Source: Dolomitihabitans soli
Lineage (GTDB): Bacteria > Actinomycetota > Actinomycetes > Streptosporangiales > Streptosporangiaceae
Reading direction: 5' to 3'
Assembly (NCBI RefSeq): GCF_022213955.1
Contig: NZ_JAKNTW010000006.1
Span: forward strand, 124,001-188,000
Length of the DNA: 64,000 nucleotides
Shown here piece after piece: positions 1 through 64,000 of this stretch. The notes below the pieces were generated by a model. It did not search any database, had not been told where the DNA came from, and saw only the letters and a program-made list of their open reading frames with translations. Within the stretch, counting starts at the first letter, position 1. Each line of letters starts with the position of its first letter. Position numbers and translations under genes: made by a program.

Positions 1-800
1 ACGTCGCTCGGCCACTGGTTGGCCTCCGCGAGCAGCACCCGGTCCGGGTAGATCCGGTCGACCTCGGCGCGCACCCGCTTGAGGTACGCGTGCGTGGCGG
101 GGAGGTTCTCGCAGTTGGTGCCCTCGACCTCGAAGAGGTACGGCACGGCGTCGAGCCGGAAACCGTCGATGCCGAGGTCGAGCCAGAAGCGCAGGACCTC
201 CATCATGGCGTCCTGCACGTCGGGGTTCTCGAAGTTGAGGTCCGGCTGGTGGGAGAAGAACCGGTGCCAGAAGTACTGCCCGCGGACGGGGTCGTACGTC
301 CAGTTGGAGGTCTCGGTGTCGACGAAGATGATCCGGGCGTCGCGGTACAGCTCGTCGTTGTCGGACCAGACGTAGAAGTCGCCGAACGGGCCCTCGGGGT
401 CGTGCCGGGACGCCTGGAACCAGGGATGCTGGTCGCTGGTGTGGTTCATCACCAGGTCGGCGACGACGCGCATGCCGCGCTTGTGGGCCTCGTCGACCAG
501 CTTAATGAAATCTCCCAGATCGCCGAAATCTGGGAGGATTTTCATATAGTCGGAAATGTCATACCCGCCATCGCGGAGTGGCGATTCGTACAGCGGGAGC
601 AGCCAGAGGCAGTCCACGCCGAGCCACTGAAGATAGTCGAGCTTGCTGATGAGCCCGCGGATGTCTCCTGTGCCGTCTCCGTTGGAATCGGCGAAGCCCC
701 GGATGAGCACCTCGTAGAAAACGGCCCTTTTATACCAATGAGGGTCGTTCGGCTTCTCGTGGGTGAACGTATTCGGGACGGGCTGTGGTGTCGAGCTCAC
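1..800 (-). CDS. treS: Trehalose synthase TreS (maltose alpha-D-glucosyltransferase), 3' part cut by window edge
   Basis: TreS interconverts maltose and trehalose in the cytoplasm; with GlgE and a maltokinase it turns trehalose into alpha-glucan. The reading begins at a GTG whose complement is at 798-800, with GGGGAG about nine bases upstream, and stays open to the edge (about 266 codons seen). GH13 landmarks are visible: [20 protein letters not shown] near the start, [14 protein letters not shown] (region I), and [20 protein letters not shown], which carries the catalytic nucleophile Asp of the TreS type. It lies 41 bases downstream of glgE on the same strand, so the two are probably co-transcribed. 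The acid/base Glu of [11 protein letters not shown] is just inside the edge; the rest of the enzyme and any maltokinase domain are outside the window. Confidence 0.93.
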
Positions 801-841
801 CTTATGGACTCCCCGCTGTGCCTTTCGCGCGCTCCGCCGGC

Positions 842-2935
842 CTACCGTGATGGTGCCGGTGTCGCTCGCACGGTGAAGATGTGGGCTGGGTGGATGTGCG
901 GATCGAGGCGGACGTAGTTGGAGCTCCGCCATCGGTACGACTCGCCCGACAGTTCGTCGTCCACGACGAACTCGGCTTGCCAGTCGAGACCGAGAGCGGG
1001 CATGTCGAGGGTCGCCGTCGCCTCGTGGGTGTTGTGCGGGTCGAGATTGACGACCGCCAGAACCACGTCGCCTAGGCCGTGCCGTCGTGTGGCCGTGTCA
1101 TAGGGACCAGGAAGCCGCTTGGAAAAGCAGATCAAGTTGGGCTGGTCGACGTCGTGAAACCGTAGATTACGCAATTCCTGGAGTGCTGGATGGGCTCTTC
1201 GGAACAAATTCAGCCGGGTGATGAACGGCCCCAGGCTGCGCCCTTCGCGCTCAGCAGCCACCCAATCCCGTGGTTTGTACTGATATTTCTCACTATCAAG
1301 GTATTCTTCACTACCGGGGCGAACCGGGACATTCTCCGCAAGCTCGTAGCCCGCGTACACCCCCCACGACGGCGCCATCAACGCGGCCAGCACCGCCCTG
1401 ATCTTGAACGCCGGGACCCCGCCGTGCTGAAGGTACTCATGCAGAATGTCCGGAGTATTGACGAACAGGTTCGGCCGCAGGAAATGCGCGGTGTCGTGGG
1501 CCAGCTCCGCGAGGTACTCCTCCACCTCCTCCCTGGAGTTCTTCCAGGTGAAGTAGGTGTACGACTGGTGGAACCCGACCTTGGCGAGGGTCCGCATCAT
1601 GGCCGGCCGGGTGAACGCCTCCGACAGGAAGAGCACGTCGGGGTCGGTGGCGTTGATGTCGGAGAGCAGCCGCTCCCAGAAGGCCACCGGCTTGGTGTGC
1701 GGATTGTCGACCCGGAAGATCCGCACCCCGTGCGCCATCCAGAGCCGCACCACCCGCTTGACCTCGTCGTAGACCCCCTCGGGATCGTTGTCGAAGTTCA
1801 TCGGGTAGATGTCCTGGTACTTCTTGGGCGGGTTCTCCGCGTAGGCGATGCTCCCGTCGGCCCTGATGTTGAACCACTCGGGATGCTCCTTGACCCACGG
1901 ATGATCCGGCGAGCACTGCAGGGCGAAGTCGATCGCCACCTCCATGCCCAGCTCGCGGGTCCGCTGCACGAACGCGTCGAAGTCGTCGAACGTGCCCAGG
2001 TCCGGGTGGATCGCGTCGTGCCCGCCGAGTTCGGAGCCGATCGCCCACGGCGAGCCCGGGTCGTAGGGCTCGGGCTGCAGGGTGTTGTTGCGCCCCTTGC
2101 GGAAGGTCGCCCCGATCGGGTGGATCGGCGGCAGGTAGACGACGTCGAATCCCATGGCGGCGACGGCGGGGAGCCGCTTGGCCGCCGTACGGAAGTCTCC
2201 GGACTTGGGGGCCGCCACGTCGTCGACGATCGCGCCCTCGGAACGCGGGAAGAACTCGTACCACGACCCGAACAGCGCCCTGCGCCGGTGCACGAGCACC
2301 TGGTACCTGGGCGACCGGGTGACCAGCTCGCGGAGCGGGTGCGCGGACAGCAGGGCGGCGGTCTCGCGCAGCTGGGCCATCGCCAGCCTGGCCCGGGGAT
2401 CGACGTCGCCGTCGCGCAGCCTGGCCGCGATGGCCTGCAGGGCCGCCCGGTGCCCGCAGGCGTTGCCGTTGCCGTTCGGCCGGGTGTCCGGCGACTCCTC
2501 GCCCTCGCCCGCCGTACGGCCCGCGTGCCGGCAGTCGGCGGTCCGGACGGCCTTCGCGGCGCGGTCGAACAGCCGGGCGCCCTCCTCGCACATCAGGTCC
2601 ACGTCCATGCCGCGCGGGATCTTGATGCCGGCGTCGTGCAGCCAGGTGGCGATCGGATCGCTCCACGCCTCGACCCGGAAATGCCACAAGCCCTCGGTGG
2701 GCAACGTGACCACGACCCCCCAACGGTCGCTGCCCGGCGTCAGCTCGCGCATGGCGAGCAGCGGCCCGCGCGCGCCGCCGGGGTCGGTCAGCACCACCCC
2801 GGCCGCGACCGCGTCGTGTCCCTCACGGAACACGGTCGCCTCGACGTCGAAGGTCTCACCCGCTGCCGCCTTGGCGGGTCTGCCGCCGCAGTCGACCACC
2901 GGATGGATGTCCTGTATGGGGATTCTTCCAATCAT
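842..2935 (-). CDS. glgE: Alpha-1,4-glucan:maltose-1-phosphate maltosyltransferase GlgE
   Basis: GlgE transfers maltosyl units from maltose-1-phosphate to the end of alpha-1,4-glucans. The 697-residue length is normal for the family. An N-terminal Ig-like domain (about residues 1-120, with an extra charged stretch near 130-165) precedes the GH13_3 catalytic barrel. The nucleophile is Asp410 in [11 protein letters not shown] and the acid/base is Glu439 in [10 protein letters not shown]. Their 29-residue spacing matches well-studied GlgE enzymes (from memory), and [11 protein letters not shown] supplies the third acid. The start is the ATG at 2935; no strong ribosome site precedes it. It is the first gene of a minus-strand unit with treS and divergent from glgP across 406 bases, which places synthesis and phosphorolysis of glucan side by side. 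Confidence 0.96.
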
Positions 2936-3341
2936 CGCATCTCAAGGTAGCGACGGCGCACTCGGTGCCGTCGGAGGTTGTGCGGCAAGAAACGATCTCT
3001 GGTTCGTCAAGAGCGGGAAGGCAGCGTCGTAGCGCGACCTTGAGATCTCATCATGCGCCTGGATGGAGCCGGGTCGTACATCAAAATAAGGTGCCCCAAT
3101 AGTTCCGCTTCATGCGTGCGGAGGAAAGAGTGGAGATCTCTTCCTCCCGGGCAAGTTGCCCTGCCCTCCGCCTGCCGGACAGGATCGGGGGGCGAAGGTG
3201 GTGGGCATCCGTGTGAAAGATCAGCAGGATTCCGGTTTGAGGTGGTTTGTTCAAGGTGAAGGTGAGACGGATGAGAGCCGTCTCCCCGGCAAGTGTGTTT
3301 CGGTCGCGCGTCGTGGCGCTGAGTAACTAGGGTCTGGCACC
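2936..3341. promoter_or_regulatory. Divergent glgE/glgP intergenic region
   Basis: This 406-base gap separates minus-strand glgE from plus-strand glgP and must hold both promoters. Next to glgP, TAGGGT at 3328-3333 has the form of a -10 box and would start transcription almost at the GTG at 3342, giving a nearly leaderless mRNA; no clear -35 accompanies it. I see no convincing small gene, repeat or RNA element here. The promoter call is weak. Confidence 0.3.
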
Positions 3342-5939
3342 GTGAGAGCAATCCGCAGGTTCACCGTCCGTACCGTTCTGCCTGGTGAGCTCGCCGCACT
3401 CGGTGAGCTCGTGCACAATCTCCGCTGGTCCTGGCACCCGGAGACCCTGGACCTGTTCGCCGAGGTCGATCCGGTCGTCTGGGAACAGGTCGGCGGAGAC
3501 CCCGTCGCGCTGCTCGGCGCCGTGGAGTCCGGCCGCCTGCGTGAGCTGGCCGCCGACCGCCGCTTCCTGCGCAGGCTCGCCGACGCCGCCGACGACCTGC
3601 GCGAGTACATGACCGCGCCCAGGTGGTACCAGACGCTTCCGGAGGCGCCGCACGCCGTCGCCTACTTCTCGCCCGAGTACGGCATAGCCGCCGCGCTCCC
3701 GCAGTACTCCGGCGGCCTGGGCATCCTCGCCGGCGACCACCTCAAGACGGCCAGCGACCTCGGGGTGCCGATCCTCGCCGTCGGCCTGCTCTACCGGCAC
3801 GGATACTTCACCCAGTCGCTCTCGCCCGAGGGCTGGCAGCTGGAGCACTACCCGAGCCTCGATCCCGGCGGCCTGCCGCTGACCCTGCTCAAGGAGGGCG
3901 GCGGCGCGCCCGCACGGGTCCGCATCGGCCTGCCCGAGGGCCGCACGCTGCACGCCCAGATCTGGGTGGCCCAGGTCGGCCGGGTGCCGCTGCTGCTGCT
4001 CGACTCCGACGTGGCCGAGAACGACCACACCGCCCGTGACATCACCGACCGCCTGTACGGCGGCGGCACCGACCACCGCCTCATGCAGGAGCTGCTGCTC
4101 GGCGTCGGCGGCGTCCGGGCGATCAGGGCGTACTGCGAGGCCACCGGCCACTCCGAGCCCGAGGTCTTCCACACCAACGAGGGTCACGCGGGCTTCCTCG
4201 GCCTGGAGCGGATCCGCGAGCTGACCGAGAGCCGGCTGTCCTTCGAGGAGGCGCTGGAGGCCGTCCGCGCCGGCACGGTGTTCACCACGCACACCCCGGT
4301 GCCGGCCGGCATCGACAGGTTCCCCGCCGACATGATCGCCAGGCAGTTCGGCGGCGACAACGCCTGGCCCACCGTCCCGGTCGACCGCATCCTCGCGCTC
4401 GGCGCGGAGCCCGACCCGCAGGAGGGCGAGAAGGCGGTCTTCAACATGGCCGTGATGGGCATGCGCCTCGCCCAGCGGGTCAACGGCGTCTCGCGGCTGC
4501 ACGGCGACGTCAGCAAGGGGATGTTCCAGGGCTTGTGGCCGGGCTTCGACCTCGCCGACGTGCCCATCGGGTCGATCACCAACGGGGTGCACGCGCCCAC
4601 CTGGGTCGGCCGCGAGTTCATGGAACTGGCCGGGCGGGAGCTGCCGACCCTGATCGAGCCCGCCCAGGGCTGGGACAGCGTCCGGAACGTGTCCGACGTC
4701 GACCTCTGGTCGATCAGGGGCCGCCTGCGGGAGCGCCTGGTCCTGGCCGCGCGCGGCCGGCTGCGCGAGTCCTGGCGGGCCAGGGGCGCCTCGACCGCCG
4801 AACTGGGCTGGATCGACGACGCCCTCGACCCCGAGGTGCTCACCATCGGCTTCGCCCGCCGGGTGCCGTCGTACAAGCGGCTCACGCTCATGCTCAGCGA
4901 CCCCGACCGGCTGCGCGCGATGCTGCTGCACCCCGAACGGCCGGTCCAGATCGTGATCGCGGGCAAGGCGCATCCCGCCGACGAGGGCGGCAAGAAGCTG
5001 ATCCAGCAGATCGTCAAGTTCGCCGACTCCGAGAGCGTGCGGCACCGGATCGTCTTCCTGCCCGACTACGACATGAACCTCGGCCAGCTCATGGTGCAGG
5101 GCTGCGACGTGTGGATGAACAACCCGCTGCGCCCGCTGGAGGCGTGCGGCACCAGCGGCATGAAGGCCGCGCTCAACGGCGGCCTCAACCTGTCCATCCG
5201 CGACGGCTGGTGGGACGAGTGGTACGACGGCACCAACGGCTGGGCCATCCCCACCGCCGACGGCGTCGCCGACCCCGACCGCAGGGACGAACTGGAGGCC
5301 AACGGGCTGTACGACCTGATCGAGCACGAGGTCGCCGACCGGTTCTACGATCGCGCCGCCGACGGCCTGCCCCGGCGCTGGCTGGAGATGGTCAAGCACA
5401 CGCTGACCTCGCTCGGCCCCAAGGTCCTGGCCGGGCGCATGCTGCGCGACTACGTGGTCGACCTCTACACGCCCGCCGCCGCCTCGGCCCGCGCCCTGTC
5501 CGCGGACGGCCACACCGCCGCCCGGACGTTCGCCGACTGGAAGCTGCGCGTGACCAGGGCCTGGCCGGGCGTCCGGGTCGAGCACGTGGAGGCGTCCGGG
5601 GTGGGGGAGGCTCCCGAGGTGGGCGCGGCCCTGGAGTTGCGGGCCACGATCGCGCTGGGCGAGCTGGAACCCGCCGACGTCAGCGTGCAGGCCGCGTACG
5701 GCAGGGTCGGCCCGCACGACGAACTGGTCGATCCCCGCTACACCAGTCTGGGGATCGCCTCGGTCGGCGACGACGGCAAGGCGCACTTCACTGGCGAGGT
5801 CCCGCTCGACCGCACCGGCGCCTTCGGCTACACCATCCGCGTGGTCCCCGCCCACCCGCTGATGGCCTCACCCGCCGAACTCGGCCTCATCGCGCTCCCC
5901 GAAGAACCGGCCGGCATGACCAACGGCACCCTGCGCTGA
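3342..5939 (+). CDS. glgP: Alpha-glucan phosphorylase (GT35)
   Basis: This enzyme releases glucose-1-phosphate from glycogen-like alpha-glucans using phosphate and pyridoxal phosphate. At 865 residues it fits the actinobacterial/thermophile GlgP subfamily, which carries an N-terminal DUF3417 extension (residues about 10-115 here). The phosphorylase fold follows: YFSPEYGIAAALPQYSGGLG near residue 110, HTNEGHAGFL, TTHTPVPAGIDRF, and the PLP-binding ACGTSGMKAALNGGLN, in which Lys608 forms the Schiff base. The C-terminal 150 residues form a separate beta-rich tail. GTG at 3342 is taken as start because upstream sequence gives no better one. Divergence from glgE-treS suggests joint control of glucan turnover. 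Confidence 0.95.
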   Translation: MRAIRRFTVRTVLPGELAALGELVHNLRWSWHPETLDLFAEVDPVVWEQVGGDPVALLGAVESGRLRELAADRRFLRRLADAADDLREYMTAPRWYQTLPEAPHAVAYFSPEYGIAAALPQYSGGLGILAGDHLKTASDLGVPILAVGLLYRHGYFTQSLSPEGWQLEHYPSLDPGGLPLTLLKEGGGAPARVRIGLPEGRTLHAQIWVAQVGRVPLLLLDSDVAENDHTARDITDRLYGGGTDHRLMQELLLGVGGVRAIRAYCEATGHSEPEVFHTNEGHAGFLGLERIRELTESRLSFEEALEAVRAGTVFTTHTPVPAGIDRFPADMIARQFGGDNAWPTVPVDRILALGAEPDPQEGEKAVFNMAVMGMRLAQRVNGVSRLHGDVSKGMFQGLWPGFDLADVPIGSITNGVHAPTWVGREFMELAGRELPTLIEPAQGWDSVRNVSDVDLWSIRGRLRERLVLAARGRLRESWRARGASTAELGWIDDALDPEVLTIGFARRVPSYKRLTLMLSDPDRLRAMLLHPERPVQIVIAGKAHPADEGGKKLIQQIVKFADSESVRHRIVFLPDYDMNLGQLMVQGCDVWMNNPLRPLEACGTSGMKAALNGGLNLSIRDGWWDEWYDGTNGWAIPTADGVADPDRRDELEANGLYDLIEHEVADRFYDRAADGLPRRWLEMVKHTLTSLGPKVLAGRMLRDYVVDLYTPAAASARALSADGHTAARTFADWKLRVTRAWPGVRVEHVEASGVGEAPEVGAALELRATIALGELEPADVSVQAAYGRVGPHDELVDPRYTSLGIASVGDDGKAHFTGEVPLDRTGAFGYTIRVVPAHPLMASPAELGLIALPEEPAGMTNGTLR

Positions 5940-5984
5940 CCTGAAGCCGGTACGGCACGCCAGACCGGCCGCTGATCCGTTGCA

Positions 5985-6430
5985 CGTACGGCACGCCAGG
6001 TCAGCCCCGCGCGCCGTACGTGGTGCGGTCCGTGGGGTCCACGCTGCTCCAGCGGCGCCTGGCGTGCCGCCGTAACGCCTGGCGTCTGGGCCGTCTCCGC
6101 TGGTTTCACACCGCTGTGGGAGGCGTGCGGCACGCCGGGCAGGCCCGCGCGCCGTTCGTGGTGCGGTCCGTGGGGTCCACGCTGCTCCAGTGGCGCCTGG
6201 CGTGCCGCCGTATCGCCTGGCGTCTGGGCCGTCTCCGCTGGTTTCACGCCGCTGTGGTGGGAGGTGTGCGGCACGCCGGGCAGGCCCGCGCGCCGTTCGT
6301 GGTGCGGTCCGTGGGGTCCACGCTGCTCCAGCGGCGCCGGGCCGTCTCCGCTGGGTTCACGCCGCTGTGGTGGGAGGTCGGCGGACGCCGGGTCGCCCTC
6401 GCGCCGGTCGTGGGGCGCTCCGCCATGTCT
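5985..6430. repeat. Tandem repeat array of about 140 bp units downstream of glgP
   Basis: Three near-identical copies of a block beginning GGTGCGGTCCGTGGGGTCC start at 6022, 6160 and 6301 (spacing 138 and 141). Each continues with a CTGCTCCAG segment and, further on, a GGGCCGTCTCCGCTGG segment; the third copy lacks an internal 40-odd bases. GTACGGCACGCCAG at 5950 and 5990 is a degenerate leading part. The minus-strand reading through the array encodes repetitive Arg/Pro/His-rich sequence that I do not regard as a gene. From 6431 to the regulator at 6613 I see nothing further. Confidence 0.75.
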
Positions 6431-6612
6431 TAGCTGGTGCGCACCCCCCATCTGGTGCGGATGTGTGGGGCGTGGCGGCCTTTGCCGGTGGGGCCTGTGG
6501 GGTGTTTCGATCATGTGTGACGGCTATCGCGAGCAGGATGTGTGGTTGGGTAGGCTTCCTTCACCGTTGGGCCCGAAGTGACGGGCGTTTGCAGTGACCC
6601 AGATGGGCGGCC

Positions 6613-7500
6613 ATGGACGATAGTGATCCCCCCGTCGAGACACTGGTGGCCACCGTGCGGGGCGTGTTGCCCTCGCTCACCCCGGCCGCCAGGACCGTCG
6701 CGCGCCTGATCCTCGACGATCCCGGGATGGTCGCGCGCAGCACGATCACCGAGCTGAGCGCCGCCTCGGGCACCAGCGAGGCGACCATCGTCAGAACCGC
6801 GCGGGTGCTCGGCTTCGCGGGCTACCCCCAGCTGCGGCTGGCGCTGGCCGCCGCCTCGGCCGCCCGGCCGCCCGACCGCCTGGTCCCGGGTGACCTGGCT
6901 CCCGACGACCCGCTGTCCGAGGTCATCGTGAAGGTGGCCCGCGCCGAGTCCGAGGCGATCAAGGACACCGTCGCTCAGCTCACCTCCGAGCGCCTCGGCC
7001 TGGTCGTCGAGGCGATCGTCGGCGCCCGGCGCACCAACGTGTACGGCGTCGGCGCCTCCGGGCTGGTCGCCAGCGACCTGACCCAGAAGCTGCTGCGCAT
7101 CGGCATGTCCAGCAACGCCTTCACCGACGTCCACCTCGCGCTCACCAACTCCGCGCTGCTGCGCGAGGGCGACGTGGCCGTCGGCGTGAGCACCACGGGC
7201 GAGACCCCCGACGTGCTCGCCCCGCTCCGCAACGCCCGCGACGCCGGAGCCACCACCGTCGCGATCACCAACAACCCCCGGTCCTCGATGGCGGCGCTGG
7301 TCGACCATCCGCTGATCTCGGCGGGCCGCGAATCGGCCTTCCGGCCGGGCGCGCTCGCCAGCCGGATCAGCCAGCTCCTCCTCGTCGACTGCATCTTCGT
7401 CGGCGTCGCCCAGCGCACCTTCGACACCGCCCAGGAAGCTGTTCAGGCCAGCCGCCACGCCCTCGACGAATTTCTCCGCGAAGGCCGTAGAAAGGCCTGA
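6613..7500 (+). CDS. MurR/RpiR family transcriptional regulator
   Basis: Cytoplasmic DNA-binding regulator of the RpiR family, 295 residues, the usual size. The N-terminal winged-helix HTH covers about residues 5-80, with ELSAASGTSEATIVRTARVL as the recognition part. A SIS sugar-phosphate-binding domain follows (about 125-265), with VYGVGASGLVASDL and VGVSTTGETPDVL as the two phosphate-contacting loops. Family members sense phosphorylated sugars such as MurNAc-6-P or hexose phosphates. The next gene is a secreted GHL10 glycosidase, which could be a target, but no operator is obvious. The ATG at 6613 is the only sensible start. The effector is unknown. Confidence 0.93.
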   Translation: MDDSDPPVETLVATVRGVLPSLTPAARTVARLILDDPGMVARSTITELSAASGTSEATIVRTARVLGFAGYPQLRLALAAASAARPPDRLVPGDLAPDDPLSEVIVKVARAESEAIKDTVAQLTSERLGLVVEAIVGARRTNVYGVGASGLVASDLTQKLLRIGMSSNAFTDVHLALTNSALLREGDVAVGVSTTGETPDVLAPLRNARDAGATTVAITNNPRSSMAALVDHPLISAGRESAFRPGALASRISQLLLVDCIFVGVAQRTFDTAQEAVQASRHALDEFLREGRRKA

Positions 7501-7817
7501 CGTCGCTCCCGCAGCGCAGCTCGCCGGCTCGCAGCGAAAGGCGTTGGCACCGGCGTCCACCGGCGTCCTCGGTGAGTGCGCCCTGTCGGCCGGACGGTAT
7601 GGGGTGATCCGTCGGGCTCCTTCAGCCGGTCCCGGCGGATGGTTCCGACCTGGCGTGATCCCTAGGTGGAACCGGGCCCTTCAGCCGGTTTCCGGTGGGG
7701 TGGAATCCGGGGGGTCGGCCGGTCGGTGGTGGCGATTTTCTTCATGGTCATTGACTAGCCGGGAGATTTCTGCCATCTTCCGCCGAGAAGGCCCGTGCAC
7801 CCCCGAGGAGTTCCCCC
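7501..7817. other. Gene-free stretch with a short imperfect duplication
   Basis: This 317-base gap lies between the RpiR gene and the GHL10 gene. Two related segments, each with TTCAGCCGGT (7621 and 7680) followed by a G-rich run and GGTTCCG- or GGAATCCG-like ends, suggest an old tandem duplication of about 60 bases. The promoter of the next gene is probably in its last 80 bases, which are less GC-rich, but I could not assign boxes. Confidence 0.4.
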
Positions 7818-9353
7818 ATGGCCATGGAACGTCGTACCGTCCTGCGTGGCCTCGCCGCCGCCGCCGCGGTGCCGCTGACGCCGCTGCTTCCCCTCGCCGC
7901 CCACGCCGTCTCCGCCGACCCGCCGCCGCTACGCCAGATGCGAGGCATGTGGATCGCCTCGGTGGTCAACATCAACTGGCCGTCGAAGCCGGGCCTCACG
8001 CCCGACGCGCAGCGGGCCGAATATCTCGCCTGGCTCGATCTGGCCGTCGCCAGGAAGCTCAACTCCGTCTTCGTTCAGATCCGGCCGACCGCGGACGCCT
8101 TCTGGCCCTCGCCGTACGAGCCCTGGTCGCAGTATCTGACCGGGACCCAGGGGCAGGACCCGGGCTATGACCCGCTCGGCTTCGCGGTCGAGGAGACGCA
8201 CAAGCGCGGGCTGGCCTTCCACGGCTGGTTCAACCCCTACCGCGTCTCGATGCAGGCGGACCCGGCCAAGCTGCACCCCGACCACCCCGGCCGCCGGCAT
8301 CCCGACTGGATCGTCCCCTACGGCGGCAAGCTCTACTACAACCCGGGGATGCCGGAGGTCCGCGCGTTCGTCCAGGACGCCATGATGGACGCGGTCACCC
8401 GCTACGACCTCGACGGCCTGCACTTCGACGACTACTTCTACCCGGTCAACAGCACCGCCTTCGACGACTCCGCGGCCTTCGCCGAACACGGCGGCGGGTT
8501 CCCCGACCTGGCCGCGTGGCGGCGGAACAACGTCGATCTCCTGGTGCAGGAGATGCGGCAGCGGGTCAGGGACGCCAAGCCCGAGATCGCCTGGGGGATC
8601 AGCCCCTCGGGCATCTGGCGCAACAAGGCCACCGACCCGCTCGGCTCCGAGACCAACGGCGGCCAGTCGTACGACAACCTGCACGCCGACACCCGGGGCT
8701 GGGTGAAGAAGGGCTGGCTCGACTACATCGCGCCGCAGATCTACTGGAACATCGGTTTCACCGTCGCCGACTACGCCAAGCTCACCCCGTGGTGGGCGGG
8801 CGTCGCCGCGGGCACCGACGTGCAACTGTGGATCGGTCAGGCCGCCTACAAGGTCACCGCCGCGGGCCAGCCCGCCGAATGGTTCCAGCCGGGCGAACTG
8901 ACCGCCCACCTGACCCTGAACCGGGACCATCCCCAGGTCGGCGGTGACATCTTCTACAACGCGAACGACGTGCGCGAGGACCGGATCGGCTCCGTCACCA
9001 AGGTCGTGGCCGACCACTACCCGGCCCCCGCCCTGCCTCCCCTGCTCCCTCGCCTCGCCCACGGTACGGCTCCGCGCCGCCCGGCCCTCACCCATGCCCG
9101 CCGAACCTCCGCCGGCGTCGAACTCCGCTTCCACGCCACCGGCCGCGACGTCCCCCGCCTCTACGCGGTCTACCGGGTCGTCGCGGGCAGACCCGACTTC
9201 CGCACGGCCCGCCACCTGGTGGCCGTCGTTCCCGGCAAACGCTTCGCCGCCTGGACCGACCCCGCCGCCCCGCGCGGGGCCACCTACTACGTCACCGCCC
9301 TCGACTCCGCGAACCGCCAGGGCCCGGCGAGCCTCCCCCGCCGCCCGCACTGA
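7818..9353 (+). CDS. Secreted glycoside hydrolase-like protein, GHL10 (DUF187) family
   Basis: A 511-residue exported protein. The N-terminus MERRTVLRGLAAAAAVPLTP is a Tat-like signal with the twin arginine in ERRTVL. Residues about 35-345 form the GHL10 (TIM-barrel) domain: RGMWIASVVNINWPSKPG opens it, and FVQIRPTADAFWPSPYEPWS, FHGWFNPYRVS and GLHFDDYFYP follow. The tail from about 400 looks like a fibronectin-type beta-sandwich. The family resembles glycosidases acting on cell-wall or polysaccharide substrates, but the reaction of this member is not known. GAGGAG at 7803-7808 supports the ATG at 7818; an ATG two codons on is an alternative. It follows an RpiR-type sugar-phosphate regulator. 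Confidence 0.9.
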   Translation: MAMERRTVLRGLAAAAAVPLTPLLPLAAHAVSADPPPLRQMRGMWIASVVNINWPSKPGLTPDAQRAEYLAWLDLAVARKLNSVFVQIRPTADAFWPSPYEPWSQYLTGTQGQDPGYDPLGFAVEETHKRGLAFHGWFNPYRVSMQADPAKLHPDHPGRRHPDWIVPYGGKLYYNPGMPEVRAFVQDAMMDAVTRYDLDGLHFDDYFYPVNSTAFDDSAAFAEHGGGFPDLAAWRRNNVDLLVQEMRQRVRDAKPEIAWGISPSGIWRNKATDPLGSETNGGQSYDNLHADTRGWVKKGWLDYIAPQIYWNIGFTVADYAKLTPWWAGVAAGTDVQLWIGQAAYKVTAAGQPAEWFQPGELTAHLTLNRDHPQVGGDIFYNANDVREDRIGSVTKVVADHYPAPALPPLLPRLAHGTAPRRPALTHARRTSAGVELRFHATGRDVPRLYAVYRVVAGRPDFRTARHLVAVVPGKRFAAWTDPAAPRGATYYVTALDSANRQGPASLPRRPH

Positions 9354-9378
9354 CCAGCCCCGCCTCCGCGCACGGGCA

Positions 9379-9405
9379 CCCGGCATGGCGTTCCGCCATG
9401 CCGGG
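9379..9405. terminator. Bidirectional hairpin terminator between converging genes
   Basis: CCCGGCATGGCG (9379-9390) and CGCCATGCCGGG (9394-9405) form a perfect 12-bp stem with a three-base loop. It stands between the converging GHL10 and serine hydrolase genes, where one structure could serve both. There is no U-tract, which is usual in high-GC actinomycetes. Confidence 0.7.
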
Positions 9406-9548
9406 CGTCTGAGGTGTGACCGGTGCCGGCACGGTCGGTGTTCGGATGCCTGAGGTGCGGCTCGTGCCCGGGGTAAACGGGCCGCGTGCTCGATCGGCGT
9501 GCGGCCGGACGGTCCGGGCGCGCCCCTGATGTCGCCGGCAGGGCGTGA

Positions 9549-10754
9549 TCAGGAGAAGGAGGCGATCGCGATGTTCAGGGTGCGGTCGTTCCGGCCGGAG
9601 GCCTTGGCGTCCGTGGAGTTGACCGAGTACACCAGGGTGCGGCTGAGGTCGCGGGTGGCGCCGACGCCGGCCGCGTACCCGTAGCGGGCGCCGGTCTTGC
9701 CGTAGGCGACGATGCCGCCCGGCAGCACGAGCCGCGTCATGCCGGAGGTGTAGACGGCCGGCTGGTTGCCGCACTCGTCGTGCGTCTTCACGTCGGGCAC
9801 GGTGAACATGGGCTCCAGCTGCGCCTTCGGCACGACCTTGCCGGAGAACAGCGCCTTGACGAACTTCTCCAGGTCCGCCGTGGTGGAGATGAGGTCGCCC
9901 GAGGCCCAGGTCGAGGTGACGCTGGTCTCGGTCATGTCGACCACCTGGCCGTCGCCGTACGGGACCGCGTCGTCGAATCCCGCGGGCACCACCTGGTAGC
10001 CCTTGTGGTGCGGGCCGCGGATGCGCGTCGAGTCGCCGGGCAGGTAACTGTCCCGCATACCGACCGGGCGCAGGATCCTGGCGGTGACCTCGCGCTCGTA
10101 CGAGCGGCCGGTGATCTTCTCGATCAGCAGGCCGGCCACGAACGTGTTGGTGTTGAGGTAGTGCTGCCTGCTGCCGGGCGGGAACTCGATCGGGTTCCGG
10201 ACGGCCAGCGCGACGTACTCCAGCGGCGTCCAGGTTTTGAACCTGGTCTGGTAGACCCAGTCGAACGTGCCGGGCAGGGTGGGGGCCGGCAGGCCGCTGG
10301 TGTGGTTGAGCAACTGGCCGACGGACACCTCGGGGTAGGAGCCGGGCAGCAGGCCGGGCAGGTAGTCCTGGACGGCCCCGTCGAGCGAGATCCTGCCCTC
10401 GGCCACGAGTTGCAGCACGACCGCGGTGGTGAACATCTTGGTCACGCTGCCCGCCCGGAACCGTACGTGCTCCGCGGCCTTGCGTTGAGTGGCGAGGTCG
10501 GCCACGCCGGTCACGCCCTTCCACGAGCCCTTGCTCCCGCCCACCCGGACGATCGCGGCGGTGGCGTCGGCGGCGGGCAGGTTCGCGATGGCCTTCTCCA
10601 GCGCGGCGGAGTTGATCGGCGGGATCCGCGCGCCGGGATCGGGCTGGATGACGGCCGGCGGAGGACACGGGGTGGCCGCCTGTGCGGGCATGGCCACGAC
10701 GGGCATGGCCACGACGGTGGTGGCCAGGGCGAGGCAGGCGACAGCCAGCTTCAT
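9549..10754 (-). CDS. Secreted serine hydrolase, beta-lactamase / DD-peptidase superfamily (class C fold)
   Basis: A 401-residue exported enzyme of the penicillin-binding, beta-lactamase-like serine hydrolases (PF00144). The chosen start is the ATG at 10754, with GGAG seven bases upstream; it opens a signal peptide of about 30 residues ending in the Ala-rich VAMPAQAATP. The active-site serine motif SVTK lies in RAGSVTKMFTTAV, the tyrosine motif is probably Y-L-N in RQHYLNTNTF, and GKTG late in the protein fits the third box. Relatives include Streptomyces R61-type DD-carboxypeptidase and various esterases, so cell-wall peptide trimming is likely but not proven. It is divergent from a membrane protein and two-component system across a perfect palindrome that may control both sides. 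Confidence 0.9.
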   Translation of the reverse strand: MKLAVACLALATTVVAMPVVAMPAQAATPCPPPAVIQPDPGARIPPINSAALEKAIANLPAADATAAIVRVGGSKGSWKGVTGVADLATQRKAAEHVRFRAGSVTKMFTTAVVLQLVAEGRISLDGAVQDYLPGLLPGSYPEVSVGQLLNHTSGLPAPTLPGTFDWVYQTRFKTWTPLEYVALAVRNPIEFPPGSRQHYLNTNTFVAGLLIEKITGRSYEREVTARILRPVGMRDSYLPGDSTRIRGPHHKGYQVVPAGFDDAVPYGDGQVVDMTETSVTSTWASGDLISTTADLEKFVKALFSGKVVPKAQLEPMFTVPDVKTHDECGNQPAVYTSGMTRLVLPGGIVAYGKTGARYGYAAGVGATRDLSRTLVYSVNSTDAKASGRNDRTLNIAIASFS

Positions 10755-10845
10755 GGAGTATCTCCAGGTGAGAGGGATTCTGGTGCGATGGGTCAATCCT
10801 GTCGATCACGCCGCCGCGGCGGATCGCCGGTGCGACTGATTCGTC

Positions 10846-10863
10846 CTCACTCGTACGAGTGAG
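10846..10863. promoter_or_regulatory. 18-bp perfect palindrome, candidate operator
   Basis: CTCACTCGTACGAGTGAG is a perfect inverted repeat placed between the serine hydrolase (start 10754, minus) and the membrane protein/two-component operon (start 10924, plus). Its size and symmetry suit a dimeric LuxR/NarL-type regulator, such as the one encoded at 12713. Binding is inferred, not shown. Confidence 0.55.
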
Positions 10864-10923
10864 CCGCGTAATCGCCCCTACCGGCGATGTCCCCGACCCC
10901 GCGCAGGGCCGAGGATTTTCCCC

Positions 10924-11511
10924 ATGAACTCCCGAACCGCCTTCATCGCCGCTCCCCTGCTCGTGCTCGCCTACGGCGTGATCCGCATCCTCGACGGTCT
11001 CGACGGCAGCCGCGGCCCCGGCCTCGCGTGGACCACCGGCCATCTCGCCTTCATCGCGGCACTCGTCCTTTTCGTCCAGATCTTCTGGCAGATGCGGCGG
11101 ATGGCCGGGCGGAACGCGCTGTCCACCGTGAGCGCGGTGGTCGGGATCGTCGGCATCGTGGCGCTGCTCGCACAGTTCGGCATCGACATCGTGGTCGGGT
11201 TCCTGGCCGCCGACAGGGCCGGCATGGGCGTGTTGTTCGACCGGATCCAGGACGTGCCCGGGGTGTCGATCGCGGTCTACGACGGCGGCCCGGCCCTGTT
11301 CTATGTCGGACAGCTGGCCCTGGTCGTGCAGCTCGCGGTCATCCGCCGGGTCAAGGTGTGGACGCCCGTCCTGGTCCTCATCTACCTCGTCCTGCCGTTC
11401 GCGGACAAGGACTTCATCCCGGTCGGCGCGGTCTTCCTGCTGATCTCGTTCGTGCCGCTCGCCCGCCAGGCCGCCACCACCACGGCCAGGCCCGCCGCGG
11501 CCCTCGCATGA
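10924..11511 (+). CDS. Six-helix integral membrane protein of unknown function
   Basis: A 195-residue, very hydrophobic protein with about six membrane segments (near residues 5-22, 36-55, 69-92, 123-140, 146-161 and 165-178) and a short basic cytoplasmic tail. I recognise no family motif. Its stop overlaps the ATG of the histidine kinase (ATGA at 11508), so it is translated together with the two-component system and may supply the membrane signal or be the output it protects. The start is the ATG at 10924, at which the hydrophobic N-terminus begins. Confidence 0.75.
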   Translation: MNSRTAFIAAPLLVLAYGVIRILDGLDGSRGPGLAWTTGHLAFIAALVLFVQIFWQMRRMAGRNALSTVSAVVGIVGIVALLAQFGIDIVVGFLAADRAGMGVLFDRIQDVPGVSIAVYDGGPALFYVGQLALVVQLAVIRRVKVWTPVLVLIYLVLPFADKDFIPVGAVFLLISFVPLARQAATTTARPAAALA

Positions 11512-12716
11512 CGCAGGCGGCAAGATTGAACGCTGTGTCCGATCTGCAGTTCTTCGACCCGGTTCGCCGGTGGTCGCGCTCGCTTCCACCGATCTGGCTG
11601 GATGCCGGGTTGGCGGTGCTGGTGCTGGTCGTGCAGCTGTGGCCGTTCTTCTCCCGCGAGAGCCCGTTCGCCAGTCCCTGGCACTGGTGGGGATACGCAG
11701 TCGTGATCGCCGCCGCGGTGCCGCTGATCTGGCGGCGCCGCGCGCCGGTGACCGTCCTGCTGGCCACCCTCTCCGCGACAGCGCTCTACGACGTCGTCGA
11801 CGAGGTGGCCGACCAGCCCATCTGGTACGGCGGGCTGATGGCGCTCTACACCGTGGCCGCGTACTCCGCCCGGTGGCCCCGCGTGATCATGCTCGTCAGC
11901 GCGATCGGCGGCGGCCTGCTGATCGTGGGCTCGTCCGAGACCGCGCTGCGCGGCATCGTGCTCTTCGTCGCCGCCTACGCCATCGGCCGGGCCGCCGCCT
12001 CCTCCCGGGCCCACGCCGCCGCGCTGGAGGAGCGGGCCGCCCAGCTGGCCCGCGAGCGCCAGGCCGAGACCGAGCGGGCCGCCGAACGCGAGCGGGCCAG
12101 GATCGCCCACGACATGCACGACATCCTGGCCCACGCGGTCAGCCTCATGGTGGTCCAGGCCGAGGCCGGGCCGGTGGTGATCAGGAGCGACCCGGCCAGG
12201 GCCGAGGCCGCCTTCGACGCGATCGCCGCGGCGGGCCGCGACGCCATGGTCCAGCTCCGCCGCATGCTGAGCGTGCTCAAGGAGGATGAGGGCCCGCGCT
12301 CCCCGCAGCCGACGATCGCCGCGCTCCCCGTCCTGGCCGGCCAGGTCCGGGCCACCGGCCTCGAAGTGACATACTCCACCTCGGGCGAGCCGGGGCCGCT
12401 GTCTCCCGACGCCGAGATCGCCGCCTACCGGATCACCCAGGAAGCCCTCACCAACATCGTCAAGCACGCGGGCGCCACTCGCGCCGACATCACCCTCACC
12501 TGGCAGGACGACACCCTCGTGATCGACATCACCGACGACGGCCGCGGCGGCGGATCGGCCTTCCCCTCAGGCGGCAACGGCCTGATCGGCATCCGCGAGC
12601 GGGCCGCGGCCTGCGGCGGCACCGCCACGGCCGGCCGGCGCACCGACGGGCCCGGCTTCCGCGTTCTCGTACGGCTCCCGCTGCCCCGGGCGCCGTATGA
12701 AGGCAGGGCCGCGTGA
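11508..12716 (+). CDS. DesK/NarX-type sensor histidine kinase
   Basis: Membrane sensor kinase of the HisKA_3 class, 402 residues from the ATG that overlaps the previous stop. About five membrane helices (residues 20-155) form the sensor region. A coiled coil follows, then the dimerisation helix RARIAHDMHDILAHAVSLM, where His204 (the His before Asp in MHD) is the likely phosphorylated residue. The HATPase domain shows EALTNIVKHAGATRADI (N box), DDGRGGG and NGLIGIRERAAACGG (G box). It pairs with the LuxR-type regulator whose GTG overlaps its stop. The signal is unknown; DesK-type kinases often sense membrane or envelope state. The longer upstream reading (from 10887) is out-of-frame noise over the membrane gene. 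Confidence 0.95.
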   Translation: MTQAARLNAVSDLQFFDPVRRWSRSLPPIWLDAGLAVLVLVVQLWPFFSRESPFASPWHWWGYAVVIAAAVPLIWRRRAPVTVLLATLSATALYDVVDEVADQPIWYGGLMALYTVAAYSARWPRVIMLVSAIGGGLLIVGSSETALRGIVLFVAAYAIGRAAASSRAHAAALEERAAQLARERQAETERAAERERARIAHDMHDILAHAVSLMVVQAEAGPVVIRSDPARAEAAFDAIAAAGRDAMVQLRRMLSVLKEDEGPRSPQPTIAALPVLAGQVRATGLEVTYSTSGEPGPLSPDAEIAAYRITQEALTNIVKHAGATRADITLTWQDDTLVIDITDDGRGGGSAFPSGGNGLIGIRERAAACGGTATAGRRTDGPGFRVLVRLPLPRAPYEGRAA

Positions 12717-13381
12717 GCGTCCGTGTCGTGGTCGCCGACGACCAGGAGCTGGTGCGCGCCGGGTTCAGCATGATCCTCGACGCCCAGCCGGACATCGAGG
12801 TGGTCGCCGAGGCGGGCGACGGCGCGCAAGCCGTCGAGGCCGTCCGCGAACACCGCCCAGACCTGCTGCTGCTCGACATCCGCATGCCCGTCATGGACGG
12901 CATCGAGGCGGCCCGCATCGTGTGCGCGGAGAGCGGCTGCCGCGTTCTCATGCTGACCACGTTCGACCTGGACGACTACGTCTACGACGCGCTGCGCGCG
13001 GGGGCGAGCGGGTTCCTGCTCAAGGATGTCCGCCGCGACGACCTCGTCCACGCCGTACGCGTGGTCGCGGCCGGAGAGTCGTTGCTCGCGCCGTCGGTCA
13101 CCACGAAGCTGATCGCCGACTTCACCTCCAGGGCGGCGCCCCGCCTCGCCGCGAAGACGTCGGAGCAGCTCACCGCGCTCACCGCGCGCGAGCAGGAGAC
13201 GCTGCGGATGATCGCGCGCGGCCTGTCCAACGCGGAGATCGCCCAGGCCATGGTGGTCAGCGAGCACACCGTGAAGACGCACGTCAGCAACGTGCTGACC
13301 AAGCTCGGGCTGCGCGACCGGGCCCAGGCGGTGATCGCGGCGTACGAAGGCGGCCTGACCGTGCCCGGGGACCCGCGCTGA
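12713..13381 (+). CDS. LuxR/NarL-family response regulator
   Basis: A 222-residue regulator with a receiver domain (residues 3-120) and a C-terminal LuxR HTH (about 155-215). The acidic pocket is DDQ at 9-11, Asp55 in LLLLDIRMPVMDG is the phospho-acceptor, and Lys in FLLKDVRRDDL closes the site. The HTH reads LTAREQETLRMIARGLSNAE followed by HTVKTHVSNVLTKLGLRDRA. GTG at 12713 overlaps the kinase stop (GTGA), giving tight coupling. It probably binds the palindrome at 10846-10863 and so controls its own operon and the divergent serine hydrolase; this is inference. Confidence 0.96.
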   Translation: MSVRVVVADDQELVRAGFSMILDAQPDIEVVAEAGDGAQAVEAVREHRPDLLLLDIRMPVMDGIEAARIVCAESGCRVLMLTTFDLDDYVYDALRAGASGFLLKDVRRDDLVHAVRVVAAGESLLAPSVTTKLIADFTSRAAPRLAAKTSEQLTALTAREQETLRMIARGLSNAEIAQAMVVSEHTVKTHVSNVLTKLGLRDRAQAVIAAYEGGLTVPGDPR

Positions 13382-13525
13382 CCAGGGTCACCGCCGGCCC
13401 AGCGGTGGGCGCAGGCGCACGCGGAGCTGTTCCCGCCGGCTACGAAGAGGTGACGACGATCCGGCAGTCGCCGCCGGACCGCGCCTGAGGCCGCCGCCCG
13501 CGCCTGTCCGCCGTGTTCGGCGGTG

Positions 13526-14098
13526 TCAGAGAGTGCGGTCGGTGCCGACCCCGCGGAGCAGCGTGTCCACCAGGAGGGCGGCCAAGGCGTCGGTGTCGTC
13601 GCCGTCGCTCTGGGCCGCCTCGTGGATCAGCGCGTAGTAGACCCGGCGGGCCCACGTCACGTCCACGTCGGGGCGGAGCACGCCCGTCTCCTGGGCCCGG
13701 CGGAACATCTGCTCACACTTGGCCTGCACGTCGGCGTGGACGCGCGCCACCTCGGGATCGGCCGATGACGCCCGGCTCATCGCGAACCCCCAGTCGATCT
13801 TGACGCGCAGCACGCTCGCCGTGACCTGGTAGAGCGCGACCAGGGGCGGGGCGGTGGTGGAGTACTGCGCCTCGACGGCCGTGGCGAACTGCCGGGTCGC
13901 CCAGGCCGTCATGGCGTCGACCAGCGCGTCTCGTGAGGCGAAGCGCCGGTGGACGGTCGTGCGGGCGACCCCGGCGGCCTCGGCGATCTGTTCCATGGAC
14001 GCGGCCGGATTCCTGCTGAGGACGCGCTCGGCCGCCTCCAGGATCGTCTGCACGGTCCGCTCGGCATCGGCACGCAACGCCCGCCCGCCACTCACCAC
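13526..14098 (-). CDS. TetR-family transcriptional repressor
   Basis: A 190-residue TetR regulator. The HTH lies at about residues 10-57: RTVQTILEAAERVL, then IAEAAGVARTTVHRRFASRD. The remaining helices are a ligand and dimerisation domain. I place the start at the GTG at 14098, preceded by GGAAGGGG; the frame runs further upstream but without a site. The gene is divergent from an SDR oxidoreductase, and the 124 bases between them hold two inverted repeats (14157-14174 and 14197-14209), so it most likely represses both itself and the SDR until a small substrate is bound. Confidence 0.92.
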   Translation of the reverse strand: MVSGGRALRADAERTVQTILEAAERVLSRNPAASMEQIAEAAGVARTTVHRRFASRDALVDAMTAWATRQFATAVEAQYSTTAPPLVALYQVTASVLRVKIDWGFAMSRASSADPEVARVHADVQAKCEQMFRRAQETGVLRPDVDVTWARRVYYALIHEAAQSDGDDTDALAALLVDTLLRGVGTDRTL

Positions 14099-14156
14099 TT
14101 CGTACCCCTTCCGCTGCCCACCGAGACTACAGGAAAGTTCCACCTCGAGCCTTAGT

Positions 14157-14174
14157 TGCAACATTGGTGTTGCA
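14157..14174. promoter_or_regulatory. Inverted repeat, candidate TetR operator (site 1)
   Basis: TGCAACA-TTGG-TGTTGCA is a perfect 7-bp inverted repeat with a 4-base centre, in the divergent TetR/SDR gap. The related half-sites at 14197-14209 (site 2) share the GTTGCA/TGCAAC core, which supports one regulator binding both. Confidence 0.6.
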
Positions 14175-14196
14175 TCTACTAGGTTGAGCGCATCGT

Positions 14197-14209
14197 AGTT
14201 GATGCAACT
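14197..14209. promoter_or_regulatory. Inverted repeat, candidate TetR operator (site 2)
   Basis: AGTTG-ATG-CAACT lies directly upstream of the SDR ribosome site (AGGAGG at 14212-14217). Its position would block transcription of the SDR gene or sit in its leader. Confidence 0.5.
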
Positions 14210-14222
14210 TCAGGAGGTTCTC

Positions 14223-15011
14223 ATGGACATGCGACTTGCCGGCAAGACCGCGGTGGTGACCGGGGCCAGCCGGGGGATCGGGCTGGCGATCGTGACCGCG
14301 CTGGCGGGCGAGGGGATGCGGGTGGTGGCGGGGTCGCGCACCGTCTCGCCCGAGTTGAAGGAGACCGGCGCGATCGCCGTGCCGGTCGATCTGTCCACCT
14401 CGGCGGGTGCGGCCACGCTGATCGACCACGCGCTGACCGAGCTGGGCGAGATCGACGTGCTGGTCAACAACGTCGGCGGCGGCGATGGGGGCGAGGGGCA
14501 ACTCGGCGGGTTCCTCGGCTTCGACGACGACCAGTGGCAGCAGGCTTTCGACCTGAACTACCTCAGCGCCGTCCGCACCACCCGCGCCGCCCTGCCCAGC
14601 CTGCTCCGCCGTTCCGGAGCCGTCGTCACCATCTCCTCCCTGGGCGCCCGGATGCCGCACGTGGGCCCGATCACCTACACGACCGCCAAGGCGGCCCTGA
14701 CCGCCTTCGGCAAGGCCCTCGCGGAGGAGTTCGGGCCCCGGGGCGTGCGGGTCAACACCGTCTCGCCCGGCACCGTCCGCACCTCCATGTGGGAGGACCC
14801 GTCCGGGTACGGCGCCGCCGTCGCCGGCGCCATGGGCGTGGACCTGGAGCAGTTCCTCGCCGGGCTGCCCGCCGCCACGGGGATGACCACCGGCAGGCTC
14901 GTCGAACCCGCCGAGGTCGCCGCCCTGGTCACCTACCTGGCCTCCCCGCTGTCGGGAAGCGTGACCGGCGCCGACTACCTCATCGACGGCGGCTCGATCA
15001 AGACGGTCTAG
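14223..15011 (+). CDS. SDR-family NAD(P)-dependent oxidoreductase
   Basis: Classical short-chain dehydrogenase/reductase, 262 residues. TGASRGIG near residue 14 binds the dinucleotide, VLVNNVGGG is the NNAG-like motif, Ser in TISSLG with YTTAKAALTAF gives the Ser-Tyr-Lys catalytic set, and VNTVSPGTVRTSM follows. A C-terminal SVTGADYLIDGG is typical of FabG-like members. The start at 14223 has a strong AGGAGG; two ATGs upstream in frame are less likely. It is divergent from and probably repressed by the TetR regulator. The substrate cannot be told from sequence. Confidence 0.93.
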   Translation: MDMRLAGKTAVVTGASRGIGLAIVTALAGEGMRVVAGSRTVSPELKETGAIAVPVDLSTSAGAATLIDHALTELGEIDVLVNNVGGGDGGEGQLGGFLGFDDDQWQQAFDLNYLSAVRTTRAALPSLLRRSGAVVTISSLGARMPHVGPITYTTAKAALTAFGKALAEEFGPRGVRVNTVSPGTVRTSMWEDPSGYGAAVAGAMGVDLEQFLAGLPAATGMTTGRLVEPAEVAALVTYLASPLSGSVTGADYLIDGGSIKTV

Positions 15012-15100
15012 GCGAGCCTCCGGTGGAGAGTCCTGGCTGATCCTCTCCTTGCCCGGGATAACCGGGTGACAGAACGTCATGTTCGGGGGAGATTGTCCGG

Positions 15101-15844
15101 ATGCATCGAGAGTTGATCAGCGCGATCGCGCATCTTGACCATCCCATCGCCACCCCCATCACCGAGGCCAATCTGGATCGGCTGCTTCGCCGGGCGAAGC
15201 TCCGGCCGGGGGCGCGGATTCTCGACCTCGGTTGCGGGGAGGCCGCCTGGGCGCTGCGGGCGCTGGAGCTCTGCCCCGGGGCGACGGCGGACGGCGTGGA
15301 CATCTCCGTCTCCGGCCTGACCGCCGCGGCGAAGGCGGCGGAGGAACGGGGGCTCGCGGGCCGCCTCCGGCTGCACGAGTCCCCGGCCGCCGACTACCGC
15401 GCCGCCGAGCCGTACGACCTGGTGCTCTGTGTCGGGGCGACGCATGCCTTCGGCGGGCTCGCCGCCACCCTGGACGGCGTCCGCGCGTTCCTGCGGCCCG
15501 GCGGTCTGGCGCTGGTCGGGGAGGGTTTCTGGGAGTCGCCGCCCACCGCCGAGGCGCTGGCCAGGCTCGACGCCGAGCCGGACGAGTACGCGGATCTCCC
15601 GGGAACCCTCGCGGTCGCCGAGAAGGCCGGTTTCCGCGCCGTCTACGGGCATACCAGCGAACTCGGCGAATGGGACGAGTACGAATGGTCCTGGACCGGC
15701 TCCCTGATCCGCTGGGCCCTCGACCACCCGGGCCCCGACGGCGACGCCGCCCTCGCCGCCGCCCTCGCACACCGCGACATGTGGCTGTACGGCTACCGCG
15801 GGATCCTCGGTTTCGTCACCCTGCTGCTCCGCCGGACGAACTGA
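15101..15844 (+). CDS. Class I SAM-dependent methyltransferase
   Basis: A 247-residue cytoplasmic methyltransferase. SAM-binding motif I is ILDLGCGEAAWALRALE (near residue 46), the acidic end of beta-2 is DGVDISVSGL, and YDLVLCVGATHAFGG is motif IV. A second half with EFWES-like and DEYEWSWTG segments shapes the substrate pocket; the general layout resembles small-molecule methyltransferases. GGGGGAG nine bases before the ATG at 15101 supports the start. It stands alone, 89 bases after the SDR gene on the same strand, so a shared transcript is possible. The acceptor is unknown. Confidence 0.88.
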   Translation: MHRELISAIAHLDHPIATPITEANLDRLLRRAKLRPGARILDLGCGEAAWALRALELCPGATADGVDISVSGLTAAAKAAEERGLAGRLRLHESPAADYRAAEPYDLVLCVGATHAFGGLAATLDGVRAFLRPGGLALVGEGFWESPPTAEALARLDAEPDEYADLPGTLAVAEKAGFRAVYGHTSELGEWDEYEWSWTGSLIRWALDHPGPDGDAALAAALAHRDMWLYGYRGILGFVTLLLRRTN

Positions 15845-16748
15845 GCGTCGCTCCGGCTGTTTGCCGAACTGGAACGGGTGCCGGACGACCTCCCGGCTGC
15901 GGCGGCGGGCGGTGTGCTGACCGGGGCGCCGCCCGGCTGAAGTCCCGTTCCGCGCGGTGCGGCGAGGCGTGCAGCCCCGTTCCGCGCGGTGTGGCGAGGC
16001 GGCGTTCTTTGTCCGGGTGTGGTTAATTGGAACGGTATTTTATCCGGTGCTCGTTCAGGGACGGCACGACTGCCTGAATCAGCGCAAGCCGGGTCAATGG
16101 ATCAGGTTTTGTCGCCACCCGTGCGACCGCCGGGCCGCCTTCCGCGAGTTCTGCCATATGGGCGGGAGGCGGCGTCTCCCCGCGTGGGCCGGGCGGCATT
16201 GCCGCGGGTGAAACCGGCTCGGCGTCTCCGATGGTCATGGAGTGGATGCGGGAGTTGTCGATCCTGGGCAGACCGGCGGCGGTGGATTGGTTTACCGTGC
16301 GCTGTCGAGGACAGATCAGTAAGTTATTCGTAGCAGTGTCTACTCTCGCGGAGATACGCGTGCGACTATCAGAAGTCCGGGCGGGCGAGCTTGCGGGCAA
16401 GCGCTTCGCTAACGGGCGATTGTCATGGAAGTGTCATGATTCACTGTTGTCGGTGCCCATCGGATGGCGGGGCCTGCCCCGATGCTCCGGCCTGGCGGGA
16501 ATGCGTCGTGTCCAATGGCGTCACGCAGACACATTGCGACCGTCCGGCCGGGGGACACGACAGGAAGCGGGCCAGTGGATCTGCGTTCATCCGGTGGATG
16601 AGCAGGGACGCCGTCGATAGGGCGGATCCAACCCATGGCGACTCCGCACTCGATCCCAGATGGGGAACCGGACGCACTGAACGGCGGATAGTGGTTCCTG
16701 GAAGCGCTATAGTACGCGCAACCTCACGACTTCCCTTGGAGCGCTGGT
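15845..16748. other. Long region upstream of lsr2 without a convincing gene
   Basis: About 900 bases, visibly less GC-rich than the surroundings between 16020 and 16450 (for example runs such as GGTTAATTGG and AGTAAGTTATTCG). Overlapping readings at 16231-16620 and 16391-16780 lack a ribosome site, codon bias or any familiar motif. A duplicated GTTCCGCGCGGTG segment occurs at 15947 and 15978. It may be the remains of a decayed mobile element or a long regulatory region for lsr2. I cannot decide. Confidence 0.4.
16708..16713 (+). promoter_or_regulatory. Candidate -10 box of lsr2
   Basis: TATAGT stands 36 bases before the lsr2 ATG in a locally AT-rich segment. No good -35 hexamer is seen at normal spacing. 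GGAGCG just before the ATG is the ribosome site. Confidence 0.4.
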
Positions 16749-17081
16749 ATGGCAAAGAAGATCGTCGAAACGTTCACTGATGACCTCGACGGCGGCGAAG
16801 CCGTAGGAACCACCCGATTCGGGTTGGATAGCGCCGAGTTCGAGATCGATCTGTCCGAGAATAACGAAGAGAAGCTGCGCAAGGCGCTTGCGCCGTACAT
16901 CAATGCCGCTCGCCCGGTTCGGCGTGAGCGTGTGGTGCGGCGCGGCCAATCCGCCGCTGGTAACACCCTTGGCAGGGACAAGGCCAAGGAGATCCGTGCG
17001 TGGGCTAAGGAGCACGGGATAGACGTGAGCGAGCGCGGCCGGATCGCCGGCAGCGTTGTGGAGAAGTACGAGGCTCGCTGA
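16749..17081 (+). CDS. lsr2: Nucleoid-associated xenogeneic silencer Lsr2
   Basis: A 110-residue H-NS-like protein that bridges AT-rich DNA and silences foreign genes. The N-terminal oligomerisation domain starts AKKIVETFTDDLDGGEAVGT and holds the beta-strand TRFGLDSAEFEIDLSE. A basic linker follows, then the C-terminal DNA-binding domain with IRAWAKEHGIDVSERGRIAG, where the family's AT-hook-like RGR is visible. Length and both domains are typical. It is monocistronic, ended by a strong hairpin. The lower GC of its upstream flank fits autoregulation through AT-rich DNA, as known for Lsr2 in other actinobacteria. Confidence 0.97.
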   Translation: MAKKIVETFTDDLDGGEAVGTTRFGLDSAEFEIDLSENNEEKLRKALAPYINAARPVRRERVVRRGQSAAGNTLGRDKAKEIRAWAKEHGIDVSERGRIAGSVVEKYEAR

Positions 17082-17095
17082 GGCCGGACGAAACA

Positions 17096-17133
17096 GAGAA
17101 AGCCCGCGCCTCGTGAGAGGAGCGGGCTTTCTC
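17096..17133 (+). terminator. Rho-independent terminator of lsr2
   Basis: GAGAAAGCCCGC (17096-17107) pairs perfectly with GCGGGCTTTCTC (17122-17133) across a 14-base loop, 15 bases after the lsr2 stop. The A/T ends of the stem give the usual A-stem/T-tract look. Confidence 0.85.
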
Positions 17134-17270
17134 ACTTATCCGGAAAGCCGGCCTGACTTGCCGCGCTAATGGTCGTGTACCGGCGGGGCGTTCCCGGGGC
17201 TTTTGGCAGGGCGTTCCGGGGCGAGGCGATCATTGGGGGGAGCCGGGTGGGAGCGTGAGGCTGCCGTAAT

Positions 17271-17308
17271 CGCCGGCGCGCGGCGTGGAAAAGGGCCGCG
17301 CGCCGGCG
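17271..17308 (-). terminator. Hairpin terminator of the amidase gene
   Basis: CGCCGGCGCGCGGC (17271-17284) and GCCGCGCGCCGGCG (17295-17308) make a perfect 14-bp GC stem with a 10-base loop, four bases beyond the stop of the minus-strand amidase. Confidence 0.75.
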
Positions 17309-17312
17309 GAGG

Positions 17313-19232
17313 TCAGGCGGCGGAGACGGTGACGTCGTCGGCGTTGACGAACATCACCCGGTGGCCGAACTGGATCTGGTAGTACTTCAGCTTCCCGCGC
17401 ACCACCGTGTGCTGGGTGGCGTCGAAGGTCACCGCGCGGTAGTACTCGCTCCTGGCCGACAGGCCGAGTGCGTACTTCTGCCCGGCGGCGAGCGTGTACT
17501 GGAGCGGCGTGATCACCTGCGCGGGCACGCCTTCCGGATACGCCTCGGCCTCCGGGTAGGCCCTGCCGTACACCGGGATGGTGTCGCGGCCCGGCTTGGG
17601 GGTGATGAGCAGGCCGCGGGCGGGAACGGCGGTGGGGTTGCCCGGCGGGTTGTGGAACCACGCCTTCTGGCCGAGGTACCAGATGGCCGTCCAGTCGCCG
17701 GCGCGGTCAGCGAGGGCGTAGCGCTGGCCGGTGGCGGCGCGGGCGCTGTGGTCGTAGACGCTGTAGAGGGAGTCGCCGGTGGGGTGCTTGCCGATGTCCT
17801 TGACCAGCGGGGCGTCGTCGCGGGGCTCGGTGCGCAGCCAGACGGACGAGGAGCCGTGCGGCGCGCAGGCGGCCGTCGGGTCGGCCGGGTCGCAGCCGTA
17901 GTAGTAGGGCCGGTTGCGCTGGTAGTCGGGGAGGATCATGACCGACTCGGCGTGCGGGCCGCCGGAGCCGCGCAGGGGCGCGCCGAGCAGCTTGAAGTAG
18001 TGCGCCCAATCCCAGAAGGGGCCGGGGTCCTCGTGCATCCCGCGCACGGTAGACGGGATCGTGCCCGGCACGTTGTCGTGGCCGATGATGTGGGCGCGGT
18101 CGAGCGGAACGCGGTGCTTGGCGGCGAGATGGCGCACCAGCTTGGCCGAGGTGCGATACATCGCCTCGGTGTACCAGGAGCCGCCCTGGGCCAGGAATCC
18201 CTCGTGCTCCAGGCCGATGGACTTGGCGTTGACGTACCAGTTGCCGGCGTGCCAGCCGACGTCCTTGGTCTTGACGTGCTGGGCGATGTGCCCGTCCTGG
18301 GAGCGCAGGGTGTAGTGCCAGCTCACGTACGTCGGGTCCTGGACCAGGCGGAGGGTGGGCTCGTACAGCGTCTCGGTGTCGTGGATGACGATGTAGTCGA
18401 TCTTCTGGCTGACCGGCCGGTCCGCCAGGTCGTGGTTGCCGTAGTCGCCGGCGCCCAGGTCCTGGTAGGGGGCGGGGATCCACTCGCAGGAGATCGTGCG
18501 CGGGCATTCCACGCCGTCGGGCCGTGACTTGCGCAATCCGAGCCGGTCGAGCCACTTCTCCAGCGGCGCGAGGCCGGGCGAGGCGGCCAGCCGTACGCGT
18601 TCGCCGTCGTCGGTGACGCGGTCGGCGCCCTCGCGGAGCACGCCGTAGACCTCGTCGGCGAAGGACTTGGCGGCGGCGGTGTCGGCGGCGCCCGAATAGC
18701 GGGCGACCGCGCCGTACCACTCGGCGGGGTCGTCGCCCAGCGGCGCGCCGAGCTGCTTCTGGTAGTCGGCGAGCAGGGCCGCGCCACCCCGGATGTTGGC
18801 CGCCGGGTCGGTGCGGAGCCGGTCACGGGTCTCGCCGGTCAGCTCGGCCGCGCGTTCGAGGGTGCGCATCGAGGGGGTCACGGCGGGCTGCGCGGGCTGG
18901 GCGGCCGGGTGCTTCGCCGGGCGGGAGTCGTCGCCGCGCGGGTCCTCTTCGGCGCCGGTGTGATGGTGGCTCCCGGCGATCAGCGCGGCCGCGTCGGTCA
19001 GGTGCATCGGACCGAAACCGGCGGAGGTGCTGGGCAGCCCGGCGTTGGCGTCCCAGCGCGACTCCAGGTAGGAGACGCCGAGCAGCACGCTCTCCGGCAC
19101 GTCGAAGGCTCGGGCCGCCTCGGCGAACAACCGCTGGCGGTCGGCGTCGTCGGCTGCGGCCGAGGTGGAAGTGGGGGTCAGCAGGGTGAGGCCGGCGATG
19201 ACCGCGAGGGCCGCGCGCAGGCGTGATCGCAT
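17313..19232 (-). CDS. Secreted N-acetylmuramoyl-L-alanine amidase with N-terminal lysozyme-like region
   Basis: A 639-residue exported wall hydrolase. A signal peptide (residues 1-27, ending STSAAA) precedes a region (about 35-195) with VLLGVSYLESRWDAN and SAGFGPMHLTDAAAL, which looks like a lytic transglycosylase/SLT fold with Glu in the ESRW position. The Amidase_2/PGRP domain (about 275-430) has zinc and catalytic positions in YIVIHDTETLYE, DVGWHAGNWYVNAKSIGLEH and HIIGHDNVPG. It cuts the bond between MurNAc and L-Ala. The tail (about 440-639) contains SH3-like segments that may bind wall. The ATG at 19232 opens the signal peptide. It is single, divergent from the toxin-antitoxin pair. 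Confidence 0.9.
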   Translation of the reverse strand: MRSRLRAALAVIAGLTLLTPTSTSAAADDADRQRLFAEAARAFDVPESVLLGVSYLESRWDANAGLPSTSAGFGPMHLTDAAALIAGSHHHTGAEEDPRGDDSRPAKHPAAQPAQPAVTPSMRTLERAAELTGETRDRLRTDPAANIRGGAALLADYQKQLGAPLGDDPAEWYGAVARYSGAADTAAAKSFADEVYGVLREGADRVTDDGERVRLAASPGLAPLEKWLDRLGLRKSRPDGVECPRTISCEWIPAPYQDLGAGDYGNHDLADRPVSQKIDYIVIHDTETLYEPTLRLVQDPTYVSWHYTLRSQDGHIAQHVKTKDVGWHAGNWYVNAKSIGLEHEGFLAQGGSWYTEAMYRTSAKLVRHLAAKHRVPLDRAHIIGHDNVPGTIPSTVRGMHEDPGPFWDWAHYFKLLGAPLRGSGGPHAESVMILPDYQRNRPYYYGCDPADPTAACAPHGSSSVWLRTEPRDDAPLVKDIGKHPTGDSLYSVYDHSARAATGQRYALADRAGDWTAIWYLGQKAWFHNPPGNPTAVPARGLLITPKPGRDTIPVYGRAYPEAEAYPEGVPAQVITPLQYTLAAGQKYALGLSARSEYYRAVTFDATQHTVVRGKLKYYQIQFGHRVMFVNADDVTVSAA

Positions 19233-19425
19233 GGGGGTGCTCCTGGGCTGGGGGCGTTCGTGCAGCCAGCGTGAGCAGTCGTGATCGAGTTGTCAATATT
19301 TTTCTTCTTACGCGGTAAATCGTCGAAGAAATCCTTCACGCTCGATGGGCCGACGCGGTGACCAGGAGACTGCTTAAAGTCATCGAGTGAACGCGCAAAG
19401 TGATGGCAAGGTGTAGCCTTGGGTG

Positions 19426-19439
19426 AGCATCGTGATGCT
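19426..19439. promoter_or_regulatory. Inverted repeat upstream of vapB-like gene
   Basis: AGCATC-GT-GATGCT is a perfect inverted repeat 34 bases before the antitoxin start, in a lower-GC stretch; a second, shorter CATC-TCT-GATG lies at 19450-19460. Ribbon-helix-helix antitoxins commonly repress their own promoter through such sites. Confidence 0.45.
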
Positions 19440-19473
19440 TGATACGCCGCATCTCTGATGTCACGCTGAAAAT

Positions 19474-19707
19474 GTGAGGACAACGGTGCGTCTCGATGAG
19501 GATGTCGCCTCCGCTGTGGAGCGGCTGCGACACGAAAGGCACATAGGGCTGAGCGAAGCCGTCAACGAGCTCGTCCGGGCGGGGTTGCGCGCTCGTCCTG
19601 AGCGTCGCGTCTTCCGACAACGCACCCATGCCATGGGAGTGCGGGTGGACGTCTCCAACGTGGCGGAGGCGCTCGACCTCCTCGACGGGCTGGAACATGA
19701 TCGTTGA
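19474..19707 (+). CDS. Antitoxin, ribbon-helix-helix (CopG/Arc-like) type
   Basis: A 77-residue protein whose N-terminus MRTTVRLDEDVASAVERLRH is a beta-strand/helix pattern of ribbon-helix-helix DNA-binding proteins; IGLSEAVNELVRAGLR is the second helix. The C-terminal part would wrap the toxin. Its end overlaps the PIN-toxin start by 11 bases, the usual coupling of toxin-antitoxin pairs. GTG at 19474 is the start by homology of the RHH strand; no good ribosome site precedes it. It should neutralise the toxin and repress the operon. Confidence 0.82.
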   Translation: MRTTVRLDEDVASAVERLRHERHIGLSEAVNELVRAGLRARPERRVFRQRTHAMGVRVDVSNVAEALDLLDGLEHDR

Positions 19708-20128
19708 TGCGAATGTGCTGCTCTACGCCGTGGACGAGGGCAGCCCTTTTCACGAGCCGTCCAGGAAATGGCTGGAACGTGCTCTCAACGGGCCGGTGCG
19801 GATAGGGCTTCCGTGGAATTCGTTGTGCGCATTCGTCAGAATCGCAACGCATCCGCGCGCTTCGGCCAACCCGTTGACTGTGGACGGGGCCTGGGGATTC
19901 GTCGACGACTGGCTGGGCGCCGAGCCTGCCTGGATTCCGGTGCCGACCGCACGGCATGCGCAGGTGCTGAAACAGCTTTTGATAAAGGGAGATTTAAGAG
20001 GAAACCTGGTTACCGATGCCCACCTCGCGGCGCTCGCCGTTGAGCACGGCGTCGGCGTGTGCTCCGTCGACTCCGACTTCGCGCGCTTCCCGCAGCTCGA
20101 ATGGGTGAACCCGCTCACCGTCGGCTGA
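19697..20128 (+). CDS. PIN-domain ribonuclease toxin, VapC type
   Basis: A 143-residue PIN protein, probably an Mg-dependent RNase that cuts tRNA or rRNA when freed from its antitoxin. The acidic set is visible: Asp4 in MIVDANVLLYAV, a central Glu/Asp region, NLVTDAHLAALA, and CSVDSDFARF near the end. The ATG at 19697 is chosen because the PIN strand starts there; the frame is open further upstream through the antitoxin gene. Codon use is less GC-biased than in neighbours, in line with a mobile module. Confidence 0.9.
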   Translation: MIVDANVLLYAVDEGSPFHEPSRKWLERALNGPVRIGLPWNSLCAFVRIATHPRASANPLTVDGAWGFVDDWLGAEPAWIPVPTARHAQVLKQLLIKGDLRGNLVTDAHLAALAVEHGVGVCSVDSDFARFPQLEWVNPLTVG

Positions 20129-20175
20129 TCGTCCGTCACGTATGTTGTGGGTGCCGTTGACGAGGAGGGCGTGTG

Positions 20176-20949
20176 ATGGGTGAGATCGTGCGGGTCGAGA
20201 GGTCGGGGAAGATCGCGACCATCAGGCTCGATCGGCCGAAGATGAACGCCATCGACGCCCGGTTGCACCAGGAGATCGCCGAGTGCGCGCGTGCGGTCGA
20301 TCACGATCCGGAGGTGCGCGCGGTCGTGCTCTACGGCGGGGAGCGGGTCTTCGCGGCCGGGGCCGACATCAAGGAGATGTCCGGCATGACATATGCCGAA
20401 ATGTCGGCGTATTGCGCGGCGCTCCAGGCGTCCTTCGGCGTCGTCGCCGCGATCGGGAAGCCCGTCGTCGCCGCGATCACCGGCTACGCGCTGGGCGGCG
20501 GTTGCGAGCTCGCGCTCTGCGCCGACTTCCGGGTCGCCGGCGAGGGGGCCAAACTCGGCCAGCCGGAGATCCTGCTCGGCATCATCCCCGGCGCAGGAGG
20601 CACCCAGCGGCTGCCCCGCCTGATCGGCCCGGCGCGGGCCAAGGATCTGATCTTCAGCGGCCGGCACGTGACCGCCGCGGAGGCCCTCGCGATCGGCCTG
20701 GTCGACCGGGTGGTGCCGGACGAGGAGGTGTACGGCGCGGCCTGCGACCTGGCGGCCTCCTACGCGGACGGCCCGCCGCTGGCGCTCCGCGCGGCCAAGC
20801 AGGCCGTGGACCACGGCCTCGACGCCGACCTCGGCACCGGCCTGGAAATCGAGCGGCTGCACTTCTCCGGCCTGTTCGCCACCGACGACGCGAAGGCCGG
20901 GATGCGCGCCTTCACGGAGAAGACCCGGGCCGAATTCTCCGGCCACTGA
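20176..20949 (+). CDS. Enoyl-CoA hydratase/isomerase (crotonase family)
   Basis: A 257-residue crotonase acting on acyl-CoA thioesters in fatty-acid or related degradation. FAAGADIKEM forms the CoA/oxyanion site, YALGGGCELALCAD carries the first catalytic Glu and LGQPEILLGIIPGAGGTQRL the second, so hydratase activity is expected. It matches the general EchA/PaaF group. GAGGAGGG at 20162-20169 favours the ATG at 20176 over the GTG one codon earlier. It ends 56 bases before the coiled-coil gene and might share its transcript, but a -10-like box between them argues for a separate unit. Confidence 0.93.
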   Translation: MGEIVRVERSGKIATIRLDRPKMNAIDARLHQEIAECARAVDHDPEVRAVVLYGGERVFAAGADIKEMSGMTYAEMSAYCAALQASFGVVAAIGKPVVAAITGYALGGGCELALCADFRVAGEGAKLGQPEILLGIIPGAGGTQRLPRLIGPARAKDLIFSGRHVTAAEALAIGLVDRVVPDEEVYGAACDLAASYADGPPLALRAAKQAVDHGLDADLGTGLEIERLHFSGLFATDDAKAGMRAFTEKTRAEFSGH

Positions 20950-20992
20950 TGCTTTGCCGGTCGGATCGACAAGCTAGATCATGATTTGGCGC

Positions 20993-20998
20993 TATCTT
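20993..20998 (+). promoter_or_regulatory. Candidate -10 box for the 21-25 kb operon
   Basis: TATCTT lies eight bases before the ATG at 21006 in an AT-rich stretch after the hydratase gene. If used, transcription would begin at or next to the start codon. No -35 at standard spacing was found. Confidence 0.3.
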
Positions 20999-21005
20999 AC
21001 GACTC

Positions 21006-21353
21006 ATGGCAAAGCGACTCCGGCGCGCCGTGCGTGCCTGGTTCGACGCCCGCTACATTCCGCGGGCCGAGCACCGGGACGCCGTCCGGGACATCCTGTG
21101 GGAGGTTCAGGCGGCCGGCCGTGAGCTCGCCGAGCTAAGACGCGAGGTGGAGACGATGCGGGCGCGGCTCGCCAAACCGGTGACAGCGCCGGTGACAGCG
21201 CCCGTGAAGGTGCCCGACCCGCGCCAGACGGCCCGGTGGGACGACGCGCACCGGCTCGCGAGCGAGACGGCCTCGGCCGTGGACCATCTGCTGCAGAACG
21301 AGATCCTGCTCTGGCAGGCGGTGGACCGGATAGACCTGGAAGGTGCCACATGA
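21006..21353 (+). CDS. Small coiled-coil protein of unknown function
   Basis: A 115-residue protein with a basic N-terminus (KRLRRAVRAWFDARYIPRAEH), a heptad-like helix at about 28-58 (AAGRELAELRREVETMRARL), a TAPVTAPVKVP linker and a C-terminal helix. I know no named family. Its stop overlaps the ATG of the PP-loop gene (ATGA), so it is the first gene of a tightly coupled four-gene operon. The form suggests a scaffold or partner that oligomerises, but this is a guess. Confidence 0.75.
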   Translation: MAKRLRRAVRAWFDARYIPRAEHRDAVRDILWEVQAAGRELAELRREVETMRARLAKPVTAPVTAPVKVPDPRQTARWDDAHRLASETASAVDHLLQNEILLWQAVDRIDLEGAT

Positions 21354-22573
21354 GGGTGACCTGGAAGCCGGACGGCGACGTCTGGCACCTGGGTTTCCGG
21401 CTCGATCCCGAAGACGGCCTCGACGGCACGGTCACCGACGGGCAGGCCGTACGGCTGGCCACGAACTCCTGCCGGATACAGCTGCCGCGACGGGTCGCCG
21501 ACGTTCATCCCGATCTGCTCGCCCTGGCGGCCTGGACCGTCGTCGCGCCCTGGACCACCAGAAGGATCACCTTCGACCGGCCCGTCTCGCCCGATCTGGC
21601 GGCGGCCGTCGAGCGGGGCTGGGGGATCGAGGTGGGCCCGGTCGGCGGCGGGCCGCGCGCGGGCGGCCGGTTGGCGATCTCCTACAGCGGCGGCGCCGAC
21701 TCCGCCGCCGTGGCCGCGATCCTGCCCGACTCCCCGCTGGTCCACTTCCAGCGTGTCCCGCACCCACGGGTGCCCAACCGCTGGACCCACTACCGTTCCG
21801 ACGTCCTGGCCAAACTGGCCGCGCGGACCGGCAGGGAGCTGACGATCACCCGGTCGGACCTGGAGTTCACGCTCGCCGAGCCGCGCCCCGGCTACCCCGA
21901 GCACCACGCGGTCACCGCCGGAGCCGCCCTGATGGCCGACGAGCTCGACCTCGGCGGGCTGGCGTTCGGCTACGAACTCGGCTCGCGCTGGCTCGGCGGC
22001 GGGCGCTACCTGCTCCGTTACACCCCCGACAACCCGATGTGGTCGGGCGACGGGCGGTGGGGACGGCTCTTCCAGGCGGCGGGACTGCCCATCGTGCTGC
22101 CCGTCGGCGGGGTCAGCGAGGCGATGACGATGCGCCTCGCGCTCACCTCCGAGCTCCGCCCGTACGTGCGCTGGTGCCTGCGCGGCGACGGCGGCCCGTG
22201 CGGCGAGTGCGGCAAGTGCCTCTATAAGGAGCTCATCCACGCGGCCGTCGAACGCCGCCCGCTCAAGACCGCCATCACCGCCGCCCGCCCGGTCGCCGCC
22301 AAGTGGCAGAAGCCGCCGCCGTACGGCGGGCAGGAGATGATCGAGTACGGCTGCGCGCGAGTGCCGGGCATCGAGACCACGCCCTTCGGCGTCGCCGCCG
22401 GTCACCTCGGGGCCACCGTGGAGTCAACGAGCTGGCTCGACCACTGCTACCGTCCGGCGCTTGAGGAGATCCCCGACCCGTGGCGCAAGCAGGTGACGGA
22501 CTTCATGGCCGAGGAAGTCGGGTTCATGACCGAGGACGAGGAACGCCGCGTGCGTGACTGGGGGCAGGCGTGA
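21350..22573 (+). CDS. PP-loop ATP-pyrophosphatase family protein with QueC-like zinc motif
   Basis: A 407-residue protein. The N-terminal 105 residues match nothing I know. A PP-loop follows: LAISYSGGADSAAVAAI, with SGGADS at 113-118, the adenylating loop of QueC, asparagine synthetase and thiolation enzymes. Four cysteines, Cys276, Cys284, Cys287 and Cys290 (in GPCGECGKC), have nearly the spacing of the zinc site of QueC, which makes a nitrile from a carboxylate. It therefore probably adenylates a carboxylate or amide and transfers N or S; the substrate is unknown. No queuosine genes are near. The start ATG overlaps the previous stop, and its own stop overlaps the GTG of the M55 gene. Confidence 0.85.
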   Translation: MRVTWKPDGDVWHLGFRLDPEDGLDGTVTDGQAVRLATNSCRIQLPRRVADVHPDLLALAAWTVVAPWTTRRITFDRPVSPDLAAAVERGWGIEVGPVGGGPRAGGRLAISYSGGADSAAVAAILPDSPLVHFQRVPHPRVPNRWTHYRSDVLAKLAARTGRELTITRSDLEFTLAEPRPGYPEHHAVTAGAALMADELDLGGLAFGYELGSRWLGGGRYLLRYTPDNPMWSGDGRWGRLFQAAGLPIVLPVGGVSEAMTMRLALTSELRPYVRWCLRGDGGPCGECGKCLYKELIHAAVERRPLKTAITAARPVAAKWQKPPPYGGQEMIEYGCARVPGIETTPFGVAAGHLGATVESTSWLDHCYRPALEEIPDPWRKQVTDFMAEEVGFMTEDEERRVRDWGQA

Positions 22574-23412
22574 AGGTGTACATGTCGGTCGACATGGAGG
22601 GTGTGACCGGGCTGACCGACCCGGAGGAGATGCGCGCGGGCGGCCGGGGTTACGAACGCGGCTGCGAGCTGATGACCGCCGACGCCAACGCCGTGATCGG
22701 CGGCGCCTTCGCCGCGGGAGCCGAGTCCGTGCTGGTCAACGATGCGCACGGGTCCACCAAGAACCTAAGGATCGACCTGCTCGACCCGCGCGCCACCCTG
22801 ATCAGGGGGCCGGGCAAGCCCATGCGGATGGGCCAGGGGCTCGACGCGAGTCACCGGGCGGCCTGCTTCGTCGGCTACCACGCTATGGCGGGGGTCCAGC
22901 ACGGCGTGCTGAACCACACCTGGATGGGCAAGGAGATCCAGAACGTCTACCTCAACGGCGAGGTGTGCGGCGAGACCCGGGTGGTGGCGAGCTACGCGGG
23001 GTTCCTCGGTGTGCCCGTCGTGCTCGTGACCGGCGACGAGGCCGTCTGCGAGGAGGCCCGTTCGCTGCTCGGCGACGTGGAGACCGTGGCGGTCAAGGAC
23101 GGCATCGACAAGTTCGCCGCCGAGTTGCTGCCGCCGAGCGTGGCCCAGGCGCGGATCGGCGACGGGGCGCGCCGGGCGCTGAACCGGCTGCCCGACTTCA
23201 CCCCCTACCAGACCGCGCCGCCGTACACCCTCGGCATCGAGTGGAACTCCACCGCGATCGCCGCCGGCTGCGCGCTGATCCCCGGGGTGAAGACGGTGGG
23301 GCCGCGCCACATCGAGTTCGTCACCGACGACTTCGCGCAGATCATGGCGTTGTTCGGGATCTTCGCGATGATCGGCGGCCAGGTCGCGTGCGGCAGCGGC
23401 GTCTACGGCTGA
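22570..23412 (+). CDS. M55 family D-aminopeptidase (DppA-like)
   Basis: Zinc-dependent aminopeptidase of 280 residues. The metal ligands known from Bacillus DppA are present: Asp8 and Glu10 in SVDMEGVTG, His60 in NDAHGS, His104 in VGYHAMAG and Glu131 in LNGEVCGE. His116 in LNHTWMG matches the proposed catalytic histidine. DppA removes N-terminal D-amino acids, for example from D-Ala-D-Ala or D-Ala-Gly-Gly. It is cytoplasmic, with no signal. GTG at 22570 overlaps the previous stop (GTGA). Here it is coupled to a PP-loop enzyme and an exported amine oxidase, suggesting handling of an unusual, possibly D-containing, peptide or amino acid. Confidence 0.94.
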   Translation: MKVYMSVDMEGVTGLTDPEEMRAGGRGYERGCELMTADANAVIGGAFAAGAESVLVNDAHGSTKNLRIDLLDPRATLIRGPGKPMRMGQGLDASHRAACFVGYHAMAGVQHGVLNHTWMGKEIQNVYLNGEVCGETRVVASYAGFLGVPVVLVTGDEAVCEEARSLLGDVETVAVKDGIDKFAAELLPPSVAQARIGDGARRALNRLPDFTPYQTAPPYTLGIEWNSTAIAAGCALIPGVKTVGPRHIEFVTDDFAQIMALFGIFAMIGGQVACGSGVYG

Positions 23413-23415
23413 GGT

Positions 23416-24984
23416 GTGAGCGAGAGAGAGCCGCGGGGGCCGACGCGGCGGGCGTTACTGGTGGGCGTGGGGGCGGCGGGCGGCGCGGGCGCCATGTTCG
23501 CCGCGATGGGCGCGCTGGGACTGGCCCCCGCGGAGCAGCGGTCCGACTTCGTGCCCCCGCAGGCGTCCGACTTCCGGCTGCGCGGGCGGGCGGCGGCGAA
23601 GGTCGTCGTGCTCGGGGCCGGGATCGCCGGGCTGACCTGCGCCTACGAGCTGGGCAAGGCGGGATACGACTGCACGGTGATCGAGGCGCGTGACCGGGTC
23701 GGCGGGCGGAGCCTGACCTTGCGCGGCGGGACGCGGATCAGCGAAATGTCGGGCGAGACCCAGCGCGCCGACTTCGGCGAGGGCGTCTACTTCAACGCCG
23801 GGCCGGGGCGCATCGCGCAGTGGATGGTCACCCTCGACTACTGCCGCGAACTGGGCGTGCCGATCGAGACCTTCGTCAACAACAACTCCTCGGCGTACGT
23901 CTATCCGGCCGGAGCGACGGCCCCGGTCCGCGCTCGTACGGCACGCGCCGACGTCTACGGATACGTCGCCGAACTGCTGGCGAAGGCCACGAACGCGGGC
24001 GCCCTCGACAGGCGGCTCACCGCCGACGACAAGGACCATCTCATCGCCTTCCTCCGCCGGTTCGGCGACATCGGCGAGAGACTCAGCTACGAGGGGTCGC
24101 CCCGGCGCGGCTTCGCGGCCTTCCCGCGGACGGGCCCCGGCACCCCCCTCGCCCCGCCCGCCGGCCTCGCGGAGGTGCTGGCCGGCGGCATCGGCAGGGC
24201 CGTGACCATGGACTTCGGCTACGAACAGGCGTCCCCGATGTTCCAGCCGGTCGGCGGCATGGACGCCATCGTCACCGCGCTGGCCGCCGCCGTCGGCGCC
24301 GACCGGATCCGGACGGGCACCCGGGTGACCAGGATCACGAACCTGCCCGACGGGGTGGAGGTGATCTGCGACGGCTCCGCCGTACGGGCCGACTACTGCG
24401 TCGCGGCCCTCCCGCCGCACCTGCTCGCCAAGATCCCCGGCAACCTGGGCACGCCCGTCGTGACCGCGCTCGCCACCCCGCGCCCCGTGGCCGCGGGCAA
24501 GATCGGCCTGGAGTACGGCAGGCGCTGGTGGGAGACCGAGGACCGGATCTACGGCGGCATCACCGAGACCGACCTCGACCTCACCCACATCTGGTATCCG
24601 TCCTACGGCTACCACGCCCCCCGCGGCCTGATCGTCGGCTACTACAACACCGACGAGCACGCCGAACTGTACGGCCGGCTCGCGCACCGGGACCGGCTGC
24701 GGCGTGCCCTCACCCAGGGAAAGAAGATCCACGGTGAGAAGTACCGTTCCGAGGTGGTGTCGTCCGTCTCCATCGCCTGGCAGCGCCAGCAGCACATCGA
24801 GGGCGGCTGGGTCCGCTGGCCCTCCTTCTCCGGCGCGTTCGAACTCCTCCAACGCCCGGCCGGCCGCGTCTACTTCGCCGGCGACTGGCTCACCCACCTC
24901 ATCGCCTGGCAGGCGGGCGCCATGGAATCCGCCCGGAAGGTCGTCACCGACCTCCACCACCGGGTGCTCGCCTCCGCCGGGTGA
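23416..24984 (+). CDS. Tat-exported flavin amine oxidase (L-amino-acid/monoamine oxidase family)
   Basis: A 522-residue FAD enzyme that oxidises amines or amino acids to imines with release of H2O2. The N-terminus GPTRRALLVGVGAAGG is a twin-arginine signal, so the folded enzyme leaves the cell. The dinucleotide fold is KVVVLGAGIAGLTCAYELG, followed by VIEARDRVGGRSLT, the family fingerprint. The C-terminal FAD contact is GRVYFAGDWLTHLIAWQAGA. Relatives include secreted L-amino-acid oxidases. GTG at 23416 is three bases after the M55 stop. Its substrate is not evident; the operon suggests an amino acid or amine product of the upstream enzymes. Confidence 0.93.
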   Translation: MSEREPRGPTRRALLVGVGAAGGAGAMFAAMGALGLAPAEQRSDFVPPQASDFRLRGRAAAKVVVLGAGIAGLTCAYELGKAGYDCTVIEARDRVGGRSLTLRGGTRISEMSGETQRADFGEGVYFNAGPGRIAQWMVTLDYCRELGVPIETFVNNNSSAYVYPAGATAPVRARTARADVYGYVAELLAKATNAGALDRRLTADDKDHLIAFLRRFGDIGERLSYEGSPRRGFAAFPRTGPGTPLAPPAGLAEVLAGGIGRAVTMDFGYEQASPMFQPVGGMDAIVTALAAAVGADRIRTGTRVTRITNLPDGVEVICDGSAVRADYCVAALPPHLLAKIPGNLGTPVVTALATPRPVAAGKIGLEYGRRWWETEDRIYGGITETDLDLTHIWYPSYGYHAPRGLIVGYYNTDEHAELYGRLAHRDRLRRALTQGKKIHGEKYRSEVVSSVSIAWQRQQHIEGGWVRWPSFSGAFELLQRPAGRVYFAGDWLTHLIAWQAGAMESARKVVTDLHHRVLASAG

Positions 24985-25250
24985 CGACGGGAACACGGCG
25001 TCCGGGTGATCATGGTGGCTGGGTTCTCGCGGTGGGTGGGTGCTCGGCGCGGCCGGGTGCTTGCGACGGGATCACGGCGTCCGGGTGCTTGTGGCGGCCG
25101 GGTGATCACGGTGGCTGGGTTCTCGCGGCGGGATCACGGTGGCCTGGTGATCACGTCGGCTGGGTGCTCGACGCGGCCGGTTCTTGCGGCGTCCGGGTGC
25201 TCATGGGTTCGGATGCTCGCGGGGTTTCGGGCCGGCTGACGGCGCCTGGA
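24985..25250. repeat. Degenerate tandem repeats seeded by the amine oxidase 3' end
   Basis: GTGATCAYGGTGGCTGGGTTCTCGCGG occurs at about 25005 and 25100, with a third, more degenerate copy at about 25147. GACGGGAACACGGCGTCCGG directly after the stop recurs as GACGGGATCACGGCGTCCGG near 25065. Units of the form GGGTGCTCG resemble the last codons of the oxidase (CGGGTGCTCGCCTCCGCCGG). No gene is credible here, and 25250-25394 holds nothing I can name. Confidence 0.6.
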
Positions 25251-25394
25251 TGCTCGCCGGCACGTACGGCATCGTGGGTTTCGCCGGGAAGGTGGTGACT
25301 CATCGTCGCTTCCGGCCGACGCCGGGAGCGAGATGAGGCGGATGGGTGCTCGCGGGGGAAGATGAGAGCGTAGGGTTTCCGAAGGGCGATCGCG

Positions 25395-25943
25395 ATGGGG
25401 GTTGAGGACATGGGGCCGGGGACGCTCGACTGGGTGCCGGTCGCCGGGCGGCTGGATCTCGTCGCAGAACCCGTGGCCGGGGCCGTGCGAGCGCTCGGTG
25501 ACGTGGCGGCGGGCATCCGGGTGGCGGAGATCGATCCCGATCTGGCCGACACCGCCGCCTTCTGCGAGCGCTACGGCGTGACGATGGACGAGTCGGCCAA
25601 CTGCGTGATCGTGGCCGCCAAACGGGGCGGCGAGACGCGTTATGCGGCGTGCCTGGTCCTCGCGACGATGCGGGCCGATGTGAACGGCGTGGTCCGGCGG
25701 CATCTGGAGGCGCGTAAGGCGTCGTTCGCGCCGCAGGCCGAGGCGGTCGCCCTGTCCGGGATGGAATACGGGGGGATCACTCCGCTGGGCCTGCCCGACG
25801 AATGGCCGGTGCTGGTGGACGAGGCGGTGGCCGTGCATCCCGGGGTGGTGATCGGCAGCGGGCTCCGGCGGTCGAAGCTGGCCGTGGCCGGGTCCGCGCT
25901 GGCTGGATTGAAGGGCGTGGAGGTGCTTGCGCTCGCGAACTGA
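25395..25943 (+). CDS. YbaK/ProX-type aminoacyl-tRNA deacylase
   Basis: A 182-residue protein of the YbaK/prolyl-tRNA editing family, which clears mischarged tRNAs in trans. NCVIVAAKRGGE, LVLATMRADVNGVVRRHL and RKASFA (with the conserved Lys) precede GMEYGGITPLGLPDEWPVLVD, the family core, and GSGLRRSKLAVAG at the end. The first 40 residues are a little longer than usual. ATG at 25395 is used; the ATG at 25410 is an alternative with GAGGA before it. Monocistronic. Confidence 0.87.
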   Translation: MGVEDMGPGTLDWVPVAGRLDLVAEPVAGAVRALGDVAAGIRVAEIDPDLADTAAFCERYGVTMDESANCVIVAAKRGGETRYAACLVLATMRADVNGVVRRHLEARKASFAPQAEAVALSGMEYGGITPLGLPDEWPVLVDEAVAVHPGVVIGSGLRRSKLAVAGSALAGLKGVEVLALAN

Positions 25944-25975
25944 GGCCGATTCGAGCTTGTTTGTCTCCCTCGATT

Positions 25976-26003
25976 GGGAAACCGTTGAGGCCGCCGGAAC
26001 GTT
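25976..26003 (+). promoter_or_regulatory. Possible ECF-sigma (SigR-like) promoter before the kinase cluster
   Basis: GGGAAA at 25976-25981 and GTT at 26001-26003 are spaced by 19 bases, close to the GGAAT-N18-GTT pattern of actinobacterial SigR promoters. The start codon lies 57 bases on. The match is short and may be chance. Confidence 0.2.
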
Positions 26004-26059
26004 GTAGTAGCGGGGAATGTGGCCTCATGGTTCATCTCAGGGGCGGTGTTTGAGCCGGT

Positions 26060-28420
26060 ATGGTGCTTCATGCCATGAATCAGGACGACCGACTGGGACC
26101 GTACCGTCTGCTCCGACGGCTCGGTGAAGGCGGCATGGGCGTTGTCCATCTCGCCGTCGACCGGCAAGGCCGGGAGGTGGCGGTCAAGGTCCTGCGTGCC
26201 GAGGTCGCCGGCGACGACGTCGCCAGGCGGCGGCTCGCGCGCGAGGTCGAGACCATGCGCCGGGTGCGCAGCGAGCACATCGCCGAGGTGGTGGACGCCG
26301 ACGTCACCGGCCACCGGCCGTACATCGTCACGCGTTACGTGGCCGGGCAGGCCCTCGACGACGTGGTCAAACAAGACGGACCGTTCGATCTGGCGGCGGT
26401 GCTGAAGGTCGCCGGGGGCGTCGCCTCCGCGCTGGCCGCCGTGCACGCGGTCGGCGTGATCCACCGCGACCTGAAGCCGGGCAACGTGCTGATCCTGGAC
26501 GGCGAGCCCGTCCTCATCGACTTCGGCATCGCGCAGGCGGTCGACGCGACCCGGCTGACCCAGACGGGCATGTTCATCGGCACGCCCGGCTACCTCGCTC
26601 CGGAGATCATCGAGGGGCAGGAGGCGGGGCCCGAGGTCGACGTGCACGCGTGGGCGGGCACCATGCTGTTCGCGTGCAGCGGCCAGCCGCCGTTCGGCAA
26701 GGGCACGCTGGAGATGATCTTCTACAACATCACCGCGGGCCGGGCCAACGTGGACGCCGCTCCCGCGCCGCTCCAGCCGTTGCTGCGGGCGGCGATGCAG
26801 CGCGATCCGGCCAAGCGGCCGTCCGCCGCCGAGCTGGCCGAGCAGGTCGCCCGGCTGATGCACCGGACCGGTACCCGCCCGCGGCGGCCCGACGAGATCA
26901 CCACGGTGCCCGAGATGGACGCGGTGAGCCGGTCCGACAGTCAGTCCGGCAGCCGGCCCGACAGTCGATCCGGCAACCGGCCTGACAGCAGGTCCGACTC
27001 GGAGGCTCCGACTCCGGCGGTCGGGCCCTCCCGATCCCAGATCCCCGGCGTCGGCCTGCCACCCGGCCAAGTCCCGTCCACCCAGGGCCACCCGGCGGCC
27101 CCGGTCGATCCCCGGCGCCCCGGCTCACCCGCCGACGCGGGGCGGCCCGGCGGCGACAAGGAAGAATACGTGTCGCTGCTCGGCGAGCAGCCGCCGCCGG
27201 GGGCCGCCGACCCCTGGCCGACCCGGCGAGTGACTCCCGAGGAGCTCCGCCAGGCCCGCGAGCGCGCGCAGTCGCCGGCCACCGGGTCCGGACCCTCATG
27301 GGACGTCGCGACCCAGGCCGACCTGTCGGCCGCGCCGTCCCAGCAGCGGTCCCGGCCCGAGCCGCCCGCCCGGGACGGCACAGACGCCTCCGCGGGCCCC
27401 TCACAGCCCTGGGACGTGCGCGCCCAGGCCGACGGGGCGGCGCAACCCGCCCAGCGGCCCGGCCAGAACCCGGCGCGGCGGCAGGGGCACGGCCCGCCGG
27501 TGCCGCCCGGCCGCCCGGCGTCGAGCGACGGCGACATCCCGACCCAGCGGGTCCGGCCGAACGAGATTCCCGAGTACATCCGCAACCAGCCGGCCGGTCC
27601 GTTCGGCCTGCCGGCGCCGAACTACGGCGCCGGCCAGCCCGGCCAGGCCTACGGCGGGCAGCCGCAGGCCGCCACGCCGTACGGGTCCGGCTACGCCGCG
27701 CCGTACCCGCCGCAGGTCCAGGCGGGTTATCCCGGACAGGAGAAGCAGGCCAAGCCGGGGCGTCCGGGCCAGGAGGGTCCCGCGCAGCAGGGCTACCCGC
27801 AGCCGCCGAACATGGGGTTGCAGCGGTCCAAGGCGTACGGCGTGGCGAGCGTCGTGCTGCTGGTCATCATGGCGGCGCTGACGATCCTGGCGCCGATGAT
27901 CGTGGTGGTGCTGGCGATCCCGCTGGTGGTCGTGCTGCGGGCGGCCGACCTCGCGCAGCCGCAGTTCGGCGGCAGCCGCCCGGCGGGGGCCGCGGCGCTC
28001 GACGTCATCCGGGTCCTCTCCCAGCCGGCCGCGCTGGTCAGGTCGGCGGGCATCACGCTGGCGCTGGTGCCGTACGGGCTGATTCTCGGCCTGCCCGTGA
28101 CGCTGCTGTTCACCGTGCTGGTCCGGAGCATGCCCGTGGCGAACGCGTTGAGCTGGGGCACGGCGGTGGCCCTGGTGACCATTGCCGCCGGACCGGGAGT
28201 GGAGGGCCCCAGCCGCCAGATGCGCAGGACGCTGGCCTCGCTGGCGCCGGCGAGAAACGTGATCATTGCAGTCGTCGGAGTCCTCGCGGCGGTGGCCGCG
28301 CTGATGACCGTGCTGGCGGTCGGCACCCTTGGGGAGGGAGCCAGGGCGCAGTGGGCGCCGATCAGCGTCGACGCCGTGGAGACACGACTCGATGACCTAC
28401 GAAAGAAGGCTGATCAATGA
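26060..28420 (+). CDS. Ser/Thr protein kinase with Pro-rich linker and C-terminal membrane domain (kinase 1)
   Basis: A 786-residue Hanks-type kinase. The domain (about 15-275) has LGEGGMGVVHLAV, Lys43 in VAVKVL, Asp137 in VIHRDLKPGN, Asp154 of DFG and GTPGYLAPE. A disordered stretch (about 280-585) rich in Ser, Pro and Gln follows, with SDSQSGSRPDSR-like repeats. Four to five hydrophobic helices end the protein (near 592-760). No extracellular sensor such as PASTA is present; the helices may sense membrane state. GTG/ATG choice: ATG at 26060 is used, and ATG at 26075 is equally possible. Its stop overlaps kinase 2 (ATGA). Confidence 0.95.
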   Translation: MVLHAMNQDDRLGPYRLLRRLGEGGMGVVHLAVDRQGREVAVKVLRAEVAGDDVARRRLAREVETMRRVRSEHIAEVVDADVTGHRPYIVTRYVAGQALDDVVKQDGPFDLAAVLKVAGGVASALAAVHAVGVIHRDLKPGNVLILDGEPVLIDFGIAQAVDATRLTQTGMFIGTPGYLAPEIIEGQEAGPEVDVHAWAGTMLFACSGQPPFGKGTLEMIFYNITAGRANVDAAPAPLQPLLRAAMQRDPAKRPSAAELAEQVARLMHRTGTRPRRPDEITTVPEMDAVSRSDSQSGSRPDSRSGNRPDSRSDSEAPTPAVGPSRSQIPGVGLPPGQVPSTQGHPAAPVDPRRPGSPADAGRPGGDKEEYVSLLGEQPPPGAADPWPTRRVTPEELRQARERAQSPATGSGPSWDVATQADLSAAPSQQRSRPEPPARDGTDASAGPSQPWDVRAQADGAAQPAQRPGQNPARRQGHGPPVPPGRPASSDGDIPTQRVRPNEIPEYIRNQPAGPFGLPAPNYGAGQPGQAYGGQPQAATPYGSGYAAPYPPQVQAGYPGQEKQAKPGRPGQEGPAQQGYPQPPNMGLQRSKAYGVASVVLLVIMAALTILAPMIVVVLAIPLVVVLRAADLAQPQFGGSRPAGAAALDVIRVLSQPAALVRSAGITLALVPYGLILGLPVTLLFTVLVRSMPVANALSWGTAVALVTIAAGPGVEGPSRQMRRTLASLAPARNVIIAVVGVLAAVAALMTVLAVGTLGEGARAQWAPISVDAVETRLDDLRKKADQ

Positions 28421-30288
28421 GCTCGGGGGAGACGCAGGCACCGGAGAGGGCAGGCCCGTACCGGCTGATCCGCAAGATCGGCGAGGGCGGCATGGGCGTG
28501 GTCCACCTCGGGATCGACGACGAGGGACGGGAGGTGGCCGTCAAGGTCCTGCACCCGCACGTGGCCGCCGACCTGAAGGCGCGCGATCGGCTCACCCGCG
28601 AGGTCGAGACCATGCGCCGGGTGCGCAGCCCGCACGTCGCCGAGGTCCTCGACGCCGAGCTGACCGGCCCCCAGCCGTACATCGTCACCCGCTTCGCCCC
28701 CGGCAAGACGCTGGAGGAGACCGTCCTCAGCGACGGCCCCCTGGCGGCTCCCGAGCTTCTGCGGCTGGCCAGGGGCATCACCGCCGCCCTGGTCGCCATC
28801 CACGCGGCCGACGTGATCCACCGTGACTTCAAGCCGTCGAACGTGATCCTCATCGGCGGTGAGCCGCTGGTCATCGACTTCGGCATCGCCCATCTCGTCA
28901 ACGCCACCCGGCTCACCCAGACCGGCATGTTCGTCGGCACCCCCGGCTACCTCGCCCCCGAGATCATCAGGGACAGCGAGATCACCCAGGCGGCCGACGT
29001 GCACGCGCTGGCCTCCACGGTCTTCTTCGGCGCGACGGGCAGGCCGCCGTTCGGCACCGGGTCCTTCGAGGCGATCTGCTTCAACATCATGAACGGTCAC
29101 GCGCAGGTCGACAAGGCGCCCGCGTGGCTGCGCAGTTGGTTGCGTGCGGCACTGCAGGTCGACGCGTCCGCCCGGCCCACCGCGCAGGAGCTGCACCGGA
29201 TGGCGCGGGTCCTCGACCCCACGCTGACCTCCTTCCACGAGACGCCCCACGAGGCGACCAAGGTCTACGGCGAGACGCAGGTGCTCGACGCCGACGCGCC
29301 GGCGCGCAACGGCACCCGCGTGCTGACGCACGACGACTCCTTCTCCGACCTGCTGCCTCCGGTGCAGTACAACCAGCCGGCCAAGCGCAAGGAGCGGGAA
29401 CGCCCGGCCCGTCCCCAGCCCAGGCGGGCCTCCGCCGCGCCGCCGCCCGCGCCGCCGGCCGTCCAGGCTCCGCCGTACACGCCCGCGCCCTATCCCGACC
29501 AGCGGGTGGCGGGCCCGCCGCCGCAGCCGACGGGTCAGCCCAGGCCGTACGCGCCGCCGCCGCAGCCCAAGCCGTACACTCCGCCGGCCGAACGGCAGGA
29601 GCGGCCGCCCTACCGGGTGGGCCATCCGCTGCTCGGGGCGTTGCTGCTGGTGCTGCTCGTCGCGGGGGCGTGCGCGCTGCCGGTGGCCGTGAGCGCGATC
29701 GCGATCGTCGCGGTGCTGTGCCTGCGGGTGGGGGAGTACCTCTTCGGTGATCTCGCCGAACGTCGCAAGGTCCGTGGCAGCAGTGGCGCCGATCCGGTGC
29801 TCGCGGTGCTGGGCACGCCGTGGGCGCTGATCAAGGCGTCCTTCGCGACGCTCGTGCACGTGCCGCTGGCCGCGATGTTCGGCATGTGCGTGTGGGGGGT
29901 GCTGGCCTACGGCGTGGGGCTGACCACCGACGGGGCGGCGGCCTACGCGGCGGGCGCGTTCACCGGCGGGCTGTTCCTGCTGCCGGGCGGTGGCAAGCCG
30001 CGCAAGGCGGTCGCACGCGCGCTCACCGGGGTCGTCAGGAGTCCGGGCGCCGCCATGGTCGTCGCGATCGTGCTGGGCGTGCTGGCGTTCTTCGCGGTGC
30101 TGATGGCGATCGGCACGCATCCGTCGTTCGCGCCGTGGCGACCGCCGTCCGTGGTGATAGACGATGTGACGAACGCCTTCCGCGAGCGCACCGACGCCGC
30201 CTCCATGGGCGTGGTCGATCTGGTCACCGGCCTGGTCGACGATCTGCTCAGCAGCCTCGGACTCGGATTCCTGACCTTCTGGTCCTGA
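28417..30288 (+). CDS. Ser/Thr protein kinase with C-terminal membrane domain (kinase 2)
   Basis: A 623-residue paralogue of kinase 1. The kinase domain (about 12-270) has IGEGGMGVVHLGI, VAVKVLHPHV, Asp137 in VIHRDFKPSN (Phe replaces the usual Leu), DFGIAHLV and GTPGYLAPE. A Pro-rich linker (about 300-395, with repeated PPPQP) leads to several membrane helices in the last 220 residues. AAGAAGG before the ATG at 28417, which overlaps the kinase 1 stop, implies translational coupling. The two kinases may phosphorylate each other or form mixed dimers; this is inference. Confidence 0.95.
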   Translation: MSSGETQAPERAGPYRLIRKIGEGGMGVVHLGIDDEGREVAVKVLHPHVAADLKARDRLTREVETMRRVRSPHVAEVLDAELTGPQPYIVTRFAPGKTLEETVLSDGPLAAPELLRLARGITAALVAIHAADVIHRDFKPSNVILIGGEPLVIDFGIAHLVNATRLTQTGMFVGTPGYLAPEIIRDSEITQAADVHALASTVFFGATGRPPFGTGSFEAICFNIMNGHAQVDKAPAWLRSWLRAALQVDASARPTAQELHRMARVLDPTLTSFHETPHEATKVYGETQVLDADAPARNGTRVLTHDDSFSDLLPPVQYNQPAKRKERERPARPQPRRASAAPPPAPPAVQAPPYTPAPYPDQRVAGPPPQPTGQPRPYAPPPQPKPYTPPAERQERPPYRVGHPLLGALLLVLLVAGACALPVAVSAIAIVAVLCLRVGEYLFGDLAERRKVRGSSGADPVLAVLGTPWALIKASFATLVHVPLAAMFGMCVWGVLAYGVGLTTDGAAAYAAGAFTGGLFLLPGGGKPRKAVARALTGVVRSPGAAMVVAIVLGVLAFFAVLMAIGTHPSFAPWRPPSVVIDDVTNAFRERTDAASMGVVDLVTGLVDDLLSSLGLGFLTFWS

Positions 30289-30388
30289 TCACCGCGTCGG
30301 ATCGTTTTCCGCCCGGCCGGAAGGCCGCGCTCACGTGCGGATCGCGTGCTTCTGAGGCACGATGAGAGCAGGAGACGGAAGGAGAGGC

Positions 30389-31657
30389 ATGGGGGCACCG
30401 GCCGAAGAACAGCTCGGCTCCTATCGCTTGCTCTCGCTCATCGGCGCCGGGGGGTTCGGTGCGGTGCATCTGGCGCTCGACGCCCAGGGACACACCGTGG
30501 CCGTGAAGATCCTTCACCCGCATGTGGCCGGCGACGCCGGGGTGCTCGCCCGGCTGGCCCGCGAGGTCGAGACCATGCGCAGGGTCCGAGGTCCGCATGT
30601 CGCCGAGGTGCTCGACGCGTCGCTCACCGGCGATCGTCCCCACCTGGTGACCCGATACATCCAGGGCCGGCCGCTGAGCACGCTGGTCGCCGCCGACGGT
30701 CCGGTCGAGGGCGACGCGTTGCTGCGGCTCGCCAGAGGGCTGGCCGCCGCGCTGGCCGCGGTCCACGGCGCGGGTGTGATCCATCGTGATCTGAAGCCGG
30801 CCAACGTGATCGTGGCCGACGGCGAGCCCGTGGTGATCGACTTCGGCATCGCCTTCGCGCTCGACTCCGCCGCCGTCACGGTCTCGGGGGCGGTGCTCGG
30901 CACGCCCGGCTATCTCGCGCCCGAGGTGATCGAGGGTGTGGCGACGGCCAAGTCGAAGGCCGAGGCCGACGTCTTCTCCTTCGCCGCCACGCTGGCCTAC
31001 GCCGCCACCGGCCGCCAGCCGTACGGGGTGGGACCGCCGACGGCGGTCGCCTACCGGGTGGTGCACCAGGAGCCCGACCTCGACGGGGTGCCCGACTGGC
31101 TGGCGCCGTTGCTGCGCGAGTGCCTGGCGCGCGATCCCGCGGTGCGGCCGACCGCCGTGCAGCTCTGTGCCCGTCTCGGGGTCGCGAGCACGGCCGTGCC
31201 GGTGCCGGACGCGACGGTCGTGGGCGAGATCCCGGTGGTGCGCGACGACGACGGGGTGCACGCGCTGCTGACCCGCGAGGTGGGCCGGGCGACGCGTCCC
31301 GCCGGGCGGCTGTCGCCCGACGAGGCGCGGGCCCGGCACACGGCGAAGATCCGCACCCGGTGGGTCATCGGTTCGGGGCTGGTGGCGGCGCTGGCCGCGG
31401 CGGCGGCGCAGCAGCCGTTGCCCGAGGTGTCGTTGCTGGTGCTGGCGATCTACACGTGCGGGGTGCTCGTCGACGCGGGCATCGGGCTCTTCTCACGGGC
31501 GGGGACCCAGCGGACGCGGGTGCTGGTCGACGTGGGCAGCGGCGTGGGTACGGCGGCGCTGTGGTTCCTGCTGAGCGCCGCGTTCAGCACGCTGACCCTG
31601 GTGCTCGCGCTGTCCACCGTGTTGTTCGTGCTCGTGGTGCTGGTCGTGGCGGGCTGA
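30389..31657 (+). CDS. Ser/Thr protein kinase with C-terminal membrane domain (kinase 3)
   Basis: A 422-residue kinase, the shortest of the three. GAGGFGAVHLAL, VAVKILHPHV, Asp134 in VIHRDLKPAN, DFGIAFAL and GTPGYLAPE are intact. There is hardly any linker: after residue 270 a short region leads to four hydrophobic helices (about 325-422), ending at a very hydrophobic C-terminus. AGGAG eight bases before the ATG at 30389 fixes the start, although the frame is open to 30362. It follows kinase 2 by 100 bases and shares the phrase AREVETMRRVRGPHVAEVLD, so the cluster arose by tandem duplication. Confidence 0.94.
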   Translation: MGAPAEEQLGSYRLLSLIGAGGFGAVHLALDAQGHTVAVKILHPHVAGDAGVLARLAREVETMRRVRGPHVAEVLDASLTGDRPHLVTRYIQGRPLSTLVAADGPVEGDALLRLARGLAAALAAVHGAGVIHRDLKPANVIVADGEPVVIDFGIAFALDSAAVTVSGAVLGTPGYLAPEVIEGVATAKSKAEADVFSFAATLAYAATGRQPYGVGPPTAVAYRVVHQEPDLDGVPDWLAPLLRECLARDPAVRPTAVQLCARLGVASTAVPVPDATVVGEIPVVRDDDGVHALLTREVGRATRPAGRLSPDEARARHTAKIRTRWVIGSGLVAALAAAAAQQPLPEVSLLVLAIYTCGVLVDAGIGLFSRAGTQRTRVLVDVGSGVGTAALWFLLSAAFSTLTLVLALSTVLFVLVVLVVAG

Positions 31658-31676
31658 GGAGGGCCGCCCGCCCTCT
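31658..31676 (+). terminator. Weak hairpin after kinase 3
   Basis: GGAGGGC and GCCCTCT around a five-base loop form a 6-7 bp stem right after the stop. Weak, but well placed. Confidence 0.3.
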
Positions 31677-31734
31677 CCGGAATATAGTTCGGTATTGTTG
31701 GCGGCGTGGGACTGATCAGGAGGTTTGCGCGCAA

Positions 31735-31750
31735 GCTACCGGTGGGTAAC
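31735..31750. promoter_or_regulatory. Imperfect inverted repeat upstream of etfB, possible fatty-acid regulator site
   Basis: GCTACCGGTGGGTAAC contains TACC-GGTG-GGTA, the shape of operators bound by TetR-type lipid regulators in actinobacteria. It lies about 180 bases before etfB. Only the geometry supports the idea. Confidence 0.3.
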
Positions 31751-31833
31751 ATTGCGGCGGGGGACCAGGGTGACACCATCCACCCGGGCCACCCACTGTC
31801 GACGCCCAGCCGGGCACCTGGCAGTCTTTACAC

Positions 31834-31863
31834 CACGTGTACGTGCCCCACGTGCACGTGCCT
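31834..31863. repeat. Two 15-bp tandem copies rich in CACGTG
   Basis: CACGTGTACGTGCCC is followed directly by CACGTGCACGTGCCT. CACGTG boxes stand at 31834, 31849 and 31855 and TACGTG at 31840. They lie 66 bases upstream of etfB, so they may be regulator half-sites; none is assigned. Confidence 0.5.
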
Positions 31864-31928
31864 AGCATCCGGCGCCGGCCGCAGGAAAGCGGTGGCGCGC
31901 GTGAACCACGGGAGGTCGGCCACCGGCC

Positions 31929-32708
31929 ATGAACATCGTCGTCTGCGTGAAGCAGGTCCCCGACACGGCGACCGAGCGCAAGCTGAGGTCCGATGACAAG
32001 ACGCTCGACCGCGATGCCGCAGACGGCGTCGTCAACGAGCTCGACGAGTACGCGGTCGAGGAGGCGCTGCGGCTCAAGGAGGCTCATGGGGGTGAGGTGA
32101 CCGTCCTCACCATGGGTCCTGGCAGAGCCACCGAGACCATCCGCAAGGCGCTCGCGATGGGGGCCGACAAGGCCGTCCACCTGAGCGACGACGCGCTGCA
32201 CGGCTCGGATGCGCTCGCGACCTCCTACGCCATGGCGCAGACGCTGAAGAAGATCGGGTTCGACCTGGTCATCCTCGGCTCGGAGTCCACCGACGCCCGC
32301 ACGGGCGTGCTCGCCGCGATGCTGGCGGAGCGCCTGGGCACCCCGCAGCTCACGCTGGCCAACAAGGTCGACGTGGACGGCACGGCCATCGCGATCCAGC
32401 GGGTCACCGACTACGGCTTCGACAAGGTGGAGGCCACGCTGCCCGCCGTCGTCTCGGTGGTCGAGAAGATCAACGACCCGCGTTACCCGTCCTTCAAGGG
32501 CATCATGGCGGCCAAGAAGAAGAAGGTGGAGACGCTCGGCATCGCCGACGCCGAGATCGCCGCCGAGCTGGTCGGGCTGGCCGGCGCCTGGAGCGAGGTG
32601 GCCGAGTTCGCCGCCGCCCCGCCGCGCGCCGCGGGCACGATCGTCAAGGACGAGGGCGACGGCGGCACGAAGACCGCCGACTTCCTCGCGTCGAAGAAGT
32701 TCATCTAA
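31929..32708 (+). CDS. etfB: Electron transfer flavoprotein beta subunit
   Basis: A 259-residue EtfB. It pairs with EtfA to take electrons from acyl-CoA dehydrogenases and pass them to the quinone pool. MNIVVCVKQVPDTATERKL at the start and VNELDEYAVEEALRLKE, then VTVLTMGPGRATETIRKALAMGADKAVHL, are family signatures; the AMP site is near LGSESTDARTGVLAAMLAE. GGGAGG precedes the ATG by a rather long 13 bases. It leads the etfBA operon, 19 bases before etfA. Confidence 0.97.
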   Translation: MNIVVCVKQVPDTATERKLRSDDKTLDRDAADGVVNELDEYAVEEALRLKEAHGGEVTVLTMGPGRATETIRKALAMGADKAVHLSDDALHGSDALATSYAMAQTLKKIGFDLVILGSESTDARTGVLAAMLAERLGTPQLTLANKVDVDGTAIAIQRVTDYGFDKVEATLPAVVSVVEKINDPRYPSFKGIMAAKKKKVETLGIADAEIAAELVGLAGAWSEVAEFAAAPPRAAGTIVKDEGDGGTKTADFLASKKFI

Positions 32709-32727
32709 GAACGGGGGTTTTGCTGAT

Positions 32728-33681
32728 ATGTCGGAAATACTCGTTCTTGTCGAGCATGTCGACGGCGAGGTCAAGAAGGTCACCCTTGAGCTGCTGACCC
32801 TGGCCCGCTCGCTGGGCACCCCGGCCGCGGTCTGGGCGGGTCCCGGTTACTCCGGCGACGCCAAGGCCAGGCTGGCCGAGTACGGCGCGGAGAAGATCTA
32901 CCTGGCTTCCGGCGACGACCTGGTCGGCTACGTGGTCGCCCCGAAGGCCGAACTGCTGGCCACGCTGGTGGCGGAGAAGTCCCCCGCCGCCGTGCTCGTC
33001 GCCGCCACGGCCGAGGGCAAGGAGATCGCGGGCCGCCTGGCCATCAAGACCGACTCCGGTGTGATCACCGACGCGGTGGGCCTCGCCGACGGCTTCGTCG
33101 CCGACCAGTCCATCTTCGGCGGTGGCGTCAACGTCAGGTCCCGCGTCACCAAGGGCACCCCGATCGTGGCGGTCCGCCCCAACTCCACCGCCCCCGAGGC
33201 CTCCTCGGCGGCGGCCACCGAGGAGGAGGTCGGCTTCACGGTGTCCGACGCCGCCAAGGGCGCGAAGATCGTGGAGCGGGTCAAGCAGGAGAAGGGCGCG
33301 CGCCCCGAGCTCACCGAGGCCGCGATCGTGGTCTCCGGTGGCCGCGGGGTCGGCTCGGCGGACAACTTCGCGATCATCGAGAAGCTCGCCGACTCCCTCG
33401 GCGCGGCCGTCGGCGCCTCACGCGCCGCCACCGACGCCGGGTGGTACCCCCATCAGTTCCAGGTCGGCCAGACGGGCAAGACCGTCTCGCCGCAGCTCTA
33501 CATCGCGGCGGGCATCTCCGGTGCCATCCAGCACCGCGCGGGGATGCAGACCGCCAAGACGATCGTCGCGATCAACAAGGACTCCGAGGCGCCCATCTTC
33601 GAGCTCGCCGACTTCGGCGTGGTGGGAGACCTGTTCCAGGTCGTCCCGCAGCTCGCGGACGAGGTCGAGAAGCGCAAGTAG
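32728..33681 (+). CDS. etfA: Electron transfer flavoprotein alpha subunit
   Basis: A 317-residue EtfA carrying the FAD domain. The N-terminal half starts [16 protein letters not shown]. The C-terminal domain has [14 protein letters not shown] and the FAD signature [32 protein letters not shown] region (here read in two parts), followed by [16 protein letters not shown]. It works with EtfB. In many actinomycetes the cysteine desulfurase and mnmA genes lie a few genes downstream, as here. Confidence 0.97.
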
Positions 33682-33701
33682 GCCGGGCGGATGAGGTGGG
33701 G

Positions 33702-33722
33702 CCGGCGAGGATGCCTCGCCGG
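33702..33722 (+). terminator. Hairpin after etfA
   Basis: CCGGCGAGG-ATG-CCTCGCCGG is a perfect 9-bp stem with a three-base loop, 20 bases after the etfA stop. Confidence 0.6.
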
Positions 33723-33844
33723 TCGACCACCGAGCCGGTCTGCGGAGGTCGGGCCGGCGGGCGTGCACAGGTGCCCTGCCGGTCGACCTCCGGACGATTC
33801 ACCGGTCGCCGCCTTCGACGCGGCCGGTGACGTCTGCCCCCAGT

Positions 33845-33867
33845 CCTGCGGTCGCGCCGACCGCAGG
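33845..33867. terminator. Hairpin between etfA and the converging MFS gene
   Basis: CCTGCGGTC-GCGCC-GACCGCAGG is a perfect 9-bp stem in the gap 33682-33960. It could end the minus-strand MFS transcript about 95 bases past its stop. The rest of this gap has no gene. Confidence 0.45.
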
Positions 33868-33960
33868 CTTCGGCGCTGGGCCTTCTCCTGTGCGCCCCTC
33901 GTTCCGTGGAGCAAGGGACGCCGTACGGATTCGGTGCTGCTCGCCGTACGTTTCCGGTCG

Positions 33961-35154
33961 TCAGGCGGCCATCAGTTCCTTCTCCTCGGGGTGGGACGGG
34001 GTGGCGGCCGCCGTACGGGTGCGGGGGAGGAAGCGGGTGGCCAGGGTGATCAGGACGCCGAGTACGACGGCGGTGAACATGGCCGTGCGCAGCGAGGCGT
34101 GTTCGGACAGGTAGCCGATCACGACCGGGCCGAGCAGCAGCCCCGCGTAGCCCATCGCGCCCGTCTGGGCGATCGCCGGGCCCGGGGAGTCCGTCGCGGT
34201 GCCGGCCAGGGACATGGCCATCGGGGAGATCGTCGCGACCGCGATCCCGACGAAGAGCATGCCCGAGATGGCCACCTGCGGCGCGGAGGCCGTGATCACG
34301 ATGGCGAACGTCGCCGCCGTGCCCAGCCCGGAGACCGCCATCAGGCCAGCCGCGCCGAACCGGGCCCGCAGCCGGTCACCGGCGAGCCGGCCCAGCAGCA
34401 TGCCCGCCTCGAAGATCGGGTAACCGAGCGCGGCCAGCGCCTCGGGCGCACCCAGGACGTCACGCAGGAACAGGCCGTTCCAGTCGGCGACCGTGCCCTC
34501 CACCATGAACGCGCAGAACGCGATCACGCCGAGCAGGTACACCACCGGCGGCATCCGGCGACGGGCACGGGTCCCGTCCGCCGCGAGCACGACCGGAGGC
34601 TCGGGCAGATAGGTCCGCCCGACGAGGACCAGCAGCGGCAGCGCCACCACCGCGACCACCGACAGATGCACGCCGTACGGCAGGCCGAGGGCGATGGCGA
34701 GCGTGCCGAGGAGACCCGCGGAGATCGCGCCGACGCACCAGCCGGCGTGCATGCCGTTCATCAGCGGCCTGCGGGCGGCCCGCTCGACCGCCGACCCCTG
34801 GGCGTTCATCGCGATGTCCACCGTGCCGAAGGCCATGCCGAACAGCGCGGCGGTGAGCAGCGCCGTCGGGAAGCTCGGCGCGACCGCGAGCAGGATCAGC
34901 GAGACGGCGCACAGCGGCCCGCCTATTCGCAGGACGGCACGGCTGCCCGCGCGGGCCATCACACCGCGCATCGACTGCATGGTCACCAGTGCGCCCACGC
35001 CCCAGGCGAGCAGCAGCGTGCCGACCGACGCCTCCGTCAGGCCCAGCCTGTCGGAGAGCGCGGGGATCCGTACGGTGAAGGTGCCGCACAGCAGGCCGGC
35101 CAGGACAAAAGTGAGGATCGCCCCCGCATGGGCGGTCCTCAGGGCGCGCGTCAT
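33961..35154 (-). CDS. Major facilitator superfamily transporter
   Basis: A 397-residue, 12-helix MFS protein of the inner membrane. [42 protein letters not shown] (the loop 2-3 signature region) and [24 protein letters not shown] resemble the YbjJ/FucP-like MFS group. Substrate not predictable; the neighbouring TetR repressor suggests export of a small toxic compound. GGAAGGAAAGAG precedes the ATG at 35154. It follows the TetR gene by 102 bases on the same strand, so they form one unit under the operator at 35767. Confidence 0.92.
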
Positions 35155-35256
35155 CGCTCTTTCCTTCCAAGAAGTTTCGAGAGTGTGGGCGTTGGGAAAA
35201 CAGCATCAGGTTGCCCCGACCGGCGTAGGCCGGAAGGGGCGACCACCAGAGGGGTG

Positions 35257-35760
35257 TCAGGCGAGCAGCGTGAGCAGCCGTCGCTCCAGCTCGCCGAGGT
35301 GCTCGGCCGAGTGGAGGTCGGGGGCGTGCGAGCCGACATCCCAGATGCCCTCGCAGGCCAGGCGCACGATCTGCGCCGCCATCGGATCGGGCTCGTCGTC
35401 GAGCCCTTCGGTGTGCCAGCGGGTCATCGCCTCGCGCAACGGCTCCAGCAGCGAGGGGTCGCCGGCCGCGCCGGTCACCACCGCCCACCGTCTCAGCCGC
35501 CCGCTCCGCACTGCCGCGAAGGTGGCACAGATGTAGCGCCGGGTGTAGGACTCCTGCTTCTGCTCGGCCATCAGCTCGTCGAAGTCGGCGATCAGCCGCT
35601 CGACCATGGCGCGGATCAGGGCGTCCTTGTTGCTGAAGTGATAGAGAAGACCACCCTTGCTGACTCCCGCCTCATCGGCGACGGCCGCGAGTGTGAGCGC
35701 GTGCCCGCCCTGATCGGCGAGCAGTCGCTCAGCCGCGTCCAGGAGCTCATCTCTTCTCAC
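35257..35760 (-). CDS. TetR-family repressor of the adjacent MFS gene
   Basis: A 167-residue TetR protein. The HTH is [17 protein letters not shown] and [21 protein letters not shown], with the recognition helix at about 33-40. The C-terminal domain is like the TetR_C_6/YfiR type. The GTG at 35760 is the start because the HTH begins there; the upstream reading continues through the operator and the divergent desulfurase. A near-perfect 24-bp palindrome seven bases upstream is almost certainly its operator. The mRNA may be almost leaderless. Confidence 0.93.
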
Positions 35761-35766
35761 CAGGGC

Positions 35767-35790
35767 ACTATACCGTCCGGACGGTACAGT
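35767..35790. promoter_or_regulatory. TetR operator, 24-bp near-perfect palindrome
   Basis: The core TACCGTCCGGACGGTA (35771-35786) is a perfect 16-bp inverted repeat. Symmetry extends to 24 bases with one mismatched pair (35770/35787). It lies seven bases before the TetR start and about 80 before the desulfurase start. Confidence 0.75.
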
Positions 35791-35868
35791 AGCAAGCCTG
35801 GCGGTTGGCGTTCTCGCAAGCGCGGCTACGCTTGGAAAATCGTGTACTGGAAGGAGGGGAGTGCGGCC

Positions 35869-37032
35869 TTGGAGCCCGCTTATCTCGACCATGCGGCGAC
35901 CACGCCAATGCTTCCCGAAGCCATCGAGGCGATGACCGCTCAGCTCGGCAGAGTCGGCAACGCCTCCTCGCTGCACGCCGCCGGCCGGCGAACCCGCAGG
36001 GTGGTCGAGGAGGCACGCGAGGCGCTCGCCGACGCCCTCGGAGCCAGGCCCAGCGAGGTCGTGTTCACCTCGGGCGGCACCGAGGCCGACAACCTCGCCA
36101 TCAAGGGTCTGTACTGGGCGCGGCGCGCCACCGGTGCCACCCGCGTGCTGGTCAGCGCGGTCGAGCACCACGCCGCGCTCGACCCCGCCCACTGGCTCGG
36201 CGACCGGCAGGGCGCGAGCGTCGAACTGCTCGACGTCGACGAGTTCGGCAGGGTGCACCCCGACACGCTCAGGGCCGCCATCGAGCGCGACCCGGGCAAC
36301 GTCGCGCTGGCCAGCGTGATGTGGGCGAACAACGAGGTGGGCACGGTCCAGCCGGTCCACGCGCTGGCCGCCGTCGCCCACGAGCACGGCGTCCCCTTCC
36401 ACACCGACGCCGTCCAGGCGGTCGGCCAGCTCCCCGTCTCCTTCTCCGCCGCCGGGGTCGACGCGCTCACCCTGTCAGGTCACAAGGTCGGCGGCCCGAT
36501 GGGCGTCGGAGCCCTGCTGCTCGCCCGGGGCGTCGACCCCGTGCCCGTGCTGCACGGCGGCGGCCAGGAGCGCGACGTGCGCTCGGGCACCCTCGACGCC
36601 CCCGCGGTCGCCGGCATGGCCGCCGCGGTCCGCGCCGCCGTCATCGGCCGGGAGGAGCACGCCAAGCGGCTCGCCGCCCTGCGCGACGACCTGATCCGCC
36701 GGGTCCGCGCGGCCGTCCCCGACGTGGTCCTCAACGGCGACCCCGTCGACCGGCTCCCCGGCAACGCCCATTTCTGCTTCCCCGGATGCGAGGGAGACGC
36801 CCTGCTGATGCTGCTCGACGCCAAGGGCGTGGAATGCTCCACCGGCTCCGCCTGCTCGGCGGGCGTCGCCCAGCCCTCGCACGTGCTCCTCGCCATGGGT
36901 GCCGACGCCGCCACCGCCCGCGGCTCCCTGCGCTTCACCCTCGGCCACACCTCCACCCAGTCCGACGTCGACCGCCTCGTCGAAGTGATCGCCCCCGTCG
37001 TCGAGCGCGCCCGTCGCGCCGGCCTCAGCTGA
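35869..37032 (+). CDS. Cysteine desulfurase (IscS/NifS class)
   Basis: A PLP enzyme of 387 residues that takes sulfur from cysteine for tRNA thiolation by MnmA and other uses. [13 protein letters not shown] opens the domain; [33 protein letters not shown] and Lys206 in [11 protein letters not shown] (PLP Schiff base) follow. Cys329 in [11 protein letters not shown] is the persulfide carrier. The start is a TTG at 35869 with GGAGGGGA just upstream; no ATG or GTG sits nearer the conserved N-terminus (a GTG at 35842 overlaps the ribosome site). mnmA lies next but one, which fits the usual pairing. Confidence 0.95.
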
Positions 37033-37226
37033 CGAACCACCCTGATCAGCCGAGACGCTCGCTTCGGCCGCCGGGTGATCGATCCCTGTGGTGGGGCGCG
37101 TCCGTGTCGGCCTGCGGGTACGGCGCTGCCTGCGGGTACGGCGCCGCCCGTCTGGGATGGCGTCTGGGCGGACCACGGTCGAGGAACGCCGTTCGGCGGT
37201 GCGAGGCCGGCGTCGAACCTGTCACG

Positions 37227-37345
37227 ACGGTGCCAGCCGAGGAATGGCCACGGTGTCAACTGAGGGACCAAGACGGTGTCAGCCGAGGAACGGCCACGGT
37301 GTCAGCTGACGGGACCACGACAGTGTCAGCTGACAGGTCGGACCT
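37227..37345. repeat. 23-bp tandem repeats, five copies, matching a gene 3' end
   Basis: ACGGTGTCAGCCGAGGAACG-type units begin at 37227, 37250, 37273, 37296 and 37320 (spacing 23, 23, 23 and 24). The core TCAGCCGAGGAACGGC nearly equals TCAGCTGAGGAACGGC at 37376-37391, which is the stop and last codons of the minus-strand gene. Copies are imperfect. The gap 37033-37226 before them has nothing I can name. Confidence 0.7.
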
Positions 37346-37375
37346 CGACGGAACGCGCTCACGTGATCATCGCCA

Positions 37376-38422
37376 TCAGCTGAGGAACGGCGAGACGGCG
37401 CTCCAGGTGGGGTCGGCGGCGATCTCGACCTCCGGGTCGCCCTCCTTCCAGCTCGCGGCCAGCTTCTTCGCCTGGGTGGCCGTCTCGCTCGTGGGATCGG
37501 CGTAGAGGTGCATCACACGGAGGCTCTCGGCGCTGAGGTGCGCGGCGAGCACGGCGCTGCCCTCCAGCAGGCGGAGCCGGCTCGCGAGCCGTTCCTCGAA
37601 GCCGCGCAGCGCCTTCAGGGACGCTTCCGCGGGCAACCCCTCGGCGTCGGCGTGCGCGTACGGCAAGGCGATCGCGATGTGCTGATCGAACAAGGGATGG
37701 TCGACGGGGCGCAGCGGGTAGCGCACCGTGGCGATCAGCCTGGAACCGCCCGCGGTCTGGCCCTCCATGAGAGCCCACTGCTCGCCCTCGAAACCGGAGG
37801 CCAGGTCGGCCACCACACTGGGCAGGAAGGCCGCCGCCACCGCGTCGATCGGCGGGAACGCCGCCGCCGCGATCTCGCCGACCCAGCGGGCCACCTCGTC
37901 CTCACCGAGCACCCGGTCGAGGGCCAGCAGGGTGGCCTCCACCCGGGCGTCCTCGTCGAGCAGCGTGTAGATCGGGTGGTAGGCGGTGACGTCGACGCGC
38001 GGCTTGCCCCTGGGCACCCGCAGCCCGAGCACCAGGTGCTCGACGTCGACGTCGTAGCCGTCGAAGTCGAAGGTCAGCTCCCCGGCGCGCGGGTCGGCCT
38101 GCCGGGACGGGTGGAACTCCCAGGCGGCGTCGGCCGGCGGTGCGGCCCTGGCCCATCTGTGCGCCAGCGCACGCAGTTCGGGGTCGCCCGCGGCGGTCAC
38201 CACGAGGGCCCGCCGGGCGGTGCGCCCGGGGCCCACCTCGCAGACCAGCGCCGGGTTGATCGACTCCACGGCGGGCCTGATCCGGCCGGCCGGATCGGCT
38301 GCCTCCCCGGCTTCCCCGAGCGCGTCAAGCTCGGGTCTGGCCTCCTTCCACCACGCCCAGAACTCCTCGATCCCGGCCGCTTGGGGATCCGCGTCTTCGC
38401 TCTTGCGGCCGAACAGTCGCAT
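37376..38422 (-). CDS. Conserved hypothetical protein, soluble, about 350 residues
   Basis: A 348-residue protein from the ATG at 38422 (GGGAGAA upstream). The N-terminus MRLFGRKSEDADPQ is basic/acidic with no signal. Segments such as EEFWAWWKEARPEL, TFDFDGYDVDVEHLVLGLRVP and VTAYHPIYTLLDEDARVEATLLALDRVLGEDEVARWVGEI suggest two related alpha/beta halves; the second half has FEERLASRLRLLEGSAVLAAH. I recognise no domain with confidence. It converges on the desulfurase and is divergent from mnmA. Nearby gene order in relatives often places a protein of this kind beside mnmA. Confidence 0.8.
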   Translation of the reverse strand: MRLFGRKSEDADPQAAGIEEFWAWWKEARPELDALGEAGEAADPAGRIRPAVESINPALVCEVGPGRTARRALVVTAAGDPELRALAHRWARAAPPADAAWEFHPSRQADPRAGELTFDFDGYDVDVEHLVLGLRVPRGKPRVDVTAYHPIYTLLDEDARVEATLLALDRVLGEDEVARWVGEIAAAAFPPIDAVAAAFLPSVVADLASGFEGEQWALMEGQTAGGSRLIATVRYPLRPVDHPLFDQHIAIALPYAHADAEGLPAEASLKALRGFEERLASRLRLLEGSAVLAAHLSAESLRVMHLYADPTSETATQAKKLAASWKEGDPEVEIAADPTWSAVSPFLS

Positions 38423-38727
38423 GGACCGGCATTCTCCCAGCCCCGGCACCCGCACGCCAACGCGGAACGGCACGCGTCGTGCGTCGTGTCCTCTCACCGC
38501 CGTCCTCTCACCCCCCTCTCACCGACGGCTTCGCGACGGGAGGAAGCCGGCCGTAGCGCGTGATCGGCCCTCGTGGTGGCGTACCGAGGCGGGGTCGACT
38601 GGGCGCGGTCCTTTGCGTGTCTTGTCCGGATCTGCGTACTGGTGCGGGGGTTCTCGGATCCGTGTACGGGTGCGCGGCGGCCGGGTGAGGCTGCGAGTGT
38701 CCCGGAGGCGGGTAGGCTCGAAGCGTT
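38423..38727. other. Divergent gap upstream of mnmA
   Basis: About 305 bases between the minus-strand hypothetical gene and mnmA. I see no gene. GTGCGGGGGTTCTC / GTGCGCGG segments give weak local repetition at 38640-38680, and TAGGCT at 38713 could be a -10 box placed for a short leader before the ATG at 38728. Confidence 0.35.
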
Positions 38728-39801
38728 ATGGGTCTTCGAGTGCTTGCCGCCATGTCGGGCGGCGTCGACTCCGCCGTGGCCGCCGCGCGCATCGCCGAGG
38801 CGGGGCACGACGTGACGGGCGTGCACCTCGCCCTGTCCGCGAATCCGCAGTCCTACCGGACCGGCGCGCGAGGGTGCTGCACGGTCGAGGACTCGCGGGA
38901 CGCCCGGCGAGCGGCCGATGTGATCGGCATCCCCTTCTACATCTGGGACATGGCCGAGCGGTTCCACCGCGAAGTGGTCGAAGACTTCGTGAACGAGTAC
39001 GCGGCGGGCCGTACGCCCAATCCGTGCCTGCGCTGCAACGAGAAGATCAAGTTCGAGGCGGTGCTCGACCGGGCGCTGGCGCTGGGGTTCGACGCGGTCG
39101 CGACGGGGCACCACGCGCGCCTCGACGACGGCGTGCTGCGCCGCAGCGTCGACGAGGGCAAGGACCAGTCGTACGTGCTGGGCGTGCTCACCCGCGAGCA
39201 GCTCTCGCACGCGATCTTCCCGCTCGGCGGGTCCACCAAGGCCGAGGTCAGGGCCGAGGCCGCCGAGCGTGGGCTGGCCGTGGCCGACAAGCCCGACAGC
39301 CACGACATCTGCTTCATCGCCGACGGCGACACCCGGGGCTTCCTGGCCGAGCGGCTCGGCGCGGCCGAGGGACCGATCATCGACGCGTTGTCCGGCGAGG
39401 TCGTCGGCAACCACCAGGGCACCTTCGGGTTCACCGTCGGGCAGCGCAAGGGCCTGCACATCGACCGCCCGGCCGCCGACGGCCGCCCCCGATACGTGCT
39501 GTCGATCGAGCCGGTGTCCAACACGGTGACCGTCGGCCCGCGTTCGGCCCTGGAGGTCACCTCCGTCACGTGCGAGCGCCCGGTCTGGAACGGCCCGGTC
39601 GCCGAGCTGCGCGAACAGCGGTCCTGCATGGTGCAGCTCCGCGCGCACGGCGAGGTGTACGGCTGCCGCGCCCAGCTCTCCGGCGAGACCCTGCACATCG
39701 AGCTCGACTCGCCCGCCACAGGCGTGGCCGGCGGTCAGGCGGCCGTCCTCTACGACGGTGACACGGTGATCGGCTCGGCCACGATCGCCTCAGCCGCCTG
39801 A
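38728..39801 (+). CDS. mnmA: tRNA-specific 2-thiouridylase MnmA
   Basis: A 357-residue enzyme that thiolates U34 of tRNA(Lys, Glu, Gln) with sulfur from the desulfurase. The PP-loop is [16 protein letters not shown]. The catalytic cysteines are in [13 protein letters not shown] and [11 protein letters not shown], and GHHARL and DQSYVLGVL follow. The C-terminal beta-barrel is complete and ends [20 protein letters not shown]. The start ATG is the only one before the P-loop. Its 3' coding end has been copied into the intergenic repeats that follow. Confidence 0.96.
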
Positions 39802-39871
39802 GCCGGCTCGACCATTCACCACGGGGACCGGCGCTCAAGGACGGTGAGCGGCTCGGCTGTTCGTCATCGGG

Positions 39872-40060
39872 GTGGCCGGTGGTCAGGCGGCGGTGGTTAA
39901 AGACCGAGTTCGGCTCGGCCTTCCCGTCACTGGGATGACCGCTGGTCAGGCGGTCCTCAAGGATGGTGAGCGGTTCGGTTGCCGACGGCTCGGCCGTCCG
40001 TTACCGGGGTGGCCGGTGGTCAAGGATGGTGAGCGGTTCAGCTGGATCGTCTGGGATGGC
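39872..40060. repeat. Degenerate tandem copies of the mnmA 3' end
   Basis: GTGGCCGGCGGTCAGGCGG at 39724 inside mnmA recurs as GTGGCCGGTGGTCAGGCGG at 39872, ATGACCGCTGGTCAGGCGG at 39935 and GTGGCCGGTGGTCAAGG at 40019. Each is followed by GAGCGGTTCGG- or GTTCGGCTCGGCC-like sequence, as in the gene. The translated reading (AGGQAAV, then AGQAVLKDGERFG) still resembles the MnmA tail ([16 protein letters not shown]), so these are decayed coding duplicates. Confidence 0.7.
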
Positions 40061-40102
40061 TGGGCCTTTGCGATGGCGGTGTGGCGATCGTCCAGGTGGT
40101 CG

Positions 40103-40732
40103 TCAGACCGTGACCGATTCGCCCACGGCGAGGCGGCGCATCTCGGCCTTCTGTTTGCCGGCCTCCATGTCGAGCCAGTTGTCGACCAGCTTCAGACCGA
40201 GTTCGCTGTAGAGGGCGTCGTGGGTCGAGTAGGCGCGGGCGGGTCGTACGTCGCGGAGGTAGCCGATCACCTCGGAGACCTTCAGCCAGGGCGCGCCCGT
40301 GGGCACGAGCAGGGTGCCGATCTCGGTGCCCGGCGGGGTGAAGGCGTCGCCGGGGTAGAAGACATCCTCTTCCACCAGGAAGCCGACGTTCTGCACGACG
40401 GGCACGTCGGGCAGGTTGTGCGCGTGCCACTCGCCGACCACGTCCACCCGGAAACCGGCGGTCTCGAAGCCGTCGCCGTGCCGTACCGTCTGGACCTTGG
40501 CCGTGACGTCGCCGAGCTGGGCGGCGACCGCCTGGCAGGTCCAGATCTCGACGTCGGCGGGGAGCCGGGCGAGCCGGCCGGGCTCCAGATGGTCGAAGTG
40601 CTCGTGCGTGATGAGCACGGCGTCCGCCCCGTCGAGGGCCGACTCCTCGCTGAACGCGCCGGGGTCGATGACGAGCACCCTGCCGTTCTGCTCCAGTCGC
40701 ACACAGGCGTGTCCGAATTTGGTGAGCTCCAT
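40103..40732 (-). CDS. Metallo-beta-lactamase fold hydrolase (UlaG-like)
   Basis: A 209-residue MBL-fold enzyme, probably a metal-dependent hydrolase of small substrates. FGHACVRLEQNGRVLVIDPG opens the fold as in UlaG-type proteins. The metal motif is THEHFDHLEPG; GEWHAHNLP and FYPGDAFTPPG give later His/Asp ligands and STHDALYSELG the last. It is divergent from the MetE-like gene across 18 bases, so the two promoters overlap. A protein of this type often sits here in actinomycetes; its reaction is unknown. Confidence 0.9.
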   Translation of the reverse strand: MELTKFGHACVRLEQNGRVLVIDPGAFSEESALDGADAVLITHEHFDHLEPGRLARLPADVEIWTCQAVAAQLGDVTAKVQTVRHGDGFETAGFRVDVVGEWHAHNLPDVPVVQNVGFLVEEDVFYPGDAFTPPGTEIGTLLVPTGAPWLKVSEVIGYLRDVRPARAYSTHDALYSELGLKLVDNWLDMEAGKQKAEMRRLAVGESVTV

Positions 40733-40750
40733 GGGTCATACGCTAGCCGG

Positions 40751-41761
40751 GTGAGCGAGTATCCCTGGAGTGACGCGGCGGCGACCGGTATCGGGTCGCA
40801 CCCTGGCGAGGACCACCACGAGGCCCTGCGGGTCGTGTTCGGCGAGTTGCCCGCCCTGCCGTACCTTCCGGAGTTGCCCGGGCGTGGCGTCGGCGCCGAC
40901 ACGGTCGGGCGGAGCGCCTCGCTGCTGGTGGAGTTGCCCGTCGAGGTGCAGCCGTCCGGGTGGCGGTTCGCCGACCGGCCGGGCCGCGACGCGCGCCGGG
41001 GGCGTGACCATCTGATCAGGGACCTCGACGGGCTGGAGGAGTCGGCGCAGGGGTACGCGGGGCCGCTGAAGATCCAGGTCTGCGGGCCGTGGACGCTGGC
41101 GGGGTCGATCGAGCTGCGCTACGGCGACAAGGCGCTCGCCGACGAGGGCGCGGTGCGTGACCTGGTGGCGTCGCTGGCCGAGGGCATCGCCGAGCACGTC
41201 GCCGACGTACGGCGGCGCGTGCCCGGTGCGAGCGCCATCGTGCTGCAGATCGACGAGCCGGGCCTGCCGGGAGTACTCGCGGGTTCTGTGCCCACCGCCT
41301 CGGGGTTCGGCCGCCTGCCCGCCGTCGAGCCGCACGTCGTGGTGGAGCGGCTGAGCACAGTGCTGAGCGCGGCGGACGTGTTCCCGATCGTGCACTGCTG
41401 CGCGCCGGGCGTGCCGTACGGCGTGCTGCGCCAGGCGGGGGCGAGAGGTGTGTCGCTGGACGCGAGCCTGCTGCGGCGGCGGGACGAGGACGCCATCGGT
41501 GAGACGGTGGAGGCCGGGATCGCGCTGTTCCTGGGTGTGGTGCCCGGTGTGGACACCCGGCTGCCCGACGTCGGGGTGGTCGCCAAGCCGGCGCTGGAGT
41601 TGTGGCGCAGGCTCGGGTTCCCGCCCGCGACGCTGGCCGGGCAGGTCGTGCTGACCCCGGCGTGCGGGCTGGCCGGCGCCTCGCCCCGCTACGTCAGGGA
41701 CGCCCTTGCCAGGTGCCGCGAGTCGGCCGTCGTGCTGCGGGACGATCCGGAGGAGCGGTAG
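40751..41761 (+). CDS. Cobalamin-independent methionine synthase-like protein (MetE C-terminal type)
   Basis: A 336-residue protein equal to the catalytic half of MetE (which is about 750 residues). SHPGEDHHEALRVVFGELP starts the barrel; QIDEPGLPGVLAG, FPIVHCCAPGVPYGVL and TPACGLAGAS carry the zinc-binding Cys/His positions. The lack of the N-terminal half suggests a methyltransfer from a donor other than normal MetE folate binding, or a partner. GTG at 40751 is the start; the open frame upstream runs through the mnmA repeats and should not be included. It precedes ligA as in Streptomyces. Confidence 0.9.
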   Translation: MSEYPWSDAAATGIGSHPGEDHHEALRVVFGELPALPYLPELPGRGVGADTVGRSASLLVELPVEVQPSGWRFADRPGRDARRGRDHLIRDLDGLEESAQGYAGPLKIQVCGPWTLAGSIELRYGDKALADEGAVRDLVASLAEGIAEHVADVRRRVPGASAIVLQIDEPGLPGVLAGSVPTASGFGRLPAVEPHVVVERLSTVLSAADVFPIVHCCAPGVPYGVLRQAGARGVSLDASLLRRRDEDAIGETVEAGIALFLGVVPGVDTRLPDVGVVAKPALELWRRLGFPPATLAGQVVLTPACGLAGASPRYVRDALARCRESAVVLRDDPEER

Positions 41762-42000
41762 TCGTCGCGTCGTGCCGATCCCCGGAGCGCGGGGGCGGCG
41801 GGGTAAGGGAACCGTCAAGAAACGCTCGGGTGAGCCGTGCCCGTTCTCGGGGTGAACCGGGGAGTTCGTCCTGCGGATCGGGACCGCGCTCGGCCCGCGA
41901 GCCGTCGTCCCCGGTGCCGGAGAGGTGCTCCCCGACCGTGAACAGGGGTTCCCAAGGCGGCCGAATGTCGGTGGTCGGCGATAGCGTTCTCCCTGGGTGA

Positions 42001-44196
<2,196 letters not shown>

Positions 44197-44386
44197 TATT
44201 TCCGGTAGACACCCTGCGTGATCTGATGCCCCCGATTGCCGGGGCGCGAGCACGGTGTGTGACCATTGTCAACTCAACAGTGATGATCGCGGCAAATCGC
44301 CAGTGACGCAACGTACCCAAACGGTTTCGCGAAGTGGCACAAAGGTCGTACTCTCCCATAGTGACCTCCTGGGGGTTTCGTTACTC

Positions 44387-46507
44387 ATGACCGACCCGAC
44401 CGATACACGCGATACCGGACCTCGCATCGGCTCACCCCTGTGGGCCTATCTAGCGGGCGTCACCACGATCGGCTTCACCGTGCTGATCGTGGCCTTGCTG
44501 GTCCTCAGCGCAGACGAGCTGACGGGCCTCGCCGCGATGCCGCTGTTCTGGGTGATCGGTGTGCTGGTCGTGCTGGGTGAGCTGCGCCCGGTCGTCGTCT
44601 CCTCCTCCGCCGTGGTCGGCGGCACCTATCCCTCGGCCATGTTCGCCTTCGCGGCGCTGCTCCACTACGGGCTCTCCGTCGCGGTGCTGCTGCAGGCCGT
44701 GGCCGTGGTGGTGAACGGCGTGGTGACCAGGAAGGCGTGGCACCGGGTGATGTTCAACATCGCCCAGGTCACCCTGGCCGGTACGGCGAGCACGGTGGTG
44801 CTCGGACTGTTCGACATCCGGCCGGGTCCCGTCACGCCCTGGGTGCCCACGGGCGGCGACCTCCTGGCGATCTGCCTCGCCGGCGGCGCCTACTTCGTGG
44901 CGCGCGCGATGCTGGTGTGCGCGGCGGTGGCGCTGCACGAGCGCCGCTCCATGTTCCGGGTGATCAGGACCACGATCGCCCACCAGAGTTTCGTCTACGC
45001 GGGGCTGCTCGGCCTCGCCCCGCTGGTCGTCGTCGTCATGGCGCACACCCCCGCCCTGGTGCCCCTCTTCGTGGCGCCGCTGGTGGCCGTCTACTTCACC
45101 GCCACCCTGTCCATGCGCCGCGACCACCAGGCCATGCACGACGGCCTCACCGGGCTGCCGAATCGCAAGCTGCTGGTGCTGCGCACCGAGGAGGCGCTCG
45201 AGGAGTCGCGCGGCGCGGAGCGGGTGGGGCTGTTCCTGCTCGACCTCGACCGGTTCAAGGAGGTCAACGACACCCTCGGCCACGCGGTGGGCGACCGGCT
45301 GCTGCAGATCGTCGCGCACCGCCTCACCCACAGCGTGCGTCCGGGCGACGTCGTCGCCCGGCTGGGCGGCGACGAGTTCGCCGTGCTGCTGCCCTCGATC
45401 AGGGACGCGGTCGCCGCGCGCGAGGTGGCCGCCAGACTCCGGGTGGCGCTCACCGAGCCGGTGCGCCTGGAGGGGATGACCTTCGACCTCGACGCCTCCG
45501 TGGGCATCGCGTTGCATCCCGACCACGCCCCCGACTTCGAGCTGTTGCTCCAGCGCGCCGACGTGGCGATGTACCTCGCGAAGGAAGGCCGCACCGGCGT
45601 GGAGCTCTACGTCGCCGGCAAGGACCGCAACTCGCCCGAGCGGCTGCATCTCCTCGGTGACCTGCGGCGTGGCCTCGACGCGGGTGAGCTCACCCTGCAC
45701 TACCAGCCCAAGGTCGGTCTGGGCACCGGGCGAGTGGTCGGGCTGGAGGCGCTGCTGCGCTGGCGGCACCCGGTCCGCGGGATGATTCCCCCTGACGACT
45801 TCATCCCCCTCGCCGAGCAGTCGTACCTGATGCGCCAGCTCACCCAGTACGTCATCGACGCCGCGCTCGAACAGGCCGCCCAGTGGTGGCACGCCGGCCT
45901 GCGCACCCCGGTCTCCGTCAACGTCTCGGCCCGCGACCTCCTCGACAACGCCCTCCCCGAACGCCTCGCCGCCGGGCTGACCCGTCACGACCTGCCCCCG
46001 ACCGCCATCCAGCTGGAGGTCACCGAGCGCATCCTGATGACCGACCAGGCGTACACCGCGGACACCGTCAGGGCGCTCGCCGCGCTCGGCGTCCCCCTCG
46101 CCCTCGACGACTTCGGGACCGGCTACTCCTCCCTGGTCAGGCTCCAGCGTCTGGCGGTCTCCGAAGTCAAGATCGACGCCTCGTTCGTGCGTCGGCTGGG
46201 CGAGTCCGGCGACGCCGACCGCATCGTGCGCTCCATCGTCGACCTGGTCCGCTCGCTCGGCCTGCGCTCGGTCGCCGAGGGAGTGGAGACCGACGAGGTG
46301 GCCAGGTCGCTGTCCGCGATGGGCTGCGACGTCGGCCAGGGCTGGTGGTTCTGTGAGGCCATGCCGTCCGCCGACGCCACCCTCTGGCTGAACGCCCGCC
46401 GTTCCCTCCTCGCCCCGGCCCAGGGGCCGCTCGGCGTCTACACCGCGGCGGGCCCCAAAGCCGCCGGCCTGCCGGACGACCTGGCCATGGTCGACACCAG
46501 AATGTAG
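44387..46507 (+). CDS. Membrane GGDEF-EAL protein, c-di-GMP turnover
   Basis: A 706-residue membrane protein with about eight helices in its first 235 residues, in the manner of MASE-type sensors. The GGDEF domain (about 245-410) is intact at ARLGGDEFAVLLPS, and the EAL domain (about 425-680) is intact at VVGLEALLRWRHP, with DDFGTGYSSL and KIDASFVRRL. It can therefore make and break c-di-GMP. ATG at 44387 is chosen because the earlier frame (from 44255) has no ribosome site and no hydrophobic sense. A gene of this type lies between ligA and gatC in Streptomyces too. Confidence 0.93.
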   Translation: MTDPTDTRDTGPRIGSPLWAYLAGVTTIGFTVLIVALLVLSADELTGLAAMPLFWVIGVLVVLGELRPVVVSSSAVVGGTYPSAMFAFAALLHYGLSVAVLLQAVAVVVNGVVTRKAWHRVMFNIAQVTLAGTASTVVLGLFDIRPGPVTPWVPTGGDLLAICLAGGAYFVARAMLVCAAVALHERRSMFRVIRTTIAHQSFVYAGLLGLAPLVVVVMAHTPALVPLFVAPLVAVYFTATLSMRRDHQAMHDGLTGLPNRKLLVLRTEEALEESRGAERVGLFLLDLDRFKEVNDTLGHAVGDRLLQIVAHRLTHSVRPGDVVARLGGDEFAVLLPSIRDAVAAREVAARLRVALTEPVRLEGMTFDLDASVGIALHPDHAPDFELLLQRADVAMYLAKEGRTGVELYVAGKDRNSPERLHLLGDLRRGLDAGELTLHYQPKVGLGTGRVVGLEALLRWRHPVRGMIPPDDFIPLAEQSYLMRQLTQYVIDAALEQAAQWWHAGLRTPVSVNVSARDLLDNALPERLAAGLTRHDLPPTAIQLEVTERILMTDQAYTADTVRALAALGVPLALDDFGTGYSSLVRLQRLAVSEVKIDASFVRRLGESGDADRIVRSIVDLVRSLGLRSVAEGVETDEVARSLSAMGCDVGQGWWFCEAMPSADATLWLNARRSLLAPAQGPLGVYTAAGPKAAGLPDDLAMVDTRM

Positions 46508-46777
46508 GAGCGCGCTGGCGGGGTGCGGGCTTCAGCCCGGTGCTCGCCGAACGGCCGGATGTCCGCACCTTCGGACTCCGGGACCGGTACGGCGAGGCCG
46601 GATGGCGACCCGTCGGGTGGACGCGCGCGCCGAATGGCGGCTCCGGCGTCGATGTCCGCGCCGGCGGGTGCGAGGTGACGCTGTGCGGTCGGCGTGCTTA
46701 TGCGTTCGGCTGGGCTGGGGGGAGCGCCCTAGGATGGCAGTGTCCAATCGCCATTGATGAAACGGGTTAAACGACTC

Positions 46778-47077
46778 ATGTCCGCCATAACCCGCGACGA
46801 GGTCGCACACCTGGCCAGGTTGTCCCGGCTGGCGCTGTCCGACGACGAACTCGATCACTACGCCACGCAGCTCGATGTGATCATCGGTTCTGTCGCCCGG
46901 GTGGCCGAGATCGCCGCTGAGGATGTCCCGCCGTCGTCGCACGCGTTGCCGCTCACCAACGTCTTCCGCCCTGATCAGGTACGGCCCGGCCTCACACCGC
47001 AACAGGCGCTCTCCGGCGCTCCGGCCGTGGAGGACGAACGCTTCCGCGTCCCGCGCATCCTCGGGGAGGAGGCATGA
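46778..47077 (+). CDS. gatC: Asp-tRNA(Asn)/Glu-tRNA(Gln) amidotransferase subunit C
   Basis: The small subunit (99 residues) that stabilises Gat[23 protein letters not shown] and the C-terminal [27 protein letters not shown] are family typical. ATG at 46778 gives the normal length; two in-frame ATGs at 46754 and 46757 would add eight residues. Its end overlaps gatA (ATGA). Confidence 0.95.
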
Positions 47078-48564
47078 GCTTGATCCACAAGAGCGCCGCC
47101 GAACTGGGCTCGCTGATCGGCAGCGGAGAGGTCTCCGCGGTCGAGGTCGCCCAGGCCCATCTCGACCGCATCACCGAGGTCGACGGCAAGCTCCACGCGT
47201 TCCTGCACGTCGGCGCCGAGTCGGCGATCGAGCAGGCCCAGGCGATCGACGACCGGATCGCGGCGGGCGACGACCTCGGCCCGCTGGCCGGCGTCCCCAT
47301 CGCGCACAAGGACGTTTTCACCACCATCGACATGCCGACCACGGCCGGCTCGAAGATCCTCCAGGGGTGGCGCCCGCCGTACGACGCGACGGTGACCCGC
47401 CGGCTGCGCGCGGCCGGGCTGGTGATCCTCGGCAAGACCAACCTCGACGAGTTCGCGATGGGCTCCTCCACGGAGAACTCGGCGTACGGCGTGACGCGCA
47501 ACCCGTGGGATCTGAGCCGGGTCCCCGGCGGTTCCTCGGGCGGGTCCAGCGCCGCGGTCGCCGGATACGCCGCGCCGCTGTCCACCGGCACCGACACGGG
47601 CGGCTCCATCCGTCAGCCGGCTTCCGTCACCGGCATCGTCGGCATGAAGCCCACCTACGGCGGTTCGTCGCGGTACGGGCTGATCGCCTTCGCCTCCTCC
47701 CTCGACACGCCGGGCCCGTTCGCCCGCAACGTGCTCGACGCGGCGCTGCTGCACGAGGCGTTCTCCGGACACGACCCGATGGACTCCACCTCGATCGACG
47801 CTCCCGTTCCCGGAGTCGTCGAGGCGGCCAGGCAGGGTGACGTGGCGGGGCTGCGGATCGGCGTGGTCAAGGAGTTCGCGGGCGAGGGCTACCAGCCGGG
47901 AGTACTGGCCCGGTTCCAGGAGTCGGTCGAACTGCTCGAATCCCTCGGTGCCAAGATCGTAGAGGTCTCCTGCCCGTCGTTCACCACCGCCCTCCCGGCG
48001 TACTACCTGATCGCGCCCTCGGAGTGCTCCTCCAACCTGGCCCGCTTCGACGCGATGCGGTACGGCCTGCGCGTCGGCGACGACGGCACCCGCAGCGCCG
48101 AGGAGGTCATGGCGCTCACCCGGGCCGCCGGTTTCGGCCCCGAGGTCAAGCGGCGCATCATGCTCGGCACCTACGCCCTGTCGAGCGGCTACTACGACGC
48201 CTACTACGGCCAGGCCCAGAAGGTCCGCACCCTCATCGCGCGCGACTTCGAAGCCGCCTTCCACCAGGTGGACGTGCTGGTCAGCCCGACCACCCCGACC
48301 ACCGCCTTCCCGATCGGCGAGCGCGCCGACGACCCGATCGCGATGTACCTCGCCGACCTGTGCACCATCCCGGCCAACCTCGCGGGCAACGCCGCCATCT
48401 CCGTCCCCTGCGGCCTCGCCGACGAGGACGGCCTCCCGGTCGGCCTGCAGATCATGGCCCCGGTCCTCGGCGACGACCGCTGCTACCGCGTCGGCGCCGC
48501 CGTCGAGCGGGCCCTGGAAGAGCGCTGGGGCGGCGGCCTGCTGTCCAAGGCGCCCACGTTGTAA
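47074..48564 (+). CDS. gatA: Asp-tRNA(Asn)/Glu-tRNA(Gln) amidotransferase subunit A
   Basis: Glutaminase/amidase subunit, 496 residues, providing ammonia to make Gln-tRNA(Gln) and Asn-tRNA(Asn). The amidase signature is present: Lys in [20 protein letters not shown], then [15 protein letters not shown] and [20 protein letters not shown] with the Ser-cisSer-Lys set. ATG at 47074 overlaps gatC. Its stop is 22 bases from an inserted ATPase gene rather than from gatB, which is unusual. Confidence 0.97.
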
Positions 48565-48586
48565 ACCGAGAGGAGGAAACGGCGGC

Positions 48587-49939
48587 ATGATCACCCGAAT
48601 CGAGATCGACGGCTTCAAGTCCTTCGCGGACTTCAGCATTGATCTGCCGCCGTTCCTCGCGGTCATCGGCACGAACGCCAGCGGCAAGTCCAATCTGTTC
48701 GATGCGTTGCGATTTCTCTCCGCGCACGTGCGTGGGGACGTGTACGACGCGGTCGATGCGGTACGCGGCGATGCTGTGGGTCTGTTCAGGCAGCTCGGAG
48801 ATGGGTCCCGGACCGACAGGATGACTTTCGGCGTCGAGTTGATCGTGGACCCGGACCGGGCGTGGGGCAGATCGGTTCCACCGGATTGGCGGCAGGCGTT
48901 CGGCACCCGGTGGCGCTACGAACTGCAGGTGACCCTTGGCAAGAACGGGCTGAAGTCCGCGGAGTCCTTCGTTCCGATGCCGAGGTCGGAGGATCGGTGG
49001 ACCGGGCTGGCCGAGGCCGATCCTGAATGGGCGGCGAAGTACGTCTCCTATATCGCCGAAGCAGGTCCACAATCCGAGCTTGTCGACGGGCTGCTGGGCG
49101 GCGAAGGCCGTCTGCGTCTCTCCCGAGCGCCTGAAGGTCCTCCCCGGCGGAGTTTTGAGACGGACGCCGAGTCCAGCGAGGACGGGCAACTGCACGACGC
49201 CGTGGTCGCCGCCGTCTATTCGTCCGTCGCCGACATCTCCGCGTTCCAGCTTGAAGATCTCGCTCTGCGTAAGTTGAGTTCCCTGCCTGCGCGTCCCGTT
49301 CTCCAGCCGAACGGAGCCGGGTTGCCCGCATATCTGGACAGCCTTCGTCAGATGAGCGCGACAGAGGAGGATCCAGCGGGGATCCTTGCGGAGATCAGGG
49401 CGGATCTGACCCGGATCGTTCGCGAGGTCATCTCGTTCGACGTCGTCGAGGACGAGGAGCGGCGGGATGTGCGCATCGTCTTCGAAGGGCGCTACACCCC
49501 CCGGTTCGGCGCGGAGGTGGCTTCTGATGGCACACTGCGGGTCCTGGCGCTCTTGAGCGTGCTGAACGATCCGGCGAAGTCGGGACTGCTCGCCATCGAG
49601 GAGCCCGAGAACGGCGTCTTTCCCGAGAGATTGCGGGAGCTGCTCACCACAATGCGCGGACTGGTGACCGATCCGGTCCGGGACGACCCGGGTTGGCCGC
49701 TGAAGCAGGTCCTGGTCACCAGCCACTCGCCTATCGTCCTCGATGCGGTTCCGCGTGCGAACATCGTTTACCTGGAGAACGTGACCCGAATCCAGCAGGA
49801 GGTCGTATCCCGCATCACTCAGGCGCGCCGCCTGGTGGAGGCGGGCCGGCCTAACCGCCTGCCAGAGGAGAAGATCTCCCGGGTGACGGAGAGCGAACTC
49901 GATCGCTTCCGCGCGGGCCGGGAGTTCACTGCCTCATGA
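48587..49939 (+). CDS. RecF/OLD-like AAA ATPase, inserted in the gat operon
   Basis: A 450-residue ABC-class/SMC-like ATPase of the AAA_15/AAA_21 type. ITRIEIDGFKSFADFSIDLP leads to Walker A GTNASGKSN (28-36). The middle is variable; late motifs are ASDGTLRVLALLSVL (signature), LAIEEPENG (Walker B) and VTSHSPIVL (switch His). No nuclease domain of its own is evident. GAGGAGG stands ten bases before the ATG. The stop overlaps the ATG of the next gene by four bases. Codons such as GAT, GTT, TTG and CGT are commoner than in gatA or gatB, in line with acquisition. Paired with a TOPRIM-like partner, it resembles two-gene phage defence systems. Confidence 0.9.
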   Translation: MITRIEIDGFKSFADFSIDLPPFLAVIGTNASGKSNLFDALRFLSAHVRGDVYDAVDAVRGDAVGLFRQLGDGSRTDRMTFGVELIVDPDRAWGRSVPPDWRQAFGTRWRYELQVTLGKNGLKSAESFVPMPRSEDRWTGLAEADPEWAAKYVSYIAEAGPQSELVDGLLGGEGRLRLSRAPEGPPRRSFETDAESSEDGQLHDAVVAAVYSSVADISAFQLEDLALRKLSSLPARPVLQPNGAGLPAYLDSLRQMSATEEDPAGILAEIRADLTRIVREVISFDVVEDEERRDVRIVFEGRYTPRFGAEVASDGTLRVLALLSVLNDPAKSGLLAIEEPENGVFPERLRELLTTMRGLVTDPVRDDPGWPLKQVLVTSHSPIVLDAVPRANIVYLENVTRIQQEVVSRITQARRLVEAGRPNRLPEEKISRVTESELDRFRAGREFTAS

Positions 49940-50589
49940 GATGCCTGCAATCGGTCATCATCTGCGAGGGGCCCTCGGATGAATGGTTCCTCCCCGTGCT
50001 GCTACAGCGGGCGATGGACCTACTCTGCCTGGAGACCTTTCCCGGAGATGTCGACGTCAGAGATGTCCGGGTGCTGGCTGCCGACCACCAGCGGCCGGAG
50101 GCTCTCGCCGCTACGGCGACGCGTGAACATGGCGCGTTCGACGTGTTGTTCTACCACCATGACGGGTTTCCCAGCAGGACGGCCGCGGACAAGATCGAGG
50201 CTGTGCGTCAGGCGCTGAGCCTCGTGGGGGTCAGGGAGGCGTTTGTCCCTGTTGTTCCGGTGATGGAGACCGAAGCGTGGATCCTCGCCGACCCCGAAAC
50301 CCTGGCGATGGTGCTCTCCGTTCCGGTCGAGAAGGTCAGGGCGTTACTCCCGGCGCAGCCGAAGCTGGTAGAGCGCAGGTCCGAACCCAAAGAACTGTTG
50401 CGGCTGGTGATGCGCACCCTCGTACGGCGTCACCGGCGTGCCAGGCCGGACGGTCACGATGTCGAACGTTATTTCAGCGAACTCGCGGAGAACGTCAACA
50501 TAGGTCTGTTGCGGGAGGTGCCCGCGTTCGCTGAATGGTGGAGGGCGATGACGCAGGCCATGGAACGGCTCGGCTTCCGGCATGGGTGA
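49936..50589 (+). CDS. DUF4276 family protein, TOPRIM-like partner of the ATPase
   Basis: A 217-residue protein. LQSVIICEGPSDEWFLPVLLQ gives the Glu of a TOPRIM-like strand-loop (EGxxD), DVLFYHHDGFPSR gives an acidic pair in the next strand, and VVPVMETEAWILADPETLA a third acidic cluster, the usual pattern of DUF4276. TOPRIM-type proteins of this class are suspected nucleases. The reading overlaps the ATPase stop by four bases, so the two are made together. It ends 69 bases before gatB. The assignment to DUF4276 is from memory of the motif; nuclease activity is inference. Confidence 0.82.
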   Translation: MRCLQSVIICEGPSDEWFLPVLLQRAMDLLCLETFPGDVDVRDVRVLAADHQRPEALAATATREHGAFDVLFYHHDGFPSRTAADKIEAVRQALSLVGVREAFVPVVPVMETEAWILADPETLAMVLSVPVEKVRALLPAQPKLVERRSEPKELLRLVMRTLVRRHRRARPDGHDVERYFSELAENVNIGLLREVPAFAEWWRAMTQAMERLGFRHG

Positions 50590-50657
50590 TCCCTTCGCCG
50601 TAGTGGGAGCTTGCTCTGCTGATACTTATAGACACATGAGAAGTGGTGAGATATCTG

Positions 50658-52163
50658 ATGAGCACTGAGACGCTCATGCCGTATGACGAGGCGCTGGAGC
50701 GCTTTGAGCCGGTGCTGGGGCTGGAGACGCACGTCGAGCTGGGGACCGCGTCGAAGATGTTCTGCGGTTGCCCGACGGGGTTCGGGGCGGCGGCGAACAC
50801 TCAGGTGTGCCCGGTCTGCCTGGCGTTGCCGGGGTCGTTGCCGGTGGCCAACGAGATGGCGATCGAGTCGACGATCCGGATCGGGCTGGCGCTCAACTGC
50901 TCGATCGCCTCGTGGTGCCGGTTCGCCCGGAAGAACTACTTCTATCCGGACATGCCGAAGAACTACCAGATCAGCCAGTATGACGAGCCGCTGTGCGTGG
51001 ACGGCTACCTCGACATCGAGATCGAGGGGAAGACGGTCAGGATCGGCATCGAGCGGGTCCACCTGGAGGAGGACACCGGCAAGTCCACGCACGTGGGCGG
51101 CGCGACCGGGCGTATCCAGGGAGCCGACTACTCGATCGTCGACTACAACCGGGCGGGGATCCCGCTGGTGGAGATCGTCACCAGGCCGGTCGAGGGCACC
51201 GACAGGCTCGCGCCCGAGATCGCCAAGGCGTACGCCACGGAGCTGCGTGAGGTCATGCGCTCCCTGGGAGTCTCCGATGTGCGCATGGAGGAGGGCTCCA
51301 TGCGGTGCGACGTGAACGTCTCGCTGATGCCGCGCGGCACGACCGAGTGGGGCACCCGTACCGAGACCAAGAACGTCAACTCGCTGCGTTCGATCGAGCG
51401 ATCCGTGCGGCACGAGATCGAGCGGCAGGCCGCGATCCTCGCCGACGGCGGCCGGATCATCCAGGAGACCCGCCACTTCCACGAGGACACCGGGACCACC
51501 ACCGCGGGACGGTCGAAGGAGGAGGCGCAGGACTACCGCTACTTCCCCGAGCCCGACCTCGTGCCGATCGCGCCGGACCCGGCGTGGGTGGCGAAGCTGA
51601 AGGCGGAGCTTCCCGAGCTGCCCGGCGCCAGGCGCAGCCGGCTGCAGCGCGAGTGGGGCGTGTCCGACCTCGACATGGCCGCGATGCACAACGCCGACGC
51701 GGTCGATCTCGTCGAGGCCACGGTGGCGGCCGGCGCGCCGCCCGCCGACGCGCGCAAGTGGTGGATGGGCGAGCTGGCCCGCCGCGCCAACGAGTCGGGT
51801 ACGGCTCTCGCCGCGCTGCCGATCACGCCCGACCAGATCGCCAGGGTGTGCGCGATGGTCGCCGGCGGCGCGCTGAACGACAAGCTGGCCCGCCAGGTGC
51901 TGGAGGGCGTGCTCGAAGGCGAGGGCTCTCCCGACGAGGTCGTCTCGGCGCGCGGCCTGCAGATCGTGAACGACCAGGGTGAGCTGTCGGCGATCATCGA
52001 ACAGGTGCTGGCCGACAACTCGGACGCCGCGGACAAGGTACGCGGTGGCAAGATCGCCGCTGTCGGCGCCCTCGTCGGCGGCGTCATGAAGGCCAGCCGC
52101 GGCAAGGCCGACGCCGGCCGCGCCCGCGAGCTCATCCTGCAGAAGCTGGGCGTCTCCGAGTAA
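50658..52163 (+). CDS. gatB: Asp-tRNA(Asn)/Glu-tRNA(Gln) amidotransferase subunit B
   Basis: The tRNA-binding, kinase-like subunit, 501 residues. [39 protein letters not shown] and [12 protein letters not shown] are the catalytic-domain markers; [11 protein letters not shown] and a C-terminal YqeY-like domain follow. The ATG at 50658 gives the normal N-terminus; 50643 is the alternative. The ribosome site is weak (GTGGTGAG), perhaps because insertion of the ATPase pair moved it away from gatA. The last codons, GGC GTC TCC GAG TAA, seed the repeats that follow. Confidence 0.97.
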
Positions 52164-52440
52164 CCGAGAGGCCATCCCGGCTCTTACCGGCCGCGCCCGC
52201 GGGTGGCGTCTCCAAGTAACCGAGACGCCACCGGGCCCGTCCGCAGGTGGCGTCTCTGAGTAACCGAGAGGCCATCCCGGCTCTTACCGGCCGCGCCCGC
52301 GGGTGGCGTCTCCGAGCAACTGAGACGCCACCCGGCCCGTCCGCAGGTGGCGTCTCTGAGTAACCGAGGCGCCACCCCGGTTCGTACCGGTCGGCCGTGC
52401 CCGGTTGGCGTCTTCGAGTAACCAGAGACGCCGACCCCGG
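52149..52440. repeat. Hairpin-forming tandem repeats copied from the gatB 3' end
   Basis: The end of gatB (GGCGTCTCCGAGTAACCGAG, from 52149) is repeated with small changes at 52205, 52249, 52305, 52349 and about 52407. The larger period is exactly 100 bases (52149/52249 and 52202/52302). Several copies form strong hairpins: GGTGGCGTCTC at 52202-52212 pairs with GAGACGCCACC at 52222-52232 around a nine-base loop, and 52302-52312 pairs with 52322-52332. They probably act as a row of terminators between gatB and the converging tctA. Confidence 0.85.
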
Positions 52441-52477
52441 CCCATATCCGGTCGCGTCCGCGGGGTCGCCTGCCTCT

Positions 52478-52512
52478 CGGGCGCGGATCCGGCGAGCTCG
52501 GATCCGCGCCCG
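52478..52512. terminator. Hairpin between converging gatB and tctA
   Basis: CGGGCGCGGATCC (52478-52490) and GGATCCGCGCCCG (52500-52512) give a perfect 13-bp stem with a nine-base loop, 26 bases past the tctA stop. Confidence 0.75.
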
Positions 52513-52537
52513 TCTGGTCACCTGGGCGGGCTCGGGC

Positions 52538-54046
<1,509 letters not shown>

Positions 54047-54841
54047 CTAGAGCACCCCCGAGAGCAGGCCGCCCGGCAGCGTCACGCCCAGGCCCCAGAC
54101 GAACCCGGCGTAGGTGCAGAACGCCAGCACGACGGCGATCAGTGCGGCCCTGAGCCGGTGGGTCGCGCCGAGCACGGTCGACAGGCCGAAGAAGAGCAGG
54201 GCTCCCGCGATGATCCAGCCGAGCACTTCGAGGACGGCGGTGAAGCCCAGGAAGATCACGCTGACCAGGGCGACGCTGCGGAGGTCCGCGGGGATGCGGA
54301 GGTCGATGTCCTCGCTTTGCTCCGGGTCGCCGCGGCCGCCCCGTAGGACGTCGATCACGTAGCAGACGCCGATGAGGATGAGGGCGCAGCCGACCAGGAT
54401 CGGGAAGAACCTGGGGCCCAGGCCGAGGGTGGATGCGGCGGTGGTGACGTCCGCCGTGCCGGCCAGCACGAAGACGCCCAGGACCAGCACGGTCAGCGCC
54501 AGGGCCAGCTCGGGCTTCCACCGGCGGCCCTTGTCCCCGGCCGGGCCGGCGGGCCGGTCGCCATCGTCCGGAGGGTCGTCCGGAGGAGGGGGGTGTTCTC
54601 CTGCCGGTGGGTTCTCGCCCGATGGTCCTCCGGTGGGTGGTGGCGAGCCGGTGGGTGGTGGCGAGCTGGTGGGTGGTGGCGAGCTGGTGGGTGGTGGCGA
54701 GCCGGGGGTTGGGGGGTGGTTGCCGGTGGGCGGGTTCTCCGCTGGTGGTCCGCCGGGGGCTTGCGCGGTGTCCACGGACGGGGGGAGCGGGGGTTCGTCG
54801 GTGGGTGGCGGATCGTGGGATGGCGGGAGACTGGGAGGCAT
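54047..54841 (-). CDS. tctB: Tripartite tricarboxylate transporter, small subunit TctB, with Pro-rich N-terminal extension
   Basis: A 264-residue protein with four membrane helices in residues about 105-264 (LALALTVLVLGVFVLAG, FFPILVGCALILIGVCYVID, VALVSVIFLGFTAVLEVLGW and the last pair), the TctB core. Unusually, about 100 residues precede it, nearly all Pro, Ser, Gly and Thr, with the repeat PPPTSS / PPPTGS at about 45-70 coded by short DNA repeats at 54640-54710. Normal TctB proteins are about 150-180 residues. The ATG at 54841 overlaps the tctC stop. Confidence 0.88.
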   Translation of the reverse strand: MPPSLPPSHDPPPTDEPPLPPSVDTAQAPGGPPAENPPTGNHPPTPGSPPPTSSPPPTSSPPPTGSPPPTGGPSGENPPAGEHPPPPDDPPDDGDRPAGPAGDKGRRWKPELALALTVLVLGVFVLAGTADVTTAASTLGLGPRFFPILVGCALILIGVCYVIDVLRGGRGDPEQSEDIDLRIPADLRSVALVSVIFLGFTAVLEVLGWIIAGALLFFGLSTVLGATHRLRAALIAVVLAFCTYAGFVWGLGVTLPGGLLSGVL

Positions 54842-55812
54842 CAGGAGACGAGGCCCATCTCGGCGATGATGGCCTTGATACGGGTCTGCTCGGCCGCGAG
54901 GTAGTCGGTGAACTGCTGGCCGGTCTGGAAGGAGTCGACCCAGCCGTTCTTCTTGACGGCGTCCTGCCAGGCGGCGGAGCCGTGCATCTTGGTCACCAGG
55001 TCGGTGAGGGACTTCCGGTCGGCGTCGCTGAGGCCGCCGGGGGCGACGAAGCCGCGCCAGTTGGCGAGTTCGACGTCGAGGCCGCCCTCCTTGAGGGTCG
55101 GGGAGTCGATGGAGTCGAGGCGGGACGGCGCGGTCACGCCGAGCGCGCGCAGTTTGCCGGACTTGACGTGCTCGGCGAACTCGCCGATGCCCGACACGCC
55201 GGCCGCGACCTTGTTGCCCAGCAGGGCGTTGAGCGCCTCCCCGCCGCCGGAGTGCGCGATGTAGTTGACCTGCTTGGGGTCGATGCCCGCGGCCTTGGCC
55301 ATCAGCCCGGCCACGATGTGGTCGGTGCCTCCCGCGGAACCCCCGGCGATCGCGATCTTGGCGGGATCGGCCTTCCACGCGGTCACCAGGTCGGCCAGCG
55401 TCTTGTGCGGCGAGTCGGCCGGGACCACGACGATCTCGTACTCCTCGGTCAGCTTCGCGATGGGCGTGGTCTCGGCCAAGGTGATCTTGGACTTGTTCTG
55501 CTCCACCGCGCCGACCATGACGAGGCCCATGGTCATCAGCAGCCTGCCGTTGCCCTTCTCGCCGGCGAGCTGCGCCAGGCCGATCGTCCCGCCCGCGCCG
55601 GGGACGTTGAACACCTCCACCTTCTGGGCGGGGTCGGCCGACTTCAGGGCCTGCTCCGCCGTACGGGAGGTCTGGTCCCAGCCGCCGCCGGGTGCGGCGG
55701 GGGCCATGATGCGCAGCGCGGTGGTGCCGGAACCGGAACCGGAACCGTTGCCGCAGGCCGAAACGGTGAGGACCGCGACCGCGAGGACGGCGGCGAGTCT
55801 CGAAAGGCGCAT
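54841..55812 (-). CDS. tctC: Tripartite tricarboxylate transporter substrate-binding lipoprotein TctC
   Basis: A 323-residue extracytoplasmic binding protein (Bug family). The start is the ATG at 55812 with GGAG six bases upstream; the longer frame (to 55929) is not used. [20 protein letters not shown] is a lipoprotein signal with Cys20. [19 protein letters not shown] and [18 protein letters not shown] are Bug-fold signatures. It delivers a di- or tricarboxylate to TctAB. The divergent CitA/CitB pair is the likely regulator. Confidence 0.94.
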
Positions 55813-55983
55813 GGTCGCTCCAACGAACAAGATATGGGTGTGGTGAGGATGGTGAACGCCGCGCGTCACCCTGTCGATGCTTTGTGTGTTTGCCGTCGTA
55901 TTGGTGGTATTGGTCACGCCTGCCGTCACCCGCCCAGGCCCGCCGCGACCCTGCTGTGACCTGCGGCTGGTTACGTAGAGGTC

Positions 55984-57570
55984 GTGCGACGTGTGCTGAA
56001 CGCTTCACTCGGCACCCAGCTGTTCGTGCTCCAGATGGTGATCGTGTTCCTCACCCTCGCGGGCACCGCGGCCGTCTGGGTGCAGCACACCCGGGCGCAG
56101 CTCGACCACCAGTACCAACAGCGGGCGCTGGCCATCGCCGAGTCGGTGTCGGGCCTGCCCGCGGTGCGCGCGGCCTTCGCCTCGCCGCGCCCGGAACTGG
56201 CCCTGCAGCCGATCGCGGCGGGCGTCCAGCGGGCCACCGGCGCCGACTACGTGGTGATCGCCAACCGGAGCCAGATCCGCTACGCCCACCCGAACACCTC
56301 GCTGATCGGCAAGCGGCTGTCGACGGACGGCTCGCAGGTGCTCTCGACGGGCAGGAGATGGACCGGCATCGAGACCGGCACCCTCGGCACGTCGGTGCGC
56401 GGCAAGGCGCCGATCTTCGACACGGCGGGCAACGTCATCGGGCTGACCTCGGTGGGTGTGCTGCAGGACACCGTCGCCGACCAGCTCGGGGCCGCGTTGC
56501 CGCCGCTGGTGTGGACCGTGCTCGCCGTACTGCTCGCGGGTTCGGCGGGGGCGGCCCTGATCGCCCAGCGGGTGCGCCGCCAGACGTTCGGGCTGGAACC
56601 CGGTGAGATCGCCGGTCTGCTGGAGCAGCGGGAGGGCGTGCTGCACGGGGTCAAGGAGGGGGTGCTCGCGCTCGACCTGGCCCACCGGGTGACCCTGGTC
56701 AACGACGCGGCGCGTGACCTGCTCGGGCTGCCGGGCGACCCGGTGGGCCGCTCGCTGTCCGAGATCGAGGTGTCCAGCCGGATCCGCGACGTGCTCGGCG
56801 GCGACGATCCGGGCGAGGACCGCATCGTGCTGCGCCGCGGCCGTGTGCTGGTGCTCAACCGCACGCAGGTGGCGGTCCGCGGCCAGCACCGCGGCTGGGT
56901 CGTGACGCTGCGCGACAGGACCGAGCTGGTACGGCTGGCGCAGGAGCTGGACCAGGCCAGCAGCACGACCGAGGCGCTGCGTGCCCAGGCGCACGAGTTC
57001 GCCAACCGGATGCACACCGTGGTCGGGCTGCTGGAGCTCGGCGAGCACGAGGCGGCCGTCGGCTACATCACCCGGACCACCCAGGCGTACAGCGACCACG
57101 CCTCCGGCATCCGCGAGCGGGTGGCCGATCCCACGCTCGCCGCGCTGCTGCTGGCCAAGTCCGCGGAGGCGGCGGAGCGGGGCGCGTCGCTGGTGGTCGC
57201 CGCCGACTCCATGGTGGCGGCGGACGCGATCGGCGACCCGCAGGACGCCGTGCTGGTGGTCGGCAATCTGGTGGCCAACGCGCTCGACGCGCTGGAGGGG
57301 GACGGCGGCACGGTGGAGGTCTCGGTGCGGGCCGACGCGGAGGGGTTGCACGTGCGGGTCAGCGACTCGGGTCCCGGCGTCACGCCCGAACTCGCCGAGG
57401 AGGTGTTCCGCGACGGGTTCACCACCAAGGTCTCGCATGCGGGGCCGCGCGGCCTCGGCCTGGCGCTCACCCGGCAGACGTGTCTGCGGCGCGGCGGCTG
57501 GGTGCGGGTCCACAACGCGGGCGGCGCGGTCTTCACCGCGTTGCTGCCGGTGCCCGGGGTGGTCCGTTGA
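55984..57570 (+). CDS. CitA/DcuS-type sensor histidine kinase
   Basis: A 528-residue membrane kinase. Helix 1 (about 8-30), an extracellular Cache/PAS sensor (about 35-165) and helix 2 (about 172-197) are followed by a cytoplasmic PAS (VLHGVKEGVLALDL, near 220). His337 in AQAHEFANRMHTVVGLLELG is the phospho-acceptor of the citrate/malate kinase class. The ATPase part shows GNLVANALDAL, DSGPGVTPEL and GPRGLGLALTRQ. GTG at 55984 starts it. Divergent from tctCBA, so the sensed ligand is likely the transported carboxylate. Confidence 0.95.
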   Translation: MRRVLNASLGTQLFVLQMVIVFLTLAGTAAVWVQHTRAQLDHQYQQRALAIAESVSGLPAVRAAFASPRPELALQPIAAGVQRATGADYVVIANRSQIRYAHPNTSLIGKRLSTDGSQVLSTGRRWTGIETGTLGTSVRGKAPIFDTAGNVIGLTSVGVLQDTVADQLGAALPPLVWTVLAVLLAGSAGAALIAQRVRRQTFGLEPGEIAGLLEQREGVLHGVKEGVLALDLAHRVTLVNDAARDLLGLPGDPVGRSLSEIEVSSRIRDVLGGDDPGEDRIVLRRGRVLVLNRTQVAVRGQHRGWVVTLRDRTELVRLAQELDQASSTTEALRAQAHEFANRMHTVVGLLELGEHEAAVGYITRTTQAYSDHASGIRERVADPTLAALLLAKSAEAAERGASLVVAADSMVAADAIGDPQDAVLVVGNLVANALDALEGDGGTVEVSVRADAEGLHVRVSDSGPGVTPELAEEVFRDGFTTKVSHAGPRGLGLALTRQTCLRRGGWVRVHNAGGAVFTALLPVPGVVR

Positions 57571-58238
57571 TCCGCGTGCTGGTCGTCGACGACGATTTCA
57601 TGGTGGCCAGGATCCATGCGGGCTATGTCGCGCGGGTCCCCGGCTTCGAGGTGGTCGCCGCCGCCCACAGCGGGCGGTCGGCGGTCGCGGCGGTCGCGGA
57701 GCACGCACCCGAGCTGGTCCTGCTCGACATCTACCTGCCCGACCTGTCGGGGCTCGAAGTGCTGAAGACGCTGCGCGGCGCGGCCCAACCGGTCGACGTC
57801 CTGGTGATCAGCGCCGCCCGTGACGTGGCCACGGTGCGGGCGGCCATGCGCGGCGGCGCGGTCAACTATCTGATCAAGCCGTTCACGTCCGCCGCGCTGA
57901 CCGACAGGCTCGTGCAGTACGCCGACACGCGCAGACAGCTCACCGCCCTCGGCAACCAGGCGGCGCAGGAGGAGGTGGACAGGCTGTTCGGGGCGGTGCG
58001 GGGGGTTACGCCGCCGTTGCCGAAGGGTCTGTCGGCGACCACCTGCGCGCTGGTCGCCGACGCGCTCAGGGACTCGGGCACCGACCTGTCCGCCGCCGAG
58101 ACCGCCGGGCTCACCGGGCTCTCACGGGTGAGCGCACGTCGTTATCTGGAGCACCTCTGCGCATCCGGCCGGGCCGAGCTGCGACCCCGGTACGGCACCG
58201 CCGGACGGCCCGAACACCGATATCGCTGGACGGGTTAG
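57567..58238 (+). CDS. CitB/DcuR-family response regulator
   Basis: A 223-residue regulator; receiver domain (1-120) with VVDDDFM, Asp54 in VLLDIYLPDLSG and KPFTSAAL, then a C-terminal HTH typical of the citrate/malate class (LSAAETAGLTGLSRVSARRYLEHL). The start is TTG at 57567, which overlaps the kinase stop (TTGA); no ATG or GTG lies before the DDD box. It probably activates the divergent tctCBA genes. Confidence 0.93.
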   Translation: MIRVLVVDDDFMVARIHAGYVARVPGFEVVAAAHSGRSAVAAVAEHAPELVLLDIYLPDLSGLEVLKTLRGAAQPVDVLVISAARDVATVRAAMRGGAVNYLIKPFTSAALTDRLVQYADTRRQLTALGNQAAQEEVDRLFGAVRGVTPPLPKGLSATTCALVADALRDSGTDLSAAETAGLTGLSRVSARRYLEHLCASGRAELRPRYGTAGRPEHRYRWTG

Positions 58239-58323
58239 GCAATGTCCACTTTCTGTGACATACAAGGACGTCCGTGCTTTATGGTTTGCGAGAGGTAAGG
58301 CTACGAAGCGAGAGGACGGAGGC

Positions 58324-60381
58324 GTGCGGAACGCCGGAGCGTCGATAGACCCACCGACGGACCCGTCCGCCGCGGTGCCCCTGCCCAAGAAGCGCGCGTC
58401 CAACGGGGCCGGAGCCGCGGGTGAGCCGTCGGAAGGTGCCGGTGCGCCCCGAGGCAGGAAGTTGCCCCCGGGTGTCTCGCCCGACATCTTCGGCCGTCCG
58501 GCCACGCCGCCGCCCGGCCGGCCGGGCTCCTCGGGTCTGCCGCCCGTGCCGCCCCCGCCGCAGCCCTGGCCGATGACCGGCGCGCCGGAGCGGCGCAATC
58601 CCGTGGCCCTGCCCACCGGCCCCGCCTCGGCGGGTGAGACCGACGACGAGAGCTTCGGCGGCGACCCCGCGACCGTTTCGCCCGGCCCGCCGCGCCGCCG
58701 CAGGGGCCGCCGGTTCCTGATGACGTCCGTCGTGGTGGCGCTGGTCGCCTCGCTCGCCTACGCGGTTCCCGCGGTCGCGATGTCGGGCATGGTGCTGCCG
58801 GGCACCAGCGTCGAGGGCGTGGACCTGGGCGGGCTCACCGTCACGCAGGCCGCCGACCGGCTCAGGGAGCGGCTCGACGGCCGTGCCAGGCAGCCGATCG
58901 CCGTCCGGGCGGTCGGCGTCCGCCACGAGGTGCTGCCCGAGGAGTCGGGGCTGGAGCTCGACGTGGTGGGCACGATCAAGCAGGCCCCCAGCGGGTTCCC
59001 CACGCCGTTCGAGACCTTGCGCGGGCTCACCGGCGAGACCCTGCTGGAGCCGAAGATCACGGTCGACTCGGTCGAGCTGGCCAACTCCGTGGAGAGGCTG
59101 GCCGACGACGTCGACCGGCCCGTGCGGGAGGGCGAGATCCGCTTCGACGGCAGGAAGCCGGAGATCGAGGCGCCGCGTGAGGGCAGGGCGCTGGAGTCGG
59201 CCGCCGCGGCGACCGCGATCCAGCGGGCCTACCTCGGTGACGCCGGTCCCGTCGAGCTGCCGGTCACGGTGCTGAAGCCCAAGGCCACGGCCGAGGCGTT
59301 CAAGGAGGCGGCGGTCACCGCGCGCAAGGCCGTCACCGGCCCGTTCACGCTCACCCACGGGGGCCGGCAGGCGCAGCTCTCCGCGGAGGCCGTCGCCGCC
59401 CACCTGAGCTTCGTGCCGGACGCCCAGGGTGCGGTACGGCCCGTCTTCGACGCCAAGAACGCGCTGACGGAGGTCGAGAAGAAGCTCATCGACCCCGGCA
59501 AGGCACCCATCGAGCCGACCTACGAAATCGTGAACGGCGTGCCCCAGCTGATCCCGGGACGGGCGGGCCAGGGAGTGGACGAGGACGAGCTCTCCGCCGC
59601 CCTCATCAAGGTCATCGAGGGCGGCGGGAGCCGTACGATTCCGGTGCAGCTCGTCGAGGCCAAGCCGCGGATCGACGACGCCGACGCGCGGGCGCTGGAC
59701 ATCACCGAGAAGATCAGCGAATTCACCACCGAATACCCCTGTTGCGAGCCCCAGGCGAAGAACATCCAGGCGATCGCCGGCATCCTCGACGGCTATGTGG
59801 TGAGACCCGGTGAGACGTTCTCGCTCAACGAGATCGTCGGCCAGCGCGACAAGGCGCGCGGGTTCGTGCCCGCCCCGGAGGTCGTGGACGGGCGGTTCGC
59901 CGACGAGATGGGCGGCGGCATCTCCCAGTTCGTCACCACGATGTACAACGCCGTCTTCTTCGCCGGGCTGAGGGACGTCAAGCACACCGCCCACGAGTTC
60001 TACATCTCCCGCTACCCGGCGGGACGCGAGTCGACGGTCTCCTTCCCGCAGCCCGACTTCCAGTGGGAGAACAACTCCAAGAGCGGTGTGCTGATCAAGA
60101 CCTCCGCCACCGCCACCTCGATCACCGTCACGTTCTGGGGCGGCAAGCGCTACGACCGGATCGAGGCCAAGGCGTCGGATCCGCACAGCCACACGAACTA
60201 CGGCACCGACACCGACGCCGGCCCGGACTGCGTGCCGATGCCGGGCCGGCGGGGGTTCACCATCGAGGTGACCCGGGTCTTCTACAACAACGGGCAGGAG
60301 GTCAAGCGGGACGAGCCGGTTCGTACGGTCTATCGCCCGCAGACGAAGCTGACCTGCACGAATTCGTCAGCCGACGGGTAG
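58324..60381 (+). CDS. VanW-family membrane-anchored wall-associated protein
   Basis: A 685-residue protein. About 120 Pro-rich cytoplasmic residues end in RRRRGRR, followed by one membrane helix (about 130-152). Outside come repeats of the peptidoglycan-binding PG_binding_4 type (about 160-460) and a VanW domain (about 470-600): VVRPGETFSLNEIVG, GGGISQFVTTMYNA and YPAGRESTVSFP. VanW occurs in some glycopeptide resistance clusters, but this is a common actinobacterial protein with unknown role. GGACGGAGG supports GTG at 58324. Its last 15 bases overlap the converging dehydrogenase gene. Confidence 0.92.
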   Translation: MRNAGASIDPPTDPSAAVPLPKKRASNGAGAAGEPSEGAGAPRGRKLPPGVSPDIFGRPATPPPGRPGSSGLPPVPPPPQPWPMTGAPERRNPVALPTGPASAGETDDESFGGDPATVSPGPPRRRRGRRFLMTSVVVALVASLAYAVPAVAMSGMVLPGTSVEGVDLGGLTVTQAADRLRERLDGRARQPIAVRAVGVRHEVLPEESGLELDVVGTIKQAPSGFPTPFETLRGLTGETLLEPKITVDSVELANSVERLADDVDRPVREGEIRFDGRKPEIEAPREGRALESAAAATAIQRAYLGDAGPVELPVTVLKPKATAEAFKEAAVTARKAVTGPFTLTHGGRQAQLSAEAVAAHLSFVPDAQGAVRPVFDAKNALTEVEKKLIDPGKAPIEPTYEIVNGVPQLIPGRAGQGVDEDELSAALIKVIEGGGSRTIPVQLVEAKPRIDDADARALDITEKISEFTTEYPCCEPQAKNIQAIAGILDGYVVRPGETFSLNEIVGQRDKARGFVPAPEVVDGRFADEMGGGISQFVTTMYNAVFFAGLRDVKHTAHEFYISRYPAGRESTVSFPQPDFQWENNSKSGVLIKTSATATSITVTFWGGKRYDRIEAKASDPHSHTNYGTDTDAGPDCVPMPGRRGFTIEVTRVFYNNGQEVKRDEPVRTVYRPQTKLTCTNSSADG

Positions 60382-61497
60382 CACCAGGATCCGGTCGTCC
60401 GTGTCGGCCGGGGAGCCCCGGCCGTCCTGGTTGCTGGTCCCGACCCACACCGAGCCGTCGGGGGCCGTCGCCACCGCGCGCAGCCTGCCGTACTCGTCCC
60501 GCAGCCGGGCGACCGGGCTGCCCACCGAGCCGTCGGCGGCGACCGGCACCTGCCACAGGCGGGCGCCGCGCAGCGCGCCCGCCCAGAGCGAACCGCCGGC
60601 GTAGGCCAGGCCGGACGGCGACGCCTCGGCGGTCGGCCAGGTCAGCACGGGGTCGACGAACCGGTCGTCGCCGCCGACTCCCTCGACCTCCGGCCAGCCG
60701 TAGTTGGCGCCCTTCTCGATCAGGTTGATCTCGTCGTGGGTGTTGGCGCCGAACTCGGTCGCGAACAGCCGTTTCCGCTCGTCCCAGGCGAGGCCCTGGA
60801 CGTTGCGGTGGCCGTAGCTCCAGACGGGCGAGCCGTCGAACGGGTTGCCGGCGGACGGCTTGCCGTCCACGTTCACCCGGAGGATCTTGCCGGCCAGGGA
60901 GTCGCGGTCCTGGGCGAGCTGCCGGTCGCCGATCTCACCGGTCGTCGCGTAGAGCTGGTCGTCGGGGCCGAACGCGAGACGGCCGCCGTTGTGGATGGTC
61001 CCCTTGGGGATGCCGGAGAGGATCGTGGTGGCAGCGGAGAGGCGGTCGCCGTCGAGCCGGTAACGGACGACCCGGTTGTCCTCATCGGCCGTGAAATAGA
61101 CGAAGACATAGTGATCACTGGCATGGTCGGGCGACACGGCCACGCCCATCAGGCCACCCTCCCCGGCGGGGGAGACCCCCTCGATCGTGCCCAGCGGGGT
61201 GACCTCGCCCTGCTGGGTGACGCGCAGCAGCCGTGCCGAGTCGCGCTCGGTCACCAGCGCGTCCCCGCCCGGCAGGAACGCGATCGCCCACGGCACCGCC
61301 AGCCCCTCCACCAGGGTCTTCGGCTGCCCGGCCGGGGCGGACGCGCTCGGCGTCGCCGACGCTGTCCCGCCGGCCTCCGCGGCGGCAGGGGTCCTGCCCT
61401 CGCCGACCCGTTCGGGGGGAGCCGCCGAACACGCCCCCGCCAGCAAGGCCGCGACCACGACCACGGCCACTCCACTCCCGCGTGACCCACAGGACAT
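60367..61497 (-). CDS. PQQ-dependent sugar dehydrogenase family lipoprotein
   Basis: A 376-residue lipoprotein. VVAALLAGACSAAPPERV is the signal with a lipobox Cys; a Ser/Ala/Pro linker runs to about residue 58. A six-bladed propeller of the soluble glucose/aldose dehydrogenase type follows: PWAIAFLPGGDALVTER, GTIHNGGRLAFGPDDQLYA (the catalytic His region) and WSYGHRNVQGLAWD, then LFATEFGANTHDEINLIEKG. It probably oxidises an extracellular sugar, though many actinobacterial members lack proven PQQ use. It overlaps the VanW gene tail-to-tail by 15 bases. Confidence 0.92.
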   Translation of the reverse strand: MSCGSRGSGVAVVVVAALLAGACSAAPPERVGEGRTPAAAEAGGTASATPSASAPAGQPKTLVEGLAVPWAIAFLPGGDALVTERDSARLLRVTQQGEVTPLGTIEGVSPAGEGGLMGVAVSPDHASDHYVFVYFTADEDNRVVRYRLDGDRLSAATTILSGIPKGTIHNGGRLAFGPDDQLYATTGEIGDRQLAQDRDSLAGKILRVNVDGKPSAGNPFDGSPVWSYGHRNVQGLAWDERKRLFATEFGANTHDEINLIEKGANYGWPEVEGVGGDDRFVDPVLTWPTAEASPSGLAYAGGSLWAGALRGARLWQVPVAADGSVGSPVARLRDEYGRLRAVATAPDGSVWVGTSNQDGRGSPADTDDRILVLPVG

Positions 61498-62070
61498 CTG
61501 GCCACCTCCTCATCGCCATACTGCATCTCTTCCGGCCCTCTGTTACGCCTGCCACCCCATCGAGGTTCCACACCCGGCAGGGCGAAGCACCGCTAGGTTG
61601 AGGACCCATGGAGATCTGGGTGCCTTCGTCCGGGACTACCAGTGCTCATGATGATGTGCTGGGAGCCGGCTGTGTGCACGCCTCCCGCGCGGCGCACGGA
61701 GCGGCCGTCGCGGAATCAGATCCTGCGCCACGTGGCCGGGAACCACTGAAGAGCGTGATCACCAGGTCATACTCAGAGAAGAATGGATTCCGGACCGTGG
61801 CTGCGCCGTGACCTGTGCTGCGTACCGTTGGTTAAACCGCGAGTCAGTAGGAATGCGACGCCGTGATCCGGTGCGCACGAGCGGGCAGGACCGGCGAGCA
61901 GATCGCGGACCTGCCGGGCTGGCTATCAGATCGGTGACAACTGAAACGTTGTGACCACCCGCGCCCTGGGGAGCGCACAAACTGTCGGTTGCGGAGGACT
62001 CAAGGAGGAGGCATCCGCGGCAGGCTCGCGAGCGACGCGAGCCGATGGAACACCGGATGGGCAGACGACT
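61498..62070. other. Gap upstream of the GGDEF protein without a convincing gene
   Basis: About 570 bases between divergent genes. A reading at 61608-61811 has no ribosome site or family motif and I do not count it. AAGGAGGAG at 62002-62010 looks like a ribosome site but no start codon follows at a good distance in the GGDEF frame. The sequence 61810-61850 is AT-richer (GTTGGTTAAACC) and may hold a promoter. I recognise no riboswitch. Confidence 0.35.
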
Positions 62071-64000
62071 TTGATCCGCTGGCGTGATCCACGCGTGCCA
62101 CTCACCGCCGCCGCCGCGGCGGGAGCGATGGGGTTGGCGGCCGCGCTCGTGACCGGCGCGCCGACGGCCGTCGTCGGCGCGGTCACAGGCGTCACGGCCG
62201 CGTTGCTGGCGGTCGTCTCGCTGGTGGCCGCCGCCGGGCGGATCTCGCCCGCGCACCGCCGTACGGCGCTGGCCTGGCGCTGGCTCGCTTCGGGCGGGCT
62301 GGTCTGGCTGGTGGGCATCGGCCTGCGGCCGGTCGCCGGCGGCGCGTCCTACACGGTCTCCTTCACCGATCTCCCCACGCTCACCGGCACCGTGCTGATC
62401 GCGGTCGGCTGCTGGCTCGCCGCCGCGCCACCGCCACACGCCCGGGCCGTGCTGAGACACGCGACGGACGCCTACCTGTGCGCCGCCTCCCTGCTCGTGG
62501 TCGGCTGGATCGTCGTGCTCGGCCCGGCGTACCTGAAGATCGGCGAGCCCGGGACCTTCGTGGTGCCGCTCGTCTCGCCGCTGCTCTGCCTGCTCGCCGC
62601 GTGCGCGGTCGGCCCCGCGGTGGTGACCACCCGCTCCTCGGGCTGGCCGGTCGGGCTGGCCGGTCTCGTCGTGCTGTCGGCGATCACCGCCGGGGAGACG
62701 GCGACCGCGATCGCCCGGCTGGCGGGCGAGGACACGCCGATGGCGGGCGTCTGGCCGGCCCCGGTGGCGTTCCTGCTGCTGGCCGCCGCGCCGTGGTGCG
62801 GGCCCAGGACCCGCGCCGTGGACATGACCGACGAGCCGCGCACGGCGGCCGGTCCGGTGGCCGCCGGTCTGATCGCCGGCCTGCCGCCGGCCCTGGTCGG
62901 CGTCGCCACCGCGTTCGTGCTGGTCCACGTGATGCGCGGGCAGGCCGAGCACCTCCCTCCGCTGATCTCCGCGGTCATCGCCTCGGTGGTCCTGGTCCTG
63001 CTGTTACGCCTCTTCGTGCTGCTGACAGAGGGCGCGCGGCTGCGGCGGCTGGTCGCCGTCGCCGACCTGCGGCTCCGCGAACTGGCCGAGAGCACCTGTG
63101 ACGTGGTGCTGGTCTGCGACCACGACGGCATGCTGCACGAGATCGGCGACACGGTCCAGGGCGTGTACGGCTACCGCCCCGAGGACCTGGTCGGCGGATC
63201 GATCTTCGACTACATCCACCCGGAGGACGTTCCGGGCATCCAGGCGGCCCTGCGCGAGCTGGACCTCGACGACACGCTCGATGCCGGCGGGCCCTGCCAG
63301 ATCGCCTGCCGGGTGCGCGCCGCGGACGGGACCTGGCGGCCGAGCGAGTCGGTGGCCACCCGGCACCTGCGCGGCGAAGATCTGCTGCTGGTGTCCACCC
63401 GCGACCTCAGCGACCAGGAGGCGCTCCGCGAACAGGTCGCCCACCTGACCTTCCACGACGGCGTGACGGGCCTGCCCAACCGGGCCTACTTCGAGGAGCG
63501 CACCCGCGAGGTGCTGGCGGGCCGGGCGGCCGGGCGCAGCGCCGTGGTCTTCCTCGATCTCGACGGGTTCACCGCGGTCAACGACTCGGTGGGCCATGCC
63601 AGCGGCGACTACCTGCTGGGTCAGGCGGCACGCCGGCTGCGCTCCGCCGTACGGTCGGACGACACGCTCGCGCGCTGGGGCGGCGACGAGTTCGCGGTGC
63701 TGGTGGAGAGCGGCGCCGAGGCGCAGGCCGTGGTCGATCTCGCCGAGCGGCTGGTGCGCGCGGTGTCGCAGGAGCCGTTCCGGGTGGCCGACCGCGACAT
63801 CGCGCTGACCGCCAGCGTCGGGGTGGCGTTCGCCGAGGACGGCGTGCCGTCGGGCGACCTGATCCGCAACGCCGACGTGGCGATGGCCAGGGCCAAGGAA
63901 CTGGGCGGACGCCGGGTCGAGGTGTTCGCCGCGCACATGCACGCCGACGTGGTCCGCCGGCTGGAGCTCGCCGCCGACCTGCAACGCGCGCTGGCGGAGA
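62071..64000 (+). CDS. Membrane PAS-GGDEF protein (probably GGDEF-EAL), cut by the right edge
   Basis: The reading stays open to the edge, with about 643 codons seen. An N-terminal part of about ten hydrophobic helices (residues 10-330) is followed by a PAS domain (about 345-450: VVLVCDHDGMLHEIGD, IFDYIHPEDVPGI) and a GGDEF domain (about 465-625) with LTFHDGVTGLPNRAYFEE and an intact ARWGGDEFAVLVE. The last residues, ADVVRRLELAADLQRALAE, are the usual lead-in to an EAL domain, so that domain is expected outside. The start is uncertain: TTG at 62071 is used; GTG at 61951 and GTG at 62095 are in frame. Confidence 0.88.
   Translation, partial: MIRWRDPRVPLTAAAAAGAMGLAAALVTGAPTAVVGAVTGVTAALLAVVSLVAAAGRISPAHRRTALAWRWLASGGLVWLVGIGLRPVAGGASYTVSFTDLPTLTGTVLIAVGCWLAAAPPPHARAVLRHATDAYLCAASLLVVGWIVVLGPAYLKIGEPGTFVVPLVSPLLCLLAACAVGPAVVTTRSSGWPVGLAGLVVLSAITAGETATAIARLAGEDTPMAGVWPAPVAFLLLAAAPWCGPRTRAVDMTDEPRTAAGPVAAGLIAGLPPALVGVATAFVLVHVMRGQAEHLPPLISAVIASVVLVLLLRLFVLLTEGARLRRLVAVADLRLRELAESTCDVVLVCDHDGMLHEIGDTVQGVYGYRPEDLVGGSIFDYIHPEDVPGIQAALRELDLDDTLDAGGPCQIACRVRAADGTWRPSESVATRHLRGEDLLLVSTRDLSDQEALREQVAHLTFHDGVTGLPNRAYFEERTREVLAGRAAGRSAVVFLDLDGFTAVNDSVGHASGDYLLGQAARRLRSAVRSDDTLARWGGDEFAVLVESGAEAQAVVDLAERLVRAVSQEPFRVADRDIALTASVGVAFAEDGVPSGDLIRNADVAMARAKELGGRRVEVFAAHMHADVVRRLELAADLQRALAE

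Follow-up and report, generated by a model that had tools for sequence, protein, structure and literature searches.

An ATPase and DUF4276 gene pair between gatA and gatB of Dolomitihabitans soli: a candidate immune cassette with a probable dedicated address in actinomycetes

Why should two genes encoding an ATPase and a DUF4276 protein stand between gatA and gatB, in the middle of a housekeeping operon? The question is raised by a 64,000-nucleotide stretch of the Dolomitihabitans soli genome (contig NZ_JAKNTW010000006.1, positions 124,001 to 188,000), referred to here as the window, in which all features described below lie on the forward (+) strand. The gatC gene (46778-47077; Pfam GatC, 1.1e-18), whose reading frame opens at 46754 and whose likely start is an ATG, is followed by gatA (47074-48564; Pfam Amidase, 1.3e-156) and by a 22-bp spacer with a ribosome-binding-like GAGGAGG (48565-48586), similar to the spacers at other carriers' junctions. 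The pair consists of the ATPase gene (48587-49939; protein P0001, 450 residues, model pLDDT 91.8) and the DUF4276 gene (49936-50589; P0002, 217 residues, model pLDDT 92.8), after which gatB (50658-52163; Pfam GatB_N, 3.8e-112, and GatB_Yqey, 2.7e-41) starts at an ATG, with an in-frame GTG upstream at 50643. As the original prediction had it, two same-strand genes part gatA from gatB and overlap by four base pairs, and they fit the operon closely, the gatA-gatB interval holding no further genes. Its remark that codon use in the pair is less GC-biased than in the gat genes also holds (GC3 of 0.79 for the ATPase and 0.78 for the DUF4276 gene vs 0.95 for both gatA and gatB); low GC3 is not general, the ATPase gene reaching 0.93-0.98 in five type D carriers (L063-L067). 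A promoter and terminator scan found no terminator-like site in 46500-52600 (shuffles gave a mean of 1.5), which is weak evidence for co-transcription of the pair with gatCAB. Nothing in the D. soli genome reaches the cut-off of the curated GlnRS family (63 bits vs 425.8), so that this host probably makes Gln-tRNA through GatCAB alone, and the gatCAB operon is probably essential.

P0001 is an AAA_21/AAA_15-type ATPase (Pfam AAA_21, 2.1e-23) that is covered almost end to end by the PADLOC model PDLC04184 for HEC-01A (2.4e-104; residues 1-442 of 450, profile 1-457 of 464). Its Walker A (GTNASGKSN, residues 28-36; 48668-48694), ABC-type signature (SDGTLR, residues 313-318; 49523-49540), Walker B region (LLAIEEPE, residues 334-341; 49586-49609) and switch His380 (49724-49726) are intact, as had been claimed, and in an alignment of 91 ATPases GKS 33-35, S313/G315, EE338-339 and H380 are identical in all 35 gat-embedded and all 56 other rows. 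Within the signature, D314 is replaced by E in 19 of the other rows, T316 is altered in two gat rows, and L317 changes in one gat row and in three of the others. The best PDB matches of the ATPase model in Foldseek are Septu PtuA and retron-Eco7 (both 8.9e-13), VIA-align ranks SMC and Rad50 heads highest (Z up to 23.1; first PtuA row, Z 20.0), and the PDB sequence homologues match in the P-loop region only, being mainly SMC and Rad50. PARIS and full-length OLD structures are not among the best 50 VIA-align rows, an absence that shows nothing.

P0002 matches Pfam DUF4276 (PF14103; 3.4e-11, scoring 44.2 bits where the cut-off is 30.2), a family name that occurs in no paper of the literature searched, and is matched along residues 1-215 of 217 by PADLOC PDLC04210 for HEC-01B (6.6e-48); the profile check suggested for the two proteins thus returned AAA_21/AAA_15, DUF4276 and defence (HEC-01) models alike. 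A conserved active-site pattern runs through the rows aligned. It begins with E11-G12-x-x-D15 (49966-49980), a TOPRIM-type first acidic motif whose E11 is kept in 48/48 non-gat rows with a letter there and in 34/34 gat rows, and continues with H74-x-D76 (50155-50163), which replaces the TOPRIM DxD (D76 in 49/49 non-gat and 29/34 gat rows), with E113 of an ETEAW motif (50272-50274; E in 49/49 and 33/34) and with K152 (50389-50391; K in 49/49 and 28/34), which may correspond to the catalytic Lys of OLD. Judged by alignment, E11, D15, D76, E113 and K152 would make up an OLD/M5-type TOPRIM residue set, parallel to E400, E404, D457, E508 and K562 of OLD as named in PMC6755086. D76 and K152 are both lost in five gat rows that keep both reading frames (G058, G044, G070, G005 and G015), and K152 is lost in L126; this loss of catalytic residues in one gat sub-clade counts against reading the pair as a sensor/nuclease cassette. 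The structural neighbours of P0002 include the C-terminal part of OLD (6njv, Z 8.0; 6nk8, Z 7.8; rmsd 4.6-4.7 over 170-171 residues), although further alpha/beta folds reach comparable Z and an Ago MID domain scores higher (Z 9.2). Foldseek gave weak matches for the P0002 model (best E 7e-3, nothing at 1e-3), Pfam OLD-like_TOPRIM reached 0.033, and no PDB sequence homologue was found at E up to 1. The original reading as an ATPase with a DUF4276, TOPRIM-like partner is supported by the HEC-01A and HEC-01B matches and, not decisively, by the OLD nuclease domain among the structural neighbours.

The nearest catalogued models of the pair are those of HEC-01 and MAD3/MAD4. HEC-01, a PADLOC candidate (HEC, Hma-embedded candidate), has the same two-gene order of ATPase and DUF4276, with near end-to-end matches to one subtype, and the same two models were matched by 73/73 ATPases and 70/70 DUF4276 proteins aligned. 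According to PMC12988326, HECs were catalogued through their embedding in other defence systems, whereas the pair described here keeps to one fixed site inside a housekeeping operon. The same paper reports activity tests of several HECs, including HEC-06; no activity test of HEC-01 itself was found in the literature searched. The suggestion of an uncharacterised defence module thus survives as a defence lead, through the nearly whole-length HEC-01A and HEC-01B matches, but the pair type is already a catalogued candidate. MAD3/MAD4 of the methylation-associated defence system likewise pair such an ATPase with a DUF4276-like protein, although the NCBIfam scores (111.7 bits for MAD3, 27.3 for MAD4) lie far under the curated cut-offs of 420 and 160, and no extra genes accompany the pair between gatA and gatB. 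OLD nucleases (Class 2, Gabija GajA type) likewise combine an ATPase with a TOPRIM, and natural one-chain fusions of ATPase and DUF4276 occur, among the loci read, in G004/L112 and G160 only. However, the OLD family joins ATPase and TOPRIM in one polypeptide and the window has two genes; two chains are the rule here, HxD stands for DxD, the sequence families are others, and the gene next to the pair is gatB instead of a helicase. PARIS, with its AriA ATPase and AriB TOPRIM tRNase, follows the same principle, an ATPase teamed with a two-metal TOPRIM nuclease, and P0001 is matched by an AriA model (1.8e-24); AriB models gave no match to P0002, for which the only PADLOC models at E up to 1 were HEC-01B and PDC-M25B. 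The PtuA of Septu and retrons, to which the ATPase model is closest in the Foldseek PDB search, differs in its partner, PtuB, an HNH nuclease, in place of DUF4276.

Is the pair peculiar to D. soli? Among 72 relatives from the same family (Streptosporangiaceae), the pair is present at the gatA-gatB junction in 16, while 34 have short gaps, 19 have other genes there and three are not assessable, leaving the pair absent in 53 of the 69 assessable. The two gat genes, assumed by the original prediction to be normally adjacent, are often not so in this family, more than 1.7 kb lying between them in 35/69. Nor is the pair found in all relatives with normal codon bias, as a core gene would be: it is carried by 16/72, and others have lost or swapped it. 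A core gene or GatCAB subunit is ruled out by this patchy presence, the swaps and the scars, and a recent one-off insertion in D. soli by the occurrence of the pair at the same junction in many genera. In a scan of named loci the junction was the same in 23 of 80, spanning five actinomycete families and one unclassified MAG, and a gat location was found in 0/56 loci of other phyla. In the carriers' loci read, the pair lies on the gat strand and its two genes usually overlap; in G370 a gat-clade ATPase follows gatB directly, outside the gatA-gatB interval. Other occupants of the junction include opposite-strand thioester-domain proteins (three proteins, two long-gap loci tested) and a phosphofructokinase (G079). 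In two further families, f15 (centre G088) and f19 (centre G202), 0/5 and 4/35 genomes matched, and nothing was drawn from this for Micromonosporaceae or Pseudonocardiaceae.

The ATPases found at this address belong together. In the ATPase tree the 35 gat-resident rows fall on one side of a branch (97/84, in 94% of bootstraps), and in a larger tree, built with 22 of the 56 non-gat rows, 41 gat-resident rows and G370 form one clade (98/95, in 98% of bootstraps). The class survey linked 14 genomes to the junction; 13 of them were put in the tree, and 13/13 fall inside the gat clade. Among the rows sampled, the gat-resident ATPases of several actinomycete families are a single clade, set apart from the relatives sampled elsewhere. 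L181 (open ORF), the gat-linked copy of G368 and six G rows duplicating named loci were left out of the ATPase trees, and the fusions were trimmed at residue 465 (L112) and 425 (G160). The GatB tree excluded L124 and L125, whose gatB is cut by the locus end, as well as G037 and G060, and its rows are not a random draw.

The junction also records how the pair is lost and exchanged. Of the 34 short gaps, 33 were read (the gap of G014, 20 bp by coordinates, was left out), and six of these keep deletion scars; such repeated loss with gatCAB retained shows that GatCAB can work without the pair. Within genus g65, DNA identity between G360 and G160 is 97.9% in gatA, 49.5% in the pair and 95.1% in gatB, with corresponding values of 94.8, 48.0 and 92.6% for G360 vs G231 and of 95.4, 52.5 and 93.3% for G160 vs G231, a pattern that reads as a sharp-edged cassette swap. 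Within the ATPase, the middle (residues about 80-200; 48824-49186), the proposed sensor region, is hypervariable in several allele pairs by column conservation and by 40-residue window identities, falling to 17% in a window between close alleles whose ends are 93-97% identical. Between G064 and G360, two such windows have identities of 0.38 and 0.17, with DUF4276 92% and GatB 96% identical, and in the Winogradskya loci L124 and L125 dS is 0.62 for the ATPase vs 0.08 for DUF4276 and gatA. The hypervariable middle is not universal, as G070/G005 and G058/G221 lack a deep dip, and pairwise dN/dS gave no sign of positive selection (0.04-0.48 for both genes in the pairs measured).

Outside gat, 131 reading frames near 23 relatives gave PADLOC matches at 1e-20 to 23 models, each by a single frame and of four kinds by name (Cas3-type, PDC-S57, PDC-M72A and Ankyrin), in a test that used a simple ORF caller and at most six nearby frames per locus, some of them maybe spurious. 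Matches this few suggest that the wider HEC-01 subtype does not lie in obvious defence islands, which weighs against an immune role. Phage or plasmid cargo was considered and rejected: tblastn with P0002 found nothing at 1e-5 in plasmid and phage collections, a viral contig scan (A1) returned three weak loci with 27-46% identity over short stretches, and Foldseek found nothing for DUF4276 in viral structures at 1e-3.

Taken together, the pair is best explained, with a probability of roughly 0.57, as a HEC-01-type two-gene immune cassette with a dedicated address at the actinomycete gatA-gatB junction. The SMC/Rad50/PtuA-like ATPase would act as sensor and regulator, its exchangeable middle (residues about 80-200) recognising the trigger, and DUF4276 would be an OLD/M5-like TOPRIM nuclease effector that, once recognition has switched it on, cleaves DNA or tRNA and so halts the infected cell or the phage. 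Both genes would be translated within the gatCAB operon, presumably co-transcribed and constitutively expressed, and different versions of the cassette may enter by homologous recombination via the conserved gatA and gatB flanks and disappear through internal deletions that spare gatB.

It could instead be speculated that the pair guards translation, its trigger or target being the GatCAB/Gln-tRNA pathway, for example if DUF4276 cleaved tRNA-Gln or the ATPase monitored GatCAB or misacylated Glu-tRNA-Gln. Such a role would suit a clade that stays with a single tRNA operon in several actinomycete families, the probable dependence of D. soli on GatCAB for Gln-tRNA and the gat-clade ATPase directly after gatB in G370, and tRNA cleavage is reported for the PARIS TOPRIM AriB (PMC12409363) and, on tRNA-Tyr, for Septu (PMC13096335). 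It is nevertheless rather doubtful, as GatCAB persists where the pair was lost (six scars) and has no need of it, none of the 56 other-phyla loci of the named scan lies in gat, and unrelated genes also occupy the junction. A combination, in which a single immune locus in the Gln-tRNA operon swaps alleles and sensor middles via gatA and gatB while its effector hits, or its sensor watches, GatCAB or tRNA-Gln, the operon being both address and bait, seems unlikely.

The other occupants of the junction raise a different thought, namely that gatA-gatB tolerates insertions in actinomycetes and that the pair is one passenger of several, with no special address. The 19 of 72 relatives with long gaps lacking the pair, and the thioester-domain proteins and phosphofructokinase found there, speak for it, yet it is quite unlikely given that the ATPases found in gat group into one clade to the exclusion of same-class relatives elsewhere, with 13/13 tested inside, and that in the loci read the pair keeps to the gat strand with its genes usually overlapping. 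That the pair serves DNA repair or regulation with a conditional benefit, as an SMC/Rad50-like ATPase with a TOPRIM partner, would agree with the SMC and Rad50 heads as best VIA-align neighbours, ahead of PtuA, with the few defence neighbours around non-gat relatives and with the purifying dN/dS. A repair enzyme is, however, a poor fit to patchiness, within-genus cassette swaps, a hypervariable middle and repeated deletion, and the nearest catalogued models are HEC-01 and MAD3/MAD4, which makes a role outside defence very unlikely.

That relatives keep, swap or delete the pair at the same spot is suggestive of a probably essential operon used as the fixed site of an interchangeable module, probably one directed against viruses. 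Immune genes are usually looked for in mobile elements and defence islands. If the pair protects against phage, an immune module would be addressed in a probably essential housekeeping operon, and core operons would be worth searching too when genomes are mined for immune genes. Sequenced Streptosporangiaceae already supply natural empty sites, deletion scars and allelic series. Three points thereby become testable: how immune alleles can be exchanged where no mobile element is evident, what is recognised by the hypervariable middle of the ATPase, and the function of DUF4276.

In the window, gatC, gatA and gatB are intact by Pfam profile matches, and gatA is parted from gatB by two genes on the gat strand, as the original prediction had it: an ATPase of 450 aa (48587-49939) and a DUF4276 protein of 217 aa (49936-50589), overlapping by four bases. 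A spacer of 22 bp separates the gatA stop from the ATPase start, with a GGAGG-type site ahead of that start, and the predicted weaker GC bias in codon use was also recovered, with GC3 of 0.79 (ATPase) and 0.78 (DUF4276) vs 0.95 in both gatA and gatB. Elsewhere, the 10.8 Mb genome holds a second over-cut-off DUF4276 match (L002, G000:C3:166019-166387, - strand; 38.8 bits).

The ATPase matches AAA_21 (2.1e-23) and AAA_15, and the assignment of its partner to DUF4276 is borne out at 44.2 bits against a cut-off of 30.2. Both proteins match, over almost their full length, the models of the catalogued PADLOC candidate system HEC-01 (HEC-01A, 2.4e-104, residues 1-442; HEC-01B, 6.6e-48, residues 1-215), as do all 73 ATPases (alignment A4) and all 70 DUF4276 proteins (alignment A3), while matches to NCBIfam MAD3 and MAD4 lie far under the curated cut-offs. 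HEC is explained in PMC12988326 and HEC-01 is named once in PMC12724379; it was not found in PMC8565338. The literature searched gave no mention of DUF4276 and, among the matches listed, nothing relevant linking gat operons and defence, which is a weak absence as subscription papers and bioRxiv fell mostly outside its scope.

Confident structures were predicted for both proteins (pLDDT 91.8 for the ATPase, 92.8 for DUF4276). Structure comparison likens the ATPase to SMC and Rad50 heads and to PtuA of Septu and of retrons. The DUF4276 model has no clear Foldseek match (best E 7e-3); in VIA-align, OLD C-terminal nuclease domains gave the longest alignments among the matches listed (Z 8.0 and 7.8 over 170-171 residues), and Ago MID domains score higher (Z 9.2) over ~120 residues. 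Paired by order and spacing rather than superposition, DUF4276 residues E11, D15, D76, E113 and K152 parallel E400, E404, D457, E508 and K562, the two-metal set and lysine of Class 2 OLD given in PMC6755086. On this pattern, and with D76 and K152 present in all 49 rows from relatives located away from gat, the protein is labelled TOPRIM-like, with HxD as the putative second motif.

The gatA-gatB junction is a recurrent address of the pair. ATPase, GatB and GatA coordinates were compared in 120 relatives and junction sequences then read. Within Streptosporangiaceae, 16 of 72 relatives carry the pair there on the gat strand, 34 have gaps of up to ~300 bp (33 read, G014 from coordinates only), other genes fill long gaps in 19, and three (G019, G020, G053) were not assessable. 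Thus, the pair is no core gene, but neither is it confined to the window. One genome carries two pairs in tandem (G034) and another a fused version (G004). In a scan of named genomes, 23 of the best 80 loci show the order gatC-gatA-ATPase-DUF4276-gatB (12 Streptosporangiaceae, five Micromonosporaceae, three Pseudonocardiaceae, Kitasatospora, Actinoallomurus and one MAG), and the others, one from an actinomycete (L123) and 56 from other phyla, lie elsewhere; these counts are not a prevalence, since the scan used patterns derived from gat-resident sequences and only the best loci were returned. Three Micromonosporaceae loci (L124-L126) have an extra 1.9-4.1 kb between pair and gatB, and in L130 the DUF4276 ORF is shortened to 77 aa. 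Of 394 genomes drawn evenly from the class, 37 encode an ATPase with an E-value of 1e-20 or lower. It lies immediately upstream of gatB in 14, which all belong to the family of the window (one of them, G368, has a second copy elsewhere), immediately after gatB in one (G370), and elsewhere in 22. The G370 protein is a lone gat-clade ATPase (426 aa, L231:2251-3528), with no DUF4276 ORF seen adjoining.

Other genes also occupy this site. In another part of the family, opposite-strand junction genes encode thioester-domain proteins, all four tested matching Pfam TED (L083:386-1615, L083:2398-3624, L082:329-2026 and L078:2002-3228, - strand); sometimes two are consecutive. The interval of G079 holds a phosphofructokinase gene (L099:255-1286, +; PFK 5.5e-108), and an ORF in G106 (L102:2006-3049, - strand) has a similar start. 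Several families of the class do not keep strict gatCAB adjacency. Directly after gatB, G002 carries a different, low-GC3 ATPase and DUF4276 pair of the 'VEGHGE' type (410 + 201 aa; L232:3553-5415, - strand), a further lineage of this kind that neighbours gatB.

Among 91 ATPases placed in a tree, all 35 gat-resident rows fall on one side of a single branch (97/84, recovered in 94% of bootstraps), where label shuffling gives 28.4 changes; once four non-gat actinomycete ATPases and further alleles had been added, the same was true of 42 rows (41 gat-resident and G370; 98/95, 98%). By the ATPase tree, the window's nearest named relatives are Streptosporangiaceae, and transfer is visible in that the Kitasatospora ATPase groups with Nonomuraea and Sinosporangium. 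Interrupted ATPase frames occur in two non-gat relatives (L188 in G275, L189 in G202) that share 48-55% identity with the cyanobacterial member L119. On the GatB tree (30 carriers, 15 non-carriers), the carrier label changes 11 times against a shuffled mean of 12.8 (69/500 shuffles as low), and presence is therefore patchy.

Alleles differ sharply between similar flanks. In the genus labelled g65 by the tool, G064, G211 and G360 carry a short type, and G160 and G231 two long types. Identities of gatA stretch, pair and gatB stretch are 97.9%, 49.5% and 95.1% for G360 vs G160, 94.8%, 48.0% and 92.6% for G360 vs G231, and 95.4%, 52.5% and 93.3% for G160 vs G231, compared with 97.2%, 85.0% and 96.4% within one type (G360 vs G211). 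A comparison with Microbispora rosea (L110) by 100-bp blocks places sharp shifts in identity where the ATPase begins and at gatB.

In several close allele pairs the ATPase ends are conserved and the middle is variable, as in G064 vs G360 (40-aa windows: 0.93 0.70 0.38 0.17 0.80 0.85 0.95 0.97 0.93 0.97), with DUF4276 92% and GatB 96% identical; G064 vs G211 and Herbidospora L105/L108 show a comparable pattern. For the Winogradskya pair L124/L125, the ATPase has a dS of 0.62, as against 0.08 in DUF4276 and gatA, which suggests replacement by recombination. The variable middle is not universal, as G070/G005 and G058/G221 lack a deep dip; for some pairs, e.g., window vs L103, DUF4276 is no more conserved than the ATPase. 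In nine non-gat close pairs, the lowest value in the middle is only 0.57, although windows near the C-terminus reach 0.50 and a single short window at the end 0.25; DUF4276 is the less conserved protein in six of the seven with both known. With dN/dS of 0.04-0.48 for both genes, purifying selection dominates.

The pair has also been lost. Remnants remain in six of the 33 short gaps read. In G033, whose GatB is almost identical to that of Herbidospora cretacea, a 101-bp gap joins ATPase codons 1-5 (MITRI) to the last DUF4276 codons, which overlap the gatB start. In G038 (L049), GatA terminates in the DUF4276 tail, KAPALEGLGYQHG, a short tail gained at the gatA 3' end, apparently via a deletion removing the pair. 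G009, G039, G050 and G065 retain recognisable start or tail remnants. The search pattern, written after the gaps were seen, fits five of the six scars, G009 being judged by eye; it also fits the GatA end of G036, which was left out of the count since its alignment is to the native GatA tail. Among 32,000 random 100-bp pieces of the retrieved loci, 29 contain tail-like peptides, a figure that includes real copies.

These losses bear on whether gat serves the pair as anything beyond an address. No match over the cut-off of the curated GlnRS model was found in the window's genome (63 bits vs 425.8; over cut-off in 4/14 control genomes), so GatCAB is likely its sole source of Gln-tRNA, and we infer that it is essential in this organism. 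PMC12409363 describes PARIS AriB as a two-metal TOPRIM tRNase, and PMC13096335 reports tRNA-Tyr cleavage by Septu. It is possible that the pair guards Gln-tRNA, yet it disappears while gatCAB remains, and this reading is therefore given less weight. Counting against defence itself, islands were not obvious near non-gat relatives: 131 ORFs at 23 relatives gave 23 PADLOC models at 1e-20, one ORF each, of four kinds by name. Furthermore, five aligned carriers that form a sub-clade no longer have D76 and K152 but retain both ORFs, which means either decay or a non-catalytic role, and in the G160 fusion the DUF4276 start, with E11, is missing.

In OLD/Gabija and PARIS, a TOPRIM-like nuclease is under the control of an ATPase, and it is proposed that the gat-resident pair works alike, as an immune switch that would be expressed together with gatCAB, exchanged via the flanking genes and dropped when costly. 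The protein pair is known; its genomic life style is new.
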